A stretch of DNA of 64,000 nucleotides, taken from Cytophagaceae bacterium. GTDB lineage: Bacteria; Bacteroidota; Bacteroidia; Cytophagales; Cytophagaceae. Shown here in pieces: positions 1 to 64,000 of the stretch. How positions within the stretch are numbered: the first letter of the stretch is position 1; each line of letters begins with the position of its first letter. Position numbers and translations under genes: made by a program. The stretch is from contig JALONH010000013.1 in NCBI GenBank assembly GCA_025455005.1, forward strand, positions 1 to 64,000, written 5' to 3'. The notes below the pieces were generated by a model, which worked only from the letters and a program-made list of their open reading frames with translations, was not told the origin of the DNA and searched no databases.

Positions 1-219
1 CGTATACAGCGGTTCATTAAACATAGGACTTACTTTTTGATAGTAGTTCTCTAGACTTTCATACCCTCGTTTACTCAAACGCTCTAGCGTTATAGTAGTT
101 GTCAGAATTGGGCTCTGCGCTATTGCCCAGCCTCCTTTTTTTGTTCTACTAAATGCATACGCTTTCCCTTACAAGACACCCAAGCATATCAGATTCTTCC
201 GCTTACTCTGACCAATAGT
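1..219 (-). pseudogene. Group II intron reverse transcriptase/maturase, degraded C-terminal end
   Basis: Reading the minus strand from about 219 down to the window edge gives a frame with KRKNLICLGV, an in-frame TAA (169-171), then GKAYAFSRTKKGGWAIAQS, PILTTTITLERLSKRGYES and NEPLYT. The lysine/glycine/tryptophan block followed by SPIL..T.T..RL..RGY is what I recognise from the extreme C-terminus of group II intron-encoded proteins. The frame runs off the left edge, so the real 3' end is not visible. The internal stop and the absence of upstream RT motifs in 220-550 point to a truncated, inactive remnant. The call rests on remembered family resemblance, not on a search. Confidence 0.5.
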
Positions 220-231
220 TTATTGTTTCTG

Positions 232-270
232 AAATAGCGAAATTTACATTTTATATAAGTTTCGCTATTT
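232..270. terminator. Hairpin, possible terminator
   Basis: Perfect 11-base arms AAATAGCGAAA (232-242) and TTTCGCTATTT (260-270), followed on the plus strand by an AT-rich TTATTTATTAT tract. It lies just outside the maturase remnant. It could be a terminator or the decayed edge of the former mobile element. Confidence 0.4.
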
Positions 271-290
271 TATTTATTATCTTTAAATCA

Positions 291-323
291 TACGTATAAA
301 AGATTTTCTATCCTTTATACGTA
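291..323. repeat. Inverted repeat TACGTATAAA/TTTATACGTA
   Basis: Perfect 10-base arms at 291-300 and 314-323 around a 13-base spacer. The rest of 324-550 is AT-rich, shows no gene, and presumably carries the promoter of the downstream amidase. Confidence 0.4.
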
Positions 324-550
324 ATGTTAAAGTTTGTAAATAATACTCTGGCTTACATGTGTTATCCAACAAAAGGGTTGATATTTTCCTAAGACAATGT
401 TGCTGTATTTGAATTCTGTGCTACGTTTCTAGTGAGTTCTAAAAATACAGCCAGAACACTAATGTTCTGAACGAAAACAGTCAGGTTATAATGGAAAACG
501 ATATCCTGTTAAACAAACATAAATTAAATATTCAGTAAAATTTTAAGAAA

Positions 551-1609
551 ATGACAAAGAAATTAATATATCTCGTATTAGCTGTATTTTTTTTATACGA
601 ATCATTTCGTTTAAATCAAATACTAGCTTGCACTAGAGTAACGTATCAAGGTCCTAATGGAACAATTATAACGGCACGTTCAATGGACTGGAAAGGAGAA
701 ATACCGGCTAACCTTTGGATTTTACCAAGGGGTATGGAACGTAATGGAGAAGTAGGTACTACTTCTGTAAAATGGAAATCAAAGTATGGTAGTGTCATTA
801 CCAGTTCTTGGGATATAGCGTCTTCAGATGGAATGAATGAAAAGGGACTTGCCGGAAACCTATTATGGCTCGTTGAATCAGTTTATCCAAATTTTGAAAA
901 AGACAAAGATAAATCTGGGTTAGCAGTATCATTGTGGTTACAATATGTATTGGATAATTTTGCAACAGTAGAAGAAGCGGTTGTTGCCTTGAGAAAGGAA
1001 GAGTTTGTAGTAGTATCTTCTCATATTCCGGGCACTAACATATTCGCAACTGTCCATCTATCACTTTCAGATACTACAGGTGATAATGCAATATTTGAAT
1101 ATATCAATGGAAAGTTAGTAATACATCATGACCGTTCTTATACTACGATGACCAATTCTCCAGTTTTTGAAGAACAACTCGCTATAAATACTTACTGGAA
1201 AAATATTCCTGGATCAATTATGCTTCCAGGTACAAATAGAGCAGCAGACAGATTCGTAAGAGCATCTTATTACATTAATGCAATTCCCCAAACAGATAAT
1301 ACAAGAGTAGCAATTCCAAGTGTATTTAGTGTAATTAGAAATTGCTCTGTTCCTTTAGGCATATCATCCCCGTCAGAACCAAACATTTCATCAACAAGAT
1401 GGAGAACCGTTGCGGATCATAAAAATTTAGTTTACTATTTTGATAATGTACTTAACCCTAATGTAGTTTGGGTAGAATTTAGTAAAATTGATTTTAGCGA
1501 AAAGGGTAAAGTAAAAAAGTTAAGCTTGGCTAATAATGAAAACTATTCTGGTGAATCATCCATACATTTCAAAAATACAAAAATTTTTAAGTTTGCTGGA
1601 TTAGACTAA
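551..1609 (+). CDS. Secreted linear amide C-N hydrolase (choloylglycine hydrolase/penicillin V acylase family)
   Basis: 352 residues, the usual size for this Ntn-hydrolase family. A hydrophobic signal peptide (about 1-26) ends directly before Cys27 in LACTRVTYQG. In this family, signal removal exposes the N-terminal cysteine nucleophile. The downstream ARSMDW and SSDGMNEKGLAGNLLWL segments match the family's conserved Arg/Asp and Gly-Asn regions. It should hydrolyse a non-peptide amide bond (bile-salt, penicillin-V or acyl-homoserine-lactone type) in the periplasm; substrate cannot be read from sequence. It stands alone, with a different base composition (many AAT/ATA codons) from the GC-richer genes that follow, which may indicate acquisition. 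Confidence 0.85.
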   Translation: MTKKLIYLVLAVFFLYESFRLNQILACTRVTYQGPNGTIITARSMDWKGEIPANLWILPRGMERNGEVGTTSVKWKSKYGSVITSSWDIASSDGMNEKGLAGNLLWLVESVYPNFEKDKDKSGLAVSLWLQYVLDNFATVEEAVVALRKEEFVVVSSHIPGTNIFATVHLSLSDTTGDNAIFEYINGKLVIHHDRSYTTMTNSPVFEEQLAINTYWKNIPGSIMLPGTNRAADRFVRASYYINAIPQTDNTRVAIPSVFSVIRNCSVPLGISSPSEPNISSTRWRTVADHKNLVYYFDNVLNPNVVWVEFSKIDFSEKGKVKKLSLANNENYSGESSIHFKNTKIFKFAGLD

Positions 1610-1712
1610 GTGATGAATGTTAACTTAAACATCGAAAATCTGTGATAGATAAAATCATATTATATTGCTCTTAACACTCTTCGATGTTTATACTAAATAC
1701 TTTAAACAAAAA

Positions 1713-2336
1713 ATGCTTTCCACCACTATCGAAACGTATTATACGCAAGGCTGCGGACGCTGTGCGCTATCCGGAACACCGGAGTGCAAAGCCCTGCCTC
1801 AGATACCCGTATTACAAGCGTTTCGAAATTGGATACAACACTATACGGCACTTCAAGAGGAAATGAAATGGGGGAGTCCTTGTTATACTTACAAAGGAAA
1901 AAATATACTGATCTTTGCCTCGCTAAAAGAATATGCCGCCCTTAGTTTCTTGAAAGGCGCCGGCCTCACAGATCCTCAACACCTACTGCTTTATCCCGGA
2001 GAAAACTCCCGCTATACCCGCTACTTCCCCCTTGTGGATACTAAGTCCATTTCCCTACACCACAACCAACTCCTGCAATGGATAGAGGAAGGCATTGCAA
2101 TTGAAACCGGCGTGATGTCTTGGTCTCCCGACGAACGGCTACCTGACTATCCTCCGGAACTGTTAGAAGCGTTTCAACAAGACCCATCACTCCAAAAAGC
2201 CTTTCAAACTTTAACCCCGGGGCGACAACGCGGTTACATCCTTTATTTTAACAGTGCTAAACAATCTGCCACTCGCCGTACTCGTATCGAAAAACTAAAA
2301 CCGAAAATAATTGCCGGTAAAGGATACCAAGAATAA
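1713..2336 (+). CDS. DUF1801/YdeI-like protein (YdhG fold)
   Basis: The frame opens at a TTG at 1665, but the ATG at 1713 (MLSTTIETYY) gives a more natural start and 207 residues. The middle (MKWGSPCYTYKGKNILIFASLKEYAALSF written in two parts: MKWGSPCYTYKGKN, then ILIFASLKEYAALSF) resembles DUF1801/YdhG iron-chaperone-like proteins. The C-terminus (FQTLTPGRQRGYILYF, then basic SATRRTRIEK) resembles YdeI/OmpD-associated proteins. A cysteine cluster CGRCALSGTPEC lies near the N-terminus. Cytoplasmic, function unproven in the family. It is followed by a hairpin at 2341-2383. Confidence 0.7.
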   Translation: MLSTTIETYYTQGCGRCALSGTPECKALPQIPVLQAFRNWIQHYTALQEEMKWGSPCYTYKGKNILIFASLKEYAALSFLKGAGLTDPQHLLLYPGENSRYTRYFPLVDTKSISLHHNQLLQWIEEGIAIETGVMSWSPDERLPDYPPELLEAFQQDPSLQKAFQTLTPGRQRGYILYFNSAKQSATRRTRIEKLKPKIIAGKGYQE

Positions 2337-2340
2337 AGTG

Positions 2341-2383
2341 TAGGTAACATTTTAGCAATATAGACACTATGGATTGTTACCTA
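2341..2383. terminator. Hairpin downstream of the DUF1801 gene
   Basis: Arms TAGGTAACA (2341-2349) and TGTTACCTA (2375-2383), five bases after the stop codon. The loop is long (25 bases) and the T-run is weak, so terminator function is tentative. Confidence 0.4.
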
Positions 2384-2530
2384 ATGTTTACCTTAAGACA
2401 GTTTTCATCCTTCTTTATGTTCGGTTTATCTATTTTCTATTCGTATTTTTATTTTTAATCTAAGAATTATACAAGAATGGGTGTTTTTTCGGTTAACAAA
2501 TACTTTAAATTAAGGAAAAAGTACGCATAG

Positions 2531-2538
2531 TAGTTTTG
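2531..2538 (+). promoter_or_regulatory. Candidate Bacteroidota -7 element upstream of phoX-like gene
   Basis: TAGTTTTG fits the Bacteroidota -7 consensus TAnnTTTG and lies 31 bases before the start codon. No convincing TTG is seen at the -33 position, so this is a weak call. Confidence 0.35.
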
Positions 2539-2569
2539 TAACACCAACAACTACAAACGACACTCAAGT

Positions 2570-4462
2570 ATGAGAAACATGTACCTTTCACTTGCTCTAG
2601 GCGCTGCATTCATCGGCAGTAACGCCTTAGCACAAACGAATTTCCCGGCCCATATCAATACAATGGACTGGGGTAAAAAATCTGTTACCGTTCCGGCATC
2701 TCCTGTTCGTACGCAAGTACTCTTTATAGGTGGTGTAGATCAAACACAAACCGTCAACGCATCCGGTCAACCGAATGGAAGTGTGGTAGCCAAGCAATGG
2801 CATGACTTTATCGGTTTCACTCCGGATACTGCTCGTAACGCCACCGACTTAGGTTGGGTGACTGTTAACCACGAAATGATTGAAGCTAATCCGGCAATCG
2901 GAGATGGTGGTGGTATGACCTCTTTCAAAATAAGACGTGATCCGGCTTCCGGACAATTAGTTGTCGTATATCAAACATTACCGGATGGTCGTAGAGGCCA
3001 ATTTTTCAACGTAGACTTTGTGAATACAGTAGGGAACACCGGTATGAACTGCGCCGGTATACAAGGTAGAGACGGTCGTATCTGGACAGCAGAAGAGTGG
3101 TTCCAAACTACACTACCTGCTGCTTTCTCTGAAACATCCGATTTCACTATCGGTACTACAACTCCTAACGGTTTCACTGCATTTAATGGACAAACCATAC
3201 CACGTGTACAAAACTTAAACTGGATGGTAGAGATTGATCCACGTACTGCCAAAGCCGTACGCAAACAATACAACTGGGGTCGTGCCGGATGGGAAGGCGG
3301 TTGTATGGCATCCAATGGTACTGTCTATTTAGGTGAAGATGGTTCACCGGGAGCCTTTACTAAATTCGTTCCTACCAATCCTAATGCAACTCCTATCGAT
3401 TATACGCAAGGAAGATTATACGTATACAAACACGATAATCCGGGAACGGATAAATGGGTAGAAATTGATAACACTTTGTTGTCCAATATGACGGCGTTCA
3501 AAGCACGTTGTGCCGCAGTAGGAGCTTCTTGCTTCAACCGTTTGGAATGGGTAGCCTACAATGAAACGGATGGAAAAATATATGTAACCGAAACGGGTAA
3601 TGACAATTTAAATTTCACAACAGCTGTTACGGATGGTTGGGTTATCCCAACACACTTTGTAAAAGCATACAAAGATTTTTATTTAGCTACAAAAGGTACT
3701 GCGTTTCCGGGAACAGATGCTGCTGCCATCGATTCAGTAAGAACCGGTAAATTCAAAGATTATTATGGTCGTGTATTGTGTTACGATCCGGTAGCACAGA
3801 CAGTAACTACAACAATCGAAGGCGGTCCTTACTTTGCAACGTCTCCTAGCAACGCAAACTATCCATCCAAACAATTCTCTAATCCGGATGGTCTTAACTT
3901 CTTATATGTAAACGGTAAAACTTACATGATCATTCAGGAAGATTTAAATGGTCGTTCGTTTGGTCGTATGCCATCTGAATTCTCTTCGAACTCTGCTACA
4001 ATTTGTGAAATGTTCTTACTGGACATGAGCATCGTAAATCCTACGTACAACGATTTAATTCGTATTGCTGCATGTGCACCGGGTGCTGAAATCACAGGTT
4101 GTGCCGTAATAGAAGATGGGAATACCATCCTATTCAATTCACAACACCCGGCTACAGGGAACGATTACCCGTACAACAACTCTTTAACTGTAGCGATAAC
4201 AGGTTTAAAAACTGCCTTACAACCGATTGCAACTTCTACAACAGTAGCAAAAGATCCAACTGCAGCGTTAAACGTATGGCCAAATCCAACGTCTACTGAG
4301 TTACATTTAAATAAAGTAGCAGATATCGCTTTATATGATGTAGCCGGTAATCGCGTGAAAGTAGCTCGTGGTGTAGAATACATCAACATAGACGATTTAG
4401 ACGCCGGTGTATATTTCTTACTAACTGCCGATGGTGAATCCATCAAAGTGATAGTACAATAA
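2570..4462 (+). CDS. PhoX-type phosphatase (DUF839) with T9SS sorting domain
   Basis: 630 residues. Signal peptide about 1-21 (ending NALAQ). The body has PhoX/DUF839 features: LGWVTVNHEM near residue 100, GWEGGCMASNGTVYLGED near 240, and RLEWVAYNETDGKIYVTETG near 325. PhoX enzymes are Ca/Fe-dependent phosphomonoesterases that release phosphate from organic esters outside the inner membrane. Residues about 565-630 form a type A T9SS C-terminal domain (LNVWPNPTSTELHL ... GVYFLL ... VIVQ), so the protein is predicted to cross the outer membrane and be surface-attached or released. Monocistronic, with a hairpin downstream (4606-4637). No Pho box could be identified by eye. Confidence 0.8.
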   Translation: MRNMYLSLALGAAFIGSNALAQTNFPAHINTMDWGKKSVTVPASPVRTQVLFIGGVDQTQTVNASGQPNGSVVAKQWHDFIGFTPDTARNATDLGWVTVNHEMIEANPAIGDGGGMTSFKIRRDPASGQLVVVYQTLPDGRRGQFFNVDFVNTVGNTGMNCAGIQGRDGRIWTAEEWFQTTLPAAFSETSDFTIGTTTPNGFTAFNGQTIPRVQNLNWMVEIDPRTAKAVRKQYNWGRAGWEGGCMASNGTVYLGEDGSPGAFTKFVPTNPNATPIDYTQGRLYVYKHDNPGTDKWVEIDNTLLSNMTAFKARCAAVGASCFNRLEWVAYNETDGKIYVTETGNDNLNFTTAVTDGWVIPTHFVKAYKDFYLATKGTAFPGTDAAAIDSVRTGKFKDYYGRVLCYDPVAQTVTTTIEGGPYFATSPSNANYPSKQFSNPDGLNFLYVNGKTYMIIQEDLNGRSFGRMPSEFSSNSATICEMFLLDMSIVNPTYNDLIRIAACAPGAEITGCAVIEDGNTILFNSQHPATGNDYPYNNSLTVAITGLKTALQPIATSTTVAKDPTAALNVWPNPTSTELHLNKVADIALYDVAGNRVKVARGVEYINIDDLDAGVYFLLTADGESIKVIVQ

Positions 4463-4605
4463 TAAAATTACTATCTTATAGTTTAGTAGAGGTAGACCTG
4501 TTGATGGTGTGAGGAGCAAGAACCGGCACTGTATCCAGTTCTGCTTTTAAAAAACTAACATCCACAAGGTCTTCTCCGAATAAAAACAAATACAACTTAT
4601 ATGCT

Positions 4606-4637
4606 GAACACCAAAGGCCCAATGGCTTTTGGTGTTC
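4606..4637. terminator. Intrinsic terminator after phoX-like gene
   Basis: Arms GAACACCAAA (4606-4615) and TTTGGTGTTC (4628-4637), with a 12-base loop. It lies 22 bases before the ATG of the peroxidase gene and separates the two transcription units. Confidence 0.55.
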
Positions 4638-4658
4638 TTCTATACTCTATCTTATCGT

Positions 4659-6614
4659 ATGCTTACCCTTAAACCAACGGCTCTCTTTCTTAGTATCCTA
4701 TTTTTTATACTTAGCATTTATTTATCCTCTTACGAATGGAATACAAAGCCACCGGCAGCTCAATATTCTGATTTTATGCATAAACGCATGGCATCGTATA
4801 TAGAAGACATGCGAGCCTTTCAACAGTATATCACTTCTCATGATTCTATTTCAATATCCAATGATTCCATTCGGAGTCGTATACACCAACTCCGAATCTC
4901 CTATAAAACAATTGAACAAGCGGTAGCCTATCTAGATCCGGAATCAGCCAAAGAATTTTGGAACGGTGCTCCTTTACCGTACCTCAAAAAAAATATTAAT
5001 CTCGGTTCTCAAGAAATTATAGAACCGGTCGGTTTACAAGTCTTAGATGAAATAGCCGGAAGTGATAATCCCAAAGCAGAGTGGGGGAACCTCGTTCGTG
5101 TTAGTACCTCGTTAGTAGAATCTGCCTTACCGGCAGTTCAATTTATTCAACAGACGACCTTTAGTGATCGAATGGTAATAGAAGCCGCTCGCTTTGATCT
5201 CGTTCGATTGTTCTCTTTAGGTATCACCGGATTTGATACTCCGGGTACTTTACAAGCAATAGAAGAAGCCCGCATTACTTGGTCGATACACGATTCAGTT
5301 TACCGGATGTATCAACCGATTCTAGAAAAAAATGTTTCTTTAAAAGACTCTTTTGAACGAGCCTTACGAAAAGGAAACGACTATTTACAAAACGCTACGT
5401 TTGAATCGTTTAATCGCGCCGCCTTTACCAGAGAAGCCATACAACCACTATTCCAACAATGGCTAAGATTACAACGTGTGTTGCAAGCAGAATGGTATTG
5501 GGAAGTGAGTCCAATGCCTCAGCCCTTTAACTTTACTTCTGAAAACTTTTTTGCTTCCGACTTTATTAATCCATGGTACTACACGAATATCCCTTCCAGG
5601 TATAATAAGAAAGCTTTAATGGAACTTGGCGCTACGTTATTTTTTGATCCTATACTTTCTAAAAATGTTCAACGTTCCTGTGCGTCTTGTCACAGTCCGG
5701 AAAAAGCCTTTGCCGACGGATTACCTAAAAGTATAGCTATGGATTTTAAAGGAACCGTACAACGCAACGCGCCGGGATTAATTAATAGCGTATATGCCGA
5801 TCGTTATTTTTATGATTTGCGTTCCAATTTTTTAGAAGATCAAATGGATCATGTGATACTTAGTGAAGTAGAATTTAATACAACGTACGAAGAAATCATT
5901 CACCGCTTAAATAGTAGTTCGACTTATGTAGAACAATTTAAAAAAATATTTCCGGAGCAACGAGAAGGCAATTACATTAATAAATATACCATCACACAAG
6001 CCATGTCGGCTTACATAGGAGGGCTCACTAGTCATAACTCCGATTTTGATCGATATATGCGAGGCGAACTCTCCGATTTGGATTCCGATGTAATCGAAGG
6101 GTTTAATTTGTTTATGGGCAAAGCGAATTGCGGTATCTGTCATTTCGCACCCACCTTCAGTGGATTAGTACCGCCCTATTTCAAAGAAAATGAATCGGAA
6201 GTACTGGGTATACCGGCGACACCTAACTTAAAAAAACCAATACCCGATACTGACCCGGGACGTTCCCATGCTCAAGTGCGCGAAGCATCGGATCTGTACC
6301 ATCATTCGTTTAAAACCGTTAGCGTTCGGAATGCTGCCTATACCGCACCGTATATGCACAACGGGGTGTTTGCTACGCTGGAAGAGGTAATGAAGTTTTA
6401 TAACAAAGGCGGCGGTAATGGTATAGGATTACACTACCCGAATCAAACCTTATCAGACGATCCATTACACTTATCTAATGCAGAAATTAAAAAGATTATA
6501 TCTTTTATACATGCCTTAAGTGACACCGGTGTTCAAAGTTTACGTCCGAAAATGTTACCTAAGATAGAGGACCATCCGGAATGGAATGAACGTGCTGTAG
6601 GAGGGGTGTATTAA
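4659..6614 (+). CDS. Imelysin-like/di-haem cytochrome c peroxidase (MauG/CcpA type) fusion
   Basis: The frame opens at TTG 4629, but ATG 4659 (MLTLKPTALFL) starts a normal signal/anchor segment; 651 residues. Residues about 40-290 are helical and resemble the imelysin-like region found ahead of peroxidases in Bacteroidota. The C-terminal half is a di-haem peroxidase: haem sites CASCH at 341-345 and CGICH at 491-495, with FFDPILSKNVQRSCASCH and VRNAAYTAPYMHNGVF typical of the family. Expected role: periplasmic peroxide reduction or MauG-like oxidation. First gene of an operon with the two following redox genes; one base separates it from the next start. Confidence 0.85.
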   Translation: MLTLKPTALFLSILFFILSIYLSSYEWNTKPPAAQYSDFMHKRMASYIEDMRAFQQYITSHDSISISNDSIRSRIHQLRISYKTIEQAVAYLDPESAKEFWNGAPLPYLKKNINLGSQEIIEPVGLQVLDEIAGSDNPKAEWGNLVRVSTSLVESALPAVQFIQQTTFSDRMVIEAARFDLVRLFSLGITGFDTPGTLQAIEEARITWSIHDSVYRMYQPILEKNVSLKDSFERALRKGNDYLQNATFESFNRAAFTREAIQPLFQQWLRLQRVLQAEWYWEVSPMPQPFNFTSENFFASDFINPWYYTNIPSRYNKKALMELGATLFFDPILSKNVQRSCASCHSPEKAFADGLPKSIAMDFKGTVQRNAPGLINSVYADRYFYDLRSNFLEDQMDHVILSEVEFNTTYEEIIHRLNSSSTYVEQFKKIFPEQREGNYINKYTITQAMSAYIGGLTSHNSDFDRYMRGELSDLDSDVIEGFNLFMGKANCGICHFAPTFSGLVPPYFKENESEVLGIPATPNLKKPIPDTDPGRSHAQVREASDLYHHSFKTVSVRNAAYTAPYMHNGVFATLEEVMKFYNKGGGNGIGLHYPNQTLSDDPLHLSNAEIKKIISFIHALSDTGVQSLRPKMLPKIEDHPEWNERAVGGVY

Positions 6615-6615
6615 G

Positions 6616-7092
6616 ATGAAACTGTGGTGGCTGTATATCCTATTGTTTACCGGGCATTCAACGGAGGTGTCGACCAAACAACAAGCAGTCCGTATCCTCT
6701 TTTTTGTAGATGCACATTGTCCTATAGCACAATATTATCTACCTGTTGTAGCGGCATTCCAACAAAACTATCCTACCCGAACAGTTCAAGTAGACATTAT
6801 AAGCCGAGACCCTAAAGCACACTTTACCCAACCCATCCACTTGCCCTTTCAACATAAAGCGGCGAAGTCGCTTATCGATGCGTATGCTATAGAAACTATT
6901 CCTCAAGTTGTGGTGCTGGACTCCATGTCCCAAGTTCTATACCGAGGCCTTTGGGACGATCAAGTAAAACAACTGGGCGTGTACCAATCCAAGGTACACC
7001 ATGCGTATGTAGATTCGACCGTCAACGCCTACTTAACCGGTAAACCCATTCCTTATTCCTTTACCAACGCCATCGGATGTCAGATACGATAA
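6616..7092 (+). CDS. Thioredoxin-like protein of a cytochrome/monooxygenase operon
   Basis: 158 residues with a short N-terminal hydrophobic segment, so probably periplasmic. FFVDAHCPIAQYYLPVVAAF resembles the CPxxQ active-site region of redoxins; only one cysteine of the usual CxxC remains. IPQVVVLD is the cis-proline strand region. The ending (YRGLWDDQ ... AYLTGKPIPYSFTNAIGCQI) is shared with thioredoxin-like proteins that neighbour haem c/copper monooxygenase genes. It sits one base after the peroxidase gene and its TAA overlaps the next ATG, so translation is probably coupled. The single catalytic cysteine argues for a peroxiredoxin-like or carrier role. Confidence 0.65.
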   Translation: MKLWWLYILLFTGHSTEVSTKQQAVRILFFVDAHCPIAQYYLPVVAAFQQNYPTRTVQVDIISRDPKAHFTQPIHLPFQHKAAKSLIDAYAIETIPQVVVLDSMSQVLYRGLWDDQVKQLGVYQSKVHHAYVDSTVNAYLTGKPIPYSFTNAIGCQIR

Positions 7093-8390
7093 TGAATATT
7101 CGACATTTATTTCTGCTCGTTGGCTTCCTTTATTCAATAGGGAGTAGCGCTCAAACTTCTATAACGTATTACGATCACATCCAACCGATACTCCTTCGTC
7201 ACTGTTACCCTTGTCACCACAAGGGTGGGGAAGCCCCGTTTTCTTTAGAAGACAAAGCAACGGTGTATTCAATGCAACAGATGATCGGATGGGCAACAGA
7301 AAGCCGCTATATGCCGCCGTGGAAAGCCGACCCCGGTTACCGAACGTTTGCTCATCAACGGTATATGGATAGTACAGAAATAAAAACGATACAACAATGG
7401 ATAGCAACAGGTAGTGCCGTTGGGAAAAAAACAAGTCGAACGACAGATGTATATAAGGGGACTAGTCGTCTACAACGCACACCGGATGTAGTCTTAAAGA
7501 TGAAAGAAGCGTTTCCCATTCCCGGAAATCGGCAGTCCACATATGTCTGTTATAAAATACCGTATGAAATTGAGCGGGATACTTTTGTAAATGCCATCGA
7601 ATTTATACCGGGTAATAAACAATTGGTGCACCATGCCAGTTGTCAAGTCATAGCGGTAGCACCGGACGTAACAACAACACTCGGCCCCGATTATTTTATA
7701 TACGGACAAGGACAACGGGTAGAAGATCAAAAAGATTATGCATATTTTAATTTGATTGGAAAAAACGGTGAACTTCCCTACGAAGTATTTCATTTTGGTT
7801 GGTTACCCGGCAGTGGGCCACAACAATATCCCGCACAAACCGGATTTCGTTTACCCAAAAAGGGAGTATTGCTCATTCGAAATTTACATTACGCACCTAC
7901 GGCTGTACCGGCCATGGATCAGTCTTCCGTGCATTTTTATTTTGCAACAGAAGCTATACGCGAGGTGGTGCAGTTTGCCGCCTTCCGACCACAAAAACTC
8001 TATAGCGATACTACTACATGGAAGATAAAAGCCGATTCTGTAGCCCGGTATAAAATACAAGTTCGGTTTCAAGATAGCATATCCTTATTAGCGATTAACC
8101 CCCACATGCATTTATTAGGACAAACGTTTAAAGCGTTTGTTGTAACCGAACAACACGATACTATACCATTAGTATATATTCCGAAATGGGATTTTAACTG
8201 GCAAGAATTTTATACATTGGAAAAACCCATACGAATTCCAAAAGGAAGTATGTTGTACGCCTATGCCACCTATGACAACACACGATCCAATCCGTACAAT
8301 CCATTTGATCCGCCACAAGATGTATTCTTTGAACGAGGTATGGAAGACGAAGATGAAATGATGCGGTTGGTGATTTTGTATGTGAAGTAG
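7092..8390 (+). CDS. Haem c-containing copper type II (PHM-like) monooxygenase homologue
   Basis: Start taken at ATG 7092, overlapping the upstream stop (TAATG); an ATG at 7077 is possible but lacks this coupling. 432 residues with signal peptide. CYPCH at 38-42 is a c-type haem site at the N-terminus. The rest resembles copper type II ascorbate-dependent monooxygenases: His180-His181 in QLVHHA match the CuH pair and His338/His340 in NPHMHLLGQ match the HxH of CuM. Predicted periplasmic oxidoreductase using electrons through its own haem. Substrate unknown. It closes the operon that begins with the peroxidase fusion, suggesting a dedicated electron-transfer chain. Confidence 0.75.
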   Translation: MNIRHLFLLVGFLYSIGSSAQTSITYYDHIQPILLRHCYPCHHKGGEAPFSLEDKATVYSMQQMIGWATESRYMPPWKADPGYRTFAHQRYMDSTEIKTIQQWIATGSAVGKKTSRTTDVYKGTSRLQRTPDVVLKMKEAFPIPGNRQSTYVCYKIPYEIERDTFVNAIEFIPGNKQLVHHASCQVIAVAPDVTTTLGPDYFIYGQGQRVEDQKDYAYFNLIGKNGELPYEVFHFGWLPGSGPQQYPAQTGFRLPKKGVLLIRNLHYAPTAVPAMDQSSVHFYFATEAIREVVQFAAFRPQKLYSDTTTWKIKADSVARYKIQVRFQDSISLLAINPHMHLLGQTFKAFVVTEQHDTIPLVYIPKWDFNWQEFYTLEKPIRIPKGSMLYAYATYDNTRSNPYNPFDPPQDVFFERGMEDEDEMMRLVILYVK

Positions 8391-8558
8391 AGTTTAAAGT
8401 TCAAAGTTTAAAGTGTGAACATACCTACACCGTTTTATACACTTTCTTTAATTTTCACGTAAATAGTACATCCGGTCTTTAATTGACTAGACTTAACGCG
8501 GTCGAAACATTTCCTTAATACCTCCCGCGTACATTCGTATCAGATAAACTATACGAAT
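8391..8558. other. Intergenic stretch without recognised gene
   Basis: Starts with a short direct repeat (AGTTTAAAGTTCAAAGTTTA) directly after the monooxygenase stop. No conserved frame, hairpin with T-run, or RNA gene seen. Together with the small ORF that follows it makes up the 329-base gap before the GNAT gene. Confidence 0.5.
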
Positions 8559-8699
8559 ATGTACTCCATCTATTCGTTTGAACATTTAACGGTTTCCGGA
8601 AGTACTCTTCTAAAAAAAGCACCGCTTCGATTAAAATTACGGTGTTTCGTATTCCTACTATTAATAGGAGTATACATCAGTGTGATAGGAATGAAATAA
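8559..8699 (+). CDS. Possible 46-residue membrane protein
   Basis: ATG at 8559 to TAA at 8699. The product begins MYSIYSFEHLTVSGSTLL, has a basic stretch (KKAPLRLKLR) and then a hydrophobic helix (FVFLLLIGVYISVIGM), a plausible single-pass inside-positive membrane peptide. No homologue comes to mind and no clear promoter or ribosome binding site is visible, so it may be a chance frame. Confidence 0.3.
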   Translation: MYSIYSFEHLTVSGSTLLKKAPLRLKLRCFVFLLLIGVYISVIGMK

Positions 8700-8719
8700 A
8701 AAAAAGTTGGAACGGTCAA

Positions 8720-9226
8720 CTAAGAACGGTCAACATGTATTCCTTCTACCTTTTTATCCAGAAACAAGGCTTTACCGGCTGCAGGATCCAATTCATAACT
8801 ATTAAATCCTAAAGAAAAATAAAGACCAAGAGCAACAGCATTGTTTTCTAATACTTCCAACGTTAATTTACAACAACCTAGATCTTTAGCTTGATTCTCC
8901 GCTGCTCGCATTAATTGTTTAGCTATTCCCTTACCTCTATATTCAGGATGAACCAATAGATCATGTATATTCAGTAAAGGAGCAGCATTAAATGTAGAAT
9001 ACCCTAAAAACGAATTCAAAAGACCAACCGGTAGTTTGTTTTCGTCGTAAGCCAGAAAAGAATAGGCAATAGGAGAGGATTGTAAATCTGTATATAATTT
9101 TTGTTGTAGACGCGCATCAATAGGGTTACCACCACCCATCAAATCTGTAGCGTACATATTTAATAATTTCCAAAAATCGATTTGGTGTTGGGGAGATGAA
9201 AAATCAACCGGAGTTATGTAAATCAT
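8720..9226 (-). CDS. GNAT family N-acetyltransferase
   Basis: 168 residues, standard GNAT length. The acetyl-CoA binding motif A is VHPEYRGKGIAKQLMRAAE (R/Q-x-x-G-x-G/A), preceded by the LLNIHDLLV strand and followed by CCKLTLEVLENNAVALGLYF, the usual motif B. It transfers an acetyl group from acetyl-CoA to an unidentified amine. Its ATG overlaps the mtaB stop by four bases, so the two are translationally coupled. A direct repeat of TTGACCGTTC straddles the stop codon, a minor local duplication. Confidence 0.85.
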   Translation of the reverse strand: MIYITPVDFSSPQHQIDFWKLLNMYATDLMGGGNPIDARLQQKLYTDLQSSPIAYSFLAYDENKLPVGLLNSFLGYSTFNAAPLLNIHDLLVHPEYRGKGIAKQLMRAAENQAKDLGCCKLTLEVLENNAVALGLYFSLGFNSYELDPAAGKALFLDKKVEGIHVDRS

Positions 9227-10557
9227 AGAGTAATAGTCGGAACAACGTCCAATACAGGGATAATGTCAACACAACCGTTTGAAGCTATTTGTTTTAACAC
9301 AACCGGCTTCAATTCATTTACCCATAAGGGATCGTAAGGAGCTGAAACCTTTATATAATTATCTGTAAAGCCAAACATCAGACCGTTTTCTTGATCCGCT
9401 TCCCAAAGGACCTTGCGGGTAGAATTTAAGTGTTGTTGGTAAAAATAGTGGCGTTTTTTTTCCGACAAAGTACGTAACATGGTATTACGCTCGCTGCGCA
9501 CCGCATTCGGAACCCGCTCTTTCCACTCTGCCGCCAAGGTATTTTCCCGTTCAGAATAGGTGAACACGTGAAAGTAGGATACGTCTAATTCATTTAAAAA
9601 CGAGTACGTTTCCATAAAATCCTCTGCTGTTTCGCCGGGAAACCCAACAATCACATCCACTCCAATACAAGCATGGGGCATATAGTTTCGAATGGTTTGT
9701 ACCCGTTCCGCATACAACTCCCGAACGTATCGGCGACGCATGGCTTTTAATTGTTTATTATTTCCCGACTGTAACGGAATATGAAAATGAGGGACAAACT
9801 TTTTGGACTGCGCCACAAAGGCAATTATCTCGTCGGACAACAAATTCGGTTCTATAGAAGAAATTCGAAAACGATCTATTCCTTCCACCGTATCCAGCGC
9901 TTGGATTAAGTCGACAAAACGCTCTTTTCGTTCACCGTTTTGAATACCAAAATCACCTATATTGACACCGGTCAACACAATTTCTTTTACCTCTTGTGCA
10001 GCGATTTCTTTTGCTGTTTGGACCACCCGATCGATACTGTCACTACGACTATTTCCCCTAGCTAAAGGGATAGTACAAAAGGAACAAGAATAATCGCATC
10101 CATCTTGGACTTTCAAAAACGTACGGGTACGGTCGTTGACCGAATACGAACAGTAATAATCCGTAGCTGCTTCAATAGGAGAGTTGTAAATGGTAGCTCG
10201 ATGAGCAGTCGTTTTTTCAAAACGCTCGATCAATTCAAAGAGTTTAAACTTTTCCGCAGCACCCAGAACAGCATCCACACCCGGTATAGCCGCTATTTCC
10301 TCCGGTTTTAACTGTGCGTAACAACCAATAATACCAATAAAAGCAGAAGGAGAATGTTTTAATGCTTCACGAACTACCTTTTTACATTTTTTATCTGCGT
10401 GGTCTGTTACCGAACAAGTATTAATAATATATACATCCGCCGGTTCATGAAACTCCACCTTCTCAAAACCCTGTTCCAAAAACATCCGACCAATAGTGGA
10501 CGTTTCAGAAAAGTTGAGTTTACAACCTAGAGTATAGAAGGCGACTTTTTTAGACAT
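9223..10557 (-). CDS. mtaB: tRNA t6A37 methylthiotransferase MtaB
   Basis: 444 residues, correct length for the MiaB/MtaB/RimO methylthiotransferases. N-terminal UPF0004 domain with Cys12, Cys48 and Cys79 for the auxiliary 4Fe-4S cluster; radical-SAM cluster CDYSCSFC (Cys154, Cys158, Cys161); C-terminal TRAM region. VDVIVGFPGET and the substrate loop fit MtaB rather than RimO. It converts t6A37 to ms2t6A37 in tRNAs reading ANN codons. First gene of a two-gene unit with the GNAT gene. Confidence 0.88.
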   Translation of the reverse strand: MSKKVAFYTLGCKLNFSETSTIGRMFLEQGFEKVEFHEPADVYIINTCSVTDHADKKCKKVVREALKHSPSAFIGIIGCYAQLKPEEIAAIPGVDAVLGAAEKFKLFELIERFEKTTAHRATIYNSPIEAATDYYCSYSVNDRTRTFLKVQDGCDYSCSFCTIPLARGNSRSDSIDRVVQTAKEIAAQEVKEIVLTGVNIGDFGIQNGERKERFVDLIQALDTVEGIDRFRISSIEPNLLSDEIIAFVAQSKKFVPHFHIPLQSGNNKQLKAMRRRYVRELYAERVQTIRNYMPHACIGVDVIVGFPGETAEDFMETYSFLNELDVSYFHVFTYSERENTLAAEWKERVPNAVRSERNTMLRTLSEKKRHYFYQQHLNSTRKVLWEADQENGLMFGFTDNYIKVSAPYDPLWVNELKPVVLKQIASNGCVDIIPVLDVVPTITL

Positions 10558-10624
10558 GGTAAGATAAGGAGTTGCGGGAGTGCATTTCCACTTACAAAAA
10601 TAGACAAAACAGGAGCTAAAACCT

Positions 10625-12451
10625 TTATTTACGTAAGAAATCTTCCATTAATACCTGCGTATACCGTTTACCATAGTTCAAATCCGTAACGGGGAGACGA
10701 CCATATTCAAAACCAACTTGTTTGCGGTTTAAATCAAACAACAAGAAGTTGGAATCACTTCGAACCACACCAAAACCATCATTAAAATAGGTCATTACCG
10801 GAACTTCCGTTGTATCCGCATAGAGACCTTTGCTGTAAAGGAAAGGAGAGGAAATGTGCAATTGTTGACACAACAGAGCCGCCAGGTCAGTTTGAGAAAG
10901 AAGTGCAGAAGATACATAAGGAGGATTGGAAAGAGCACCTCCTGTCCAGATCATGGGAATATGAAATTCCGAAGGAATATGACGAGCAAAATCACCATTG
11001 GGCAATACATTACCATGATCTGCAATGATAATAATAACAGTAGAATCCCACCAGGAAGACGACCGCGCTTTCTCTATAAACCGATGCACTTGAAGGTCGG
11101 TATAATGGTGGGCATTTTTAAATTTTTGTTCCACCGGAGTACCCGATTGAACCGGACCTTTGTATGGGACATCAAATGGCTCGTGACTACTTAATGTAAA
11201 ATGAGTGATAAAAAACGGCTTACCGGAAGCCTGCGCCGTATTCGCCATTTCCCATGTTTTGGATAACGTATATTCATCCGGCACCCCCCATTTCGACAGT
11301 TGTACAGCCGAAGGGTAGTCCTGAATACTAACAATGGAATTAAATCCTGCAAAGGACATAAAAGAACCCATGTTAGCAAAGGCCATTTCACCCCCGTAGT
11401 GAAAATACGATGTATAACCCAGAGGAGCCAATACTTTGGGGAGGTAATGCAATCGGGCCGATTTAGCCGGATCGGTCATAATCGAAAAATCCGGTTGGGC
11501 CGGGAAAGCACTCAATAATGCCACCAAGCCCTTATCACTTCGATCACCCGAGGCGTACACATTAGGGAAGAAATACCCCTCTTGAGACAAACGACAAAGA
11601 TGAGGCGTCACATCCGGCTTCAGGACCTTTTGCGTTAAACTTTCCCAAACAAGTAAGATTATGTTTGGTCGGGGAGTGGTGAATAAAGTGTCGATAGCGT
11701 GTGAATAACGTGGGTATAAAGCCGCAGGAGGCACATCCGAGAATACATATTTGTTGGGGTTTTCCTCCGGCTTTTCTATCATAGAACGAAAAAATGTCCA
11801 AACCGGATTAATAGCCGCTTGGTTCGACATGGGGTAAGAAGAATAAAAGCAAACACTCTCATTTATAGGTATTTGTTGCAATCCACCTCGAATCGGAATA
11901 ATCAATGAAGCTGCTATGATTACAAGTGTAACAACTTGGTAAAGTTTAATTTTTACATCTGTAATAATACTACTATACACCTGTGAATAATAGCTATACA
12001 CAGCTGTGGATATGTAGATAATAGCCATCGGTAATAATATATACCAAGGAGCAGAAAGGGTAGTACCGATCATTTCCTTAGGGGTAGACAAGTAACGTAA
12101 AAACGTAGTATCCAATCGGAAACCCCAGTAGGTAAACAATTCCAAATCAATCGTTACCAAAACCCCCGATACAACAATCCAGACGATTGAATAGAAAGCG
12201 TGAATGGAGGGCAACAAATGTTTAATAGTAGAGAAATATATACACGACAACAGCAGGATAGAAGGTAAAACAATCCAGCAGGCCAAGGAGTTATCCAATT
12301 TCAAACCATACCAAAACAATAGAATCCAATCCTCGACAGGAGCCTCCGAAACCGCATTCCAATGGTAATGCACAAAAATAAGTCGGGCTACCAAGAAATA
12401 GAGCATCCAAAAGAGATAATAACGAAAGGAAACGTATAAAACAGACCGCAT
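10625..12451 (-). CDS. LTA synthase family sulfatase-like membrane protein
   Basis: The second in-frame ATG (12451) is taken as start; an ATG at 12457 adds two residues. About 608 residues. Five hydrophobic helices in the first ~190 residues are followed by an extracytoplasmic alkaline-phosphatase-fold domain: NIILLVWESLTQKVL (metal/nucleophile region with Thr in ESLT), SHEPFDVPYKG and VIIIIADHGN (metal-binding Asp-His). In Firmicutes such enzymes polymerise glycerol phosphate; in Gram-negative Bacteroidota the likely job is phosphoethanolamine/phosphoglycerol transfer to envelope glycans or lipids, but the acceptor is unknown. Monocistronic, divergent from glutamine synthetase III. Confidence 0.8.
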   Translation of the reverse strand: MRSVLYVSFRYYLFWMLYFLVARLIFVHYHWNAVSEAPVEDWILLFWYGLKLDNSLACWIVLPSILLLSCIYFSTIKHLLPSIHAFYSIVWIVVSGVLVTIDLELFTYWGFRLDTTFLRYLSTPKEMIGTTLSAPWYILLPMAIIYISTAVYSYYSQVYSSIITDVKIKLYQVVTLVIIAASLIIPIRGGLQQIPINESVCFYSSYPMSNQAAINPVWTFFRSMIEKPEENPNKYVFSDVPPAALYPRYSHAIDTLFTTPRPNIILLVWESLTQKVLKPDVTPHLCRLSQEGYFFPNVYASGDRSDKGLVALLSAFPAQPDFSIMTDPAKSARLHYLPKVLAPLGYTSYFHYGGEMAFANMGSFMSFAGFNSIVSIQDYPSAVQLSKWGVPDEYTLSKTWEMANTAQASGKPFFITHFTLSSHEPFDVPYKGPVQSGTPVEQKFKNAHHYTDLQVHRFIEKARSSSWWDSTVIIIIADHGNVLPNGDFARHIPSEFHIPMIWTGGALSNPPYVSSALLSQTDLAALLCQQLHISSPFLYSKGLYADTTEVPVMTYFNDGFGVVRSDSNFLLFDLNRKQVGFEYGRLPVTDLNYGKRYTQVLMEDFLRK

Positions 12452-12607
12452 GTACAAACAGTTAAGAACAGGTTAAAAAAAGGAGCGAATAGCTACATTT
12501 TTACAAAATAACATAAATTCCCTTTAAAAAATGAGCCTGTGAATTTCTAAATGAGCAAATTTCCGTAAATTTACCTACTATTTTTACTTACTTAGTCTTT
12601 ACTACTT

Positions 12608-14779
12608 ATGTCCTATTTGAGATTCAAAGCTTTAGAAAAAGTTTCCGGCCGTCAACGTGTAGAAATCGATTTACCCAAAGCTAAAATTTCCGAATATTTT
12701 GGAACGCTGGTATTTTCATTGGATACCATGAAAAAATATGTATCATCCGGTGCCGTAAAACGGGTCATTTCCAGCATCGATACCGGTGAAAAGATTGATG
12801 CCATTACTGCAGATGCCGTAGCAGCCGGTATGAAAGCATGGGCTATAGAAAAAGGAGCCATTCATTATACCCATTGGTTTCAACCGCTTACCGATTCCAC
12901 AGCAGAAAAACACGATTCCTTTTTTGATTTGGAAGAAGGACGGGCGATCGAAAAATTCAAAGGAAGCGCTTTAGTTCAGCAAGAGCCCGATGCTTCTTCG
13001 TTTCCCAATGGAGGAATTCGATCCACGTTTGAAGCCAGAGGGTACACCGCTTGGGACCCCTCGTCACCGGCTTTTATCATGGGTCAGACCTTATGTATTC
13101 CTACTATATTCGTATCATATACATCTGAATCACTGGACTATAAAGCCCCTCTATTAAAGTCATTAACTTTAATAGATCAAGCCGCCACAGCTGTATGTGA
13201 TTACTTTGATAAAGACATAACAAAAGTAACGGCAACCTTAGGACCGGAGCAAGAATATTTCTTGGTCGACGAGGCCTTATACAATGCACGTCCGGATTTG
13301 GTTATGGCCGGTCGTACGGTTTTCGGTCATGCGCCGGCTCGTGGGCAACAATTAGAAGACCATTATTTTGGTTCGATACCGCCACGTGTACATGACTTTA
13401 TGATGGAATTTGAAGCCGAAGCGTTAAAATTAGGCATTCCGGTTCGCACCCGTCACAACGAGGTAGCCCCGGGGCAGTTTGAAGTGGCCCCTACATTTGA
13501 AGAATGTAATTTAAGTTGCGACCATAATTTATTGTTGCGGGACATCATGAATAAAGTAGCAGAGCGCCACCATTTACATGTATTGTTTCACGAAAAGCCC
13601 TTTTCCGGAATTAATGGAAGTGGGAAACATAATAATTGGTCGTTGATGACCAATTTGGGTAAAAATTTATTGAGCCCCAGCAGTAAACCCAAAGAGAACT
13701 TGGTATTCTTAACTTTTTTGGTGAATACGGTCAAAGCCGTACACGACTATGCCGACCTATTGAGAGCATCGATCGCGTCTGCGGGGAATGATTACCGACT
13801 CGGAGCTAACGAAGCGCCACCGGCTATTATTTCCGTGTTTATTGGAAAACAGTTGACCGACGTTTTAGAAGAGTTGGAGAAAAACGGCAATATACGAATC
13901 GATAAAGGAGATAACATGTATATGAAACTCGGTATCACCAAAATTCCCGAATTATTATTAGATAACACCGACCGAAATCGGACATCGCCTTTTGCTTTCA
14001 CCGGTAACAAATTTGAGTTTCGAGCTGTTGGCAGTGAAGCCAATTCCGCCTCGCCGATGACAGTATTAAATACCATAGTAGCCGATACGTTATGGCAATT
14101 CAAGAAGGAAGTAGATAAACAAATCGATAAAGGAGAAAAGAAAGAAGTGGCGATAGTGAACGTATTGAGAGATTACGTGATCGCCACTAAAAAAATACGT
14201 TTTGAAGGGAACGGGTATAGCGAAGAATGGGTAAAAGAAGCAGCAAAAAGAGGTTTACAAAATGTAAAAACAACACCCCATGCATTAGATTTTTGGATAA
14301 GTCCAAAAGCTAAAAAGCTCTTTCTTAACCATGAGATTTTTTCCGAGCGCGAATTAGAGGCTCGCTATGAAATCATGCAAGAGAACTATGTCAAGAAAGT
14401 ACAAATAGATGGCAGGGTAATAGGAGATTTAGCAATGAATCATATTATACCTACAGCCGTGTCGTATCAGAACAAACTGATTGAAAACGCTAAAGGATTA
14501 AAAGACATAGGATTAGATAAAGAAGCAAAAGCTACGATTGAGATTATCAAAGAGATTTCCAAACACATTGCGACTATCACACAAGATGTCGAACTGATGA
14601 CAGAGGAACGTAAAAAGGCTAATGCAATCGAAAATGCATCCGACAGAGCTAAAGCGTATGGAGAAAAAGTAAAACCATATTTTGATACCATACGGTATGC
14701 GGTTGATAAATTAGAGTTAATTGTAGACGATGCCATGTGGCCGTTGCCAAAGTATAGAGAGTTATTGTTTTTGAAATAA
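12608..14779 (+). CDS. glnN: Glutamine synthetase type III
   Basis: 723 residues, the length of GSIII enzymes and far longer than GSI or GSII. Starts MSYLRFKALEKV. Characteristic GSIII stretches include SSFPNGGIRSTFEARGYTAW, TLGPEQEYFLVD, HNEVAPGQFEVAPTFEE (ammonium/metal site) and FRAVGSEANSASPMTVLN. It condenses glutamate and ammonia with ATP in the cytoplasm. A second, unrelated glutamine synthetase (GSII) lies at 62488-63498. Terminator immediately downstream. No nitrogen-responsive site was recognised in the 150-base divergent upstream region. Confidence 0.95.
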   Translation: MSYLRFKALEKVSGRQRVEIDLPKAKISEYFGTLVFSLDTMKKYVSSGAVKRVISSIDTGEKIDAITADAVAAGMKAWAIEKGAIHYTHWFQPLTDSTAEKHDSFFDLEEGRAIEKFKGSALVQQEPDASSFPNGGIRSTFEARGYTAWDPSSPAFIMGQTLCIPTIFVSYTSESLDYKAPLLKSLTLIDQAATAVCDYFDKDITKVTATLGPEQEYFLVDEALYNARPDLVMAGRTVFGHAPARGQQLEDHYFGSIPPRVHDFMMEFEAEALKLGIPVRTRHNEVAPGQFEVAPTFEECNLSCDHNLLLRDIMNKVAERHHLHVLFHEKPFSGINGSGKHNNWSLMTNLGKNLLSPSSKPKENLVFLTFLVNTVKAVHDYADLLRASIASAGNDYRLGANEAPPAIISVFIGKQLTDVLEELEKNGNIRIDKGDNMYMKLGITKIPELLLDNTDRNRTSPFAFTGNKFEFRAVGSEANSASPMTVLNTIVADTLWQFKKEVDKQIDKGEKKEVAIVNVLRDYVIATKKIRFEGNGYSEEWVKEAAKRGLQNVKTTPHALDFWISPKAKKLFLNHEIFSERELEARYEIMQENYVKKVQIDGRVIGDLAMNHIIPTAVSYQNKLIENAKGLKDIGLDKEAKATIEIIKEISKHIATITQDVELMTEERKKANAIENASDRAKAYGEKVKPYFDTIRYAVDKLELIVDDAMWPLPKYRELLFLK

Positions 14780-14804
14780 ATATTTCAACTTCATTTATAA
14801 AAAT

Positions 14805-14832
14805 TAATAAAGCCCCGGATAGGGGCATTTAT
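14805..14832. terminator. Intrinsic terminator after glnN
   Basis: GCCCC (14812-14816) and GGGGC (14822-14826) around GGATA, extended by AATAAA/TTTATT and followed by ATTTTT. Confidence 0.7.
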
Positions 14833-14940
14833 TTTTAATCTAAATTCAAATGCATTGTAATTTAATACATTACAATTTAACATAATGTAAATTATATAAC
14901 TTTAAGGTAAAATAAATCTGGATATATCTAATCTTAACTA

Positions 14941-14972
14941 TTGTACTTTAAACATAAAAAATAGTACCTTTG
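14941..14972 (+). promoter_or_regulatory. Bacteroidota-type promoter upstream of the 883-residue T9SS protein
   Basis: TTG at 14941-14943 and TACCTTTG at 14965-14972 (consensus TAnnTTTG) with a 21-base spacer, the arrangement expected for the Bacteroidota primary sigma factor. This predicts an approximately 75-base 5' leader before ATG 15057. Confidence 0.6.
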
Positions 14973-15056
14973 TGTTACTCAACTGCTCAAATCAACCATT
15001 TTATTACGGTTTACCTTAATTCAGGTTTTCCTAAATAGAACAAACCCATTTACTTT

Positions 15057-17708
15057 ATGAAAAAAGTATACGTTGTATTCTTGTCTGTTATTGTATTTTT
15101 AACCGCAATTCTACACCATGCACATGCTCAAATTCTGATTGCCGGAACCTCATTTGATCCACTACCAGGAAATGAAGGTCGTACATACATTGGTATAAAC
15201 GATATTGTCCAGTATGGATTTCAAACCGGTAGTTTAACCATTGTTCCTCCAATCGCACCCAACGTAAATACGAATACATTTAACAACGGTACGACTGAAT
15301 ATCACGCCATTACAGATAATCCCTTTAAATTAGATAATACTCGATTTAATAATATAGCAACCCCGGATTATCAATTGGTATTTAATGGGCCAACGGGTAC
15401 TCCCAGAAACTTTTTGACATACAAAGTAACTGGCTTACAACCCGGATCGAATGTACAAGTTCGTATTCGGTACTGTAATCCTTTTAGTGCCACTCAAGCA
15501 TCTTGTGGTCCGGGAGAAATCGTCTCTGTCAAAGGCGTAGTGAACCCCGATCAATATAATACCAATAATGGTTTAGAAGGTCAGCAAGTAAGCAGAACGA
15601 ACTGTGCTAGCTTATTAACTATTACTCAAGCGACTAATAATTCACAAGCAATAGGCGCTAATGGAGAAATGACGTTTTACTTAAACGCACAACAAAACGG
15701 ATTATGTAAAGCTGTTGCCATAACCAGTATCGAAATTTGGGGAACACCGGCTCCAAGAGTATTAGTGGATCAAGGTGAAGAAGTGTGCGTTGGTGAACAA
15801 GTAGCCGTTTCTACCACTCAAAATTATAATGGAACGTATCAATGGCAATTTCATAACGGTAGCACATGGTCCAATATCACTGGAGCAACCAATAAATCAC
15901 TTTTATATGACATGCCGTCAACAGTGGGTACCTATCAATTCAGAGCCATCATCACGCCACCCTCAGCTGCTGCTATTACCTCAACCCCGGTAACGGTCCG
16001 AACTATTGTATGTTGTCAAGTAGGTAGTCCACCTGTGAACGCATCCCGACAAACCGTTTATTATGATAACTTTGGTCGTTTGAATATGGCAAATACTGCC
16101 GGAACATCTTACTATGCTTGGGATTATACCAACGTATTAAATCCGGTGGAAGTATTGCGTACCACAACTACGCCGTTCCGCTGGCCTCTCACGCCTGCGC
16201 CTCTTGGAGCAACCTTTAGAGGTGGTCCTGGTCCGTTACAAGATGGTGACTATGCGGTAGCTGCGTTCATAAATGGTTATAATAGCCCTATCGATGGTTA
16301 TGCCGGTGCTAGACTAGAATGGGCTAGCAGGATTACTGGTACAAATACGATTCCAAACCCTGACTTGTATTACGACCACTCTGGGCAACGAGATGGCGCA
16401 GCCTTACTTTTAAATTGTCCACCTTTCACACTAAATCAAGTAATGTATTCCAGAACAATTAATAACTTGTGTTTTGGTAAACAATTATTTTTTCAATGTT
16501 GGATTACAGTCTTTACCAATGGGGCTATGGGACCTTATAATCCTGTAAATGTTAAAGTTCGCTTAACAGACGGTGGTAATCCTATGAATGTAATTGAAGT
16601 AACCGGAACTGCAACTAATCAAAATGAAGGTGGGGGTGTTTGGGTTCCTATAAACGCTCAAATAACGCTAACAGGCACCACATTATTGATGGAAATTATT
16701 AATAATCAAAATGTTGCAATAGACGGGAACGACTTAGTGCTAGATGATATTAAAATCATGGCCTGCTCCCCTCCTGCTATTGACTTGTATTTTGATTTAG
16801 GAACGTTAGCACAAAACTTAGCTATCTGTCAGAATACAGACGATGTTCCTTTATTTACAAAAGCTACGGCATTGTTGAACACCTACTATGGAGGTAATGC
16901 CCGCTATTTATTTCAATGGACTAAGACACCTAACGTGTTTACTTCTTGGACGAACCTAGGTACCCCGCAAACATTGGATCAATTAAACATCGCGGATGCT
17001 TTAACTACAGCTCCTTACACAGGTTTTGGAACGGGCGACCGCATGTATTACCGTGTAATCGCTGCTTCTCCTGCTATCTTTACGGCCAATAACAATTTCG
17101 TTGGTATAGATAATGCCAATATTAACGACCCTTGTAAAGACTACTCTGTTTCTCCTGCTATTGAAGTGACTAGAAATTGTCCATTACCGGTTGACTTACT
17201 TTCATTTAAGGTACAATCGGCGGGCAGTTATAACCAATTGCAATGGGTGACCGCCAATGAGCAATTCAATCATTACTTCAGTATCGAAAGAAGCACAGAT
17301 GGTATTCAATTCTCCTCTATAGGACAAGTTTCAGCTGCTACTTCGGATGGTATTATTCAACAATACCAATTTGAAGACAGAAATGCTCCAAGTTCAACTA
17401 CGTATTACCGTTTAAAACAAGTAGATCTAAATGGTGCCTATACGTATAGTTCGCTTGTAGTAGTACAACCCAACACAACCGAGCAATTTACGCTATATCC
17501 GAACCCAAGTACAGGATCTGTAGCGCTGTTACTTCCTGCAGTTGTTTCGGAAGCGTCTATAGAAGTTTTATCCATTACTGGTTCTGTTGTTCAACAACTA
17601 TCTACCACCTCCGACCTAACCAATATCAATGGATTAACTTCCGGTGTTTATTTAGTTAAAGTAACCTTAGGGTCTACTGTACAGACTCAAAAGTTAATAA
17701 TAGAGTAA
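15057..17708 (+). CDS. Large secreted protein with T9SS sorting domain
   Basis: 883 residues with signal peptide (about 1-24, ending HAHAQ). The N-terminal part (TYKVTGLQPGSNVQVRIRYC) looks like a beta-sandwich module; about residues 240-315 resemble an Ig/PKD-like domain (GTYQWQFHNGSTWSNITGA); the next ~300 residues are another jelly-roll-like region (DGYAGARLEW ... VIEVTG). Residues ~715-800 are fibronectin-like (LQWVTANEQFNHYFSIERS), and the end is a type A T9SS domain (LYPNPSTGSVALLL ... LIIE). No catalytic motif recognised; likely a cell-surface adhesin or structural protein. Monocistronic, with a good promoter and a strong terminator. Confidence 0.8.
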   Translation: MKKVYVVFLSVIVFLTAILHHAHAQILIAGTSFDPLPGNEGRTYIGINDIVQYGFQTGSLTIVPPIAPNVNTNTFNNGTTEYHAITDNPFKLDNTRFNNIATPDYQLVFNGPTGTPRNFLTYKVTGLQPGSNVQVRIRYCNPFSATQASCGPGEIVSVKGVVNPDQYNTNNGLEGQQVSRTNCASLLTITQATNNSQAIGANGEMTFYLNAQQNGLCKAVAITSIEIWGTPAPRVLVDQGEEVCVGEQVAVSTTQNYNGTYQWQFHNGSTWSNITGATNKSLLYDMPSTVGTYQFRAIITPPSAAAITSTPVTVRTIVCCQVGSPPVNASRQTVYYDNFGRLNMANTAGTSYYAWDYTNVLNPVEVLRTTTTPFRWPLTPAPLGATFRGGPGPLQDGDYAVAAFINGYNSPIDGYAGARLEWASRITGTNTIPNPDLYYDHSGQRDGAALLLNCPPFTLNQVMYSRTINNLCFGKQLFFQCWITVFTNGAMGPYNPVNVKVRLTDGGNPMNVIEVTGTATNQNEGGGVWVPINAQITLTGTTLLMEIINNQNVAIDGNDLVLDDIKIMACSPPAIDLYFDLGTLAQNLAICQNTDDVPLFTKATALLNTYYGGNARYLFQWTKTPNVFTSWTNLGTPQTLDQLNIADALTTAPYTGFGTGDRMYYRVIAASPAIFTANNNFVGIDNANINDPCKDYSVSPAIEVTRNCPLPVDLLSFKVQSAGSYNQLQWVTANEQFNHYFSIERSTDGIQFSSIGQVSAATSDGIIQQYQFEDRNAPSSTTYYRLKQVDLNGAYTYSSLVVVQPNTTEQFTLYPNPSTGSVALLLPAVVSEASIEVLSITGSVVQQLSTTSDLTNINGLTSGVYLVKVTLGSTVQTQKLIIE

Positions 17709-17730
17709 CATCTATTGCATAACCAAAAAA

Positions 17731-17760
17731 AAAGCGATGTTTCTAATGAAGCATCGCTTT
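17731..17760. terminator. Intrinsic terminator
   Basis: Stem AAAGCGATG (17731-17739) with CATCGCTTT (17752-17760), A-rich before and a T-run after, so it can act in both directions. It terminates the T9SS protein gene. Confidence 0.85.
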
Positions 17761-18036
17761 TTTTATCCGTACGGTTAGTATTTTTATTTTTTTATGTAGA
17801 TACTATTATAAGGGTATATAGGATTAAATTGACCCGATGTACATTTTTAGATGTATGCTCTATACCAATTCCCTCTAATAATAATCTAATTTAAACAGTA
17901 CGAGTTCTCTAAACGATATTGATACATCTCTTATTGATTACTTACTTTCAGTCTTAGATTATATTCTGAAACCTTATAGCTTCTACTACATACATAAATT
18001 GTTATTAGGTACTCTTTCGCATAGATAAGCGCATAA
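17761..18036. other. Intergenic stretch without recognised gene
   Basis: AT-rich spacer between two convergent T9SS genes, flanked by terminators on both sides. I see no coding frame of note, RNA gene or repeat inside it. Confidence 0.5.
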
Positions 18037-18069
18037 AAAAAAGCGGATCTAAACTAGAACCGCTTTTTT
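18037..18069. terminator. Intrinsic terminator of the beta-helix gene
   Basis: AAAAAAGCGG (18037-18046) pairs with CCGCTTTTTT (18060-18069); A- and T-runs on the two sides. It lies 20 bases beyond the stop of the minus-strand gene. Confidence 0.85.
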
Positions 18070-18088
18070 ATTTCAATGTAGAGTACTA

Positions 18089-20986
18089 TTATTTTAAGAC
18101 CATGATTTTGTACGTAGTAACCTGAGTGGCACTCACTATTTTAACAGTATACCATCCACTGTCGATAGTAGAAACCGACAGATTGTTTTTACCCTTTACC
18201 ACTGGAGTTTCCGCTAGCAATTGACCGGAAATGGAAAACCATTGTACCGTTGCGGGCTCTGTTACCATTACGGTTAAAACATCACTAACAGGATTCGGAT
18301 ACACAACCCAAGGTGTTGATGTACCGGATGGAGTAATTGGTCCATGTATAGAAGTTTTGCCGTTCGCATAATATGCCCTTATTTGGTAATACGAAGCAGT
18401 GTTCGATACATTAAAGGACGCTTGCTGGATTCCTGAACCTTCAAAGGCTGATACTGAACCTAAGCGATTATATTGAAATCCATCATCGGACCCTAGAATT
18501 TCAAAGGATAATACTTGGTCTTCGGTCACATACGACCATTGTAACGTATGTATTCCCTCCCCTTCCAATACTATTAAATTTATGATAGAAACCGGTAAAG
18601 AAGAACAAGCTGAAAACTCAGACGTATTTTGTGGAGCGGCTCCGGCTTGTGTGGCTGTTACAACATAACTATTAGCTTGAGCTAATGGCACCGCAGAACC
18701 AAAGGTATATGACCAAGCACCGAAAGCATTTGCGGTGACTTGTGCGACAAATGTTTTACCTTGACAATCCATACAAGTAGCATCATGACTGAAAATTTCA
18801 ACAATACCATTGGCACCAGCACCTGTTCCACTTAAAATAGTTCTAGCCGCATTAAATATAGGAGGTGTCATGGGTGTGGCATAATAATCATTTCCACCGG
18901 TTGGGCCAACGGCTACAAGTTCTATACCTTTTATCGAATTACAATAAATACTGTTTTTACGGATGGGATTTAATCGAGCCCCATCTTGTATCAAAATTCC
19001 ATTCGGGTTATATGCAATTATGTTCGCATAGGCAGTATTGGTAGCATCACCTATGACGTTACCGGTTGACGTTAACGCGCCGGATTCAGAAATATAAATT
19101 CCTGCACTTCCGTTAGTTCTAGCAACGTTACCGGCTAGAGTAGTTCCAATTGTATTTCGTAAAAGTATATTGTTATCCGAATTTAGGATTTGTATTCCGT
19201 TATTTGTATTGCTACCGATAACATTACCACTACCGGCTGTTGCGTTCCCAATAAAATTTCCATTAGACTCTTGAATTAAAATTCCATCTAGTCCATTTGG
19301 ACGAGCGGCTTGGTTTATATCAAGACCAATAAAATTACCCAAAACACTATTAGAAAAAGCCCCTCCTGTCAATTGAACACCATTTTCTGTGTTCCCCGAA
19401 ATAATATTTCTATGGGCAGCGGTTGTTCCCCCAATAGTATTACCACTTGCTCTATCAGCAATCATTACACCATTACTTCCATTTGGTAATGCTGTAATCC
19501 CATCTGCTAAAACCCCCACGTAGTTGCCCCGAACTATATTTCCGGTAGTTGGACTAACCGAAGGACCATCAGGGAAAGTCCCATTTTGAATTACAATTCC
19601 ATGAAGCGTATTTCCTGAAACTATATTGTTTAAAACTTGATTGTTTAAAGATGGGCGGTCAGGACTTGGGCCCCAATTAATCCAAGAATAATACCCCCCT
19701 TGAATTAAAATACCGGATTCTGAATTAGGTATAGCAGCTGTTCCTGTTAAATTCAACCCTATGCGATTATTTTGAACCGTATTATTGTCAGCACTTGCTT
19801 GAAGAAATATACCAAAATTATTTCCGGATATTAAATTACCATCAAGCGTTGCCGGACCTCCAATTGTATTATTACTCGACCAAAAAATAGAGACACCATC
19901 GTTTTTATTTCCTAAATCTATCATACCGGTAGCATCCGTACCGATTAAATTACTCCGAACAATATTACCTGTAGTACGTTCATCCGCTATATTAATACCA
20001 TGCCCCTCACCAGTAGGCAATGTACCGTTTCCGGAGATTACATTACCGATAATCGTATTATTTTGAGCTCCATTGGTTGGGAAAGCGAGGTCAAAAACAC
20101 TATGTAAAAAGATCCCATGTCGCGCGTTTCCAATAGAAGCCGTTCCCGCAGCATTTAATCCAACGAAATTTCCTTGAATAGTTCCGTTTCTAGAATTCCC
20201 TATTCGAATTCCTCTATCAGTAGCTTGTGGTAAGCTGGCTACATTTCGACCGTTCCCGGAAACAATGTTTCTATCTGCCACGGTAGTGCCACCTATCATA
20301 AAGTTATGGGAACGATTATCGATTACAATTCCATCCCAATAGTTACCAAAAGCTGCCGTTCCGGCTTGATTTGTTCCTACTCGATTCCCTCTAATAATGA
20401 CACCGGTACTTCCATTATCTACTTGAATTCCGTTATTACAATTATTTGATACAGTATTATTAACAATTTGAACGCCGGTATTATTTTGTTCTAAAAAAAT
20501 GCCGTGCGAACTATTGGAATGTACATAACTGTTTCGAATAATTACATTTGTTACGTTAGGTCTCAAATAAACACCTATTCCCCCACCCGTTCCCAGGGGA
20601 AATTGATCTCCACATGTGTATCCAATAGGTAGTGGAGCACCTGTAATCGTAAGATTATCAATCGTAATATTACTTCCTGAGTTAATATAAAAAACGTGTT
20701 TCGATAATGTAGCAGTACTTAAAGGTGCTAGAGTAGATCCATTAATTGTAATATTACCATTTCCTAAAATGGTAAAGTTACTTTTATTGATGACTAAGTG
20801 GTCTGAAGTTAAATTAATCGTACCGCTCAAAGCGCCAAAGTCAATTACACCATTAACTCCAACGGCGATTATAGCATTTCGTAAAGATCCGGCTCCGGTA
20901 TCATTTAAGTTGGTTACTGTAACATTTTGAGCCGTTAATTGAAGGAAGGATAGAATGAAAGCAAAAATAAATACAATTTTTTTCAT
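18089..20986 (-). CDS. Right-handed parallel beta-helix surface protein with T9SS sorting domain
   Basis: 965 residues with signal peptide (ending LTAQ). It opens with VTNLNDTGAGSLRNAI and VIDFGALSGTINLTSD, a CSLREA-like start common in large Bacteroidota beta-helix proteins. About residues 60-690 consist of repeats of the form NxIGxxxxG, GNxISGN and NGIxIxxxSxxN, typical of NosD/pectate-lyase-like parallel beta-helices. A beta-sandwich region follows (WSYTFGSAVPLAQANSYVVT), then FEILGSDDGFQYN and a type A T9SS domain (VVYPNPVSDVLTVMV ... IMVLK). The fold is used for glycan binding or lysis and for adhesion; no catalytic residues could be assigned. Confidence 0.85.
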   Translation of the reverse strand: MKKIVFIFAFILSFLQLTAQNVTVTNLNDTGAGSLRNAIIAVGVNGVIDFGALSGTINLTSDHLVINKSNFTILGNGNITINGSTLAPLSTATLSKHVFYINSGSNITIDNLTITGAPLPIGYTCGDQFPLGTGGGIGVYLRPNVTNVIIRNSYVHSNSSHGIFLEQNNTGVQIVNNTVSNNCNNGIQVDNGSTGVIIRGNRVGTNQAGTAAFGNYWDGIVIDNRSHNFMIGGTTVADRNIVSGNGRNVASLPQATDRGIRIGNSRNGTIQGNFVGLNAAGTASIGNARHGIFLHSVFDLAFPTNGAQNNTIIGNVISGNGTLPTGEGHGINIADERTTGNIVRSNLIGTDATGMIDLGNKNDGVSIFWSSNNTIGGPATLDGNLISGNNFGIFLQASADNNTVQNNRIGLNLTGTAAIPNSESGILIQGGYYSWINWGPSPDRPSLNNQVLNNIVSGNTLHGIVIQNGTFPDGPSVSPTTGNIVRGNYVGVLADGITALPNGSNGVMIADRASGNTIGGTTAAHRNIISGNTENGVQLTGGAFSNSVLGNFIGLDINQAARPNGLDGILIQESNGNFIGNATAGSGNVIGSNTNNGIQILNSDNNILLRNTIGTTLAGNVARTNGSAGIYISESGALTSTGNVIGDATNTAYANIIAYNPNGILIQDGARLNPIRKNSIYCNSIKGIELVAVGPTGGNDYYATPMTPPIFNAARTILSGTGAGANGIVEIFSHDATCMDCQGKTFVAQVTANAFGAWSYTFGSAVPLAQANSYVVTATQAGAAPQNTSEFSACSSLPVSIINLIVLEGEGIHTLQWSYVTEDQVLSFEILGSDDGFQYNRLGSVSAFEGSGIQQASFNVSNTASYYQIRAYYANGKTSIHGPITPSGTSTPWVVYPNPVSDVLTVMVTEPATVQWFSISGQLLAETPVVKGKNNLSVSTIDSGWYTVKIVSATQVTTYKIMVLK

Positions 20987-21026
20987 AACATTATTGGACA
21001 GTTATACTAAATTAAGCATATGTTTT

Positions 21027-21034
21027 CAAATGTA
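21027..21034 (-). promoter_or_regulatory. Candidate -7 element for the beta-helix gene
   Basis: Minus strand TACATTTG matches TAnnTTTG and lies about 40 bases upstream of the start codon at 20986. No good -33 TTG at the expected spacing. Confidence 0.4.
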
Positions 21035-21223
21035 ATAAACATCTAACAATTTACTTGTTTTAATCCTATTAAATTATCTTAAAATTCTATAAAATAAGTG
21101 GTTAATATAAACTTCGGAATTGTTCGATTTCACAGAAAATGTAATAACTATTTCATAATAAAATATAATTATACGTATAAATATACCATATTCATTCAAT
21201 AAATTATTTAATTAATACAATTC

Positions 21224-21694
21224 ATGCCTTCTCTCCTTTTAGATACCACAGATCTTAAATTACTTCAATTACTGCAAGATAATAGTTCCTTAACCACTAA
21301 AGAGCTCGCCCAAATCCTTCACTTAACCTCTACTCCGGTTCATGAACGAATAAAACGCTTGGAACGCGAGGGTATCATCCGAAAATATGTAGCCTTATTG
21401 GATCATACAAAATTGAACAAAACGCTGATTGTATTTTGTAACATAAAATTGCGGCAACACGATTTGGAAATCGGTAAAAAATTTGTCACCGAAATTACAG
21501 CTTTAGAAGAAGTGACGGAAGTATACAACGTAGCCGGTGAGTATGATTTTATGATTAAAGTAATCGTCACCGATATGCCGGCTTATCAACAGTTTATTAT
21601 GTACAAACTCGGTACTATCGCTAATATAGGAAGTACACAAAGTGTTTTTGTACTGGGACAGATTAAAAACTCTACTTCCATTCCGTTACAGTAA
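21224..21694 (+). CDS. Lrp/AsnC family transcriptional regulator
   Basis: 156 residues, typical Lrp/AsnC size. N-terminal winged helix-turn-helix (LDTTDLKLLQLLQDNSSLTT, then LAQILHLTSTPVHERIKRLE), linker strand GIIRKYVALLD, and C-terminal RAM effector domain (EEVTEVYNVAGEYDFMIKV). Members bind amino acids and regulate amino-acid or nitrogen genes. It is a single gene, divergent from the beta-helix gene and convergent with the glycogen debranching gene; its targets cannot be inferred from position alone. Confidence 0.9.
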   Translation: MPSLLLDTTDLKLLQLLQDNSSLTTKELAQILHLTSTPVHERIKRLEREGIIRKYVALLDHTKLNKTLIVFCNIKLRQHDLEIGKKFVTEITALEEVTEVYNVAGEYDFMIKVIVTDMPAYQQFIMYKLGTIANIGSTQSVFVLGQIKNSTSIPLQ

Positions 21695-21724
21695 TTTAAG
21701 TATTATGCTCTTGTAATTTTATAA

Positions 21725-21785
21725 ATGGTGAACGAAGTGTTACATATGTAAGTATATACATCTATCATAACACATCCTTCACCAT
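21725..21785. terminator. Nested inverted repeat between convergent genes
   Basis: Outer arms ATGGTGAA (21725-21732) and TTCACCAT (21778-21785), inner arms GTGTTA (21737-21742) and TAACAC (21768-21773). It sits between the convergent lrp-like and debranching genes, so a bidirectional transcription stop is plausible, although no long T-run follows. Confidence 0.5.
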
Positions 21786-21794
21786 ACCATTTTA

Positions 21795-23759
21795 CTACCA
21801 CCAATGCATCATCTGTGCTTTATCCAATACTCTTAACAAAGTAGATACCGACCAAGCTTGTTGTATACACCCTTTCCCATCCATAGGTTCTAATCCATCG
21901 GCTATCTCGGACATAGCATGTATTCCGGAGTTTTGATAGAAATGCTCTTTGAAAGCTTCTAAGCTATTCCAAAATAATACCTTGGCATCATCGCTATAAT
22001 GTTGTATTTGAAACAACGCCAACCAATATTCACTTATTAAAAACGGCCAAACAGTTCCTTGATGGTACGCTGTGTCTCTGCTCCAACCGTCTCCTTCATA
22101 CACCGCTCGGAAATCCGGATCAGATGGACTAAGGGTTCGTAATCCTAATGGAGTAAATAAATGCTCGCGTACTGTTTGCAACACTTGGTATTGTTTTTCT
22201 TTATTCTTTAATGCAATAAAAGGAAGACTAATAGCATACAATTGGTTCGGTCGAATTTTATCTTCCACCTCTCCTTCTCGAATAAATACATCATTCAAAT
22301 ACCCTTTTTCATTCCAAAAATGGGTTTCAAAATGTTGTTCAAAAGTATCCACTACCCCTGTAATCATCGGGTTAGTTGCGGCACCAATACGCTCCGCCAC
22401 GAATTGATAAATTTTTAAGGCATTATACCAAAGAGCATTGATTTCTACCGGACATCCGTACCGTGGGGTAACGGTATAATTTCCGATACGGGCGTCCATC
22501 CAAGTTAACTGTGTTTGGAAATCACCACCATAAAGGAACCCATGGGATTCGACGTGGATATTATATCGAGTGCCAAAAATATGTTTCTTTAATATATCTT
22601 CTAACACCGGATAAAACTGATGTAATACATCGATGTCCTGAAATTTCAAATCGTATTCATATAAGGCGACAAACATCCATAATGTTCCGTCTATCGTATT
22701 GTATTCCGGTGCATCGTCTTGTTTATCCGGAAAGCGATTAGGAATCATTCCTTCATTTACATAAGACAAAAACGTGCGTAATATGGATGCACTCTCGGCT
22801 TGTTTATTCAACCCGATAGTCAACCCTAACATAGATATCATCGTATCCCGCCCCCAATCGGTGAACCAATGATAACCTGCAATAATCGTGGAGGATTGTG
22901 TAGACGCGCGGTGTACGACAAATTGATCTCCACTGCGAATTAAATCTTTTAAAAAGGAATTCTCTACCCAATTCGGAACGAGTTGGTGCAAACGTTGTTC
23001 TTCTTGACCTTTCAACACTTCCGGTGATTGAAACATCATTTCCACGTCGGTACTAAACGTGCAATAAACCGATTCTCCCGGAGTTAGTAATACTTGTATA
23101 TAACCAATTTGATATCGGTCTTCTGTTGCTTCAAAACCACGCGCTGCTTCTTCTGCATACCAAGCATTTTTATACCAGGTACGGTCCTCAAAAAATTCAC
23201 CTCTTGTAAACATCCAATAAGCGGGCTCTGCTCCATGATGGGCATAGACCGTTATCCGATTGGCTTCTTGTGCGGTGTAAAAATCAAAGTAAGCATTTTC
23301 TTTTTGAACCTGATGGTGGTTACGGTATACCCATAGCGGATGTATATTCAACACGACAGTACTATCGCCGGTGTTGTAATACTCTACAATGGTAGTATTA
23401 CTTCCATGGGGCATAAATACTTGTTTGCCTACCTTGTACCCTTCCACCTCCCACTCTACCCGTGGAAATGGGTTACGACCTATAGAAGATATTAAGGCGT
23501 GACCTTCGGGATACGTAACACCGGGATATTGATTGGTAGTTAGATGAATTAAACTACTGTCTTCCCGTACGATGTATTCTTCCACTTTTGACACGATGAC
23601 TTGTCGGTCTACCGGTGGATTCATCGCTGCTACTAAAAGTCCGTGGTATTTACGCGTATGCGCTCCGCTGTAAGTAGAAGAAGCATATCCGCCTAATCCG
23701 TTGGTGACTAACCATTCTTTAGTAAAAAGTTCTTCTTTGTTTGAAAAAGTAGTTTCCAT
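21795..23759 (-). CDS. Glycogen debranching enzyme (amylo-alpha-1,6-glucosidase)
   Basis: 654 residues. The N-terminal domain begins EWLVTNGLGGYASSTYSGAH and TRKYHGLLVAAMNPP, the signature of bacterial/archaeal GDE_N proteins. The C-terminal (alpha/alpha)6 barrel has IIAGYHWFTDWGRDTMIS (catalytic Asp region), YNTIDGTLWMF, and TVWPFLISEYWLALF. It removes alpha-1,6-linked glucose from limit dextrins during glycogen breakdown in the cytoplasm. The stop of the upstream dGTPase is only four bases from this start, so the two are co-transcribed, an unusual pairing that may be only positional. Confidence 0.9.
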   Translation of the reverse strand: METTFSNKEELFTKEWLVTNGLGGYASSTYSGAHTRKYHGLLVAAMNPPVDRQVIVSKVEEYIVREDSSLIHLTTNQYPGVTYPEGHALISSIGRNPFPRVEWEVEGYKVGKQVFMPHGSNTTIVEYYNTGDSTVVLNIHPLWVYRNHHQVQKENAYFDFYTAQEANRITVYAHHGAEPAYWMFTRGEFFEDRTWYKNAWYAEEAARGFEATEDRYQIGYIQVLLTPGESVYCTFSTDVEMMFQSPEVLKGQEEQRLHQLVPNWVENSFLKDLIRSGDQFVVHRASTQSSTIIAGYHWFTDWGRDTMISMLGLTIGLNKQAESASILRTFLSYVNEGMIPNRFPDKQDDAPEYNTIDGTLWMFVALYEYDLKFQDIDVLHQFYPVLEDILKKHIFGTRYNIHVESHGFLYGGDFQTQLTWMDARIGNYTVTPRYGCPVEINALWYNALKIYQFVAERIGAATNPMITGVVDTFEQHFETHFWNEKGYLNDVFIREGEVEDKIRPNQLYAISLPFIALKNKEKQYQVLQTVREHLFTPLGLRTLSPSDPDFRAVYEGDGWSRDTAYHQGTVWPFLISEYWLALFQIQHYSDDAKVLFWNSLEAFKEHFYQNSGIHAMSEIADGLEPMDGKGCIQQAWSVSTLLRVLDKAQMMHWW

Positions 23760-23763
23760 ATTT

Positions 23764-25128
23764 TTATTTAATTTCAGGTAAATCGATTCCTTTCAAATGT
23801 CGGTACATAGATACGGCATAATTATCCGTCATACCGGAAATAAAATCCAAAATTCGAAGTACACGAATATAAAGAGAATCTGATTCAAAATCACTTTTAT
23901 ATTCCTCCGGTAGTAATGTTAACAATTTCTTTGAAATAGGTTGATCCGGATTCAATACTGCCGGCAACCATTCTTCTAATAAACCTCCTAATACTTTATA
24001 TCCGACAATCTCTAATGAAACCACTGCAGCATAATTATATATATGAGTTACAGAAAATTGAGCCAACTGCTGATAAGCTTTTGCAGCCGGTTCCGGAATG
24101 TTATCCATCAAACTATTAGAAAGCGTCCCGGCTAAGAGTTCTTTTTCTTTAGACTGAAAGACGTTAACACAGGCGTCCACCAAATAATGTATCACAATAG
24201 CACGTAAATACCCTACCTTTTGTTTGTTGTCTTTTATCCGTTTCAACGTAAGACATACCGAATCTTTTTCAGCTTCGGGTAAAAAGTCCAAAATTAAGGG
24301 TTCCACTATAGCATACGGAATGATACCTAGGCGATGGGCATCTTCTATATCCATAATTTGATAACAAATATCATCTGCTGCTTCTACTAAATACACAAAA
24401 GGGTGACGCGCATAAGCTGTTCCTTCTGCATCTAAGGCAGGAGGTTGAAACGTCGCTTGAATCGATTGAAAGGTTTCTTTTTCCGATTCAAAATAACCAT
24501 ATTTTTTTTGGTGTATACTTTTCCCTTTGCCACTCTTATCTGCAGCACAAGGGTATTTGATCATAGACGCAAGGGTAGTATACGTCAATCGCATCCCTCC
24601 TACACTTCCATGTAAATCGGACGTTAGGACACGTAAGCCATTCGCATTCCCTTCGAATGCCGTAAAGTTTAACCACTGTGCCGGTGAACATTGTGCTTTC
24701 AATGCTTTTAAACTCTTTTCTCCTTCTTGAATAAAATAATTCGAAATAGCTTTTTCACCGGAGTGACCAAAAGGCGGATTACCAATATCGTGTGCCAAGC
24801 AAGCGGACGCAATAACCGATGAGAGTTCTGTTGTATAAAAACGATGAAAGGAAGCCTCTCGTGAAGGGTATTGTTCACTTAACCAAAGCCCTACTTTGTG
24901 ACCTAAAGAACGTCCCACACTGGCTACTTCCAAACTATGGGTTAATCGGTTGTGTACCAAGTGCCGCGCGGGTAAGGGAAAAACTTGCGTTTTATCTTGT
25001 AAGCGTCGGAAGGCACTGGAAAATATAATACGGTCGTAATCGATTTGGTAAGGATTACGAGAATCATCTGTACCGGCTAGGCTATTTTTACCTACTCTAC
25101 CCGGATGGTATAATTGTTCCCAATTCAT
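23764..25128 (-). CDS. dgt: Deoxyguanosinetriphosphate triphosphohydrolase-like HD protein
   Basis: A GTG at 25212 extends the frame, but ATG 25128 (MNWEQLYHPGRVG) overlaps the MFS stop codon by four bases (ATGA) and gives the standard N-terminus; 454 residues. HD-domain metal ligands are visible: His64 in RLTHSLEVA and His113-Asp114 in CLAHDIGNPPFGHSGE. The family hydrolyses dGTP or other dNTPs to deoxynucleosides and triphosphate, controlling nucleotide pools and in some bacteria restricting phage. IDYDRIIFSSAFRRLQDKTQ is the family N-terminal signature. Part of an MFS-dgt-debranching unit. Confidence 0.88.
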   Translation of the reverse strand: MNWEQLYHPGRVGKNSLAGTDDSRNPYQIDYDRIIFSSAFRRLQDKTQVFPLPARHLVHNRLTHSLEVASVGRSLGHKVGLWLSEQYPSREASFHRFYTTELSSVIASACLAHDIGNPPFGHSGEKAISNYFIQEGEKSLKALKAQCSPAQWLNFTAFEGNANGLRVLTSDLHGSVGGMRLTYTTLASMIKYPCAADKSGKGKSIHQKKYGYFESEKETFQSIQATFQPPALDAEGTAYARHPFVYLVEAADDICYQIMDIEDAHRLGIIPYAIVEPLILDFLPEAEKDSVCLTLKRIKDNKQKVGYLRAIVIHYLVDACVNVFQSKEKELLAGTLSNSLMDNIPEPAAKAYQQLAQFSVTHIYNYAAVVSLEIVGYKVLGGLLEEWLPAVLNPDQPISKKLLTLLPEEYKSDFESDSLYIRVLRILDFISGMTDNYAVSMYRHLKGIDLPEIK

Positions 25129-26390
25129 GGTGTTGATGTTACAGGTGTTGCCCCATTCGATACTTTCGAGTGGTATTTCCAAGTTAAAAGTATTCCGATC
25201 CCTCCTACCCATAGAGCTTGTAACCTATAGGCTGCGGCTAACGACCATAGATCGCTGAGCCAACCAATGGTATTGGTTCCTAGAGGATGTAATCCTAAAA
25301 ACAAGAATACATATGCGCTCATTACTCTACCTCTATAGGCCGGATCTACGATTCGTTGTACGGTTATATTAACGGTCGACGACTGCAATAACAAACCAAA
25401 TCCACAACCGAACAAATATACGTACAGAACCCAATCGTGATCCATAAAGGAGAAAAGGATTAAACTAGCAGCGAATAACACACTTCCGCATCCGGTAATA
25501 TAAAAAGGATTCCATCGAGAAGCCATAAAGTTTTGTAGAAGTGCCGCTGATAAGGCCCCGACACCACACGCGGTATACAAATACCCTAGTCCATCGGCAT
25601 GTCCCTGTAAATATCGAGCATTCACTACAGGTAACATACTTAAAAACGACCAACCGGCAAAAGATACCAAGGCAGCGATACTCAATAAGGCTCGAATGAT
25701 GGGGTGATTCCAACTGTATTGTAATCCATTCCACATAGATTGTATACTGAGAGTAGTGGGTGGATGGTGCAAGGGTATAAGAAATGGTTTCATGTAAAAC
25801 AAAGCAACTAACATTGCCCAAAAGGAAATGCCGTTAATCAAAAAAGCATAAGGAATACCCCAAAGATGAATCACCGCTCCGGCGCATGCGGGCCCTATGA
25901 TACGAGCGATGTTGAACAACCCTGAATTTAATGCGATAGCAGAAGGTAAATGCGCTGCCGGAACCAACTCCGATACAAAGGCTTGACGTATGGTGGCATC
26001 TATAGATTGTATACACCCTATACTCAACGCTACGACACTCCACCATAAAAGTGAAAAGGAGGAGAATACACTAATCCCCACTAAGATAAAAGCGAAACAC
26101 ATGGCAGCTGTTTGGGTAAGAAGTAATAATTTTCGCTTCGAAAAACGATCCACAAGTACGCCTGCCGGTAATGTTACAAATAAATTAGGTAAGGTAATAC
26201 AACCTGCCATCCACCCTACCGACCACGCCGACTGTGTTGCCTGCCAAACCATCCAACCAAGGGCGACAGATTGCATCCAAGTTCCGGATATAGAGATAAC
26301 TTGTCCTAAAAAGTAGGCACGATACGCTTTACTTGATAGAGCAGGGAAATAAGAACTGACGGAAGTGAACGACACTTCGTAAAGATACAA
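25125..26390 (-). CDS. MFS transporter (EntS/MFS_3 family)
   Basis: 421 residues with about 12 hydrophobic helices. The N-terminus FPALSSKAYRAYFLGQVISI and SGTWMQSVALGWMVW is typical of MFS_3 exporters; the loop PAGVLVDRFSKRKLLLLTQ is the MFS motif A region. The first ATG would cut helix 1, so translation must begin at a non-ATG codon: TTG 26390 or GTG 26375. Likely an inner-membrane drug or siderophore exporter; cargo unknown. First gene of a unit with dgt, whose ATG overlaps its stop. Confidence 0.8.
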   Translation of the reverse strand: MYLYEVSFTSVSSYFPALSSKAYRAYFLGQVISISGTWMQSVALGWMVWQATQSAWSVGWMAGCITLPNLFVTLPAGVLVDRFSKRKLLLLTQTAAMCFAFILVGISVFSSFSLLWWSVVALSIGCIQSIDATIRQAFVSELVPAAHLPSAIALNSGLFNIARIIGPACAGAVIHLWGIPYAFLINGISFWAMLVALFYMKPFLIPLHHPPTTLSIQSMWNGLQYSWNHPIIRALLSIAALVSFAGWSFLSMLPVVNARYLQGHADGLGYLYTACGVGALSAALLQNFMASRWNPFYITGCGSVLFAASLILFSFMDHDWVLYVYLFGCGFGLLLQSSTVNITVQRIVDPAYRGRVMSAYVFLFLGLHPLGTNTIGWLSDLWSLAAAYRLQALWVGGIGILLTWKYHSKVSNGATPVTSTP

Positions 26391-26417
26391 GAAAAAGGTT
26401 AGTTTCGCATAAATGTA

Positions 26418-26472
26418 AAAGCGACGCGAAAGTATACGAATGGGCTAGTGTATACTTTCAGCGTCGAGCTTT
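26418..26472. repeat. Long inverted repeat between MFS and cellulase genes
   Basis: AAAGCGACGCGAAAGTATAC (26418-26437) is mirrored by GTATACTTTC plus GCGTCG plus CTTT in 26450-26472, with single-base insertions. It lies downstream of the minus-strand cellulase gene. A terminator is possible but a strong T-run is missing; it could also act on the MFS gene promoter. Confidence 0.5.
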
Positions 26473-26527
26473 CACCTTGTTTGCGCAACTTTTTAAGCGG
26501 GTGTTTCTATTGCTAGAAAAGGTCTTG

Positions 26528-29092
26528 TTATTGTATTACTATTTTTTCTACGGCTATACCGGACGTAGTTGGAATTTTTAAAACATAAACTCCGGATTCT
26601 AAGCCTTGTACCGGAATTTCAAGGGTTGCCGTAGCACTGCTCGTCTTTACGGTGTAAACCTGTCCGTGAACATTGACTAATTCAATCGAACCTGAAACGG
26701 TATACGGCATATCGACATATACTTTATCGGAACTCGGTACCGGATACACCCGAATGGTGGCATCTTTTAAAATGGCTGAAGCGGTGTTCGTCGGTTGATT
26801 TACAACGAAGGTAAAGGCATCCGGTTCTATTCCTGAATGTAGGGCTTGAATGGAGCCTAAATTGTATACCAACGGTGCGTTCCAGTTGATGGCAATTTCA
26901 TTTGTAGAGTAACTACAAGTTAAGTCTGTATAGGACAATGCTGGTAATGTAGACGGATAGGAACAGCCGCTTTCCGGTTGTCCGGGGTAAGGACCACCGA
27001 CTAAGTATCCCGGTATAGGCGCTAGAATATTATCGGCTTCCATCGGACGATGGTGTGGATTCACCGGCGACTTGGTTCCAAATCCCGTGACATAACAATA
27101 GTTTAATGGATTTCTACCCAATAAATAATCCATGTTACCTATCGCAGCGCGTAGATACGAACTGTCTTTGGTATAATAAAAGGCTTGTAACAACACGAGT
27201 GATTGATTCGCAGCGATAGAATTACTTCCCCAATTAAATTGATTGTTATTCCCACCCATGGCAATTTTATATGCAGACGTAGAGGTGGCATGATTGCGCA
27301 AGTTATTCGCAGTACTAAGCAAGCGGTTGCGCAGAACGGTCGTATCGACGACTGTATAGATTTGTTTGCGGTAATGGTTTAACGAAATGATGCCCAACAT
27401 ATTCGTTCCCGGCCAACTTGGTGTATCGGCCCACATGGTAGGGCTGTAGTCGGCGTAATAGGAAGGATTTTTAGTAGTAACAAATAATTCAGCGGCAGCC
27501 CAATTGAATTCATCGGACACGTTATTATCACCGTATTCACCGGTATTGATATCCGGATTAAAGTTTACGTTGAGGGTACTTTGTACATAATATACAGCAG
27601 GATTGTTAAGTGCCCATTGGTACGCCCGTATGGCCGCTGCGATGCATTGTGAACTAAAGCCCGGTTTTTGTGCTTCAAATTTAGAAAACACCCGAGCTGC
27701 TTGAGCCATTACTGCGGCAAAATTAAGAGCTGCTGCCGTCGATTTTTGAACGACGTACCGAGCTGCTGTAGCATTGGCAGGCATTACCGTTCCGTCAAAA
27801 TTCGGATTGGTTAATTTGTGGTAAACACCGCCATCTGCCGGGTCTTGCATGGTCAACATCCATTCTAGGTTCCATAATACTTCATCTAATATATCCGGTA
27901 AGGCATTATTATTTTCCGGTATGTTTAAAGATAATGTATCAAAATACGGAGTGAAATGTTCGTATGCGGCTAACAAGGTATAGGTTGAAATACCGGAGTT
28001 TACAATGTACTTATTGTAATCACCGGCATCGTACCATCCTTTAGGGCTACTGATAATCGTATTGGTAGGTCGACTAACGGTAGCAGCCGAAGCATGTACT
28101 AATACTGACACATCGGCGTGGCCTGCAGCTCGAGCCCAAGTACCGGCATATTGTGCAGGTAATGCGGTAGAGGCTCTTTGGTAATAATACATTTTGATTG
28201 CCGCTTTTTCAATCGTGTTGTAAATCTTATCTGAAATGACAAACGAATACGAAGGATTGGCCAGACCGTTAACCCGTATTTTGTATCTACCGGGCGTCGT
28301 AAAGGAAGAAAAATTAGCCGTCTTTACAATTTCTCCGGATGGTGCCCAAGAAACAGCCGTTGATAGATTGCCGATATAGAAAACTTGACTCCCGTCTTCT
28401 GAGATCACCTCAAACGTAGAACCGTTTCCACCATTGACAACGGCAATTTTTTCACCGTTAGGGAAAAAACCAATTTGATTTAATTTAATCCCGACTAAAT
28501 TACTATTGGAAACCAAAACTGCTTGGTCTCCTATTTTTACATCGTCTATAAGGATATCTCCAAAAAATCCGGGAGTAGTTTCACTGCCCGGGTTTAAATA
28601 GATGAAAATTCTATTAATTCGCGTTACATCTTGTGGCCCAGCAGAAGGGGGGCCAAATCGATGGAAGAAATCAGTATAACTAAATGTATATTCATTAAAG
28701 CGGGCATCTGTTGTTATGGTTTGTCTAACTTCAGTATTGTTATTCGTTCTTCCGTTCACATCTACAACGTCGATTCGCATTACTAAAGGAGCTGTATTTG
28801 TTCCGGCACGTACTTTAATTGATACATATGGATTATCAGTCATATTGATTGCTGGAAATTGAAAAACAAAATAAGGCCATCCAACTCCAGTTGTATTTGC
28901 ACTTACTCTTAAACATCTACTTTCTATAGAAGTATTGTTTGGTTGAAAACTTAACGTGTAATTACTCGTCAACCATGACGGTACCGACCAACCGGTAATA
29001 TTTCCGTCTTCAAAATCATCCGATACTCCAGTTTGAGCATTAGATGTAAAATAGAACATCCAACTAAGGGTTAAAATCAATAGTCTTTTCAT
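26528..29092 (-). CDS. Glycoside hydrolase family 9 cellulase with N-terminal carbohydrate-binding-like module and T9SS domain
   Basis: ATG 29092 (MKRLLILTLSW) begins a signal peptide; an upstream GTG at 29122 is unlikely. 854 residues. About 22-195: beta-sandwich resembling a carbohydrate-binding module (DDFEDGNITGWSVPSW ... FGDILIDDVKIG). About 200-290: CelD_N-type Ig domain (LNQIGFFPNGEKIAVV). About 295-770: GH9 (alpha/alpha)6 barrel with catalytic DAGD (Asp355, Asp358), GRNPLNYCYVTGFG plus PHHRP, and proton-donor Glu732 in STNEIAINWN. C-terminus: type A T9SS domain (VYPVPSSDKVYVDM). Endo-acting cellulose or beta-glucan hydrolysis at the cell surface is expected. Confidence 0.93.
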   Translation of the reverse strand: MKRLLILTLSWMFYFTSNAQTGVSDDFEDGNITGWSVPSWLTSNYTLSFQPNNTSIESRCLRVSANTTGVGWPYFVFQFPAINMTDNPYVSIKVRAGTNTAPLVMRIDVVDVNGRTNNNTEVRQTITTDARFNEYTFSYTDFFHRFGPPSAGPQDVTRINRIFIYLNPGSETTPGFFGDILIDDVKIGDQAVLVSNSNLVGIKLNQIGFFPNGEKIAVVNGGNGSTFEVISEDGSQVFYIGNLSTAVSWAPSGEIVKTANFSSFTTPGRYKIRVNGLANPSYSFVISDKIYNTIEKAAIKMYYYQRASTALPAQYAGTWARAAGHADVSVLVHASAATVSRPTNTIISSPKGWYDAGDYNKYIVNSGISTYTLLAAYEHFTPYFDTLSLNIPENNNALPDILDEVLWNLEWMLTMQDPADGGVYHKLTNPNFDGTVMPANATAARYVVQKSTAAALNFAAVMAQAARVFSKFEAQKPGFSSQCIAAAIRAYQWALNNPAVYYVQSTLNVNFNPDINTGEYGDNNVSDEFNWAAAELFVTTKNPSYYADYSPTMWADTPSWPGTNMLGIISLNHYRKQIYTVVDTTVLRNRLLSTANNLRNHATSTSAYKIAMGGNNNQFNWGSNSIAANQSLVLLQAFYYTKDSSYLRAAIGNMDYLLGRNPLNYCYVTGFGTKSPVNPHHRPMEADNILAPIPGYLVGGPYPGQPESGCSYPSTLPALSYTDLTCSYSTNEIAINWNAPLVYNLGSIQALHSGIEPDAFTFVVNQPTNTASAILKDATIRVYPVPSSDKVYVDMPYTVSGSIELVNVHGQVYTVKTSSATATLEIPVQGLESGVYVLKIPTTSGIAVEKIVIQ

Positions 29093-29118
29093 AGATTTTC
29101 CTAATTTTATACAAGTAT

Positions 29119-29140
29119 ACACCTACATATAATTAGGTGT
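29119..29140. promoter_or_regulatory. Palindrome upstream of the GH9 cellulase, candidate operator
   Basis: ACACCTA (29119-29125) and TAGGTGT (29134-29140) separated by 8 bases, starting 27 bases upstream of the GH9 start codon. A -7-like TATACTTG (one mismatch to TAnnTTTG) on the minus strand overlaps it, as expected for a repressor site. Inference from symmetry and position only. Confidence 0.35.
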
Positions 29141-29287
29141 TCAAGTTTTTGCAAAATATTTAGAAAAAGTAGTAATTTTAGCTGATTCATTATCACCTAA
29201 ATTCCTCACTCAGTACCCCAATACCCCATTCAATTTCAGGTACTTTAACTAATTTTAAGTATATTTAACCCGTTCTAATACCCCTAT

Positions 29288-31171
29288 ATGAAAAAAATGC
29301 TTTTCGGACGTATTCTTGGGTTCTTTTTCTTTATTATAGGCATGGGAGCCTTCGCCCAATTACAGCCCATAGTTTTAGAAAAAGAGCAAATACATATTGA
29401 CAATGATACTGTATTGAAGGTAGCCTCTATCCGGGTCATCCCCTTTTCTGAATTAATTCAACATCCGTCCCTCCTATCTTACCAAACCGTTTCCTACACG
29501 CAATCCAAAGATTCTATTTATTGGATCAAATTTAAAATTAGTAATCCCAATCAAGAGGTTTGGCTTTTAGAACTTCCGGATCCTCACTTGCAATTCGTGG
29601 AAGTTCATTTTACCGATACGCTTGGAAACATCCTTCGGTCCTATACCGACTTTGGATTCAATCGTCCTTTTATTCAAAAAATCATTCAACATAAAAATTT
29701 GGTGGTCGATATTCCTATACACTCATCGGATATCTGGGTGTATATTCAAGGTCGTTCCTTTATGGCCTCCAGTTTATCCATTCGATTAAAAAAACAACAC
29801 TTTTTTATCGACTACTCCTTAGATGAATATTTCTTACTGGGGATTTATTATGGAATCATCTTGATTATGGGAATTTACAATCTCTTTTTATTTTTTAGTA
29901 CGAAAGACAAATTGTATTTGCTCTACATCCTATATGTTATAGGTTGTGCATTGAATTCCTTCTCGGAAGATGGAATGGGGTTTCAATATGTTTGGCCTAA
30001 TCAACCTTTGTGGAACAACTATATCATCATGTTGAATCCCTTTTTTCTACTCATGGTCTTTATTTTATACTCGAATGCATTTTTAGAAATCAAAAAAAAT
30101 GAACCCTTGTGGTATAAAGCGATATGGATTTCCTATGCTGCATTTTGCGGTTTTCAATTGTATAACTTCCTCTCCTACCCGCGTTGGCGATTGTCTGAAA
30201 CCTATTTAATTCCGTTTCTATTACTTTATATCACTTCTATTATCATCTACCTAAAAGGACATAAGTTCGCTCGTTTTTATGTTCTCGCTTACACTATGAT
30301 AGTAGTATCCTTTGCTATTTTTATTTTACGAACCTTAGGTTGGATTTACAATTCTACGTTTGTCATTTATAGTTTCAACTTTGGTTTTTTGACTGAAGTG
30401 GTCATTTTATCTATTGCGTTGAGTGATCGTTTTAAAATGGAGCGATTAGAACGAGAGCAAGCACAGCGGCAAGCTATCCTTCAGTTAGAAGAAAATGCCT
30501 CATTAAAAAATACGTTAATTGAAGAGTTGAAAATAAAAGAAGAATGGCAAGACAAGGTGAACCGTGAATTGGAATCAAAAGTGCAATCCAGAACGGTAGA
30601 CTTACAACGTAAGACGAGTGAACTGGAAGAATTTAATCAAAAATTATCCGGTTTGGTTGAAGAATTAAATTCAATGAACATCAAATTAGACGTTGATAAT
30701 TGGCAGTTAAAACAAAAAGTACAAGAAGAAGTTAAGGCACGATTAACGGATGAAGTCGTTACGAAAGATACCTTCCAAGCTATCTATCCGAACGAAGCGG
30801 CTTGTATGCGGTATTTAGAAGAATTAAAATGGGGTAATGGGTATACCTGTAGCAAATGCGGACATACTAAATACATGCTACACCAATCCCCTTTTGTTCG
30901 TAAATGTACCACCTGCAAACAAGTTGAATCGGTAACGGCAGGTACTTTATTTCACAGTGTGCGTATGCCGTTGGATAAAGCCTTTTACATTGTATACGAT
31001 ACCATTCGACATGTAGAGCCTCAAACGCTGGAAGCACTTTCAACTCACTTAGAAATAAACAAAAATACAATTTGGGGATTTCGTAAAAAGGTTAAAACGT
31101 TTGAAGAAGAATTTATACTTCGTAACAAACGAGATCCAAAATGGGAAGAAGTCCTTTTACTACAAAAATAA
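29288..31171 (+). CDS. 7TMR-DISM membrane sensor with coiled coil and IS1595-like zinc-ribbon output domain
   Basis: 627 residues. Signal peptide (ending AFAQ); about 25-165 match a 7TMR-DISM extracellular sensor domain (SKDSIYWIKFKISNPNQEVW); about 180-380 are seven hydrophobic helices (LGIYYGIILIMGIYNLFLFF); about 385-495 is a long coiled coil. Instead of a kinase or cyclase, the C-terminus carries a zinc ribbon with Cys521, Cys524, Cys540 and Cys543, in a context (YLEELKWGNGYTCSKCGH ... CKQVESVTAGTLFHSVRMPL) typical of the N-terminal part of IS1595-family transposases. The transposase catalytic domain is absent. Suggests a membrane receptor with a DNA-binding output of transposase origin. 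Converges on the ydcH gene through a shared terminator. Confidence 0.75.
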   Translation: MKKMLFGRILGFFFFIIGMGAFAQLQPIVLEKEQIHIDNDTVLKVASIRVIPFSELIQHPSLLSYQTVSYTQSKDSIYWIKFKISNPNQEVWLLELPDPHLQFVEVHFTDTLGNILRSYTDFGFNRPFIQKIIQHKNLVVDIPIHSSDIWVYIQGRSFMASSLSIRLKKQHFFIDYSLDEYFLLGIYYGIILIMGIYNLFLFFSTKDKLYLLYILYVIGCALNSFSEDGMGFQYVWPNQPLWNNYIIMLNPFFLLMVFILYSNAFLEIKKNEPLWYKAIWISYAAFCGFQLYNFLSYPRWRLSETYLIPFLLLYITSIIIYLKGHKFARFYVLAYTMIVVSFAIFILRTLGWIYNSTFVIYSFNFGFLTEVVILSIALSDRFKMERLEREQAQRQAILQLEENASLKNTLIEELKIKEEWQDKVNRELESKVQSRTVDLQRKTSELEEFNQKLSGLVEELNSMNIKLDVDNWQLKQKVQEEVKARLTDEVVTKDTFQAIYPNEAACMRYLEELKWGNGYTCSKCGHTKYMLHQSPFVRKCTTCKQVESVTAGTLFHSVRMPLDKAFYIVYDTIRHVEPQTLEALSTHLEINKNTIWGFRKKVKTFEEEFILRNKRDPKWEEVLLLQK

Positions 31172-31206
31172 AGGCACTGAACGAATACTGGATTCTACAG
31201 TGCCTT
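31171..31206. terminator. Bidirectional terminator
   Basis: AAGGCACTG (31171-31179) pairs with CAGTGCCTT (31198-31206). It overlaps the stop codon of the sensor gene and lies 26 bases beyond the ydcH-like stop. Confidence 0.65.
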
Positions 31207-31231
31207 TAACTACATCACAACAACATCTTGT

Positions 31232-31462
31232 TTACTTGGTCAAGTAAGCGTACAGTTCGTCTTTTAAAAATACTCTACGGGCTCTTAATTCGTTTAGATG
31301 CTCATCGGTGGTTGGATTAGCGCCACTTTCGATACTGTGAATCGAGTGATCTACATCGTGGTAAGCATCAAATATTTTTCTAAAATGATTGTCGCTGATT
31401 TTAAGTTCGTGTATTTTTTCCCGCATATCCGGGAACTCATGTACTAAGTCGTGTTTTTCCAT
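31232..31462 (-). CDS. YdcH family protein (DUF465)
   Basis: 76 residues, all helical, with the family pattern LVHEFPDMREKIHELKISDN followed by FRKIFDAYHDVDHSIHSIE and ARRVFLKDELYAYL. Small cytoplasmic protein of unknown function, common in Proteobacteria and Bacteroidota. Single gene; the 262 bases upstream hold its presumed promoter and the terminator of the SPFH operon. Confidence 0.85.
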   Translation of the reverse strand: MEKHDLVHEFPDMREKIHELKISDNHFRKIFDAYHDVDHSIHSIESGANPTTDEHLNELRARRVFLKDELYAYLTK

Positions 31463-31670
31463 TGTTCTTGTGATTTATGTATTCAAGTCGTTAACGTAAG
31501 GAAATGTACCGAAAACGGTTAAGTGAATACACATCATCGTTTGCTCCGATACATAATTATAAATCAGTTCCGTCTTTACAGAACGTTACTGATTTAGATA
31601 TCAAAACTACAAACCAAGGACGATGAAAGGTATGATATAAGTCAGTTTGGAATATGATGTTACGCCAAAA

Positions 31671-31702
31671 AAAAGGTCGTTTGGAGTTCCAAACGACCTT
31701 TT
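31671..31702. terminator. Intrinsic terminator of the porE-mscS-SPFH operon
   Basis: Perfect 14-base stem AAAAGGTCGTTTGG (31671-31684) and CCAAACGACCTTTT (31689-31702) with a 4-base loop, 22 bases past the SPFH stop. Symmetric A and T runs. Confidence 0.9.
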
Positions 31703-31724
31703 ACAGTTTCTTAAAGAACAAATG

Positions 31725-32642
31725 TTATTTTTGATCTTTATGCATTTGAGCCATCAATTGTTTCATGGTTTTCTCCATTCCTTCCGGAGAACCATCTAAG
31801 AAAATAACATTCCCTTTGCCATGCTCTGCAAAATGTTTAATAGCTTCTGTCCACATTGTAAACAATAGATACGAACTGTCTAAATTATTTTCTGTAAAAT
31901 GTTTAGCAGCATTTGCCATACCGGAGGCCACTTCTTGGCGGAATAAGGCAATCCCTTGACCGCGTTGGATAGAGGCTTCTTTCTCTGCTTGTGCTGATAT
32001 TTTAATCGCGTTTCCTTCTGCTTCTGCAGCTTTGGTTTTTGTAATTAACAAGGCTTGTCCTTCGTTTTCAGCCGCCGCCTTTAGGTTGTTGGATGCAACC
32101 ACTTTAGCCATTGACTTAATAATTTCATCATCAAACGTAATATCGTTTAATTGAATATCAATCATATGATACCCCCATTCTTCTAAGGTATCATCTAAAT
32201 GTCCTTTTACTTCTTCCACAATTTCAGAACGCAATGCTAAAATCTCTGATTGTTTTTTCGTCGCCACAAAACTACGGATAGTACCTTCAATCGTACGAAC
32301 TAAAGCTTGCATAAAGTTTTGATAATCGACAAACTTAAAGGCAACGTTTTTAATCGTTTCCTCGGATTGATTGATAACCGCGTAGAGTAACATGGCTTTA
32401 AAGTATACATTGGCTTGGTCTTGCGTCACGGCTTGAAACTCCAACTCCACCGAACGGTTTTGAATAGAGACTCTGGAATGTACTTGCTCGATAAACGGTA
32501 TTTTAAAATTTAAACCCGGAGTGAGTATCCGTTGGTATTTACCAAAGATAGTAATGACAGCTATTGTACCTTGATTAACCGTTACCAATCCGGAAAATAA
32601 AATAAGAAGACCTAAAACGGCCAGAATAATTAAGAGTATCAT
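31725..32642 (-). CDS. SPFH/Band 7 (stomatin/HflC-like) membrane protein
   Basis: 305 residues. One N-terminal transmembrane helix (LLIILAVLGLLILFSGLVTV), then the band 7 domain beginning VNQGTIAVITIFGKYQRIL and PGLNFKIPFIEQVHSRVSIQ, and a long charged coiled coil rich in Ala/Glu (residues ~185-245). SPFH proteins form large ring assemblies on membranes, organising proteases or lipid microdomains. Last gene of a three-gene operon, 36 bases after mscS, which suggests an envelope-tension or membrane-organisation role. Confidence 0.88.
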   Translation of the reverse strand: MILLIILAVLGLLILFSGLVTVNQGTIAVITIFGKYQRILTPGLNFKIPFIEQVHSRVSIQNRSVELEFQAVTQDQANVYFKAMLLYAVINQSEETIKNVAFKFVDYQNFMQALVRTIEGTIRSFVATKKQSEILALRSEIVEEVKGHLDDTLEEWGYHMIDIQLNDITFDDEIIKSMAKVVASNNLKAAAENEGQALLITKTKAAEAEGNAIKISAQAEKEASIQRGQGIALFRQEVASGMANAAKHFTENNLDSSYLLFTMWTEAIKHFAEHGKGNVIFLDGSPEGMEKTMKQLMAQMHKDQK

Positions 32643-32678
32643 AATTAAATTTTTATATAGTTGTAAATTGATTAAAAA

Positions 32679-33506
32679 TTAGTCCATTACAAAACGTTTG
32701 ATTTCCGGACCTTTTACTTTTTGGTCAACAAATGCTTTGCGAATCTTTTCGTACACACGGTTTTGTACATCCGGAACTTTAGAAGGATGAGCAAATGGTC
32801 TTATGGCCAAAACAACCGCGCTTTCTCCAAACTCTTGTACCGATACTGTAGGAGCCGGTGTTTTTAGAACATCCGGATCATTTAACAGAATGTCTTCAAT
32901 TAATTTAGAAATTTTCTCATAATCTTCTGTGAAATCTATCGATACTTTTAAGTTCACCCGTAGACTACCATGACGGGTAACATTAATAATTGTACCGTTT
33001 GATACAGCACCGTTCGCTAGGATTACAGTTTTATTATCTGCGGTTAACAATATGGTATTAAAGATTTGAATTTCCAGTACCTCTCCTGTTTCCCCTTGAC
33101 TGCTGATGACATCTCCTACTTTAAAGGGTTTAAAGATTAAGATTAAAACACCACCTGCAAAATTAGCTAATGAACCTTGAAGGGCTAAACCAACGGCTAA
33201 ACCGGCCGCACCAAACACCGCTAACAAGGAGGTAGTAGGTAATCCCACCATACCGGCAAAGGTTAACACTACGACTATTTTTAATCCTACACTTACAAGA
33301 CTACGAATAAAGCCTTCTAAGGAAACATCGTATTGTTTTCGTTTAAAGTATTTTTCTAATCCTTTGTCCACTCGACGGGCAATCCAAAACCCAAGAACTA
33401 AGACTAATAAACTGGCCGCCAAGGTTGGAGCAAAACCGATTAAAACGTCTAACCAATGTTGAAAAAAACTAACTGCTTCTTTCGTAGGTGCGGTAATCTC
33501 ATTCAT
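32679..33506 (-). CDS. mscS: Small-conductance mechanosensitive channel, MscS family
   Basis: 275 residues, close to E. coli MscS. Three transmembrane helices; the pore-lining TM3 is recognisable as LLAVFGAAGLAVGLALQGSL with the Ala/Gly pattern, followed by NFAGGVLILIFKPFKVGD and the beta domain (GEVLEIQIFNTILLTADNKT). It relieves hypo-osmotic pressure across the inner membrane. Lies 27 bases downstream of the PorE-like gene and 36 bases upstream of the SPFH gene. Confidence 0.93.
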   Translation of the reverse strand: MNEITAPTKEAVSFFQHWLDVLIGFAPTLAASLLVLVLGFWIARRVDKGLEKYFKRKQYDVSLEGFIRSLVSVGLKIVVVLTFAGMVGLPTTSLLAVFGAAGLAVGLALQGSLANFAGGVLILIFKPFKVGDVISSQGETGEVLEIQIFNTILLTADNKTVILANGAVSNGTIINVTRHGSLRVNLKVSIDFTEDYEKISKLIEDILLNDPDVLKTPAPTVSVQEFGESAVVLAIRPFAHPSKVPDVQNRVYEKIRKAFVDQKVKGPEIKRFVMD

Positions 33507-33533
33507 AACGATGTAATAAAAGTTAAAGGTGAT

Positions 33534-35453
33534 TTATAAAATTTTTATTTCTAAGCGTCTATTTCTAGCTCTTCCGTCATCCGTTGTATTGTCTGCCACC
33601 GGAGCACCGGCTCCATAGCCTTTAATCACTAAACGTTGCGCACTGATTCCTTGTGAAATTAAGTAATCCGATACAGCTTTTGCTCGATTCAAGGATAAAT
33701 TTTTGTTAAATAGTTCATTGCCTACATTATCCGTATGACCGCCCAATTCAATTCGGACGTTCGGATTTTCTTTCATCCAAGCTATGAGTTTGTTTAATTC
33801 GGTAGTGGATTTATCTTGCAATTTCACAGAATTCACATCAAAAAAGATGTTGTTCAAGGTAATATTGGCACCGGAAGCAGCGGGCTTCAAATAAGCATCC
33901 AAACTCACCGGAGTAACGTTTACCGGTTCTTTATAATCAAAATACAAGGACTCATATAAATAACCGGACTTTGTAATATACAAGCCATATTCCTTACCTT
34001 CGGTAATCACTATAGTATACGTCCCGTCTTTTGCATCCGATGATACTTTTTGAATGACTTGTTGAGTAGATAAATCAATCAATTCGATGGTTGCGGATAA
34101 AGGTTTCTTCGTCACCAGATCATAAATGTGCCCTTGGGCATAGGTTGAAGCAATAGGCGGTTGAATCGCTTTAGGTAAATCAAAACTGTATAAAAATACT
34201 TTTGAAGTATAGTTGTTTTGATTTTCGAATCGGGAGAAATATCCTTTTTTGTTATCGATTGTAATGTACAAGGTACCATCGCTCAAATGAGTATTTATAG
34301 GATAGCCGAGATTGACCGGAGTAGTCCAGGAGGTATCTTTTCCTTCCGAATAAAACAGATCATCACTACCCATTCCTAAATGATAATCAGACGTAAAGTA
34401 CAAACGATCACCGGAAGCATGCCAAAACGGCGACGTCTCACTCCCTTTCGAGTTGATGGTATTCCCAAGATTTTTTGCTTTCGACCATGTGCCATCTTCT
34501 AACGCATACGAAACATAAATATCTGCGCTGCCATAACCACCCGCTCTACCGGAAGTAAAGTATAAGGTGCGGCCATCAGAGCTTAAACTGGGATGAGAGT
34601 CCCAGGCATTACTGTTCACTTGACTGCCTAAATTTTGAGGCGTAGACCACTCCCCTGCTATTTTACGAGAAATGTATAAGTCACAATCACCTAAGCCATC
34701 TTTGCGGGAGCAACCCACGAAAACCAAAATTGAACCGTCCAACGACATCGTGCAGGTACCTTCGTTGTTAAGCGTGTTAATCTTATCGGAAATAGAAACA
34801 GGTGCTGACCATTGCGTTCCGTTCCAAGTACACCAATACATATTTTCATCATCGTTATACCCTACCCCTTTGCGAGCGGTAAAGACCATCGACTTTTGAT
34901 CCGCAGACAAAACCGGATGGGAATGTATGTAGAAGGCATTAACGATAGGCGGAAGTTTTTCTGCCGTAAAAGGAATAGGGTGTTGCAGTTGGTCTAGAGC
35001 AAAGTCGCAACGTTTTAAATATAAGGGACCTTGCTCTTGTATTTTTTTATCGTTAGGATGCACGGCAATGGCGCGATTAAAATATACTTTTGCATTTTCG
35101 TATTCCCCTTGCAACCAGCAGAGTTCTCCGGCGGTAAAATAAGCGCCGGCAAAAGATTTTTCATTTGGTAAAATATCCGCTCCTTTACAGAAGTAGGCTT
35201 TAGCACTTGCTTTATTACCCATAGTCAGGAGCATACCTCCAATTTTAAAATACGGTTCAGGAAAGGTGGGATCTTTTTTAATAACTTGATCTAAAAGATT
35301 TATAGCATCGTTAAAGCGGCGTTGTTGTTGGAGCAATTCAGCTTGTTTGTATGCCGCAATCGACTTTTTATTTTTAGTATGTAAGGTGGAAGTAGTTTGC
35401 GCCCATAGGAGTTGACCTATGCAGCATAGAGTAAAAAGGAATATAGATTTCAT
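33534..35453 (-). CDS. porE: PorE-like T9SS protein: TPR, beta-propeller, CRD and OmpA domains
   Basis: ATG 35453 gives the signal peptide MKSIFLFTLCCIGQLLWAQ; a TTG at 35468 extends the frame but is unlikely. 639 residues. TPR repeats (about 30-150), PD40/WD40-like propeller with repeated SxDGxTLYFTSxRxGGYG motifs (about 170-420), a carboxypeptidase-regulatory-like beta domain (about 430-520) and an OmpA C-terminal peptidoglycan-binding domain (FDVNSVKLQDKSTTELNKL ... RIELGGHTDNVGN). This four-part layout matches PorE of the type IX secretion system, which anchors the PorK/N ring complex to peptidoglycan. Other OmpA family proteins share this layout, so the symbol is tentative. Confidence 0.75.
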   Translation of the reverse strand: MKSIFLFTLCCIGQLLWAQTTSTLHTKNKKSIAAYKQAELLQQQRRFNDAINLLDQVIKKDPTFPEPYFKIGGMLLTMGNKASAKAYFCKGADILPNEKSFAGAYFTAGELCWLQGEYENAKVYFNRAIAVHPNDKKIQEQGPLYLKRCDFALDQLQHPIPFTAEKLPPIVNAFYIHSHPVLSADQKSMVFTARKGVGYNDDENMYWCTWNGTQWSAPVSISDKINTLNNEGTCTMSLDGSILVFVGCSRKDGLGDCDLYISRKIAGEWSTPQNLGSQVNSNAWDSHPSLSSDGRTLYFTSGRAGGYGSADIYVSYALEDGTWSKAKNLGNTINSKGSETSPFWHASGDRLYFTSDYHLGMGSDDLFYSEGKDTSWTTPVNLGYPINTHLSDGTLYITIDNKKGYFSRFENQNNYTSKVFLYSFDLPKAIQPPIASTYAQGHIYDLVTKKPLSATIELIDLSTQQVIQKVSSDAKDGTYTIVITEGKEYGLYITKSGYLYESLYFDYKEPVNVTPVSLDAYLKPAASGANITLNNIFFDVNSVKLQDKSTTELNKLIAWMKENPNVRIELGGHTDNVGNELFNKNLSLNRAKAVSDYLISQGISAQRLVIKGYGAGAPVADNTTDDGRARNRRLEIKIL

Positions 35454-35587
35454 TGGAATAAAATACAACTGTATTCAAGATAGTATTTATTTCATTAAAA
35501 TCATAATGATGGGAGTATGACGGGGAATGAAGCGATTCATTGGAATAGGGAAGGTTGAATAATGGATAAAGTTAACCCTCCATCGCC

Positions 35588-35611
35588 ATGGTTCGTGTCC
35601 TCACGAACCAT
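35588..35611. repeat. REP-like palindrome, copy 1
   Basis: ATGGTTCGTG (35588-35597), loop TCCT, CACGAACCAT (35602-35611): perfect 10-base arms. The same element occurs at 37485-37508, 37674-37697 and, with one mismatch, 38853-38876. It lies in the 178-base spacer between the porE-like and DUF2237 genes. Confidence 0.85.
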
Positions 35612-35631
35612 AACGAAGGATTTTAAAAAAT

Positions 35632-35991
35632 TTATTTCACAGCATGACGAACTAAATCATTGATATCAATAAACTCCAGTGTTTTTTCATTCGTAGCTTC
35701 TACAATTATGAATGGTGCACATCCCGCCTCTAACGCTTCTTTCCACCTGAGTGCACAAAGACACCATTTATCTCCGGCTTTTAATCCAGGAAATTGATAT
35801 TCGGGTCGAGGTGTTATTAAGTCGTTTCCTTTTGCTTTTGAAAATTGTAAGAAGGCATCTGTCATAACAGCGCAAACCGTATGACTTCCATGATCCATCG
35901 CGTCCGTTCTGCAATATCCATCTCTAAAATATCCGGTCAACGGTGCATTACAGCATACTATTAGTGGTTCTCCGAAAATATTTTTTGCCAT
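35632..35991 (-). CDS. DUF2237 family protein
   Basis: 119 residues. Family pattern NIFGEPLIVCCNAPLTGYFR, then RTDAMDHGSHTVCAVMTDAF, LITPRPEYQFPGLKAGDKWC and ALRWKEALEAGCAP. Several conserved cysteines and a histidine are typical. Function unknown; short cytoplasmic protein found across Bacteroidota and Proteobacteria. Six bases separate it from the DoxX-like gene upstream, so the three genes 36749-35632 form one operon. Confidence 0.88.
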   Translation of the reverse strand: MAKNIFGEPLIVCCNAPLTGYFRDGYCRTDAMDHGSHTVCAVMTDAFLQFSKAKGNDLITPRPEYQFPGLKAGDKWCLCALRWKEALEAGCAPFIIVEATNEKTLEFIDINDLVRHAVK

Positions 35992-35997
35992 AAAAGA

Positions 35998-36369
35998 TTA
36001 TTTTTTTGAAACAATATAAGCCCAATAGATTAATAATGGATGTATTACCATAAGTCTACCCCATGCCATCCAAGAAGGAACACAAAGACCTTCTTCTATG
36101 CAAGATCCTAATTGTATAAAATGTATATGAGAAGGAAGGAATAAAACGAGTAATACTATTATAGCTATGGCTGCTATACGCCTGGTTGATTTTAACAAAA
36201 TACCAACTCCTAATACCATTTCCAATACACCTGAAAGATAATTCAGAACCTCAGGGAATGGCAGATAATTGGGTATCAGGGGTAAATAAAACTGGGGGTT
36301 AATAAAATGATTACTACCGGCAATAACAAAAAAAATACTTAATAACAGTATGCTTATTTTTATTTTCAT
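35998..36369 (-). CDS. DoxX-like/MauE-type small membrane protein
   Basis: ATG 36369 overlaps the preceding gene's stop (ATGA), favouring it over GTG 36381; 123 residues. Four hydrophobic helices; the segment YLSGVLEMVLGVGILLKSTR is the DoxX family's conserved second-helix region and SHIHFIQLGSC is a typical loop. Inner-membrane protein of uncertain function, sometimes linked to redox or quinone chemistry. Translationally coupled to the gene before it. Confidence 0.75.
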   Translation of the reverse strand: MKIKISILLLSIFFVIAGSNHFINPQFYLPLIPNYLPFPEVLNYLSGVLEMVLGVGILLKSTRRIAAIAIIVLLVLFLPSHIHFIQLGSCIEEGLCVPSWMAWGRLMVIHPLLIYWAYIVSKK

Positions 36370-36749
36370 TCCAATGCCCACTTATATTCTTTATGTACTT
36401 TTCTTAGTATAAGAAAAAAAGGTATCCACCATATCAAGTCATTGGTCAACAGTGTAACTCCAAAAGATAATGAGACAACGCCTTGTACATAGTTAACAAT
36501 AAATCCTATCGGACCCAGTATTTTACCTAAGAAACCTACAGCGACAATTGGCCAATGTTTCATAGGATTATAACTAGCCCACCAATATCCTAGTCCATAT
36601 ACACCAATCACCATGCCCATCCCCTGCCATACCATAGGGTAATTGATAGGTTCCATTCCAACTAAACTGAAAAACTGTTGGGGGAATAGTACTACCCAAG
36701 CGCCCCACAATAGATTGTACCCTGCGGCAAGTTTCAACGTCATTTTCAT
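36366..36749 (-). CDS. Four-helix membrane protein, unknown family
   Basis: 127 residues with four hydrophobic segments (LAAGYNLLWGAWVVLFPQQF, YPMVWQGMGMVIGVYGLGYW, WPIVAVGFLGKILGPIGFIV, LIWWIPFFLILRKV). No cysteine or histidine motif suggesting catalysis. First gene of the operon with a DoxX-like and a DUF2237 gene. It resembles other small DoxX-sized membrane proteins in topology only; I do not recognise a named function. Confidence 0.7.
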   Translation of the reverse strand: MKMTLKLAAGYNLLWGAWVVLFPQQFFSLVGMEPINYPMVWQGMGMVIGVYGLGYWWASYNPMKHWPIVAVGFLGKILGPIGFIVNYVQGVVSLSFGVTLLTNDLIWWIPFFLILRKVHKEYKWALE

Positions 36750-36807
36750 GCTTTTATAACAATTAAAAGGTCCATTTGTTAGATATAGTATATAATGATT
36801 GTATTTT

Positions 36808-37428
36808 ATGAATGAATCAGTGCTTATAAATCAACTATCGTATACAAAAGAAGAAGTATTAAACGATATTTGGAACCGTTTAGTAAACGGGACACTTTCA
36901 GCTCAACACCCTTTTCATTGTCCTACTATAGCTACGATTTGTAACGATGAACCCGAAGTTCGAACTGTCGTTTTACGTAAAGTGCTTCCTATTGAAAGAC
37001 AACTACTTTTTCATACCGATTATCGCTCTCCTAAGATAGAACAAATTCAAAAAAACAACAGCATATCTTGGCTATTTTATGACTCTAAATCCAGAATTCA
37101 ACTAAGAATAAAGTCCTTAGCTACACTTCACTATCAAGACGACATAAGCAGACAACGATGGAACGACACTAAAACAGAAAGTCGGAAATGTTACTTTGTA
37201 CAACCTGCTCCATCTACTCCTTCTCTTTTTCCAACTGACGGATTACCGAGTTCGTATTATGAAAAGGAAAAAAGTAAAGAGCAAAATGAAATCGGTTATC
37301 AACACTTTGTTGTTGTTCGTACTCAAGTAAAAGAAATAGATTGGCTCTATTTACATCATAGTGGTCATCGAAGGGCTAGATTTATTTACAACAAGGATGA
37401 GGTGTACTATCAATGGCTAATACCCTAA
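36808..37428 (+). CDS. Pyridoxamine 5'-phosphate oxidase-like FMN-binding protein
   Basis: ATG 36808 is preferred to TTG 36799; 206 residues. EPEVRTVVLRKVLPIERQLL followed by FHTDYRSPKIEQIQKNNSIS and WLFYDSKSRIQLRIKS is the split-barrel FMN-binding fold of the PNPOx-like (Alr4036) group. The C-terminus (DWLYLHHSGHRRARFIY) corresponds to the RRAR/F end of the same group. Probably binds FMN and reduces a small molecule; not necessarily a true PNP oxidase, as PdxH-specific residues cannot be verified. Monocistronic, divergent from the DoxX-like operon, followed by the tandem repeat. Confidence 0.75.
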   Translation: MNESVLINQLSYTKEEVLNDIWNRLVNGTLSAQHPFHCPTIATICNDEPEVRTVVLRKVLPIERQLLFHTDYRSPKIEQIQKNNSISWLFYDSKSRIQLRIKSLATLHYQDDISRQRWNDTKTESRKCYFVQPAPSTPSLFPTDGLPSSYYEKEKSKEQNEIGYQHFVVVRTQVKEIDWLYLHHSGHRRARFIYNKDEVYYQWLIP

Positions 37429-37445
37429 ATTGTTGGATACTCCAG

Positions 37446-37635
37446 TCCAAAAAATAAATGGTGGATTAATATGTCTTCCACGCCAAGGTTCGTGTCCTCA
37501 CGAACCATCCATATCTTCAACCTATTATGTAAAAAAACAATAAATCATTCCCATTTTGGAAAAAAATTATTCCTCCGTCATAGTTCGTGGGGAATATTAT
37601 CTAGTGGTTCGTGGGGACACAAACCACGGCAGAGG
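37446..37635. repeat. 190-bp tandem repeat unit, copy A
   Basis: Runs from GTCCAAAAAATAAATGG to ACCACGGCAGAGG and is repeated almost base for base by 37636-37825. Internally it carries the palindrome GGTTCGTG/CACGAACC (37485-37508), a half element TAGTTCGTGGGG (37581-37592) and a reverse-oriented palindrome (37604-37627) with one mismatch. Non-coding; frames that cross it are artefacts of the repeat. Confidence 0.9.
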
Positions 37636-37825
37636 TCCAAAAATAAATGGTGGATTTATATGTCTTCCACGCCATGGTTCGTGTCCTCACGAACCATCCA
37701 TATCTTCAACCTATTATGTACAAAAAACAATAAATCATTCCCATTTTGAAAAAAAATTGTTCCTCCGTCATAGTTCGTGGGGAATATTATCTAGTGGTTC
37801 GTGGGGACACGAACCACGGCAGAGG
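37636..37825. repeat. 190-bp tandem repeat unit, copy B
   Basis: Near-identical to copy A. Palindrome ATGGTTCGTG/CACGAACCAT at 37674-37697, then the half element, then GTGGTTCGTG (37794-37803), loop GGGA, CACGAACCAC (37808-37817). The second palindrome is close to the reverse complement of the first, so each unit is bounded by inverted elements, like a bacterial interspersed mosaic element. Confidence 0.9.
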
Positions 37826-37926
37826 AGAAAGAGAAATAATTTTTACCATACTGTACCCTGTTAATAGTATATTTGAAATATCCGTTAATGTTTTCAAAAA
37901 ATAAAGGGCATACCGACTACGATATT

Positions 37927-38841
37927 ATGACTTTACAACACATATTAGACGACATCTACACAGAAATACAGCCGCATATAGGCAAAGGGAAAGTAGCCGA
38001 TTACATACCTGCATTAAAGCGAATAGACCCAACTAAATTTGGATTATCCGTTTGTACCATTAACGGAGAACGCGCCAGTGTAGGGGATGCATCCGAGCGC
38101 TTTTCCATCCAAAGTATTTCCAAAGTATTCACCTTGACGATGGCTATGAAGATTGCTCAGGAAGCTCTCTGGAAACGTGTAGGCAGAGAACCATCCGGCA
38201 ATCGATTCAATTCACTAGTACAGTTGGAAAGTGAAAATGGTATCCCTCGTAATCCATTGATCAATGCCGGTGCTCATATCATTACAGATATACTCACCTC
38301 TGCGTATGAACATCCTAAAGAAGCTATCGTTCAATTTATCCGACATGTAGCCGATACTACAACGATAGACTTTGATCTAGAAGTAGCAAAATCCGAGCGA
38401 GAAACGGGCAACCGAAATTTAGCGATGGGGTATTTTATGAAAAGTTTTGGCAACATCCACAACCAAGTGCGGGTGGTATTAGATGTGTATTTTCACCAAT
38501 GTGCTATAGCGATGTCGTGTGAGGAATTAGCACAAGCTTTTTTATACCTGGCACACGACGGCATCTTACCTTCTACCGGCGAACGAGTAATAGCAAAAGA
38601 GGATACAGACCGTATCAATGCCTTAATGTTGACTTGCGGTATGTATGATTCGGTTGGCGATTTTGCTTACCGAGTGGGCTTGCCTTCTAAAAGTGGTGTA
38701 GGCGGTGGTATTGTATCGATAGTACCCGGAGAGATGGTTATTTGTGTATGGTCTCCCGGACTAAGTGAGAATGGCAACTCCCTAGCCGGAACTAAAGCCT
38801 TGGAATTGTTTGTACAAAAAACAGGAAAAGGGATTTTTTAA
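37927..38841 (+). CDS. glsA: Glutaminase
   Basis: Start at ATG 37927 ([15 protein letters not shown]) gives 304 residues, the usual glutaminase length; ATG 37888 would add 13 residues. Serine-dependent beta-lactamase-like fold with catalytic Ser63-x-x-Lys66 in [12 protein letters not shown]. Family stretches [23 protein letters not shown], and [15 protein letters not shown] are all present. It hydrolyses glutamine to glutamate and ammonia, opposing the two glutamine synthetases in this window. Monocistronic, directly downstream of the tandem repeat and followed by another REP-like palindrome. Confidence 0.93.
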
Positions 38842-38852
38842 AGATGGAGTCC

Positions 38853-38876
38853 ATGGTTCGTATCTTCACGAACCAT
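38853..38876. repeat. REP-like palindrome, degenerate copy
   Basis: ATGGTTCGTA (38853-38862), loop TCTT, CACGAACCAT (38867-38876): one mismatch in the stem relative to the copies at 35588 and 37674. It follows the glutaminase stop by 11 bases. Confidence 0.75.
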
Positions 38877-38901
38877 TATATTGTGTAATATTCATCTATA
38901 G

Positions 38902-38918
38902 GCGGATTACCAATCCGC
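38902..38918. repeat. Short perfect palindrome GCGGATT/AATCCGC
   Basis: Seven-base arms around ACC. Compact, GC-rich relative to surroundings and intergenic, so possibly a second REP-like family or a weak terminator for glutaminase. Confidence 0.5.
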
Positions 38919-39000
38919 ATTATCTGACAATTAGAGTATAAATCAATAGGAGCGGAATTATATTTTTATAAATCACTATGTAACTCTAATAGTTCAATTA

Positions 39001-39831
39001 TCACTTACTACAATTCGAGTTATGTTTATATTTCTCATATAATTTAATTTCAACGTTTGTAGCCCTATAACCATTCGTCAGTCTGGAAAGCAAATCTAAA
39101 GACCAATTCAAATGTAAAGTACAATATTCCTCAAATTGTAAACTTTGTTCTTGGGAATAGCTTTCCGTAAACCTTTTGTAAATATCCGTGTACCTTGCAA
39201 CTTCATCATTCGAAGGTGTATAACCATTTGCCACACTTTGCTCTAATTGTATAGCCCAGTTTAGATCAATTGAATCTACTTTTTGTACGGTATTATTGGG
39301 TGATGATGGATTATTTTCATTAAGATAATGATACAGCTGCATTTCTTTATCACTAGCTTTATATCCTTCTTTTATCTTTTTTTCAAGTTCTAGTACCCAG
39401 CTTAAGTCTACTGTACAATTGGATTTATTTTTTTTAGCCAAAGAATACTCCTTGCTTTGACGAATACTCTGATACAACAACGCCTCTGTTACATTGATTT
39501 GGTAACCCAAAAGTCTTCTTTGTTCTATTTCAAATGCCCAGTTTATATCTTCGCAATACATATTTTTAAAGGAAAGATTGGATGATAAAGAATCGTATGT
39601 TACCAATGTATGAATTAAATCATTATACCTTTTTTTCTCTACATCAGTGGGTTGATATCCAATACGAATCTTATATTCTAATTGTAAGGCCCAGTCGAAT
39701 CCATCTACCGGAGTTGAATCTTTTTCTGTTTGTGGTTGCATTGGCAATACTGGAAAACCGTCAGTAGATTGACCCCACGTCTCTTCCAATAAGCCAAAGG
39801 TTAAGAAAATAAATATAAATATGAACTGCAT
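39001..39831 (-). CDS. Secreted protein of five ~45-residue repeats, unknown function
   Basis: 276 residues with an N-terminal signal peptide (FIFIFLTFGLLEETWGQ). The rest is five copies of a unit with consensus (I/L)-(D/N/S)-W-(A/V/S)-x-x-(L/I)-x-x-(R/K/S)-x-x-x-GY-x-x-(S/T/N)-x-x-E-x-x-x-Y, for example FDWALQLEYKIRIGYQPTD, INWAFEIEQRRLLGYQINV, LSWVLELEKKIKEGYKASD, LNWAIQLEQSVANGYTPSN and LNWSLDLLSRLTNGYRATN. Linkers between units often contain one Cys (YCEDINW, NCTVDLSW, EYCTLHLNW, NSNCSK). No family recognised; probably a helical repeat protein of the periplasm or surface. Confidence 0.7.
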   Translation of the reverse strand: MQFIFIFIFLTFGLLEETWGQSTDGFPVLPMQPQTEKDSTPVDGFDWALQLEYKIRIGYQPTDVEKKRYNDLIHTLVTYDSLSSNLSFKNMYCEDINWAFEIEQRRLLGYQINVTEALLYQSIRQSKEYSLAKKNKSNCTVDLSWVLELEKKIKEGYKASDKEMQLYHYLNENNPSSPNNTVQKVDSIDLNWAIQLEQSVANGYTPSNDEVARYTDIYKRFTESYSQEQSLQFEEYCTLHLNWSLDLLSRLTNGYRATNVEIKLYEKYKHNSNCSK

Positions 39832-39894
39832 CTTTGAACTACCATTTATTTAGATAACAATATTACTACTTCAAAACGAATATTTACAAGTATT

Positions 39895-40116
39895 TTATCT
39901 ACTACCCTCCCCTCCCGCAATCTCCAATTCAGGAATACAAAAATCCATCCAACCAATAGCCTCATTAAGACCTTTAATGAAGGCTTGTTTCTCTTCATCT
40001 GATGTAAACTGATATTCTTTTACATTCAGCTGCATTTCTTCATTAGTAAGTTGTTTGTTGATGTATGTTTTTACAACTTGCTCTTTACCAAAAATTACTT
40101 TTATAGTGTGCTTCAT
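39895..40116 (-). CDS. Small hypothetical protein
   Basis: 73 residues, starting MKHTIKVIFGKEQVVKTYIN. Acidic middle (KEYQFTSDEEKQAFIKGLNEAIGW) is likely helical; no motif recognised. AT-rich, single gene, close to the edge of the defence island; whether it belongs to the island is open. Confidence 0.55.
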   Translation of the reverse strand: MKHTIKVIFGKEQVVKTYINKQLTNEEMQLNVKEYQFTSDEEKQAFIKGLNEAIGWMDFCIPELEIAGGEGSR

Positions 40117-40262
40117 TTTATAAAAATATTTTTTAAGTTTATTATACCAGTGCCAGTATTAGACTGGAGCTATTAAAGTATGCGTGTTGGTTACACCGCA
40201 AGGTGATTCATCTCATGATCTAAATTCTTATGCGCGGCAAACACGAACTCGTGGGAAAGAGC

Positions 40263-40670
40263 CTAATTAAGCGAATTTATTAGTTGAAAAATACGATTAA
40301 ATTCGTTCTCATAATTATCAATTGGCAAATATGGAAATTTAATTTCTGGAACTGGTAATGTTTTTTTAGCATGCTCATACCCTTCATTTAAACCATTAAT
40401 TGCATCTTTATAAAATTCATATATGTATTCCTTTGACTTGATATCCACTATTGGAATTTGATAAGAAGATGTTGCAGTTAGCACTTCATTTTTTTTACCA
40501 TTGAAAATATCTATAAGGATAAATTTCTTAGTGATAATTAGTTCAATTTTATTATCAACTATTTTAGGACTTTCGGTTATATAGTCAATATTTGATTCAC
40601 CAAGTCCATTTATTGCTGGGAAATCAAATTCTGATAATTCAAAACTAGTTCTATAATGCCTTATATTCAT
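40263..40670 (-). CDS. Hypothetical protein at the island edge
   Basis: 135 residues, starting MNIRHYRTSFELSEFDFPAI. Predominantly beta in the first ~85 residues, ending in a helical stretch (YIYEFYKDAINGLNEGYEHA). No signal peptide or membrane helix. It lies 73 bases downstream of the YgjP-like gene on the same strand, so it may be the last gene of the restriction operon. It resembles no family I know. Confidence 0.55.
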   Translation of the reverse strand: MNIRHYRTSFELSEFDFPAINGLGESNIDYITESPKIVDNKIELIITKKFILIDIFNGKKNEVLTATSSYQIPIVDIKSKEYIYEFYKDAINGLNEGYEHAKKTLPVPEIKFPYLPIDNYENEFNRIFQLINSLN

Positions 40671-40743
40671 GATTTAAATTATTGATTTTTTTATAAAACA
40701 CCTAACATAAATATTAAATTAATTAACATGTCCTTTATTTACA

Positions 40744-41442
40744 CTACGCCATTAATCTCTCTAATTTCATTTTCCATTTTTCCCAGTCTTTCATTTCCTT
40801 AGTCTGTAAATCTATAAATTTCTGCGTATGGTCGTGATGTATTAAATGACAAAGTTCATGAATTATAACATATTCAATACATCCTTTGGGTGCTTTAATC
40901 AATTCAGGATTTAAAATGATTTTTCCTTTTGGTGTGCAACTTCCCCAACGTGTCGGCATGTCACGCAACACAATAGAACTTGGTTCAACTTTATACTTTT
41001 TGAATTTGTCAATTAATGGTTCTGCTATTGCATGAAACTTTGTGCGTGCATGTTGTAAATACCAATTGTCTAGTAAGTCCTTTACTCTTGATTTATCATG
41101 AGTTGTTACTTCAATGAATTTGCCTTTAAATTTTACTGTTTCTTCTTTGCCAATTTGAATTTGTAAACGATACTGTCTACCTAAATATAAATGAGTTTCA
41201 CCACTTATGTATTTTCGTTTTGGTGTCTTTGGTTGAAAGGAAAGAAAGAAGCTTTGTTGTTTTATTATCCAAGGTGCTTTTTTTCTAATTTTCTCTTTTA
41301 CTTTTTCTATGGATGTGTCTGTCGGTGCTTTTACCAACACTTCCATTTCAGGTGTAACTGTAATGCCAAGCGATTTTCTGTCTGAATACTCCAAACGAAA
41401 ATCTATTGTTCTACTTCCAAATTGTATAGCTGCTGTCATCAC
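40744..41442 (-). CDS. YgjP-like zinc metallopeptidase (M48/SprT-like) linked to type I RM
   Basis: 232 residues. Zinc motif HELCHLIHHDH: His195-Glu196-x-x-His199 with His205 downstream. MPTRWGSCTPKGKIILN is the strongly conserved strand/loop of the YgjP family. These predicted metallopeptidases are often encoded next to hsdR; a role in turnover of the restriction complex has been supposed but not shown to my knowledge. Its start overlaps the hsdR stop by four bases (41439-41442), so the two are translationally coupled. Confidence 0.88.
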   Translation of the reverse strand: MMTAAIQFGSRTIDFRLEYSDRKSLGITVTPEMEVLVKAPTDTSIEKVKEKIRKKAPWIIKQQSFFLSFQPKTPKRKYISGETHLYLGRQYRLQIQIGKEETVKFKGKFIEVTTHDKSRVKDLLDNWYLQHARTKFHAIAEPLIDKFKKYKVEPSSIVLRDMPTRWGSCTPKGKIILNPELIKAPKGCIEYVIIHELCHLIHHDHTQKFIDLQTKEMKDWEKWKMKLERLMA

Positions 41443-44400
41443 TTGTAACGGATTTTAGCTACTTCAATACAATCTTCGGCAATCTTATCCATGTCTTTAA
41501 ACGACAAGTTCACATTGTATTTGTCACGTACTTCATCTATTAGATAGTCGCCAATTTCAATCAGTAACTTTCCTGTAATGTTTGTTTTGTATTGCCAGTC
41601 AATAATGGGTTTACTGTTGTCTAAAACAGAATTTTGAATCAGGTCGTCAATTTGTAAAGCTGTTTGTGTTGTGACTTCTTTAAAAACTATATTATCTTGA
41701 ATTTTCTCAGACAATGCTTCAACTGTCAAGCCATAAAAGGCTTTGGCAACATCTCTGTCTTTCAATTGCTCTGGAATATCGTTGTCGGTATGAGCTAAAA
41801 CATTGTTCATGATATCTTGAACTCTACTCAGGTATTGTGCCTCACTGATTCGTTTTGCTTCATAGTCTGCAATGGTTTCTTTCAGCATTTGTGAAAACTT
41901 CTTGTAAAAAGCGGGGTCTTCATCCATTTTTTCGGTGATGTGCTTTGCAGTTCTACTCGCAATCTTGTCTGCCTTAGCAACTTTTCCAGTGGTATTTTCT
42001 ACTTCTTGCTGAAATTTATCTTTGTCGAAAATGTTTACCAATTCTGTGATGGTTTCAATTTTTTCGGTAGTGATGTGTGTGTCAATTAATTTTTGAATCT
42101 GCCCTTCATATTGTTTGTAGTCAATTTCATCACTGTATCTTTCCACTACTGCTAAACGGAGTTTCAGGAACATGGTCAAATCTTCTTTGTAACGATTTAT
42201 TACTTTTTCTTCTACATCTTTATGGAATTGAATAGAAGATAAAGCTAACTTCAAACCTTTGGCAAAGGCAGCCAGTTTATCGTAAAACAGAACTCTTATT
42301 GCTTCATCTTTCAATAATTGCTGATAGGCTTCCGCATCTCGTTTGTTGGCTATAGTTTTGAAAATATCCCAAAGGTCTGAATGCTTTTGTGGTAGTTTTT
42401 TAACTTCCTCTGAAATATTGGTAAGCGTCCCCTCCAAATCTTCTTCGTCAAAATCTTCTATTGAAGAATACATCTGTAAAGCATCATCCAAATTTTCAAT
42501 CACACCGTAGTAGTCAATTATATAACCAAATTCTTTGTCAGGATAAATGCGGTTTACCCTAGCAATGGCTTGTAGGAGTTTGTGACTCTGTAAATTTCTA
42601 GTGAGATATAAAACTGTGTTTTTAGGTTCATCAAATCCCGTAAGCAATTTATCAACTACAATGATGATTTCAGGATCTTTTTGATTCTTAAAACGATTGA
42701 TGATGTTCTTTTCATAGCTTTTAGAGTTTCCATGTTCATCCATCATTTTTTTCCAAAACTGATTTTCCTTTTCGGTTGACTTTTCATAAGCACTTTCTTC
42801 GCCTTCTCTCTCATCTATTGAAGATATTAGTACTTCGCTGCTTACTATGCCAATTTCATCCAGATACTCTTTGTATTTAATGGCATTCAATTTTTTATCG
42901 CATACCAACTGTCCTTTAAAGGGTGTTTTTCCTTGCCAATTATCTCGAAAATGATAGCTGATATCCCAAGCAATCATTCTCATTGTTTGCTCTGCTGAGT
43001 TCAAATGATCTGTTCGGGCAAACTTTTTCTTTATGTCTGCTTTTTGATATTCAGTTAATGGTTCTGAAACCATTCCGAAGAACTTATCAATCGGACTGGC
43101 GTTTACATCCTGTATAGCCAAACGTCCTTCATAAAGCAAGGGAACTACGGCTTTATCTTTAACCGCCTGATCAACAGTATATGCATCAATTACTCCTCCA
43201 AATTTTTCGGCTGTACTTTTATCTCTCTTAAAAAGAGGAGTACCTGTCATAGCAATGAAACATGCATTGGGCAATGTCTTTTGCATATCAATATTAAAAG
43301 TTCCATGCTGTGTTCGGTGACCTTCATCTACCAATACAAATATGTCGTAGCTTTCTAAGGGCTTACTGATTTTCTTTACAGCTGCCACAAATTTATTTAT
43401 AATGGTGGTTACCACTGCATCACTTTTGCTTTCCAGCAATTCTACTAATCGTTGTCCAGTGGTGGCATTTTCAACAAATCTTCCACACTTTCGAAATGTA
43501 CCTGTAATCTGATTGTCCAAATCGGTACGGTCTGTCACTAACACAATTTTGGGATTGCGAATGCTCGGCTCCATGGCAATAGCTTGTGCTAACATCACCA
43601 TCGTCAAAGACTTTCCACTTCCTTGTGTATGCCAGATGACACCTCCTTTTCGTTTTCCATTTTCAACTTTTTTTATGCGTTGTATGGATTTTTTAATGGC
43701 AAAAAACTGTTGATAGCGTGCTACTTTCTTTTCTCCATTATCGAACAAAATAAAATTGAAAACAATGTCCATCAATCGTTCAGGTCTGCATAAGCCATAC
43801 AAATAAATGTCCTGTTCGGTTGGAAGAATTTCTTCCAGTTCCAAAGAATCAAAGTATTGTCGAACGTATTTGAAGCGGTCAGAAAACAATTGTTCTTTTA
43901 TAGAAATCGGAAGCGGCTTGTTTTTGAGTTTCAGTAATTTGTTTTTGTAGTTGCGTTCATCTTCATCGGTGCTGAATTTCTCTTGCCACTTTGCCCAAAA
44001 TTTTTCGGGTGTTGCATTAGTAGCGTATACCGCTTCTTGTGTGGCAATGCTCAAAGTGAGTTGCGAATACACATACAAGCTTCTAATACCATCCTCTTGC
44101 TGATTACGCAAATGCTGACTGATGGCCTGCTTTAAGGACTCCCTCATATCAGGTCGCTTGCACTCGATGATACATATTGGAATACCATTTACAAATAACA
44201 CCAAATCTGGTCGGTAATGCTCTTTGCTTGTGCTACGCATTACACTGTATTCTTCTGTTACATGAAACACATTGTTACTGATGTTTTTCCAGTCAATGTA
44301 TTGCAGGGTAAAACTCTTCTTGTCCCCATCTACACTTTGCTCCAATGCCTGACCCAATGTGAGCAGGTTGTATGCCTTTTCACTGGCTGCAATGTAGCCC

Positions 44401-44669
44401 TCATTCATGGGCAGATTCTTTAAAATCTGTATCCCATTCTCTATATTTGAATCGCTTATGTAAGTCGATTTCGTTGAACTTATCGTTTTTTCAGCATTAA
44501 TTTCCTTCAACTGTTTCCTTAAAACATCTTCTAACAATACATTAGATGTTTTTCCACCTCTTTGCCTGTCTGCTTCTGCCGGACTCAAATACGTATAGCC
44601 TAAATTCACCAACATTTGTAATGCTGGAATCTGGCTGATATGATCTTCTTTAAAACTTGGTGTGTCCAT
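41439..44669 (-). CDS. hsdR: Type I restriction endonuclease subunit R
   Basis: 1076 residues, normal for HsdR. N-terminal PD-(D/E)xK nuclease: Pro154-Asp155 in HYRPDLVLFV and Glu169-x-Lys171 in CIIECKRPD. SF2 translocase: Walker A HTQGSGKS at 347-354, Walker B-like FVLVDEGHRTQHG, motif III AMTGTPLF, and motif VI region QAIARVNRIYPDK. C-terminal helical part binds the methylase. It cuts unmethylated DNA after ATP-driven translocation. Unlike the other subunits it is separated from its upstream neighbour by 204 bases containing a palindrome just upstream of its ATG, so it may have its own promoter. Confidence 0.95.
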   Translation of the reverse strand: MDTPSFKEDHISQIPALQMLVNLGYTYLSPAEADRQRGGKTSNVLLEDVLRKQLKEINAEKTISSTKSTYISDSNIENGIQILKNLPMNEGYIAASEKAYNLLTLGQALEQSVDGDKKSFTLQYIDWKNISNNVFHVTEEYSVMRSTSKEHYRPDLVLFVNGIPICIIECKRPDMRESLKQAISQHLRNQQEDGIRSLYVYSQLTLSIATQEAVYATNATPEKFWAKWQEKFSTDEDERNYKNKLLKLKNKPLPISIKEQLFSDRFKYVRQYFDSLELEEILPTEQDIYLYGLCRPERLMDIVFNFILFDNGEKKVARYQQFFAIKKSIQRIKKVENGKRKGGVIWHTQGSGKSLTMVMLAQAIAMEPSIRNPKIVLVTDRTDLDNQITGTFRKCGRFVENATTGQRLVELLESKSDAVVTTIINKFVAAVKKISKPLESYDIFVLVDEGHRTQHGTFNIDMQKTLPNACFIAMTGTPLFKRDKSTAEKFGGVIDAYTVDQAVKDKAVVPLLYEGRLAIQDVNASPIDKFFGMVSEPLTEYQKADIKKKFARTDHLNSAEQTMRMIAWDISYHFRDNWQGKTPFKGQLVCDKKLNAIKYKEYLDEIGIVSSEVLISSIDEREGEESAYEKSTEKENQFWKKMMDEHGNSKSYEKNIINRFKNQKDPEIIIVVDKLLTGFDEPKNTVLYLTRNLQSHKLLQAIARVNRIYPDKEFGYIIDYYGVIENLDDALQMYSSIEDFDEEDLEGTLTNISEEVKKLPQKHSDLWDIFKTIANKRDAEAYQQLLKDEAIRVLFYDKLAAFAKGLKLALSSIQFHKDVEEKVINRYKEDLTMFLKLRLAVVERYSDEIDYKQYEGQIQKLIDTHITTEKIETITELVNIFDKDKFQQEVENTTGKVAKADKIASRTAKHITEKMDEDPAFYKKFSQMLKETIADYEAKRISEAQYLSRVQDIMNNVLAHTDNDIPEQLKDRDVAKAFYGLTVEALSEKIQDNIVFKEVTTQTALQIDDLIQNSVLDNSKPIIDWQYKTNITGKLLIEIGDYLIDEVRDKYNVNLSFKDMDKIAEDCIEVAKIRYK

Positions 44670-44691
44670 TACTTTTCCATTTCGTTTGTAT

Positions 44692-44724
44692 CATATATAG
44701 AAAAGTGCGATTTTCTATACATAT
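44692..44724. promoter_or_regulatory. Palindrome upstream of hsdR, candidate operator
   Basis: ATATATAG-AAAA-GTGCGA-TTTT-CTATACAT: imperfect inverted repeat 23 bases upstream of the hsdR start codon. The same sequence type recurs at 44851-44882 at the end of the upstream fic gene. The winged helix in that Fic protein makes it a candidate binder. Confidence 0.5.
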
Positions 44725-44836
44725 CCTCTTACTCATTTATAGTTTTCGCCCTTTTTCTGTATATGAAACTATTTCTTAAGCGAAATTTTGCTTTCTTTTA
44801 ATTTTGTAGACTTGCTACTCAAATAATTTACTATAT

Positions 44837-44882
44837 ACATGTTCCAAAAACATGTATAGCAAAAGTCGTTTTTCTATACATG
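44837..44882. promoter_or_regulatory. Two overlapping palindromes at the 3' end of fic
   Basis: ACATGTT (44837-44843) with AACATGT (44849-44855), and CATGTATAG (44851-44859) with CTATACATG (44874-44882). The second contains the fic stop codon in one arm and closely resembles the palindrome at 44692-44724 (shared core TATAG-AAAA-TTTT-CTATA). Could be a terminator for the upstream genes, an operator, or both. Confidence 0.5.
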
Positions 44883-45959
44883 TTTTATCTGATTTACGTT
44901 CGACAATAGGTTATACAGGTCGGTATTGATGTAATAATTATCCCTACCCAGCTTCATCTTTTGCACAATTCCAATCTGGTCGAGCTCGTCTAAATACTTG
45001 GTAGCGGTCAGCCGACTTACATCCAAATCAGACATAATGAAATCAATTTTGGTATAAGGGTGCTTAAACAGGTTGTTGATTAAATCCTGACTGTAAAACT
45101 TGGTATTCTCCCTAATTTTCTTCTTATGTTTTAGCATCAGGTTCTTTATGCCTTCAATGATTTTAATGGTTTGCAAAGAAGTCTGTTCTACTCCATCAAG
45201 GATATACAGAACCCATTCTTCCCAAGCGTTTTCGGTGCGAACTTTTTGGAGCAAGCGGTAGTAATCCGCTTTGTTTTGATTGATGTAGCGACTTAAATAC
45301 AGAATAGGCAAATTCAACATGCCTTCTTTTACCAAATAGAGGATATTAATAATTCTCCCCGTTCTGCCATTACCATCATAAAAAGGGTGGATGCTTTCAA
45401 ACTGATGGTGGATAATAGCCATTTTGACTAGCGGATCCCAATCGCTGAGTTCATTGATATTGATAAACCGTTCCAGATTGCTCATGAGTGCCTGCACTTC
45501 ATCATAGGTTTGAGGTGGGGTGTACACAATCTCACCCGTTTGCTCATTTTTCAATTCTGTACCGGGTACTTTTCTAAAACCGGCATCATTTTCTTCTAGT
45601 GTTGCCTGCATCTGGACGATGTGGTTGTTTGTCAATATCCCCTGTTGACGCACTGTTTCAAAACCCCAACGCAATGCCTCTGCATAGTTGTGTACTTCTT
45701 TGGATGCAATAGATTTAAACTCCCTTTTCAGATAATCGCCCTGATACAATTCATCATGTGTGGTGATGATATTTTCAATAGCAGAACTGTCTTTGGCTTC
45801 TTGTAGAGAAAGTGAACTAATAAGAATGCTTTGATTTGGTATACTCAGTGCAGCACCTTTCAACTCGGCCAATGCACTTCGAGCTGCAGCCGTTTTTTTC
45901 ATGATGGCTTTGGATTCTATATCGAAATCCAAAGGGAGGTGGGGTATTTTATATGCCAT
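44874..45959 (-). CDS. Fic family protein with C-terminal winged helix
   Basis: ATG 45959 (MAYKIPHLPLDFD) is preferred to GTG 45995; 361 residues. Fic core motif HPFYDGNGR at 191-199, all residues for AMP transfer present. The inhibitory motif (S/T)xxxE(N/G) is seen as Ser58-SAI-Glu62-Asn63 ahead of the core, so this is an autoinhibited class II Fic. Residues about 295-361 (HPYTKIDFIMSDLDVSRLTA ... DQIGIVQKMKLGRDNYYI) are a winged helix-turn-helix. Expected to AMPylate a cytoplasmic target. It lies between the CBASS genes and hsdR; palindromes follow it. Confidence 0.9.
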   Translation of the reverse strand: MAYKIPHLPLDFDIESKAIMKKTAAARSALAELKGAALSIPNQSILISSLSLQEAKDSSAIENIITTHDELYQGDYLKREFKSIASKEVHNYAEALRWGFETVRQQGILTNNHIVQMQATLEENDAGFRKVPGTELKNEQTGEIVYTPPQTYDEVQALMSNLERFININELSDWDPLVKMAIIHHQFESIHPFYDGNGRTGRIINILYLVKEGMLNLPILYLSRYINQNKADYYRLLQKVRTENAWEEWVLYILDGVEQTSLQTIKIIEGIKNLMLKHKKKIRENTKFYSQDLINNLFKHPYTKIDFIMSDLDVSRLTATKYLDELDQIGIVQKMKLGRDNYYINTDLYNLLSNVNQIKHV

Positions 45960-46018
45960 ATCAGTATAGTAGTTTTTCACAATAAATCCAGCCACTTTAT
46001 TGTGCAGATTTTGCTTTA

Positions 46019-46258
46019 TTATCTCTTTTTATCCTTTGGCGGATTGGGATCATTTCCATAACTGTTTGGGTTATGAATCTTTCCATCTTTCCCGTGTGGA
46101 ATCAATTCAGATTTTTCCTGTTTTGCTTTTTCTCGGCTCCAGTCCATGGCTTCCTTTTTGGTTACAAAATGCTTGGATGCTCTTTCTGCATTTTCTCTTT
46201 TTGAATCCCAACCACTTTTTTCGGAATTGGGAACTACATGTCTTTCTTTGCGTGGCAT
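46019..46258 (-). CDS. DUF2188 small protein
   Basis: 79 residues, very basic and hydrophilic. RHVVPNSEKSGWDSKRENAE, then ASKHFVTKKEAMDWSREKAK and SELIPHGKDGKIHNPNSYGN follow the DUF2188 pattern (HVVP..-GW-, T..EA, ..L.IHGRDG.I). Function unknown. Five bases separate it from the SLATT gene, so it belongs to the same transcript. Its conserved partner could be either the CBASS pair or the following Fic gene. Confidence 0.85.
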   Translation of the reverse strand: MPRKERHVVPNSEKSGWDSKRENAERASKHFVTKKEAMDWSREKAKQEKSELIPHGKDGKIHNPNSYGNDPNPPKDKKR

Positions 46259-46263
46259 AGGAT

Positions 46264-46821
46264 TTATTTAATTTTTCTTAAGCTTTCAGGTAAAAATTTA
46301 TCAATCTCTTCATCAGAAAATGTGAATTCTTCATTTTCCTTCAGTGCTTTAGACGCAATTTGATATGCTTTATTTATTGTTTTGGGAGCACCTCTATAGG
46401 TATTTACAAGACGAGCATTTAGTTCGTCTCTCTTTGTTTGAAAATGTTCAATTGGATTATTACCGATTTTAATATCCACTAATAGAGATAAAAATTCTTC
46501 TCTAATCTCCAAAACATCAAGTGCAGCTTGTTTATGTTTTTCAGCCAGAGCTAAAAGGTTAAAATCTTTTGAATACAATGTTAGACAAAGGAGTGCTGTC
46601 GAGAAAAGAGCAGCCAAAAATTGAAATAAACATCCATCACCAAAGATTATAACCAAGATACTTGTTGTAGTTAACCCAGACAAAAGTATCTCTGTTATTT
46701 TAAGGCCATCACTCCTTTTTTTAAGCAGATCAGCACATTCCTCATGTGTTTTGTGTGTATAAACAACCCTTCCATAAATTTCTCTTATTTGAGATTCTAT
46801 CATTTTTTCTTGCTCGCTCAT
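46264..46821 (-). CDS. SLATT domain two-TM effector (CBASS)
   Basis: 185 residues. IREIYGRVVYTHKTHEECAD is the SLATT family signature, followed by two adjacent transmembrane helices (about 42-60 and 65-83) and a long cytosolic helical tail (LALAEKHKQAALDVLEIREE). SLATT proteins are proposed pore-forming effectors that damage the inner membrane when a cyclic nucleotide signal arrives. It is encoded 14 bases downstream of the CD-NTase, the standard cyclase-effector order of a two-gene CBASS. No Cap2/Cap3-type ancillary genes are present. Confidence 0.88.
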   Translation of the reverse strand: MSEQEKMIESQIREIYGRVVYTHKTHEECADLLKKRSDGLKITEILLSGLTTTSILVIIFGDGCLFQFLAALFSTALLCLTLYSKDFNLLALAEKHKQAALDVLEIREEFLSLLVDIKIGNNPIEHFQTKRDELNARLVNTYRGAPKTINKAYQIASKALKENEEFTFSDEEIDKFLPESLRKIK

Positions 46822-46835
46822 GATTCCTTTTTTTA

Positions 46836-48137
46836 CTATTCTGATATTGGAACATCAATTATATCTCTTGCAACAACTACATTATTTTTAACTATATAGC
46901 ACTCTACAAAGTGACTGCCTTTAAAATTTGTACTTTCTTTTCTTTCCTTATAACCAAAATCATCTAAAATCTGACCACGTAGACAATCTCTCTTAATTGC
47001 CTGTTCGCCTCTATTTGTTACTTTCCATTTTACATCATACGGTGGTGGTACATCAATTCTTTCAATGTAAAATCTTAATGATTTGTTCGGCAACAATCTG
47101 ATCTTTTTTAATAGATATTCTCTCAGTGAACCTTCACGAAATCCACTTTGCTTTATATCACAATCTATTTTCAAATCATACTTAATATCAACTCGGTAGT
47201 ATGATTCAATAAATTCTTCAGTGTTTCTATAGCTTTCATTTATAGCCTTGTCCTCATTTTCTTTATTCTCATATTTAGGGAAATCTTTTCCAAATATGTC
47301 CCTCCATTTGTTATGTTTTATTCTATCAGAAGTTCCATCAATTGCTTCAATTGCTAAATCGTATGCTTTCTTAGCTTTCCTTTTGAATGATTTTTTAACC
47401 TTAACTCTTTGTTTACTTCCCAAAGCCCAATATTCTTTTTGTTCCTTTGGTTGGTCATATAAATATTTGAAAAAATCCCTGCACATTTCATCGTAACTGC
47501 TAAAGCTTGTAATATCATAAACATTAGTTGATTTCAAAAAATTATACGCTAAAGTATCTATTAATAGTCCTCCAATGTAAACACCATGCTTATTCTTCCA
47601 TGCTCTGGCCATTTTACAAAGTCGTCTAAGATTTTTATTCTTATTATCTTCAAATTCAACCATCGCATCCATTTCCTTTCTTGGCTTTGTAGTTTTCCAA
47701 GTACCATCTCCATAAGTATCGGGATATTTATAATCTTGATCATCTATTTCAAATACTGGTTGAACATCTATGTGTGCTTCTGTAAAATTAACAGTTACAA
47801 CACATCTATCCACTTTGATGTCCGAACTTGGATAAGTATTGGATATTGCTGATTTTGTATCTTGCAACAATTTCGTTTGACCTCCTGCTATATTATAGAC
47901 CTCCCATTTTGAAGCTGGCAAAATAAAAATCATATCTAAATCAGAAATCCCATTAATACCAGTGTACCTGCCGTAAGATCCAACTTGTAGACTATTAGCT
48001 GTTTTTGAATCAGTATCACGAAACTCTTGATTTAATGATTTGGTAATACGTTCATATCGATATGATATATCCTCAGCTTTTTCATCACTAATCTTTATAT
48101 TAGTTAGAAATTCTTTAAATATTTCTGATGTATTCAT
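46836..48137 (-). CDS. CD-NTase (SMODS nucleotidyltransferase) with AGS-C-like sensor domain
   Basis: 433 residues. Nucleotidyltransferase core: GSYGR at 53-57, catalytic Asp66 and Asp68 in SDLDMIF, third Asp124 in HIDVQPVFE. An all-helical OAS1-like middle region follows. Residues about 320-430 resemble the AGS-C sensor domain: YDVKWKVTNRGEQAI, LRGQILDD, ESTNFKGSHFVECYIVKNNV. CD-NTases make cyclic di- or trinucleotides upon phage infection; the AGS-C domain is supposed to sense a nucleotide or other ligand. Signal chemistry cannot be deduced. It lies 11 bases after hsdS and 14 before the SLATT gene, in one operon. Confidence 0.92.
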   Translation of the reverse strand: MNTSEIFKEFLTNIKISDEKAEDISYRYERITKSLNQEFRDTDSKTANSLQVGSYGRYTGINGISDLDMIFILPASKWEVYNIAGGQTKLLQDTKSAISNTYPSSDIKVDRCVVTVNFTEAHIDVQPVFEIDDQDYKYPDTYGDGTWKTTKPRKEMDAMVEFEDNKNKNLRRLCKMARAWKNKHGVYIGGLLIDTLAYNFLKSTNVYDITSFSSYDEMCRDFFKYLYDQPKEQKEYWALGSKQRVKVKKSFKRKAKKAYDLAIEAIDGTSDRIKHNKWRDIFGKDFPKYENKENEDKAINESYRNTEEFIESYYRVDIKYDLKIDCDIKQSGFREGSLREYLLKKIRLLPNKSLRFYIERIDVPPPYDVKWKVTNRGEQAIKRDCLRGQILDDFGYKERKESTNFKGSHFVECYIVKNNVVVARDIIDVPISE

Positions 48138-48148
48138 AGAGTCGCTAA

Positions 48149-49375
48149 TTATTTAATTTTCAGCCTCACCTTCCCCGTTAACAAAACCTGCATCAACCCC
48201 TTCTTCTGCTCCCTCAGCTTCTCTGCTTTGGTTTTGAGCAGGCTGATTTCTTTATCTGCCGCTTGCAGTACTTGGGCAATGGTAATTTGTTCTTCTTTGC
48301 TTCTTGGAAGCTTTATTGGTATTTCAAGAAGCTGTTTCTCCGAAAGTTCCTTTTGTCCAGTGCCTCCCATAAAGTCTTCGATTCTTTGATAATTAGAAGG
48401 GTATTGCAGATAAAATAAAATGTAGTTTAATGAGAAGGTACTACTTACAATAAAGCTTGAAATTGCGTTAGAACAAATATGACCATCAAATTCATTTGTG
48501 ACTAACCCAATACCACCATTATGAATATTCTGTCTGCCTATCAATATTTCTCCTTTATTTCTTTCGTAATATGGTCTTCCAGTACTTGAAATTATTGGCT
48601 TATCACGTTCATTAAATTCAATTCCCTTTGTATGAAGTTTTACAGTTAATAATTTCTGATTATTAATTTTTAAAATGGCTTTCTTTTCAGGGATAATCCC
48701 AATTTCTTTCATTTTAAGAATTACCCATTTTTCACTAAACCCCTTCAACCTTTTCTTTCCTGTAAGCAATTGCTGCATGAGCCATTTTTTGCGGAGTTCT
48801 TTTTGGGCGATGAGTTTTTCGGTGGTGTGGATGGCGGCATCTGCCGTGCTCAGCACTTGGGCAATTGCTTTTTGTTCGGGTAGTGGCGGGAGGGGAATTT
48901 TAAATTCTTTTAAATCACTTCCGTTTATTGAGTTAATGGTTGCACCAAGATTTTTATGTATTTCTCGATTATATATATCTGTATTGAAAACGTGAATTAA
49001 GTATTCGTTGTAATCTCCTCTGTAAATTGCCATAAATGCACCAAAAGCTTTTCCCTGAGCATCCTCATTTATCATGGCACATTTTCCAATTAAAGATTTA
49101 CTCCCATTTCTAACACAAATTAAAATATCATTCTTTTTAACTGGATTAAAATCACCTGCTCTAACTTTTACAAATACATTGTCATCAAAGGTTATACGGC
49201 CTCCCTGAACATTAGAAGAACGTAATACAAGCACTCCGGTTTCTTCACAAATATCATCAGGGCTGTAGGTGAGACCTGAAAATATATTTCCTAGCTTCCC
49301 GAGTTTCTTCACTTCCCAATCGCTTGGAATTTCAGTATTGTAAAACGTCTTATTTTTTTTTGTTTTAGGCATCAT
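48149..49375 (-). CDS. hsdS: Type I restriction-modification specificity subunit S
   Basis: 408 residues with two target recognition domains, each followed by a conserved coiled-coil spacer: PLPPLPEQKAIAQVLSTADA with KKWLMQQLLTGKKRL after TRD1 (about residue 200), and SKEEQITIAQVLQAADKEIS with KGLMQVLLTGKVRL after TRD2. It determines the bipartite target sequence for methylation and cleavage; the site cannot be predicted from sequence. It lies 57 bases after the first fic gene and 11 before the CD-NTase gene. Two start ATGs are adjacent (49375, 49372). Confidence 0.93.
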   Translation of the reverse strand: MMPKTKKNKTFYNTEIPSDWEVKKLGKLGNIFSGLTYSPDDICEETGVLVLRSSNVQGGRITFDDNVFVKVRAGDFNPVKKNDILICVRNGSKSLIGKCAMINEDAQGKAFGAFMAIYRGDYNEYLIHVFNTDIYNREIHKNLGATINSINGSDLKEFKIPLPPLPEQKAIAQVLSTADAAIHTTEKLIAQKELRKKWLMQQLLTGKKRLKGFSEKWVILKMKEIGIIPEKKAILKINNQKLLTVKLHTKGIEFNERDKPIISSTGRPYYERNKGEILIGRQNIHNGGIGLVTNEFDGHICSNAISSFIVSSTFSLNYILFYLQYPSNYQRIEDFMGGTGQKELSEKQLLEIPIKLPRSKEEQITIAQVLQAADKEISLLKTKAEKLREQKKGLMQVLLTGKVRLKIK

Positions 49376-49432
49376 TTACATGATTAAATTGACTGCACGA
49401 TAATTTTTTGACTCTTATGATTACTCATACTT

Positions 49433-50827
49433 TCATCGTAAACCATTTTTCTTTGTATAAAAATCTATATGATCATATATGGCATTAGTAAGCTTGCCTA
49501 CTATATCTGTCATTTCACCTTCTGTAATAGGTTTATGGAGCAGTCTTTCAAATAATTTAGTTTGCACCCTTTGGCTACCTTCTGTGAATTCATCCACAAA
49601 TACTTCGTATTTTATCTGGTCAAACTTAATTTCGAAACTATAATTACAGCCAAACGTTTTTAAGCCTCCTTTTATCAATGTACCATAAGATGTATAGAAA
49701 GTAAATATGACATCATGAAGACGGAAATTAGACGTATTGTTTTCAAATCCGGTAATTAATTTTTCAAATACCTCATCGGCAGTTTCATTGACAAATTGTA
49801 CATAAACACCAAAATTATTTAAACTTATATGATGCCTTGTTCCATTGAAAAACTTGTTGAACTTTTGAATTTCCGGTATAGATTTTTTAATCAAATCATA
49901 CATCCAAGTATTCAATTTTTCAGAAAGGTATTCCTTACTGAATTGAACTTTTACTTCTTCATTCGGATCAACCGATTCTAATTCTTTTTCAAGTAAAGCA
50001 ATCTTCTTATCCAGATCACCAGGCTCGTCAATGGGCTTACCTTCTAGGGCATCTAAAATAATTTTTTGAGAATCTATAATTCGCTCTCCTATAAATTGAT
50101 AAAAAAGATTTGGCATACCGTCATAAACCTGTATATCTGCCAATAACTGATAATAACTTTTCTTAACTTCCTCTTTAATAATAATAACAGGATAGCCACA
50201 TGCTAATAAGAGGATATTAGTTAAAATACGAGCTGTTCTTCCATTACCATCATAAAATGGATGAATTAATAAATAATCATTGTGAAACTGGCTAATCATT
50301 TCTATAGGATGTTGTTCTGCTTCACCTTTAAAAAATTTATCCAGATAAGCATTTGTTCTATTGAGAAGACTATGAATTTCCTCTGCTACTTTACCGGGTG
50401 AAGTAAATTCGATTTTCTCGTTCCTGTAATTGATAATTTCGTTAGGATACGATTTCCAATTTCCAATTTCCTTTACTTTATCAGGATCCTCTTCATGCAT
50501 AATAGCCTTATGAATATCTTTAATTCTTTTTTCAGATATTCGATCGGCTCCATTACTCATTTTCAAGACTTCAAGAACTATTTTGTCATGTCCGTTCATT
50601 TCTGTAACGTCTTTGAAAGGCTTACCTTTAACATCTATGTTACCTACCATGACACTTCGAGTTTCTTCTCTTGTAAGAGTTCCACCCTCCATTCGATTGG
50701 AATAGTAATTCCAATCCAAACGAAGTTTATAGTTAATCTTTTTTAAAACATCATCACTGAATTTACCATATGAGGATATTTTATTTTGATTATCCTCAAT
50801 TCTTTTTAGTATTTCTTCTAATCTCAT
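49433..50827 (-). CDS. Fic family protein inside the type I RM operon
   Basis: 464 residues. Fic core motif HPFYDGNGR at 189-197. N-terminal inhibitory helix with Ser43-NRM-Glu47-Gly48 (motif (S/T)xxxE(G/N)), so class II autoinhibited. The C-terminal ~200 residues (after LLEKELESVDPNEEV) are a separate alpha/beta region without helix-turn-helix that I cannot name. Predicted AMP transferase. Inserted between hsdM and hsdS, with 17 bases after hsdM, hence co-expressed with the methylase. It shares the Fic core but little else with the second Fic protein at 44874-45959. Confidence 0.9.
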   Translation of the reverse strand: MRLEEILKRIEDNQNKISSYGKFSDDVLKKINYKLRLDWNYYSNRMEGGTLTREETRSVMVGNIDVKGKPFKDVTEMNGHDKIVLEVLKMSNGADRISEKRIKDIHKAIMHEEDPDKVKEIGNWKSYPNEIINYRNEKIEFTSPGKVAEEIHSLLNRTNAYLDKFFKGEAEQHPIEMISQFHNDYLLIHPFYDGNGRTARILTNILLLACGYPVIIIKEEVKKSYYQLLADIQVYDGMPNLFYQFIGERIIDSQKIILDALEGKPIDEPGDLDKKIALLEKELESVDPNEEVKVQFSKEYLSEKLNTWMYDLIKKSIPEIQKFNKFFNGTRHHISLNNFGVYVQFVNETADEVFEKLITGFENNTSNFRLHDVIFTFYTSYGTLIKGGLKTFGCNYSFEIKFDQIKYEVFVDEFTEGSQRVQTKLFERLLHKPITEGEMTDIVGKLTNAIYDHIDFYTKKNGLR

Positions 50828-50844
50828 AACATGTTCGTTAAAAA

Positions 50845-52404
50845 TTATCTCATTAATTCTTTTAGGTATTTATCCATTTCAGCCTGCACCGTTTTTAGTT
50901 CACCTTCCAGTTGCTCAATCTCCTTTTGCACAGCAGTAATATCCACTTCGGCTTCTTCTTCAAAGGTGTCCACATAGCGGGGGATGTTCAGGTTGTAGTC
51001 GTTCTCCTGTATTACTTCGGGAGTGGCTACATAGCTGTATTTGTCTTCCACCACACCGGTTTGTAGTTTTCCGGCTGTAAAATCACGGTAGGTTATTACA
51101 ATGTGTTCAATATCGCTTTCACGCAGTTTGTTTTGGTTTTTGGCACTTTCGTAGTGTTTGCTGGCATCAATAAACAATATATTGTTGCTGCTTTTTTGCT
51201 TGTTAAACACCAAGATGGCAGCTGGTATACCCGTACCAAAAAACAGGTTGGCTGGCAAACCAATCACCGCTTCCAGTAAGTTTTCTTCAATTGTTTTCTG
51301 TCTTATTTTTCCTTCGCTGCTGCCACGGAACAATACACCGTGTGGTACAACTACTCCCGCTTTGCCATCCTCGTTCAGTGTTTCAATCATGTGGCTGATA
51401 AAAGCCCAGTCACCTTTGCTCTTAGGAGGAACACCTCTCCAAAAGCGGTTGTATTTATCGCTTTCAGGGTCGTAGCTCACGGTAGTTTTTTCACCATCCT
51501 TATCTTCTACCTTTCCCCATTTGTCTAATGAGAAAGGTGGGTTTGCTACTACTGTATCAAACTTCATTAAGGTATCGCCTTCTTTAAGTTTAGGGTTGCG
51601 AATGGTATCCCCCCAACGAATGATGGCATTGTCAAATCCATGTAAAAACATGTTCATCACAGCCAGTGCCCATGTACTTCCGTTGGCTTCTTGTCCATAG
51701 AGTGAGAAATTATCTGAACCCACTTCTTCACCTGCTTTAATTAATAATGAACCAGAACCACAGGTAGGATCACAAATTCTAGATCCCGGTTTAGATTGCG
51801 TGATTTTGGCTAAAAGTGTAGATACTTCACCTGGGGTATAAAATTCTCCTGCCTTCTTACCTGCATCACTGGCAAAATTGGATATCAAATACTCATAGGC
51901 TCCACCAATGATATCATTTCCTTCTAAATGAGAAGGTCTTAGATCAAGTGCTTCTTTATTAAAATCAAGCAATAGATTTCTTAAGCGAGTGTTTTTATCT
52001 TTAGGCTCTCCAAGTTTACTGGTATTAAAATCTATGTTTTGGAAAATACCTGCGCCATCTTCGCTGTAAAGTTTTTCTCGATTAGCTTCTTCTAAATCAT
52101 TCAAAGCTATGTTAATTAGTTCACCTATATTTGACTCATTGCGGTGGTCAAATAAATACTTGAAATGACTGTGCTCCGGAACAATAAAACGTTCGTGTTG
52201 CATGGCACGTTTCGCGCGTTCCACATCTCCGTTGTATTTAGCTAAGTAGCCTTCCATTTTATCGTCATGCACATCACTGAGATATTTCAGGAACAGCATG
52301 GTAAGCACATAGTCTTTGTACACGCTTGGGTCAATGCTACCTCTAAAGGTGTCACAAGCTTTCCATACAGCGTCGTTGATGTCTTTCTGAGTTATTTTAG
52401 CCAT
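50845..52404 (-). CDS. hsdM: Type I restriction-modification methyltransferase subunit M
   Basis: 519 residues. N-terminal HsdM_N helices (DINDAVWKACDTFRGSIDPS), SAM-binding motif DPTCGSGS at 212-219 and catalytic NPPF at 288-291, which indicates N6-adenine methylation. C-terminal coiled coil (VQKEIEQLEGELKTVQAEMD) contacts HsdS. With HsdS it methylates host DNA; with HsdR it restricts. Four bases after the half-size HsdS gene, so tightly coupled to it. Confidence 0.95.
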   Translation of the reverse strand: MAKITQKDINDAVWKACDTFRGSIDPSVYKDYVLTMLFLKYLSDVHDDKMEGYLAKYNGDVERAKRAMQHERFIVPEHSHFKYLFDHRNESNIGELINIALNDLEEANREKLYSEDGAGIFQNIDFNTSKLGEPKDKNTRLRNLLLDFNKEALDLRPSHLEGNDIIGGAYEYLISNFASDAGKKAGEFYTPGEVSTLLAKITQSKPGSRICDPTCGSGSLLIKAGEEVGSDNFSLYGQEANGSTWALAVMNMFLHGFDNAIIRWGDTIRNPKLKEGDTLMKFDTVVANPPFSLDKWGKVEDKDGEKTTVSYDPESDKYNRFWRGVPPKSKGDWAFISHMIETLNEDGKAGVVVPHGVLFRGSSEGKIRQKTIEENLLEAVIGLPANLFFGTGIPAAILVFNKQKSSNNILFIDASKHYESAKNQNKLRESDIEHIVITYRDFTAGKLQTGVVEDKYSYVATPEVIQENDYNLNIPRYVDTFEEEAEVDITAVQKEIEQLEGELKTVQAEMDKYLKELMR

Positions 52405-52408
52405 GATA

Positions 52409-52966
52409 TTATTTTATAGCGTTAATTATTTGTTGTTGAATTTGTTTTTCTCTTAGAAGTTCAATTTGAATCTTCAAGGATTTTTCCTTGTTGCGGAGTT
52501 TTGAAATTTCTACGATTGTCATTTGCATTTTAATTTCCGGAATTGTTATTTCCAGATTTTCTAAAACCTGTTTTGAGATAGAAGGAATAGAAGTTCCGAT
52601 TGCTTGTCCTTTTAGAAGAGTTTGGGTGGTATGATTATTTAGAAACCAAGCCAAATATTGTGGTAACACATATTTGTCAACTGATCTTATTACAAAGAAG
52701 GAAGTGGAAGCTACAGAAGGTTCGTTGTGATTTTCAAAAACTGTAGCAAAGTTTTTGCTTCCTTTAGCTGCAAATAAAACATCACCATTTTGCAATAAAT
52801 GCTTTTTAGGCACTTCATCTAGTTGTAAATCAGGGTATAATTCTTTATATAATTGACCATTTTCGTCAAAATGTTTGGATTGCAAATATACCAGATCACC
52901 ATCGCCAGATGGTTTGGCAAAAAGTCCTGTTTGAATGTTTGCAATATCTTTTATTAGCTTTTTCAA
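52409..52966 (-). CDS. Half-size HsdS-like specificity protein (single TRD)
   Basis: 185 residues: one target recognition domain (IANIQTGLFAKPSGDGDLVY ... FENHNEPSVASTSFFVIRSV) followed by one spacer helix (LEITIPEIKMQMTIVEISKL, EKSLKIQIELLREKQIQQQI). Full-length HsdS has two of each. Half-S proteins can dimerise into a functional specificity subunit recognising a palindromic site, so it could give HsdM a second specificity; alternatively it is a regulator. It is the first gene of the operon, four bases before hsdM, and has an intact start and stop, so it is not simply a fragment. Confidence 0.8.
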   Translation of the reverse strand: MKKLIKDIANIQTGLFAKPSGDGDLVYLQSKHFDENGQLYKELYPDLQLDEVPKKHLLQNGDVLFAAKGSKNFATVFENHNEPSVASTSFFVIRSVDKYVLPQYLAWFLNNHTTQTLLKGQAIGTSIPSISKQVLENLEITIPEIKMQMTIVEISKLRNKEKSLKIQIELLREKQIQQQIINAIK

Positions 52967-52990
52967 ATTTATTCTCTTGTAATTGTTCTA

Positions 52991-53021
52991 CAAAAATAGA
53001 TTATTGAAATTAAAGTAACAA
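52991..53021 (-). promoter_or_regulatory. Promoter of the defence operon
   Basis: On the minus strand TTG (53021-53019), a 19-21 base spacer, and TATTTTTG (52998-52991), matching the Bacteroidota consensus TTG-N20-TAnnTTTG. It lies 25 bases upstream of the start codon of the half-HsdS gene. Confidence 0.6.
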
Positions 53022-53050
53022 GAGGAATTTAAATTATTTTCTAGTAGAAT

Positions 53051-53066
53051 ATCTACAAATGTAGAT
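53051..53066. promoter_or_regulatory. Palindrome ATCTAC/GTAGAT upstream of the defence promoter
   Basis: Perfect 6-base arms around AAAT. On the minus strand its centre reads TACATTTG, a second match to TAnnTTTG, so it may be an alternative promoter or an operator. Nothing else is seen in 52967-53190. Confidence 0.4.
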
Positions 53067-53190
53067 GAATTGTAAATAAAAGTAAGAAATATGAGGTTAA
53101 ATAACTAAAAAACAATCAGTAAGAAATAAAATAAACACCCCAACTATATACCCCCCTCTACCCACTAACGACTACCACCTCGCAACTAAA

Positions 53191-53793
53191 TCAAGGTATA
53201 TTCATATACTTATGAATCTGCAAGGAAATCGTCCACTTGGGATTTTCTTTGATGTAGGAGATGATGAGGGGTAACATTTCTTCCTGACGGGACCACTCGG
53301 GTTGTAAAAAAAGTTTGCACTCGGGTTTTACCTTAGTGATAAAACCTTCTGCCCAATCTAAATCGTTGGGATGAAAAACAATAATTTTTAATTCGTCGCA
53401 CACCGCCAGCACCTCCTCTTTCGCGGGTTTGAACTTCTTCGGCGATACACATACCCAATCCCAAGTACCCGTCAACGGATACACGGCACTGGTCTCGATG
53501 TGCGTACGCACGCCTTCGTTTTGCAAGGCTTTCGTTAACGAGGTTAAATCGTGCATCAGTGGCTCTCCGCCGGTAATCACGGCTATACGACTGCCGGATT
53601 GTGTCACTTCCTCTGTCATGGCTGGTATGGAAACCTTAGGGTGTGCCTCCGCATCCCAACTGTCTTTCACATCACACCAGTGACAGCCTACGTCACATCC
53701 GCCTAAGCGTAAAAAATAGGCCGCACTACCTTGATAATACCCTTCCCCCTGGATGGTATAAAAGGATTCCATTAAAGGTAGTACGTCGGACAT
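53191..53793 (-). CDS. queE: 7-carboxy-7-deazaguanine synthase QueE
   Basis: ATG 53793 (MSDVLPLMESFYTIQGEG) is the normal start; the frame extends to 53898 only by running into folD. 200 residues. Radical-SAM motif CDVGCHWC with Cys33, Cys37, Cys40; QGEG near the N-terminus and ITGGEPLM are QueE hallmarks. It contracts CPH4 to 7-carboxy-7-deazaguanine in queuosine biosynthesis. Eight bases downstream of folD, last gene of the lepA-folD-queE operon. No other queuosine gene is in the window. Confidence 0.92.
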   Translation of the reverse strand: MSDVLPLMESFYTIQGEGYYQGSAAYFLRLGGCDVGCHWCDVKDSWDAEAHPKVSIPAMTEEVTQSGSRIAVITGGEPLMHDLTSLTKALQNEGVRTHIETSAVYPLTGTWDWVCVSPKKFKPAKEEVLAVCDELKIIVFHPNDLDWAEGFITKVKPECKLFLQPEWSRQEEMLPLIISYIKENPKWTISLQIHKYMNIP

Positions 53794-53801
53794 TCTATGA
53801 A

Positions 53802-54677
53802 TTACGATTGTAACGTTCTTGCAAGTAAAGTATTGGATAATAAGGCTACGATGGTCATCGGGCCTACTCCACCAGGTACCGGCGAGATATACGAGCACTT
53901 AGGGGCTACTTCGTCAAACTTCACATCGCCCAACAAACGGAACCCGCTCTTACGTGTAGCATCGTCGATGCGGTGTATGCCTACATCTACTACTACTGCT
54001 CCTTCTTTTACCATATCTGCCGTCACAAATTCGGGCTTCCCTATGGCTACGATTAATATATCGGCTTGTAAGGTCAGTTCTTTTAAGTTCTTGGTTCTAG
54101 AGTGTACCATGGTCACGGTAGCGTTACCGGGATTGGTATTTCTGCCCATCAAGATGCTCATAGGTGAACCTACGATATGGCTTCTGCCCATCACCACACA
54201 ATGTTTTCCTGCGGTATCGATACCGTTCTTTTCCAACAACTGTAATATACCATACGGTGTAGCCGGTAAAAAGGTAGGTAGATTCAGCACCATCTTGCCT
54301 AAGTTTGCCGGATGAAATCCGTCAACGTCTTTGCTGGGCGCTATAGCCTCGGTTACCTTGTGTTCGTGTATGTGTTTGGGTAAAGGCAATTGTACAATGT
54401 AGCCGTCTAAATCGGTGGATTGATTCAACTCTTCAATCTTGGCTAATAAATCGGCTTCGGTTATGTCTTCCGGTAAACGGATCAACGAGGATTCAAACCC
54501 TACTTCTTCGCAAGCTTTTACTTTAGCATTTACATAGGTTAAGCTCGCCCCGTTGTTCCCCACCAACACAGCTGCTAAATGGGGAGCTCTCCCACCGGAG
54601 GCTTTGATCGCTTGTACTTTTTCTTTGATCTCCGCTTTGATTTGATCGGAGGTGGCTTTACCGTCTAATAACTTCAT
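53802..54677 (-). CDS. folD: Bifunctional methylenetetrahydrofolate dehydrogenase/cyclohydrolase
   Basis: 291 residues, standard FolD length. Signature stretches: [20 protein letters not shown] with the catalytic Lys, [13 protein letters not shown], and [17 protein letters not shown] (NADP site), ending [20 protein letters not shown]. It interconverts 5,10-methylene-, methenyl- and 10-formyl-tetrahydrofolate. Sits five bases downstream of lepA. Confidence 0.97.
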
Positions 54678-54682
54678 CGGAA

Positions 54683-56473
54683 TTATTGATCTAATTTAAG
54701 AACCGCCATAAATGCTTCTTGTGGTATCTCTACGTTCCCCACTTGACGCATCCGTTTCTTACCTTTTTTCTGCTTCTCTAATAATTTACGCTTACGGGAA
54801 ATATCTCCTCCATAACATTTGGCCAATACGTTTTTACGCATGGCTTTAATGGTCTCCCGTGCTATGATTTTATTTCCAATGGCTGCCTGAATCGCAATCT
54901 CAAACATCTGCTTTGGAATCAACTCTCTCAGTTTTTCACACAAACGTTTACCCCAATCGTACGCCTTATCTCTATGCACAATTGCAGATAAGGCATCCAC
55001 CTTTTCCCCGTTCAACATGATATCCAACTTCACCACGTTCGACTGACGGAATCCTATTAATTCATAATCCAAAGAGGCATAACCTCTGGACATGGTCTTG
55101 AGTTTGTCAAAGAAATCAAATACAATCTCCGCTAAGGGTAATTCGAAAATCAATTCGACACGGTCGGTAGTTAAGTAACTTTGATTTTTTATGATACCAC
55201 GTTTATCCATACACAGGGAGATAATGTTCCCTACATATTCTACTTTGGTAATGATCTGTGCTTTAATAAAAGGTTCTTCGATAAAGTCGATCGTGGTAGG
55301 GTCAGGCATATCCGACGGGGCACTGATCGGAACGGTTTGACTGTCTTTGGTCAACGTAGCAATGTACTGAACAGACGGCACGGTAGTAATAACCGTCATA
55401 TCAAACTCGCGCTCTAACCGTTCTTGCACGATTTCCATGTGCAACATACCCAAGAAGCCGCAACGGAAGCCAAATCCTAATGCCGCAGAGGTTTCCGGTT
55501 CCCACACCAAAGAGGCATCGTTCAACTGCAACTTCTCCATGGAGGTACGCAATTCTTCAAACTCACTGGTGTCTACAGGATAGATACCGGCAAAGACCAT
55601 CGGTTTAACATCTTCAAAGCCTATAATCGGTTCGCCGGGTTTCTCTACTTTGGTAATGGTATCCCCTACTTTTACTTCTTTCGCTTCTTTGATACCGGAA
55701 ATGATATACCCCACATTACCCGCGTCCAATTGGGCACAAGGCTCTTTGGTTAGTTTTAATATCCCGATTTCATCGGCAAAATATTCCTTACCAGTATTAA
55801 TGAATTTTACTTTATCGCCTTTTTTAATACTTCCGTTGTAGACACGGAAGATAACTTCTATCCCACGGAACGAGTTAAATTGGGAGTCAAAAATTAATGC
55901 TTGAAGGGGCGCTTCTTTATCTCCGGTAGGTGCTTGTATGCGCTCGATGATAGCTGTCAAAATATCTTCTATACCAATCCCTTCTTTACCGCTGGCATGA
56001 ATGATATCTTCTCGCTTACACCCTAACAAATCGACCACTTGGTCTTTCACTTCTTCCGGCATAGCTCCGGGTAAATCGATTTTATTCAGCACGGGAATGA
56101 TTTCCAAATCGTGCTCCAGGGCTAAATATAAATTAGAAATCGTCTGTGCTTCAATCCCTTGAGAGGCATCCACAATTAATAAGGCACCTTCACAAGCTGC
56201 AATGGAACGGGATACTTCGTAGGAAAAATCGACGTGACCGGGTGTATCGATCAAGTTCAATATGTACGGCTTCCCCTTGTACATGTAATTCATTTGGATG
56301 GCATGACTCTTAATGGTAATGCCGCGTTCCCGCTCTAAATCCATATCGTCCAGTACCTGCGCCTGCATTTGGCGGTTGGTAACGGTCTGTGTAAATTCTA
56401 ATAAACGGTCGGCCAACGTGGACTTTCCGTGATCAATATGCGCAATGATGCAAAAGTTTCTGATGTTTTCCAT
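54683..56473 (-). CDS. lepA: Elongation factor 4 (LepA)
   Basis: ATG 56473 is preferred to GTG 56479; 596 residues, as in other LepA proteins. G1 motif [10 protein letters not shown]3 DTPGHVDF, G4 NKIDLPGA; the C-terminal LepA domain ends [20 protein letters not shown], specific to LepA over EF-G. Ribosome-associated GTPase acting in translation. First gene of the operon lepA-folD-queE. Confidence 0.97.
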
Positions 56474-56604
56474 GGACACTATTCTTCCTGTACAAAAATA
56501 GTCAATTTATAGGGAAAAATAACTGTATCTTATCCACCTAATCCTGCGTACATAAGATTAAAATCGTATTTTAAAGGATATTTTGTCTAACAATTGCCAA
56601 ACGC

Positions 56605-58902
56605 ATGCGCACACTTAAGAGTACATACAAATCGACTTGGGAAAATTTGTATTATTCTTTTCCGGTACAACTGCTGCTTAACAACTTTAAGAAAAACCAA
56701 ATCCTATTAGTACTTTGGTTTATTCTGATAGCTGTTGTAACTCGTTCATTAGGCAATATGATGGGTATTCCCAGTCTGTTTTTAGATCCGGAATACTTAG
56801 GTGTAACCGACTTCAAAGGTTTTTTAATCATAGGTGTTTCCTTAGGTATCTTCATCACGGCCTTTCACATCACGGTATACATCTTAGATAGTTTTCGTTT
56901 TCCCTTCCTAGGGGCTACGCCTCTTCCTTTTTCACACTTTTGTTTGAACAATAGTTTTTTCCCCATTCTACTGGTCAGCCTTTATGTGATTCAAATATTC
57001 GAGTTTCAGCATCAATTAGGATTTCAATCGTATTGGGAAATTGTAGGGGAAGTAAGTGCCATGGTGTTTGGATTGTTGATTACAATTTTTCTCCTTTTTT
57101 TATACTTTAAAAAAACCAACAAAGATGTCTTCCGCTACTTAGCGCAGTCAGTCGACAAGTCCATCAAAAAGAATCCCATTAGCCGTGTGAACGTATTGAA
57201 GGATTTTAAAATAAACAAACGCAATAAATATAAAGTCAACCACTACATCACCCTTAAAGGCACAATAGAGCCTACGCCGGATCAGTCGGCATACGACAAA
57301 CAAATCCTTTTACGTGTCTTTGATCAAAACCACTTAAATGCCGTCATCGTGGAAGTGTTTTTGATTACGGTCATTATCCTTTTAGGCTTGTTTCGAGACT
57401 CTCCTTACTTTCAAATACCGGCAGCGGCAAGTGGTATTTTATTCTTCTCCATTATCGTCATGTTTACCGGTGCATTTTCTTACTGGTTGCGCGGCTGGGC
57501 CATCTCTGTATTGATAGGCGTGTTTTTGATGTTTAACTTTTTGATGAAATACGATTTTATTCAATCGTCTTATCAAGCCTTTGGCATCAACTATTCCAAG
57601 GCTCCGGTAGAGTATAACTTAGCTAAACTTCGGTCGCAGTCGAACCGAAAAACCTATCAAGCGGATCAACTCAGTACCTTACAAGCATTGGAAAATTGGA
57701 AGAAACAATTCCCTGAAGGTACTAAACCCAAAATGGTCTTTGTATGTGTGAGCGGCGGCGGACAACGGGCAGCGGTGTGGAGCATGCGAACCTTACAATA
57801 TGTAGACAGTGCAACGAATGGACGTTTGATGCAACATACTCGATTGATGACCGGTGCTTCCGGTGGATTAATCGGTGCAGCCTATTATCGAGAGTTGTAC
57901 TGGCAAAAACAACAAGGTAAGGATATCGCCCTGGCTCATTCTAAATACTTTTACAATATGTCCAAAGACGTATTGAACCCCATCATTTTTAGTATGGTGG
58001 TAAACGATTTGTTCTTTCGATTTCAAAAATTTACAGATGGTAAACACGAATATTATAAAGACCGTGGGTATGCCTTTGAACAAAAACTGCACGAGAACAC
58101 AGAGCAAGTCTTGAACAAACCTATTCAAGCCTATCGAAACGCGGAAGAACAAGGAAAGATTCCTATGATGATCATCAGCCCTACCGTCATCAATGACGGT
58201 CGAAGACTGTACATCTCCCCTATGGACGTTTCGTATATGAATCTAGTGTCGGATAATGGAGCGGCGCTGTCTAACTCCAAAATCAAGGGGATAGAATTTA
58301 GAAAACTATTTGTAGACCATGACGCCGAGCGCTTACACTTTATGAGTGCCTTACGCATGAGCGCCACCTTTCCTTATGTAACGCCTAATGTAGACTTGCC
58401 CAGCAATCCCTCTATGGAAATTATGGATGCCGGTTTGTCGGATAATTTTGGCATACGCGATGCAGTAAAATTTATGTATGTCTTTCAAGAATGGATTGAA
58501 GAGAATACCTCCGGTGTAGTGTTTGTGAATATTCGCGATTCGGAGAAAAATTTAGAAATAGAGAAAAATAACAAAACCTCCATATTTCAAAAAGTAGTCG
58601 CCCCTATTGGTAGTTTGTATGACAACTGGGACTATTACCAAGATTTAAACAACGATAATTTATTGGACTACGCCACCTCTTGGTTGGATATTCCTTTAGA
58701 TGTTGTAGAGTTTGAATATATACCGAATGCCTCACATAGAACTATGTTGGAAGAGAAGAAGTTAAAAGAACACGCTAAGTTCAACGAACGCGCAGCCCTA
58801 AGTTGGCATTTGAATACTCGGGAAAAAGAAAGTTTACGACGTACGATTTTTGAAGCGAATAACCAATCGGCACTCAAACGTTTAGTATATTTGTTGGAGT
58901 AA
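56605..58902 (+). CDS. Multi-pass membrane patatin-like phospholipase
   Basis: 765 residues. About seven hydrophobic segments lie before residue 325 (for example ILLVLWFILIAVVTRSLGNM, VFGLLITIFLLFLYF, AVIVEVFLITVIILLGLF). The patatin domain follows: oxyanion loop GGGQR (384-388), nucleophile Ser419 in GASGG, catalytic Asp608 in DAGLSDNFG (Asp-Ala-Gly in place of the usual Asp-Gly-Gly). Predicted lipid acyl hydrolase attached to the inner membrane. Eight bases precede the DUF5686 gene, so they form a two-gene operon; a role in envelope lipid turnover is inferred. Confidence 0.85.
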   Translation: MRTLKSTYKSTWENLYYSFPVQLLLNNFKKNQILLVLWFILIAVVTRSLGNMMGIPSLFLDPEYLGVTDFKGFLIIGVSLGIFITAFHITVYILDSFRFPFLGATPLPFSHFCLNNSFFPILLVSLYVIQIFEFQHQLGFQSYWEIVGEVSAMVFGLLITIFLLFLYFKKTNKDVFRYLAQSVDKSIKKNPISRVNVLKDFKINKRNKYKVNHYITLKGTIEPTPDQSAYDKQILLRVFDQNHLNAVIVEVFLITVIILLGLFRDSPYFQIPAAASGILFFSIIVMFTGAFSYWLRGWAISVLIGVFLMFNFLMKYDFIQSSYQAFGINYSKAPVEYNLAKLRSQSNRKTYQADQLSTLQALENWKKQFPEGTKPKMVFVCVSGGGQRAAVWSMRTLQYVDSATNGRLMQHTRLMTGASGGLIGAAYYRELYWQKQQGKDIALAHSKYFYNMSKDVLNPIIFSMVVNDLFFRFQKFTDGKHEYYKDRGYAFEQKLHENTEQVLNKPIQAYRNAEEQGKIPMMIISPTVINDGRRLYISPMDVSYMNLVSDNGAALSNSKIKGIEFRKLFVDHDAERLHFMSALRMSATFPYVTPNVDLPSNPSMEIMDAGLSDNFGIRDAVKFMYVFQEWIEENTSGVVFVNIRDSEKNLEIEKNNKTSIFQKVVAPIGSLYDNWDYYQDLNNDNLLDYATSWLDIPLDVVEFEYIPNASHRTMLEEKKLKEHAKFNERAALSWHLNTREKESLRRTIFEANNQSALKRLVYLLE

Positions 58903-58910
58903 TTTCATCC

Positions 58911-61316
58911 ATGCGTTTTTTTATCCTTTGTTTGTTGAGTTGCCTAAGCGGATGGGTAGTGGCCCAAAGTAAATCTGTATATGTACACGTTACAGAAACC
59001 TTCAGCCATCAAGAACTGTCCTTTGTCCATATAAAAGTAGAAGGTCAAGCGGTAGATATACTGACCGATATGTCCGGAGGCGCTACCTTATGGCTTAACG
59101 ATTCCAATAAAACCCTTCATTTCTACCGTTACCTGCACCGTCCTTACGAGTATGCTGTACCTTCGCTCGCTACACTACCGGATACCCTTGAGATTACCTT
59201 GAATCGGTATTTGTTGTTTCAAGAACTACCGCATACTCCAACAGAAGCTGCAAGAATTATTAAAGAGACCATACGAGCCGGCAAAGGACATTCTTTACCA
59301 TCCGCTCAAAAGTTATCCTATCAAACCTATTCCAAACTGCACATTGCCTTTGGAGACAATCAAAAAGCGAATGAATGGATTCGTAGATTAAACCGCAAAG
59401 GTTGGACCCATGCTAAAGAGATTGTAGACGATCAGTATTTATATGTTGCGGAGTTTTATACCCAACGAAAAATACTGAATCATACCAACCAGTTAGAAAC
59501 CGTAGAGGGAATCAATACTTCCGGTGTGCGTTTACCCGGTGTAGCACTATCCGGTACTCACATACAACTGTTGAACATCTACTCGGATTTTATTTCCTTC
59601 AATGGGAAAGAATACATTTCTCCCTTAGCCGAATACCATAGTATTAATCGGTATAACTATTCCATCATCGACACCTTACAATTGGAAGAAGGGTTAAGTT
59701 ATGTAGTGGCATTTTGTCCGAAGAAGACTAAAAACTTCAGTGCTATCAAAGGGATGCTTTATATACGAATGAAAGACCATGCAGTAGTGCACGTAGTGGC
59801 CTATCCTGCATTCAGTAAAAAGGGCATTACCGAAATATCCTTGTCTCATGTATACGTAAATGGGAAATGGCTACCGGAGCGACAACGATTGTTTATGAAA
59901 GGCAATCAGCAAGCGGCCGGTATGATGCCGAGTATCATTTCTGATGTGTGGGTATATGGATACGAACAAGATAATGGATTAAGCAATAAACAATTTAAAG
60001 AAGAAGTGCTCGATTACAATGATGTACGTGCGTTTACAAGCGACAGTATATTTTGGGAGAAAGTACGCCAAGTACCTTTAAGTACTACCGAAAAAAATAC
60101 ATATGCTTATTTCAATGAAAATCTAAATACCTTATTGTTACAAAAGATGTTGAATGTAGGACAAAACATCTATTTCGGTCGGTTACCCATAGGTTTTCTT
60201 AATGTCGACTTAAACAAACTATTAAACCACAACCGCGTAGAAGGTACACGAGTAGGATTTGGTTTTGAAACCAATCAACGATTATCTACTCGATGGAAGC
60301 TCTCCGGTTTTTTTGGGTATGGAATCGATGATGATCAATGGAAGTTTGGTGTAGGTTACGAATACGAAATTGTACCGGAATATAGATGGAGAATCGGCGG
60401 TCGATTTTATCGAGATTTACATGAAGCCGGTAAACCCTACTTTACCCAGCAAACATTCCAATATTCATCTGAGAGCTTACGACGCTTAGCAATAGGCACT
60501 ATGGACTTCACCGATCGATATGAAATCTATACCCGTATACACCCTTTGACCTATGTAGATGTCGATTTTTTTGTCAGTAGATCCATCAATCGTTTAACCT
60601 ATCAATATGTGTTCAACAATACCGGTTATGGTGAAATCGATTTAACCGAAGTCGGATTTTCAGTACGTTGGGCGTATGGAGAAAAAGAACTACTGTTTAA
60701 TGGAGAACGCATCAAATTAGCGAACTTCTATCCGGTGGCTTATGCGACAGTGATTAAAAACATCCCTGACGCGAATCAACCGTTTGATTACACCCGTCTA
60801 GAAGTCCGATTGGATCAGCGTTTCCGTATATTGGAATTAGGTAAAACCGGAGTAAGTGTACAAGGCGGGGTCGTAAGTGAAGCGGCACCCTATAACCGTT
60901 TATTGATAGGTCATGGCAGTAGAAATGCTGCCGGAGTTGTGGTACACAATTCATTCGAGACCATGGGGTATAATGAATTTGCGGCTAATCAATATACTGC
61001 TATTTTTTTATCCCATGATTTTGGTCGGATGTATTATAGAAGCAATTTCTTTATGCCCAGTTTTATGATTATGTATAATATAGGTTGGGGCAGCATGATA
61101 CATCCGGAGCAACACCGGTGGGTATCAGTGAAAAGTTATGACAAAGGATATAAAGAAGCCGGCTTTTTTGTAAACAATATAGTAGTGCTAAAGTTGTCCG
61201 GATTAAAAGCCGGAATTGGTGTAGGGGCTTTTCTTCGGTATGGAGAGTATAAATTTGAGACAACGAAAGAAAATGTTTTATTTAAATTTTCGATGTATCT
61301 GAACCCTGCTGGGTAG
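58911..61316 (+). CDS. DUF5686 family outer-membrane protein
   Basis: 801 residues with signal peptide (ending WVVAQ). An N-terminal carboxypeptidase-regulatory-like domain (SVYVHVTETFSHQELSFVHI) precedes a DUF5686 region, and the last ~380 residues are alternating strands with aromatic girdles (VEGTRVGFGFETNQRLSTRW, FGVGYEYEIVPEYRWRIGGR) ending in KFSMYLNP, as in an outer-membrane beta-barrel. Function of the family is unknown. Co-transcribed with the membrane patatin. No TonB box or plug domain was recognised. Confidence 0.8.
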   Translation: MRFFILCLLSCLSGWVVAQSKSVYVHVTETFSHQELSFVHIKVEGQAVDILTDMSGGATLWLNDSNKTLHFYRYLHRPYEYAVPSLATLPDTLEITLNRYLLFQELPHTPTEAARIIKETIRAGKGHSLPSAQKLSYQTYSKLHIAFGDNQKANEWIRRLNRKGWTHAKEIVDDQYLYVAEFYTQRKILNHTNQLETVEGINTSGVRLPGVALSGTHIQLLNIYSDFISFNGKEYISPLAEYHSINRYNYSIIDTLQLEEGLSYVVAFCPKKTKNFSAIKGMLYIRMKDHAVVHVVAYPAFSKKGITEISLSHVYVNGKWLPERQRLFMKGNQQAAGMMPSIISDVWVYGYEQDNGLSNKQFKEEVLDYNDVRAFTSDSIFWEKVRQVPLSTTEKNTYAYFNENLNTLLLQKMLNVGQNIYFGRLPIGFLNVDLNKLLNHNRVEGTRVGFGFETNQRLSTRWKLSGFFGYGIDDDQWKFGVGYEYEIVPEYRWRIGGRFYRDLHEAGKPYFTQQTFQYSSESLRRLAIGTMDFTDRYEIYTRIHPLTYVDVDFFVSRSINRLTYQYVFNNTGYGEIDLTEVGFSVRWAYGEKELLFNGERIKLANFYPVAYATVIKNIPDANQPFDYTRLEVRLDQRFRILELGKTGVSVQGGVVSEAAPYNRLLIGHGSRNAAGVVVHNSFETMGYNEFAANQYTAIFLSHDFGRMYYRSNFFMPSFMIMYNIGWGSMIHPEQHRWVSVKSYDKGYKEAGFFVNNIVVLKLSGLKAGIGVGAFLRYGEYKFETTKENVLFKFSMYLNPAG

Positions 61317-61365
61317 TTTACTACTTTTTATGCGTTATAGTAAGTGCAATTCTTTTGTATTTGTT

Positions 61366-62283
61366 TTATTTATCTTCATCCAATAATACCTGACGAATTT
61401 TCATTAATTCTGCTCGTTGTGCTTTAGAAACGGATGGGTATTCCAAACCTAATTTTTCAAATTCTTTGTAGATAATACCGGCGATACAAAGACGCGTAGC
61501 CCATTTGTCATCTGCGGGAATAATAAACCAAGGCGCGTGTGCCGTAGAGGTAGCTTCGATGGCTTGTTCGTATGCTTTTTGATATTCGTCCCAATACCCA
61601 CGTTCAGCAATATCTGCAGGAGAAAACTTCCAATTTTTAGCCGGATTATCGATGCGTTCAAGGAAACGTTTCTTTTGTTCTGCTTTCGATACATGAAGAA
61701 AAAATTTCAAAATCAGAGTTCCGTTTTCGTGTAATGTTTTCTCGAATTGATTGATTTGATCGTAGCGCTTGGTCCAAAAATCTTTTTTAATATCCGATAC
61801 CTGTTCAATACCCGGGATATTTTCTTTTAGAATATATTCCGGATGCACTTTGGTAACCAATACATTTTCATAATGCGAGCGATTAAATAGAACAATTTCA
61901 CCGCGCGCCGGAATGCAAGAAAAGTGTCGCCATAAGTAATTATGGTCTAGTTCCGTTGAGTTCGGTGCTTTGAAACTATAAACCTTAACCCCTTGAGGGT
62001 TCAAGCCGCTCATCACATGTTTGATAGCACCGTCTTTTCCGGCGGCATCCATCGCTTGTAAGACGATGAGGACACTGTGTTGATTGTGGGCGTAGAGTTT
62101 GTCTTGTAATTCGGACAGCAACGCTATCCCCTTCTCCAAGGCTTCCTCCCCTAATTCTTTCGCAATCGATAATTTAAAATGCGTTGCATATTCCTTTTTA
62201 AGGGACACCTTGTGGTGCTTGGGAACACGAAGTGATTCTAAGTATTGGAAAAAGCGTTTTTCTTTGTCTTTTTTAACAGCCAT
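61366..62283 (-). CDS. ppk2: Polyphosphate kinase 2 family protein
   Basis: 305 residues. Walker A-like QAMDAAGKDG at 76-85, Walker B region SHYENVLVTKVHPEYI preceded by GEIVLFNRSHYE, and the lid RFLERIDNPAKNWKFSPADI. PPK2 enzymes transfer phosphate between polyphosphate and nucleotides (NDP or NMP); the class cannot be fixed from the visible residues. Single gene facing the patatin operon head to head at its 3' end. Confidence 0.92.
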   Translation of the reverse strand: MAVKKDKEKRFFQYLESLRVPKHHKVSLKKEYATHFKLSIAKELGEEALEKGIALLSELQDKLYAHNQHSVLIVLQAMDAAGKDGAIKHVMSGLNPQGVKVYSFKAPNSTELDHNYLWRHFSCIPARGEIVLFNRSHYENVLVTKVHPEYILKENIPGIEQVSDIKKDFWTKRYDQINQFEKTLHENGTLILKFFLHVSKAEQKKRFLERIDNPAKNWKFSPADIAERGYWDEYQKAYEQAIEATSTAHAPWFIIPADDKWATRLCIAGIIYKEFEKLGLEYPSVSKAQRAELMKIRQVLLDEDK

Positions 62284-62438
62284 ATGATTTTTTTTTAGAA
62301 GGGGATTAACAATGCCGATTATATCATTTCAATGTGTATGAATAGACATATACTGTATAGATTACTACTCCACATATAACGGTTATATCTATTAGAATAT
62401 CTTGTCACACAAAACGATAGTATAAGGTAATATATAAA

Positions 62439-62463
62439 AAAAGCCCCTAAAAAAGGGGCTTTT
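62439..62463. terminator. Intrinsic terminator of the GSII gene
   Basis: AAGCCCC (62441-62447) with GGGGCTT (62455-62461), loop TAAAAAA, flanked by A-run and T-run. It lies 25 bases beyond the GSII stop. Confidence 0.85.
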
Positions 62464-62487
62464 ATACTTGTATTTCGATGCTTTAAA

Positions 62488-63498
62488 TTATAAAGCCGAT
62501 TTAACCGTTTTGATAATACGAGCAGCCACTTTGTATGGATCTGCTGCGGAGTTTGGACGACGATCTTCCAAATATCCTTTCCAACCTTTACCAGGAACGG
62601 TAACAGGGATACGGATAGAAGCACCACGGTCAGAAACACCGTAGCTGAAGTCGTGAATAGAAGCCGTTTCGTGTTTACCGGTTAAACGTTGATCGTTATC
62701 CGCACCGTAAACAGCGATGTGTTCTTTTACTACAGGACGGAACGCTTCACATACTTTATCAAATAAGTCTTTACCTCCTTTTTCGCGAAGAGCAGAGTTA
62801 GAGAAGTTGGCGTGCATACCAGAACCATTCCAGTCGGTTTGACCTAATGGCTTACAATGCCAGTTGATAGAAACTCCGTATTTCTCTCCGATTCTTTCTA
62901 ATAAGTAACGCGCAACCCAGATTTCATCACCGGCTTGTTTAGCACCTTTAGCGAAAATTTGGAATTCCCACTGACCGGCTGCAACTTCTGCGTTGATACC
63001 TTCAACGTTTAAGCCTGCTTCTAAACATACGTCAAGATGTTCTTCTATAATTTCGCGACCGTAAGCGTTTTTAGCACCTACAGAACAATAGTATGGACCT
63101 TGAGGAGCAGCATAACCGTTAGCCGGGAAGCCAAGTGGTTTGTTGATTTCAGGATTCCATAAGAAATATTCTTGCTCAAAACCAAACCAAAAATCGTTGT
63201 CATCGTCTTCGATAGTGGCACGACCGTTTGTTGCATGAGGAGTACCGTCTGCATTCAATACTTCACACATTACTAAATAACCACCTTTACGTTGTGGATC
63301 CGGACAAACATATACCGGCTTCAATAAACAATCGGATGAACCACCCGGTGCTTGTTCAGTAGAAGATCCGTCGAAAGACCACATAGGTAAATCTTCTAAT
63401 TTACCGCTGAAGTTGTTTTCGATTTTTGTTTTGGAACGTAAACTTTGAGTGGGTTTGTAACCATCTAACCAGATGTACTCTAATTTTGCCTTTGCCAT
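62488..63498 (-). CDS. glnA: Glutamine synthetase type II (eukaryote-like, beta-grasp)
   Basis: 336 residues, the GSII length. LEYIWLDGYKPTQSLRSKTK, MWSFDGSSTEQAPGGSSDC, FWFGFEQEYFLWNP, GINAEVAAGQWEFQI and KHETASIHDFSYGVSDRGAS with IRIP are classic GSII stretches. ATP-dependent glutamine formation in the cytoplasm. Bacteria usually rely on GSI; GSII together with GSIII (12608-14779) is a Bacteroidota pattern. Strong terminator, single gene. Confidence 0.95.
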   Translation of the reverse strand: MAKAKLEYIWLDGYKPTQSLRSKTKIENNFSGKLEDLPMWSFDGSSTEQAPGGSSDCLLKPVYVCPDPQRKGGYLVMCEVLNADGTPHATNGRATIEDDDNDFWFGFEQEYFLWNPEINKPLGFPANGYAAPQGPYYCSVGAKNAYGREIIEEHLDVCLEAGLNVEGINAEVAAGQWEFQIFAKGAKQAGDEIWVARYLLERIGEKYGVSINWHCKPLGQTDWNGSGMHANFSNSALREKGGKDLFDKVCEAFRPVVKEHIAVYGADNDQRLTGKHETASIHDFSYGVSDRGASIRIPVTVPGKGWKGYLEDRRPNSAADPYKVAARIIKTVKSAL

Positions 63499-63551
63499 GC
63501 TATTTTAAAGGGTTAATAATTTAAAATGTTACTTTCGTTTAAAAGGTGCTA

Positions 63552-63559
63552 CAAATTTA
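63552..63559 (-). promoter_or_regulatory. Candidate -7 element of the GSII gene
   Basis: Minus strand TAAATTTG fits TAnnTTTG, 54 bases upstream of the start codon. A -33 TTG is not evident. Confidence 0.4.
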
Positions 63560-63721
63560 AAGTCTTCATTGAAAAAAACTAGACTTTTTTTTCAACGGAG
63601 GGTATTTTTTATACTTTTTATAGCAACATCGATTAAAAATGACAAGAACACATTTTAGGAGTACAAAAAAAAATAATATTAATACAATACGATGGTTTAT
63701 ACTTTACCTGCTTCCTGCAAT

Positions 63722-63979
63722 TTATTGGTTCGATTCAATATAAGACATTAAGAGTTGTTGCACTACCGGCAATAACGTTTGTTGTTCCGGATATACTTTA
63801 GTGGTTTGAATAAAATAAGTAGCCGGATTAGGCAATTGGGGTTGCCTGCGGAGCAGTTCAAGCTTTTTTGATTCAGGCGTATGTCCTATTCCGGGCGTGT
63901 AGACATCCATTAAGTGAAACTGGACACTTCGGTGCGTATCCAAAGTATTTAAAAAAAAGGACGTTTCGTACCGGTACAC
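63722..63979 (-). CDS. Possible small hypothetical protein at the right edge
   Basis: A frame of 85 residues from GTG 63979 (or 62 from ATG 63910) to 63722, closed upstream by an in-frame stop at 63989-63991. Contains MDVYTPGIGHTPESKKLELL and PATYFIQTTKVYPEQQ. No family recognised and the start is non-ATG or short, so coding status is uncertain. Confidence 0.3.
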   Translation of the reverse strand: MYRYETSFFLNTLDTHRSVQFHLMDVYTPGIGHTPESKKLELLRRQPQLPNPATYFIQTTKVYPEQQTLLPVVQQLLMSYIESNQ

Positions 63980-64000
63980 TTTTACCTCTCTAGCCGGTTG

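Follow-up and report, generated by a model that had tools for sequence, protein, structure and literature searches.

A seven-transmembrane receptor of a Cytophagaceae bacterium with a putative DNA-binding output module related to IS1595 transposases

The window analysed here is a stretch of 64,000 nucleotides from a Cytophagaceae bacterium (GenBank assembly GCA_025455005.1, contig JALONH010000013.1, positions 1 to 64,000 of the forward strand). It contains a gene for a membrane receptor, which is oriented divergently from a gene encoding a GH9 endoglucanase. The features of the locus are as follows:

26528..29122, likely start 29092, minus strand: candidate target, encoding a GH9 endoglucanase that ends in a T9SS sorting tail (PF00759, E 4e-87; CelD_N; Por_Secre_tail)
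29093..29287, no strand: promoter region shared by the two divergent genes and candidate operator zone (alignment, shuffle test, repeats)
29288..31171, plus strand: receptor gene, 627 aa, 7TMR-DISM with an IS1595-type zinc ribbon and helix-turn-helix (HTH) output (open reading frame, Pfam, AlphaFold2)
29288..29359, plus strand: signal peptide, residues 1-24 (hydrophobic N-terminus with last residues AFAQ, read from the sequence; helix 2-22 in the model)
29495..29788, plus strand: 7TMR-DISMED2 periplasmic domain, residues 70-167, presumed to be sugar-sensing (PF07696, E 3.8e-11)
29825..30430, plus strand: 7TMR-DISM_7TM membrane domain, residues 180-381 (PF07695, E 5.3e-47)
30371..30751, plus strand: signalling helix or coiled coil, residues 362-488 (long AlphaFold2 helices; conserved N.EL..KV..RT motif)
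30764..30922, plus strand: two short helices and a four-Cys zinc ribbon (PF12760; invariant Cys 521/524/540/543)
30971..31126, plus strand: helix and HTH of IS1595 N-terminal type, residues 562-613 (AlphaFold2 helices; HTH-only profile match)

By Pfam, the sensor half of the protein is a full member of the 7TMR-DISM receptors (PF07695, PF07696). The membrane domain scores 160.8 bits against a curated cut-off of 29, and the 7TMR-DISMED2 domain behind the signal peptide scores 43.5 bits against a cut-off of 22. A full-length AlphaFold2 model (pLDDT 84.6; input alignment of 59 sequences) has a beta-rich periplasmic domain followed by a transmembrane bundle. Further along, long helices span residues 362-434 and 444-488. 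The ribbon, at residues 529-548, is three-stranded, and behind it lie three helices at 562-574, 581-588 and 592-613. The same order of a long signalling helix, three-stranded ribbon, helix and HTH is found in a model of the C-terminal 188 residues (pLDDT 81.3). Whereas the known outputs of 7TMR-DISM receptors are histidine kinases, GGDEF domains and similar enzymes, the predicted cytoplasmic end here carries an output-like ribbon and HTH module of DNA-binding type (Pfam, AlphaFold2). The other three 7TMR-DISM proteins of the same genome have histidine kinase domains at their C-termini. Neither a histidine kinase, a receiver nor an AraC-type HTH was detected by Pfam in the window receptor, and the same holds for 59 full-length receptors and the Pfam-scanned beta-propeller forms described below.

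The ribbon matches the Pfam model Zn_ribbon_IS1595 at residues 501-545 (E 2.8e-9, 37.2 bits against a curated cut-off of 25.4), and its Cys 521, 524, 540 and 543 are invariant across 59 sequences. HTH positions are near-invariant in 55-59 sequences, most strongly in the second HTH helix, with its T..W pattern. DNA binding by the module can be predicted from this HTH together with the basic charge of the segment: the mean net charge of ribbon plus HTH is +8.6 in 76 receptors, compared with +11.2 in 20 transposases. The DDE_Tnp_IS1595 catalytic domain is absent from the window receptor (Pfam), nor does it occur anywhere else in the genome, and a reading of the gene as an active transposase was rejected.

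An IS1595-type HTH lies behind the ribbon of the window receptor (hhalign). When the ribbon was excluded and HTH-only profiles of 17 regulators and nine distant IS1595 transposases were compared, they aligned over 57 gap-free columns (hhalign, probability 98.7%, E 3e-16). NF033547, an IS1595 transposase model whose first positions align just behind the ribbon, matches the HTH segment of two standalone relatives (5e-7 and 2e-9); the window protein itself has no match to it. Structural comparison of the C-terminal model returned no Foldseek match in the PDB below E 0.001, while VIA-align gave weak HTH matches to homeodomains and TrpR (Z 5-6), a similarity that may reflect merely a shared three-helix arrangement. 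No solved structure was found below E 0.04 in a sequence search. Judged by sequence comparison, the zinc ribbon and HTH are homologous to the N-terminal region of IS1595 transposases, and the DDE core has been lost. IS1595-family transposases (PF12760, HTH and PF12762; NF033547) share a homologous ribbon and HTH with the receptor, which differs from them in lacking DDE_Tnp_IS1595 and in carrying the module at the C-terminus of a receptor.

An earlier sequence-only reading of this DNA had described a 7TMR-DISM sensor joined through a coiled coil to a four-Cys ribbon of IS1595 type with no transposase core, an architecture confirmed here by Pfam, AlphaFold2 and the invariant cysteines. The "helical segment" it had placed behind the ribbon is borne out and can be refined, by the HTH-only comparison, to the HTH that IS1595 transposases carry in their N-terminal region. 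A C-terminus with no match to any transposase zinc ribbon, or a fusion limited to a single strain by recent chance insertion, had been named beforehand as results that would refute this reading. Neither holds: the C-terminus matches in both ribbon and HTH, and the fusion recurs widely.

A tree was built from 95 modules, and in it a single branch with support of 100/98 separates the 79 regulator modules from all others. Rooted on other IS1595 transposases, the regulator modules nest inside the IS1595 family, where their nearest neighbour is the many-copy group from genome G198, followed by L113. This tree rests on 117 columns, which are too few to order the exchanges between sensors; the longest branches were removed, among them a diverged third copy from the window genome. 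One clade of regulators nested within transposases is what would be expected if the module had been domesticated a single time and later passed between sensors, and the proposal that the module is a domesticated transposase part is supported accordingly. In G198, an IS1595-like protein of ~310 aa occurs in 20 or more diverged copies (L111, L126 and L135 among them), and the DDE motifs look degenerate in those copies that were read. From its sequences, this sister group may represent a second, separate domestication.

The window genome encodes two further diverged 7TM-ribbon copies, with C-terminal identities of 34 and 32%. The third copy of the genome, on contig C31 (L147:7415-9288, minus strand), is split into two frames of 177 and 412 aa, and is either a pseudogene or the product of an assembly error; it adjoins a GH1 gene and a LytS/LytR-like pair. 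Module matches were found in 26 of 39 genomes searched, with up to 14 per genome and mostly in open frames of ~600-680 aa. Across the order, 129 of 291 genomes have a match, as do 56 of 115 genera, counts in which the listed best matches are mostly receptor-sized and weaker ones may include transposases. A phylum-wide sample gave matches in 45 of 296 genomes, many of them in transposase-sized frames. From a scan of the genomes of 84,980 species with a six-row alignment profile, 80 loci were kept, all titled as Bacteroidota or its subgroups. Each of the 59 full-length proteins scanned with Pfam is a 7TM receptor; DISMED2 is present in 58 of them, and the ribbon model matches 55. The homology to transposases could in principle mean that an IS element inserted recently by chance or gave rise to a gene-fusion artefact. 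Against this stand the three diverged copies in a genome without an IS1595 DDE domain, the spread of matches over roughly half the genera of the order and the single well-supported clade, so that this explanation is refuted. A chance fusion is excluded because two more diverged copies exist in the genome and the architecture recurs across Bacteroidota; the fusion proposed earlier is old and widespread, not an insertion of one strain.

The same ribbon and HTH are also found on other sensors and alone. Five proteins with Reg_prop/Y_Y_Y beta-propeller sensors carry the module (L072, L073, L141, L142 and L143); in L143 the propeller was assigned by Pfam and the module by the A2 profile, and L141 was assigned by reading its sequence. 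In these proteins the ribbon and HTH stand where a kinase or a different HTH would usually form the output. Three further proteins of 141-151 aa (L090, L091 and L112) consist of the module only, without a sensor or catalytic domain, and could be soluble transcription factors, as their sequences suggest. They branch first among the regulator modules in the tree.

The genes adjacent to the receptors point to polysaccharide utilization. In 26 of 68 loci the immediate downstream gene is SusC-like by Pfam, and in 26 of 26 of these it is co-directional; the background figure for comparison, a few percent of genes at most for SusC, is general knowledge. SusD follows SusC in five of five cases checked, and three further SusC-like neighbours lie upstream and divergent. 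The remaining 42 of 68 downstream neighbours are not SusC, and several are unrelated, such as a patatin and a PAS/GAF protein. Other neighbours of receptor genes encode GH2 (five), GH3, GH9, GH16, GH43 and CBM6 proteins. Adjacency to susCD and/or glycoside hydrolase genes is seen both in the window, with its GH9 gene, and in relatives, with SusC and SusD. The divergent receptor-GH9 pair is kept in three Cytophaga genomes, namely C. aurantiaca (L031), an uncultured Cytophaga (L032) and G012 (L144), the last of which we take to be C. hutchinsonii ATCC 33406; the GH9 proteins of the conserved pair share only 47-48% identity. A second paralog in G012 (L145) lies directly downstream of a GH3 gene. 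The receptor ortholog of G012 lies at about 1.936 Mb, and going by map position only, the GH9 gene of G012 is likely CHU_1655. The CHU_1655 protein is reported to reach high abundance on filter paper; attempts to obtain mutants failed, and the gene or its neighbourhood has been suggested to be essential (PMC6247017). This recurrent adjacency to SusC/SusD and glycoside hydrolase genes strengthens the earlier view of the protein as a one-component receptor, with DNA binding and targets as predicted parts of that view.

When the intergenic stretch separating the GH9 gene from the receptor gene was aligned four ways, 47 columns were invariant; shuffles, which take no account of common descent, gave a mean of 23 and a maximum of 36. 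Conserved blocks lie at about 29106-29120 and 29138-29142, and from their sequence they look like the GH9 promoter core. An inverted repeat, ACACCTA-N8-TAGGTGT, at 29119-29140 is a possible operator; it also scores as terminator-like, and by eye it is not kept in the Cytophaga intergenic sequences. The alignment, shuffle test and repeat search identified no operator in the divergent region. This result would suit a module that has ceased to bind DNA and instead makes protein-protein contacts, as zinc ribbons are generally known to do often, for example by recruiting RNA polymerase, a sigma factor or a regulator to the membrane. We regard such a role as quite unlikely, since the HTH is retained and is most invariant in its second helix, the segment is still strongly basic, and the module stays beside candidate target genes in the manner of local transcription factors.

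We conclude that the receptor is, with a probability of roughly 0.8, a one-component regulator that sits in the membrane and controls polysaccharide utilization genes, in which DNA binding, ligand and operator are predicted elements. A sugar, here probably a cello-oligosaccharide, would bind the periplasmic DISMED2/7TM part, and a conformational signal would pass through the 7TM bundle to the coiled coil, the presumed site of dimerisation. On the cytoplasmic side the ribbon and HTH, formerly the target-recognition part of an IS1595-family transposase, would then bind an operator at the neighbouring promoter. The adjacent gene would be switched in this way: the GH9 cellulase in the window, and susCD operons or other glycoside hydrolase genes in relatives. 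Ligand, dimerisation, DNA binding and targets of the receptor are all proposed here by inference. A precedent for sugar-phosphate sensing by a DISMED2-bearing sensor is offered by SagS, which is reported to respond to glucose-6-phosphate (PMC8544897).

The DNA-binding part could potentially be released by regulated proteolysis before it acts, a variant compatible with the one-component regulator. We consider this step unlikely: no protease partner is seen beside the receptor gene, and Bacteroidota sensors of the HTCS type are generally known to act from the membrane. HTCS and sigma/anti-sigma regulators likewise use a sensor in the membrane to switch genes and are found beside susCD and glycoside hydrolase genes, and some members of the ribbon-HTH family share the Reg_prop/Y_Y_Y sensor with HTCS. 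In contrast to both, the receptor lacks a kinase, receiver, AraC-type HTH, sigma factor and anti-sigma factor, and its output is IS1595-derived. In concept, and as general knowledge, ToxR and CadC are also single chains that cross the membrane, with the sensor in the periplasm and an HTH in the cytoplasm. Their winged HTH is N-terminal, whereas here a seven-TM sensor precedes a C-terminal ribbon and HTH, and we claim no homology between them.

A review of hemicellulase regulation lists HTCS, ECF-sigma/anti-sigma pairs and catabolite repression as the common systems, with no occurrence of "7TM" or "zinc ribbon" (PMC10766802). In the searchable literature no paper was found that links 7TMR-DISM to a zinc ribbon, to transcription in Bacteroidetes or to polysaccharide utilization, though a prior mention is possible. 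For IS1595 with 7TM or domestication, no title or abstract concerned such a receptor.

It seems rather probable that these proteins form a large and hitherto unrecognised class of Bacteroidota polysaccharide sensors, in which an IS1595 DNA-binding head domesticated once has become an interchangeable output for 7TM, beta-propeller or no sensor, so that signals would act directly on the DNA to control susCD operons and a Cytophaga cellulase. In the receptors, a bacterial transposase would have yielded its DNA-binding domain as the output of a sensor, and the case is a clean one. They also provide a candidate regulator for the GH9 cellulase of Cytophaga, a genus in which little is understood of how the digestion of crystalline cellulose is controlled.

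What the first reader, a model, noticed from the sequence alone, without database searches (positions are those of the whole stretch)
44874..52966. Two-gene CBASS nested inside a type I RM operon together with two Fic proteins
Within one minus-strand transcript order the genes are half-hsdS, hsdM, fic, hsdS, CD-NTase (AGS-C), SLATT effector, DUF2188, fic, then hsdR. Gaps from half-hsdS to the second fic are 4-59 bases, which suggests the cyclase-effector pair is co-expressed with the methylase and specificity subunit. Type I RM, CBASS and Fic proteins are each known; this interleaving suggests a layered system in which restriction, cyclic-nucleotide abortive infection and AMPylation are wired together.
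Basis: partly seen in the sequence, partly recalled or inferred. Interest (0 to 1): 0.78.

Follow-up and report, generated by a model that had tools for sequence, protein, structure and literature searches.

The report
CBASS carried inside a restriction operon
A two-gene bacterial suicide-defence system sits inside a DNA-restriction operon that, across many bacteria, has swappable slots for extra defence genes and a conserved first gene that may act as its own switch, which would explain how stacked defences are kept under one control.

Summary
In detail: half-hsdS, hsdM, fic, hsdS, CD-NTase, SLATT, DUF2188, fic, then hsdR and a YgjP peptidase lie in one direction, with gaps of 4-57 nt up to the second fic and 204 nt before hsdR. 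It is not unique. The frame half-S, hsdM, [slot 1], hsdS, [slot 2], hsdR, ygjP recurs across Bacteroidota; 42 of 46 hsdR-anchored loci with slot 2 resolved carry cargo there. This CD-NTase/SLATT pair lies inside type I RM operons in 12 loci of three phyla, in 10 directly behind hsdS, and moves between frames: 8 changes on the hsdR tree. The Fic genes are optional. Defence genes inside type I RM operons are already known. New here: half-S is better conserved than hsdS, and its promoter carries two copies of a bipartite site (GTA-N7-TAC in the window). Predicted beforehand for ten new loci: seven have two copies, all ten at least one. Seven of seven alphaproteobacterial relatives match, but 20 of 47 discovery loci show no clear pair. 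Best reading: half-S autoregulates a cargo-carrying RM operon. Binding, co-transcription and phage phenotype are untested.

The parts
53044..53056 (-). distal GTA-N7-TAC site upstream of half-hsdS (GTAGATATTCTAC on the minus strand)
   Evidence: paired copies also in related loci
52979..52991 (-). proximal GTA-N7-TAC site (GTAGAACAATTAC), begins 25 nt upstream of the half-hsdS start, 65 nt from the distal copy
52409..52966 (-). half-hsdS (HsdS-short, 185 aa, TTG start), first gene of the operon; proposed autoregulator
   Evidence: Methylase_S; conservation; Foldseek matches Esub1 and HsdS
50845..52404 (-). hsdM
49433..50827 (-). ficA (slot 1 cargo), class II-type Fic with an unassigned C-terminal part
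48149..49375 (-). hsdS, full length, two target recognition stretches
46836..48137 (-). CD-NTase (SMODS + AGS_C), CBASS cyclase
   Evidence: (PDLC00796)
46264..46821 (-). SLATT_4 membrane effector of the CBASS pair
   Evidence: hydrophobic stretch
46019..46258 (-). DUF2188 protein (PADLOC candidate PDC-S16)
44874..45995 (-). ficB (slot 2 cargo), SoFic-like with C-terminal SoFic_C domain
44847..44886 (-). AT-rich palindrome across the end of ficB (AAAACATGTATAG...CTATACATGTTTT)
44806..44818 (-). third GTA-N7-TAC site (GTAGCAAGTCTAC), in the gap before hsdR
   Evidence: suggestive only
41439..44669 (-). hsdR
40744..41442 (-). YgjP-like metallopeptidase, last gene of the conserved frame
   Evidence: a ygjP relative in 46 of 55 loci

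Best explanation
This is a conserved type I restriction-modification frame (half-S, hsdM, slot 1, hsdS, slot 2, hsdR, YgjP peptidase) that carries exchangeable defence cargo. Here slot 1 holds a Fic protein and slot 2 a two-gene CBASS (CD-NTase plus SLATT membrane effector), DUF2188 and a SoFic-like protein. Restriction is the first line; the CBASS pair, expressed with HsdM and HsdS, is a second, cell-sacrificing line for phages that escape restriction. The run is most likely started from one promoter in front of half-S. Half-S, a single-TRD relative of HsdS, most likely dimerises and binds the two symmetric GTA-N7-TAC sites at that promoter, alone or with HsdM, and so keeps the operon low (autorepression, possibly methylation-sensitive). 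Shown: gene content, conservation of frame and position, cargo exchange, paired conserved sites and their association with half-S type. Inferred: co-transcription, binding by half-S, repression, order of the defence lines.
For: Frame: in 55 hsdR-anchored loci besides the window, half-S is in front of hsdM in 40 of 44 with hsdM, cargo lies between S and R in 42 of 46 and between M and S in 27 of 42, and ygjP is found in 46 of 55. CBASS pair embedded in 12 loci including the window; a single clade of embedded rows (13, with L027) is rejected, AU p 2.9e-5. hsdR tree: 8 changes. Other cyclic-nucleotide systems in the same slots: SAVED+CD-NTase, patatin+DncV-like, and AGS_C proteins, one with Guanylate_cyc. 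Half-S is conserved (median 63% in 23 pairs with HsdR 80-90%) against 37% for hsdS. Sites: 14 loci with two GTA-N7-TAC, 0.37 sites expected (set assembled after seeing the sites); pre-stated test 7 of 10 with two, 10 of 10 with at least one, 0.3 sites expected; 7 of 7 alphaproteobacterial half-S promoters with two GTA-N7/8-TAC flanking TTGAC, 0.19 sites expected. In 1.07 Mb of locus DNA without the window, pairs 50-80 nt apart occur 14 times at half-S promoters and once elsewhere. Among 19 Bacteroidota loci the 39 nt next to the proximal site are only 38% identical.
Against: By my count 20 of the 47 discovery loci show no clear pair of like sites, nor do L059 Methylomonas and L141 Bacteroides finegoldii. 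Group B uses GAA-N6-TAC, which is not symmetric, awkward for a half-S homodimer. Site type also follows the frame's phylogeny, so another frame-linked or host factor could be the binder. In the whole genome the paired pattern occurs 6 times against 4 for its reversed control, so it is not exclusive. Site spacing suggested helical phasing in Bacteroidota (P about 0.03), but alphaproteobacteria have 57-59 and 63 nt. In S. xylosus the short HsdS was needed for correct methylation (PMC10030836, passages), which points to an enzymatic role. No transcript data.
Confidence: 0.6

Rival explanations
1. Hitch-hiking only: the hsdS-hsdR gap is a recombination hotspot, and CBASS, Fic and other genes gain stable, co-transferred carriage there without functional coupling to restriction.
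For: Very diverse cargo in the same slots; the CBASS pair stands free of hsd genes in 18 of 21 non-Bacteroidota records examined and in one Bacteroidota genome (L026); 8 changes on the hsdR tree; an E. coli study also calls the hsdS-hsdR site a potential recombination hotspot (PMC12255303, passages).
Against: The CD-NTase follows hsdS at -4 to 16 nt in 10 of 12 embedded loci in three phyla, which suggests selection for co-expression rather than mere neighbourhood; much of the cargo that got a Pfam name belongs to families that I recall from defence systems.
Confidence: 0.3
2. Guard model, as for PrrC in EcoprrI: the HsdM/HsdS/HsdR complex physically restrains the cargo, and phage anti-restriction proteins release it.
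For: PrrC precedent (PMC3874168 and PMC12707154, passages); AAA_13 proteins, the family to which I recall PrrC/RloC belong, also occur as cargo (one representative scanned); conserved position next to hsdS.
Against: The same CD-NTase/SLATT pair occurs without any RM neighbour in many records; it follows hsdS genes with diverged recognition domains; no added domain is seen in the CD-NTase.
Confidence: 0.1
3. Half-S is not a regulator but a working subunit of the methyltransferase, as proposed for HsdS-short of S. xylosus, or gives a second, symmetric methylation specificity (GTA-N7-TAC), the promoter sites being incidental targets.
For: HsdS-short was needed for correct methylation in S. xylosus (PMC10030836, passages) and a half-S co-purified with the BlihIA complex (PMC12429846, passages); the half-S model resembles HsdS and Esub1; GTA-N7-TAC is over-represented in the window, 29 against 15.2 expected.
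Against: Incidental targets would not be expected as pairs at similar places in the promoter in 14 of 14 (set chosen after the fact), 7 of 10 and 7 of 7 loci. The two roles can coexist.
Confidence: 0.3
4. Half-S is a silent donor of recognition domains for hsdS by recombination.
For: Duplicated hsdS genes with inverted repeats serve this in phase-variable systems (PMC7394358, passages).
Against: No long repeat shared by half-S and hsdS among the families shown (capped list); half-S is no closer to its own hsdS than to others (median local score 70 against 67); half-S is conserved while hsdS turns over.
Confidence: 0.03

Closest known systems
DarTG2 embedded in a type I RM operon with repressor RptR, enteropathogenic E. 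coli (PMC12255303, passages read)
   Same: Defence pair between hsdS and hsdR, M48-family peptidase gene downstream, regulator as first gene with repeated palindromic sites in the promoter.
   Different: Cargo is a toxin-antitoxin, not CBASS; regulator is RptR, not a half-HsdS; no slot between hsdM and hsdS is described in the passages I read.
TgvAB inside the type I RM operon of Vibrio cholerae VPI-2 (PMC11411939, passages read)
   Same: Two-gene second defence line inside the RM operon, shown to protect against phages.
   Different: GmrSD-like restriction, not cyclic-nucleotide signalling; no half-S is mentioned in the passages I read.
Genetically embedded defences (Payne et al. 2024 preprint, known to me only as cited in PMC12255303 and PMC11411939) and Campylobacter rlo/mlo genes (Miller et al. 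2005, cited in PMC5183652)
   Same: General principle that genes inside defence operons, hsd operons among them, can be defence cargo; PADLOC PDC families hit the Fic and DUF2188 genes here.
   Different: I could not read these two works; embedding of this CBASS subtype and the half-S sites are not described in the passages that I saw.
hsdRSMS with HsdS-short, Staphylococcus xylosus (PMC10030836, passages read) and BlihIA half HsdS (PMC12429846, passages read)
   Same: A short single-TRD HsdS besides full HsdS; in S. xylosus it lies just before hsdM and is conserved while HsdS-long varies.
   Different: Treated there as a subunit of unknown or stabilising role (the BlihIA authors speculate about a regulatory hybrid dimer); no promoter sites for it and no cargo slots in the passages I read.
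capK+capS between RM operons and immune operons (PMC13373217, passages read)
   Same: Links a restriction operon with a downstream immune operon such as CBASS; nearly 20% of capKS loci by that paper.
   Different: The immune operon follows the RM operon there rather than lying inside it, and the regulator pair is different.

Membership tests
CBASS (two-gene, CD-NTase + membrane effector) | CD-NTase with intact catalytic motif | tested here: met
   SMODS+AGS_C, GS..DLD and third acidic motif
CBASS (two-gene, CD-NTase + membrane effector) | effector gene next to the cyclase | tested here: met
   SLATT_4, 14 nt downstream; adjacent in the embedded relatives (in L059 by clustering with the SLATT gene of L063)
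CBASS (two-gene, CD-NTase + membrane effector) | cyclic nucleotide product, effector activation, phage defence | not testable with these tools
   needs biochemistry and phage assays
Type I RM | HsdM, two-TRD HsdS and HsdR with catalytic motifs | tested here: met
Type I RM | methylation of a bipartite site and restriction | not testable with these tools
   needs methylome and plating data
Defence system embedded in type I RM | other defence genes between hsd genes, same strand, short gaps | tested here: met
Class II Fic AMP transferase | HxFx(D/E)GN(G/K)RxxR and N-terminal (S/T)xxxE(G/N) | tested here: met
   both Fic proteins; motif definitions recalled
HsdS-short as in hsdRSMS | single-TRD HsdS before hsdM, better conserved than the long HsdS | tested here: met
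HsdS-short as in hsdRSMS | required for correct methylation | not testable with these tools
   shown for S. xylosus only (PMC10030836, passages)
RM controller (C) proteins | small helix-turn-helix protein (definition recalled) | tested here: not met
   half-S hits Methylase_S only and folds like HsdS/Esub1
RM controller (C) proteins | paired operator-like sites in front of own gene | tested here: met
   binding itself not tested

The most novel reading that the evidence does not exclude
A type I specificity subunit has become a transcription factor. Half-S, perhaps as a dimer with HsdM, reads and maybe methylates two symmetric bipartite sites in its own promoter and so sets the expression of a whole stack of exchangeable suicide defences, including CBASS. 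Phages that inhibit the RM enzyme or dilute its methylation would then also switch on the cargo, coupling loss of restriction to cell-sacrificing immunity.
Probability: 0.35. Interest if true: 0.88.

Novelty: new variant of a known kind. Interest (0 to 1): 0.66.

Why it matters
How lethal second-line defences are kept off and switched on when the first line fails is an open question. This locus family gives many natural replicates: one frame, interchangeable cargo (CBASS, Pycsar-like, SAVED, patatin, Fic, a Piwi protein), one conserved first gene and a promoter layout shared by many Bacteroidota and seven alphaproteobacterial plasmids. If half-S is the switch, it gives a role to short HsdS genes whose function is unknown in staphylococci and Bacillus, and makes the coupling of restriction to abortive infection directly testable with a reporter plasmid.

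Tried and rejected
SoFic-like FicB as regulator of hsdR through the ATGTATAG...CTATACAT palindromes: set aside, because similar elements also occur before hsdR in L030 and L076, which lack ficB.

Bacteroidota promoter TTTG-N18..22-TAnnTTTG: two matches in the window against 2.9 expected. One lies at 52964-52994 but overlaps the TTG start of half-S, so the promoter position is left open. Generic sigma-70 and terminator scans were near chance (59 found against 50.2, and 10 against 7.8).

Helical phasing of the two sites: weak (P about 0.03 on distinct distances) and not kept in alphaproteobacteria (57-59 and 63 nt, from the positions); not relied on.

Third GTA-N7-TAC site before hsdR: 5 of 13 loci with a gap of at least 60 nt, 0.54 sites expected. 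Two further loci (L078, L079) were left out there because their hsdR is broken. The window, L076 and L077 are close relatives, so this is only suggestive.

Half-S as silent recombination donor: no supporting repeats among those shown. tRNA and Rfam scans of the window were empty. No relative of the CD-NTase in the phage collection at E 1e-30. I did not search viral contigs.

Rows dropped or set aside: L080 (same contig as L003); L010, L011 and L029 from the CD-NTase tree; contig-cut loci from slot counts; two HsdR hits (G244, G828) were not fetched, being cut by contig ends. Of 38 plasmid records with a half-S relative I fetched 8, seven alphaproteobacterial and one Bacteroides; the Bacteroides one (L141) has no pair. 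The ORF caller is mechanical, so some unnamed cargo ORFs may be spurious. On the hsdR tree the CBASS label is somewhat clustered (12 of 500 shuffles as low) and two plasmid rows have long branches.

L031 has two upstream GTA-N7-TAC only after its start was corrected. For GAA-N6-TAC the 9 loci were used to find it; L125 and L132 were added because they have it, 2 of the 11 remaining new loci. The GTA-N8-TAC variant in three alphaproteobacteria was seen after the fact. My count of 20 discovery loci without a pair includes L006 and L007, which have one GAA-N6-TAC site each.
Full report
What is in the window. On the minus strand the order is half-hsdS (52966-52409), hsdM, ficA, hsdS, CD-NTase, SLATT, DUF2188, ficB, then 204 nt, hsdR and a YgjP-like metallopeptidase. 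Gaps up to ficB are 4-57 nt. Catalytic motifs of HsdM, HsdR, the CD-NTase and both Fic proteins are intact. The window lies in a 2.94 Mb draft genome. A genome of the same order has a contig of the same length (490,051 bases) and the same HsdR end as Mariniradius saccharolyticus, so the host probably belongs to the Cytophagales; the order name is my inference.

The frame is conserved and carries cargo. The CD-NTase search of genome contigs returned ten loci. Six of them, L002-L007, all Bacteroidota, have the CD-NTase and SLATT genes between hsdS and hsdR; five begin with half-S and hsdM, and the contig of L002 starts inside hsdM. I then anchored on HsdR: 32 of 395 genomes of the phylum at E 1e-120 and 28 of 390 of the order at E 1e-150, and fetched 55 loci besides the window, all distinct hits except two cut by contig ends. 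In these, half-S precedes hsdM in 40 of the 44 that hold hsdM, there is cargo between hsdS and hsdR in 42 of 46 and between hsdM and hsdS in 27 of 42, and a ygjP relative is found in 46 of 55. Several of the misses are contig ends. The 64 tabulated loci, window included, hold 225 non-frame ORFs in the gaps of the frame, in 107 clusters. By scanned representatives the clusters include Bro-N proteins (21 loci), Schlafen/AlbA_2 proteins (10), ficA-type Fic (10 with the window), patatin with DncV-like cyclase (4), SAVED with CD-NTase, AGS_C proteins (one with Guanylate_cyc), Piwi, KAP and AAA ATPases, a protein kinase and DUF3800; many representatives had no Pfam hit.

The CBASS pair inside RM operons. 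Embedded copies: the window, L002-L007, L025, L085 (Bacteroidota), L059 Methylomonas, L062 Aeromonas (Pseudomonadota) and L063 Arcobacter (Campylobacterota). L027 has it behind hsdS, with a 66 nt gap, at the end of an RM operon of another gene order. In 10 of the 12 embedded loci the CD-NTase starts -4 to 16 nt from the hsdS stop; L006 and L025 have other genes between. Of 21 non-Bacteroidota records that I examined (L008, L009, L059-L068, L100-L108), only L059, L062 and L063 are embedded. In the Bacteroidota, L026 is free-standing, and the distant L028 and L029 show no hsd relative. On the CD-NTase tree (33 rows, L027 counted as embedded) the embedded state needs 5 changes, at least 4 forced by well-supported branches, and a single embedded clade is rejected (p 2.9e-5). 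On the HsdR tree (62 rows, quick method) presence of this pair needs 8 changes; the label is still somewhat clustered, 12 of 500 shuffles being as low. So the pair has entered or left such operons repeatedly, and within Bacteroidota it moves between frames.

The Fic genes. ficA-type genes are found in 9 other loci in either slot and ficB-type genes in 3 others in slot 2. They are optional. PADLOC lists both Fic types and DUF2188 among its families. FicA's C-terminal part has no Pfam hit.

Half-S. Where two HsdR are 80-90% identical (23 pairs), the median identity is 86% for HsdM, 63% for half-S and 37% for HsdS. Half-S is hardly more like its own HsdS than like others (local score 70 against 67). 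Its model (pLDDT 74.7, with a weak stretch 14-52) matches Esub1 structures (8vsq, 8vsr: 'Prx with Esub1') and then S subunits of RM systems. I know those entries only by title; no paper naming Esub1 was found.

Paired sites at the half-S promoter. An enumeration of 24,576 bipartite words put GTA-N7-TAC first in the group around the window: two copies in 14 of 14 loci, mostly beginning near -25 and -80 to -100, with 0.37 sites expected from shuffles. That group was put together after seeing the sites. The same enumeration gave GAA-N6-TAC for group B (two copies in 7 of 9 loci; 9 of 11 after two new loci that have it were added and one start was corrected). GTA-N6-TAC occurs twice in L090-L092. 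Group A has no GAA-N6-TAC in 24 loci, and group B one GTA-N7-TAC in 11. Before looking at new half-S loci from another search I wrote down the expectation: 7 of 10 have two GTA-N7-TAC and 10 of 10 at least one, against 0.3 sites expected. Of the 11 more distant new loci, two have paired GAA-N6-TAC and a few show other paired words. Seven alphaproteobacterial plasmid loci with half-S about 30% identical have two GTA-N7-TAC (four loci) or two GTA-N8-TAC (three loci) on either side of a TTGAC. The spacer and the neighbouring 39 nt are only 43% and 38% identical between 19 Bacteroidota loci, so simple relatedness does not explain the sites. HsdS is an unlikely cause, since its recognition domains turn over while the sites stay. 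Against this, 20 of the 47 discovery loci show no clear pair, L059 and L141 show none either, group B sites are asymmetric, and genome-wide the paired pattern is found 6 times against 4 for the reversed control.

How it most likely works. Shown: frame, cargo exchange, tight hsdS-CD-NTase joining, paired promoter sites that go with half-S type. Inferred from known biology: restriction first, CBASS as second line; autoregulation by half-S in the place taken by RptR (PMC12255303, passages) or by a WYL protein in L062. A role of half-S in methylation, as in S. xylosus (PMC10030836, passages), is compatible with this.

Relation to print. Defence genes inside type I RM operons are known (PMC12255303, PMC11411939, PMC12707154; intervening genes in PMC5183652; passages read). 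Immune operons such as CBASS downstream of RM operons are noted in PMC13373217 (passages). I found no report of this CBASS pair inside the hsd operon, or of half-HsdS as regulator of its own promoter, in searches; of most hits I saw only the listing, the library lacks most subscription papers and preprints, and the key preprint on embedded defences was not readable here. A speculative remark on a regulatory truncated HsdS exists for BlihIA (PMC12429846, passages).

Noticed in passing
44692-44722 and 44847-44886: Two AT-rich palindromic elements (ATGTATAG...CTATACAT type) before hsdR; similar elements occur before hsdR in L030, L072, L076 and L077, with or without a fic gene.
   Followed up: partly
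L086 10340-13761, also L089, L037, L083 (coordinates after orienting hsdR to plus): Patatin plus DncV-like cyclase cassettes in slot 2 of the same RM frame; L086 has two genes in the cyclase cluster.
   Followed up: partly
L097 12205-13542: AGS_C protein with a Guanylate_cyc hit between hsdS and hsdR, looks like a Pycsar-type cyclase (the Pycsar name is recalled).
   Followed up: no
L005 6889-10061: Piwi-domain protein (761 aa) with a 299 aa partner between the SLATT gene and hsdR, so CBASS and a possible short Argonaute share one slot.
   Followed up: no
L004, L006, L007 and L078, gap before hsdR: Short AT-rich repeats (for example GTTAGAACTT in L006) behind the last cargo gene, which in L004, L006 and L007 is in the Schlafen/AlbA_2 cluster; possibly binding sites.
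   Followed up: no
window, 64 kb: GTA-N7-TAC occurs 29 times against 15.2 expected (1 of 100 shuffles as high).
   Followed up: no
L124 and L126 upstream of half-S: Another paired word, CAGCAAAC...CTG type, in front of a distant half-S type.
   Followed up: no
49433-50827: FicA residues beyond about 275 have no Pfam match; possibly an undescribed domain.
   Followed up: no
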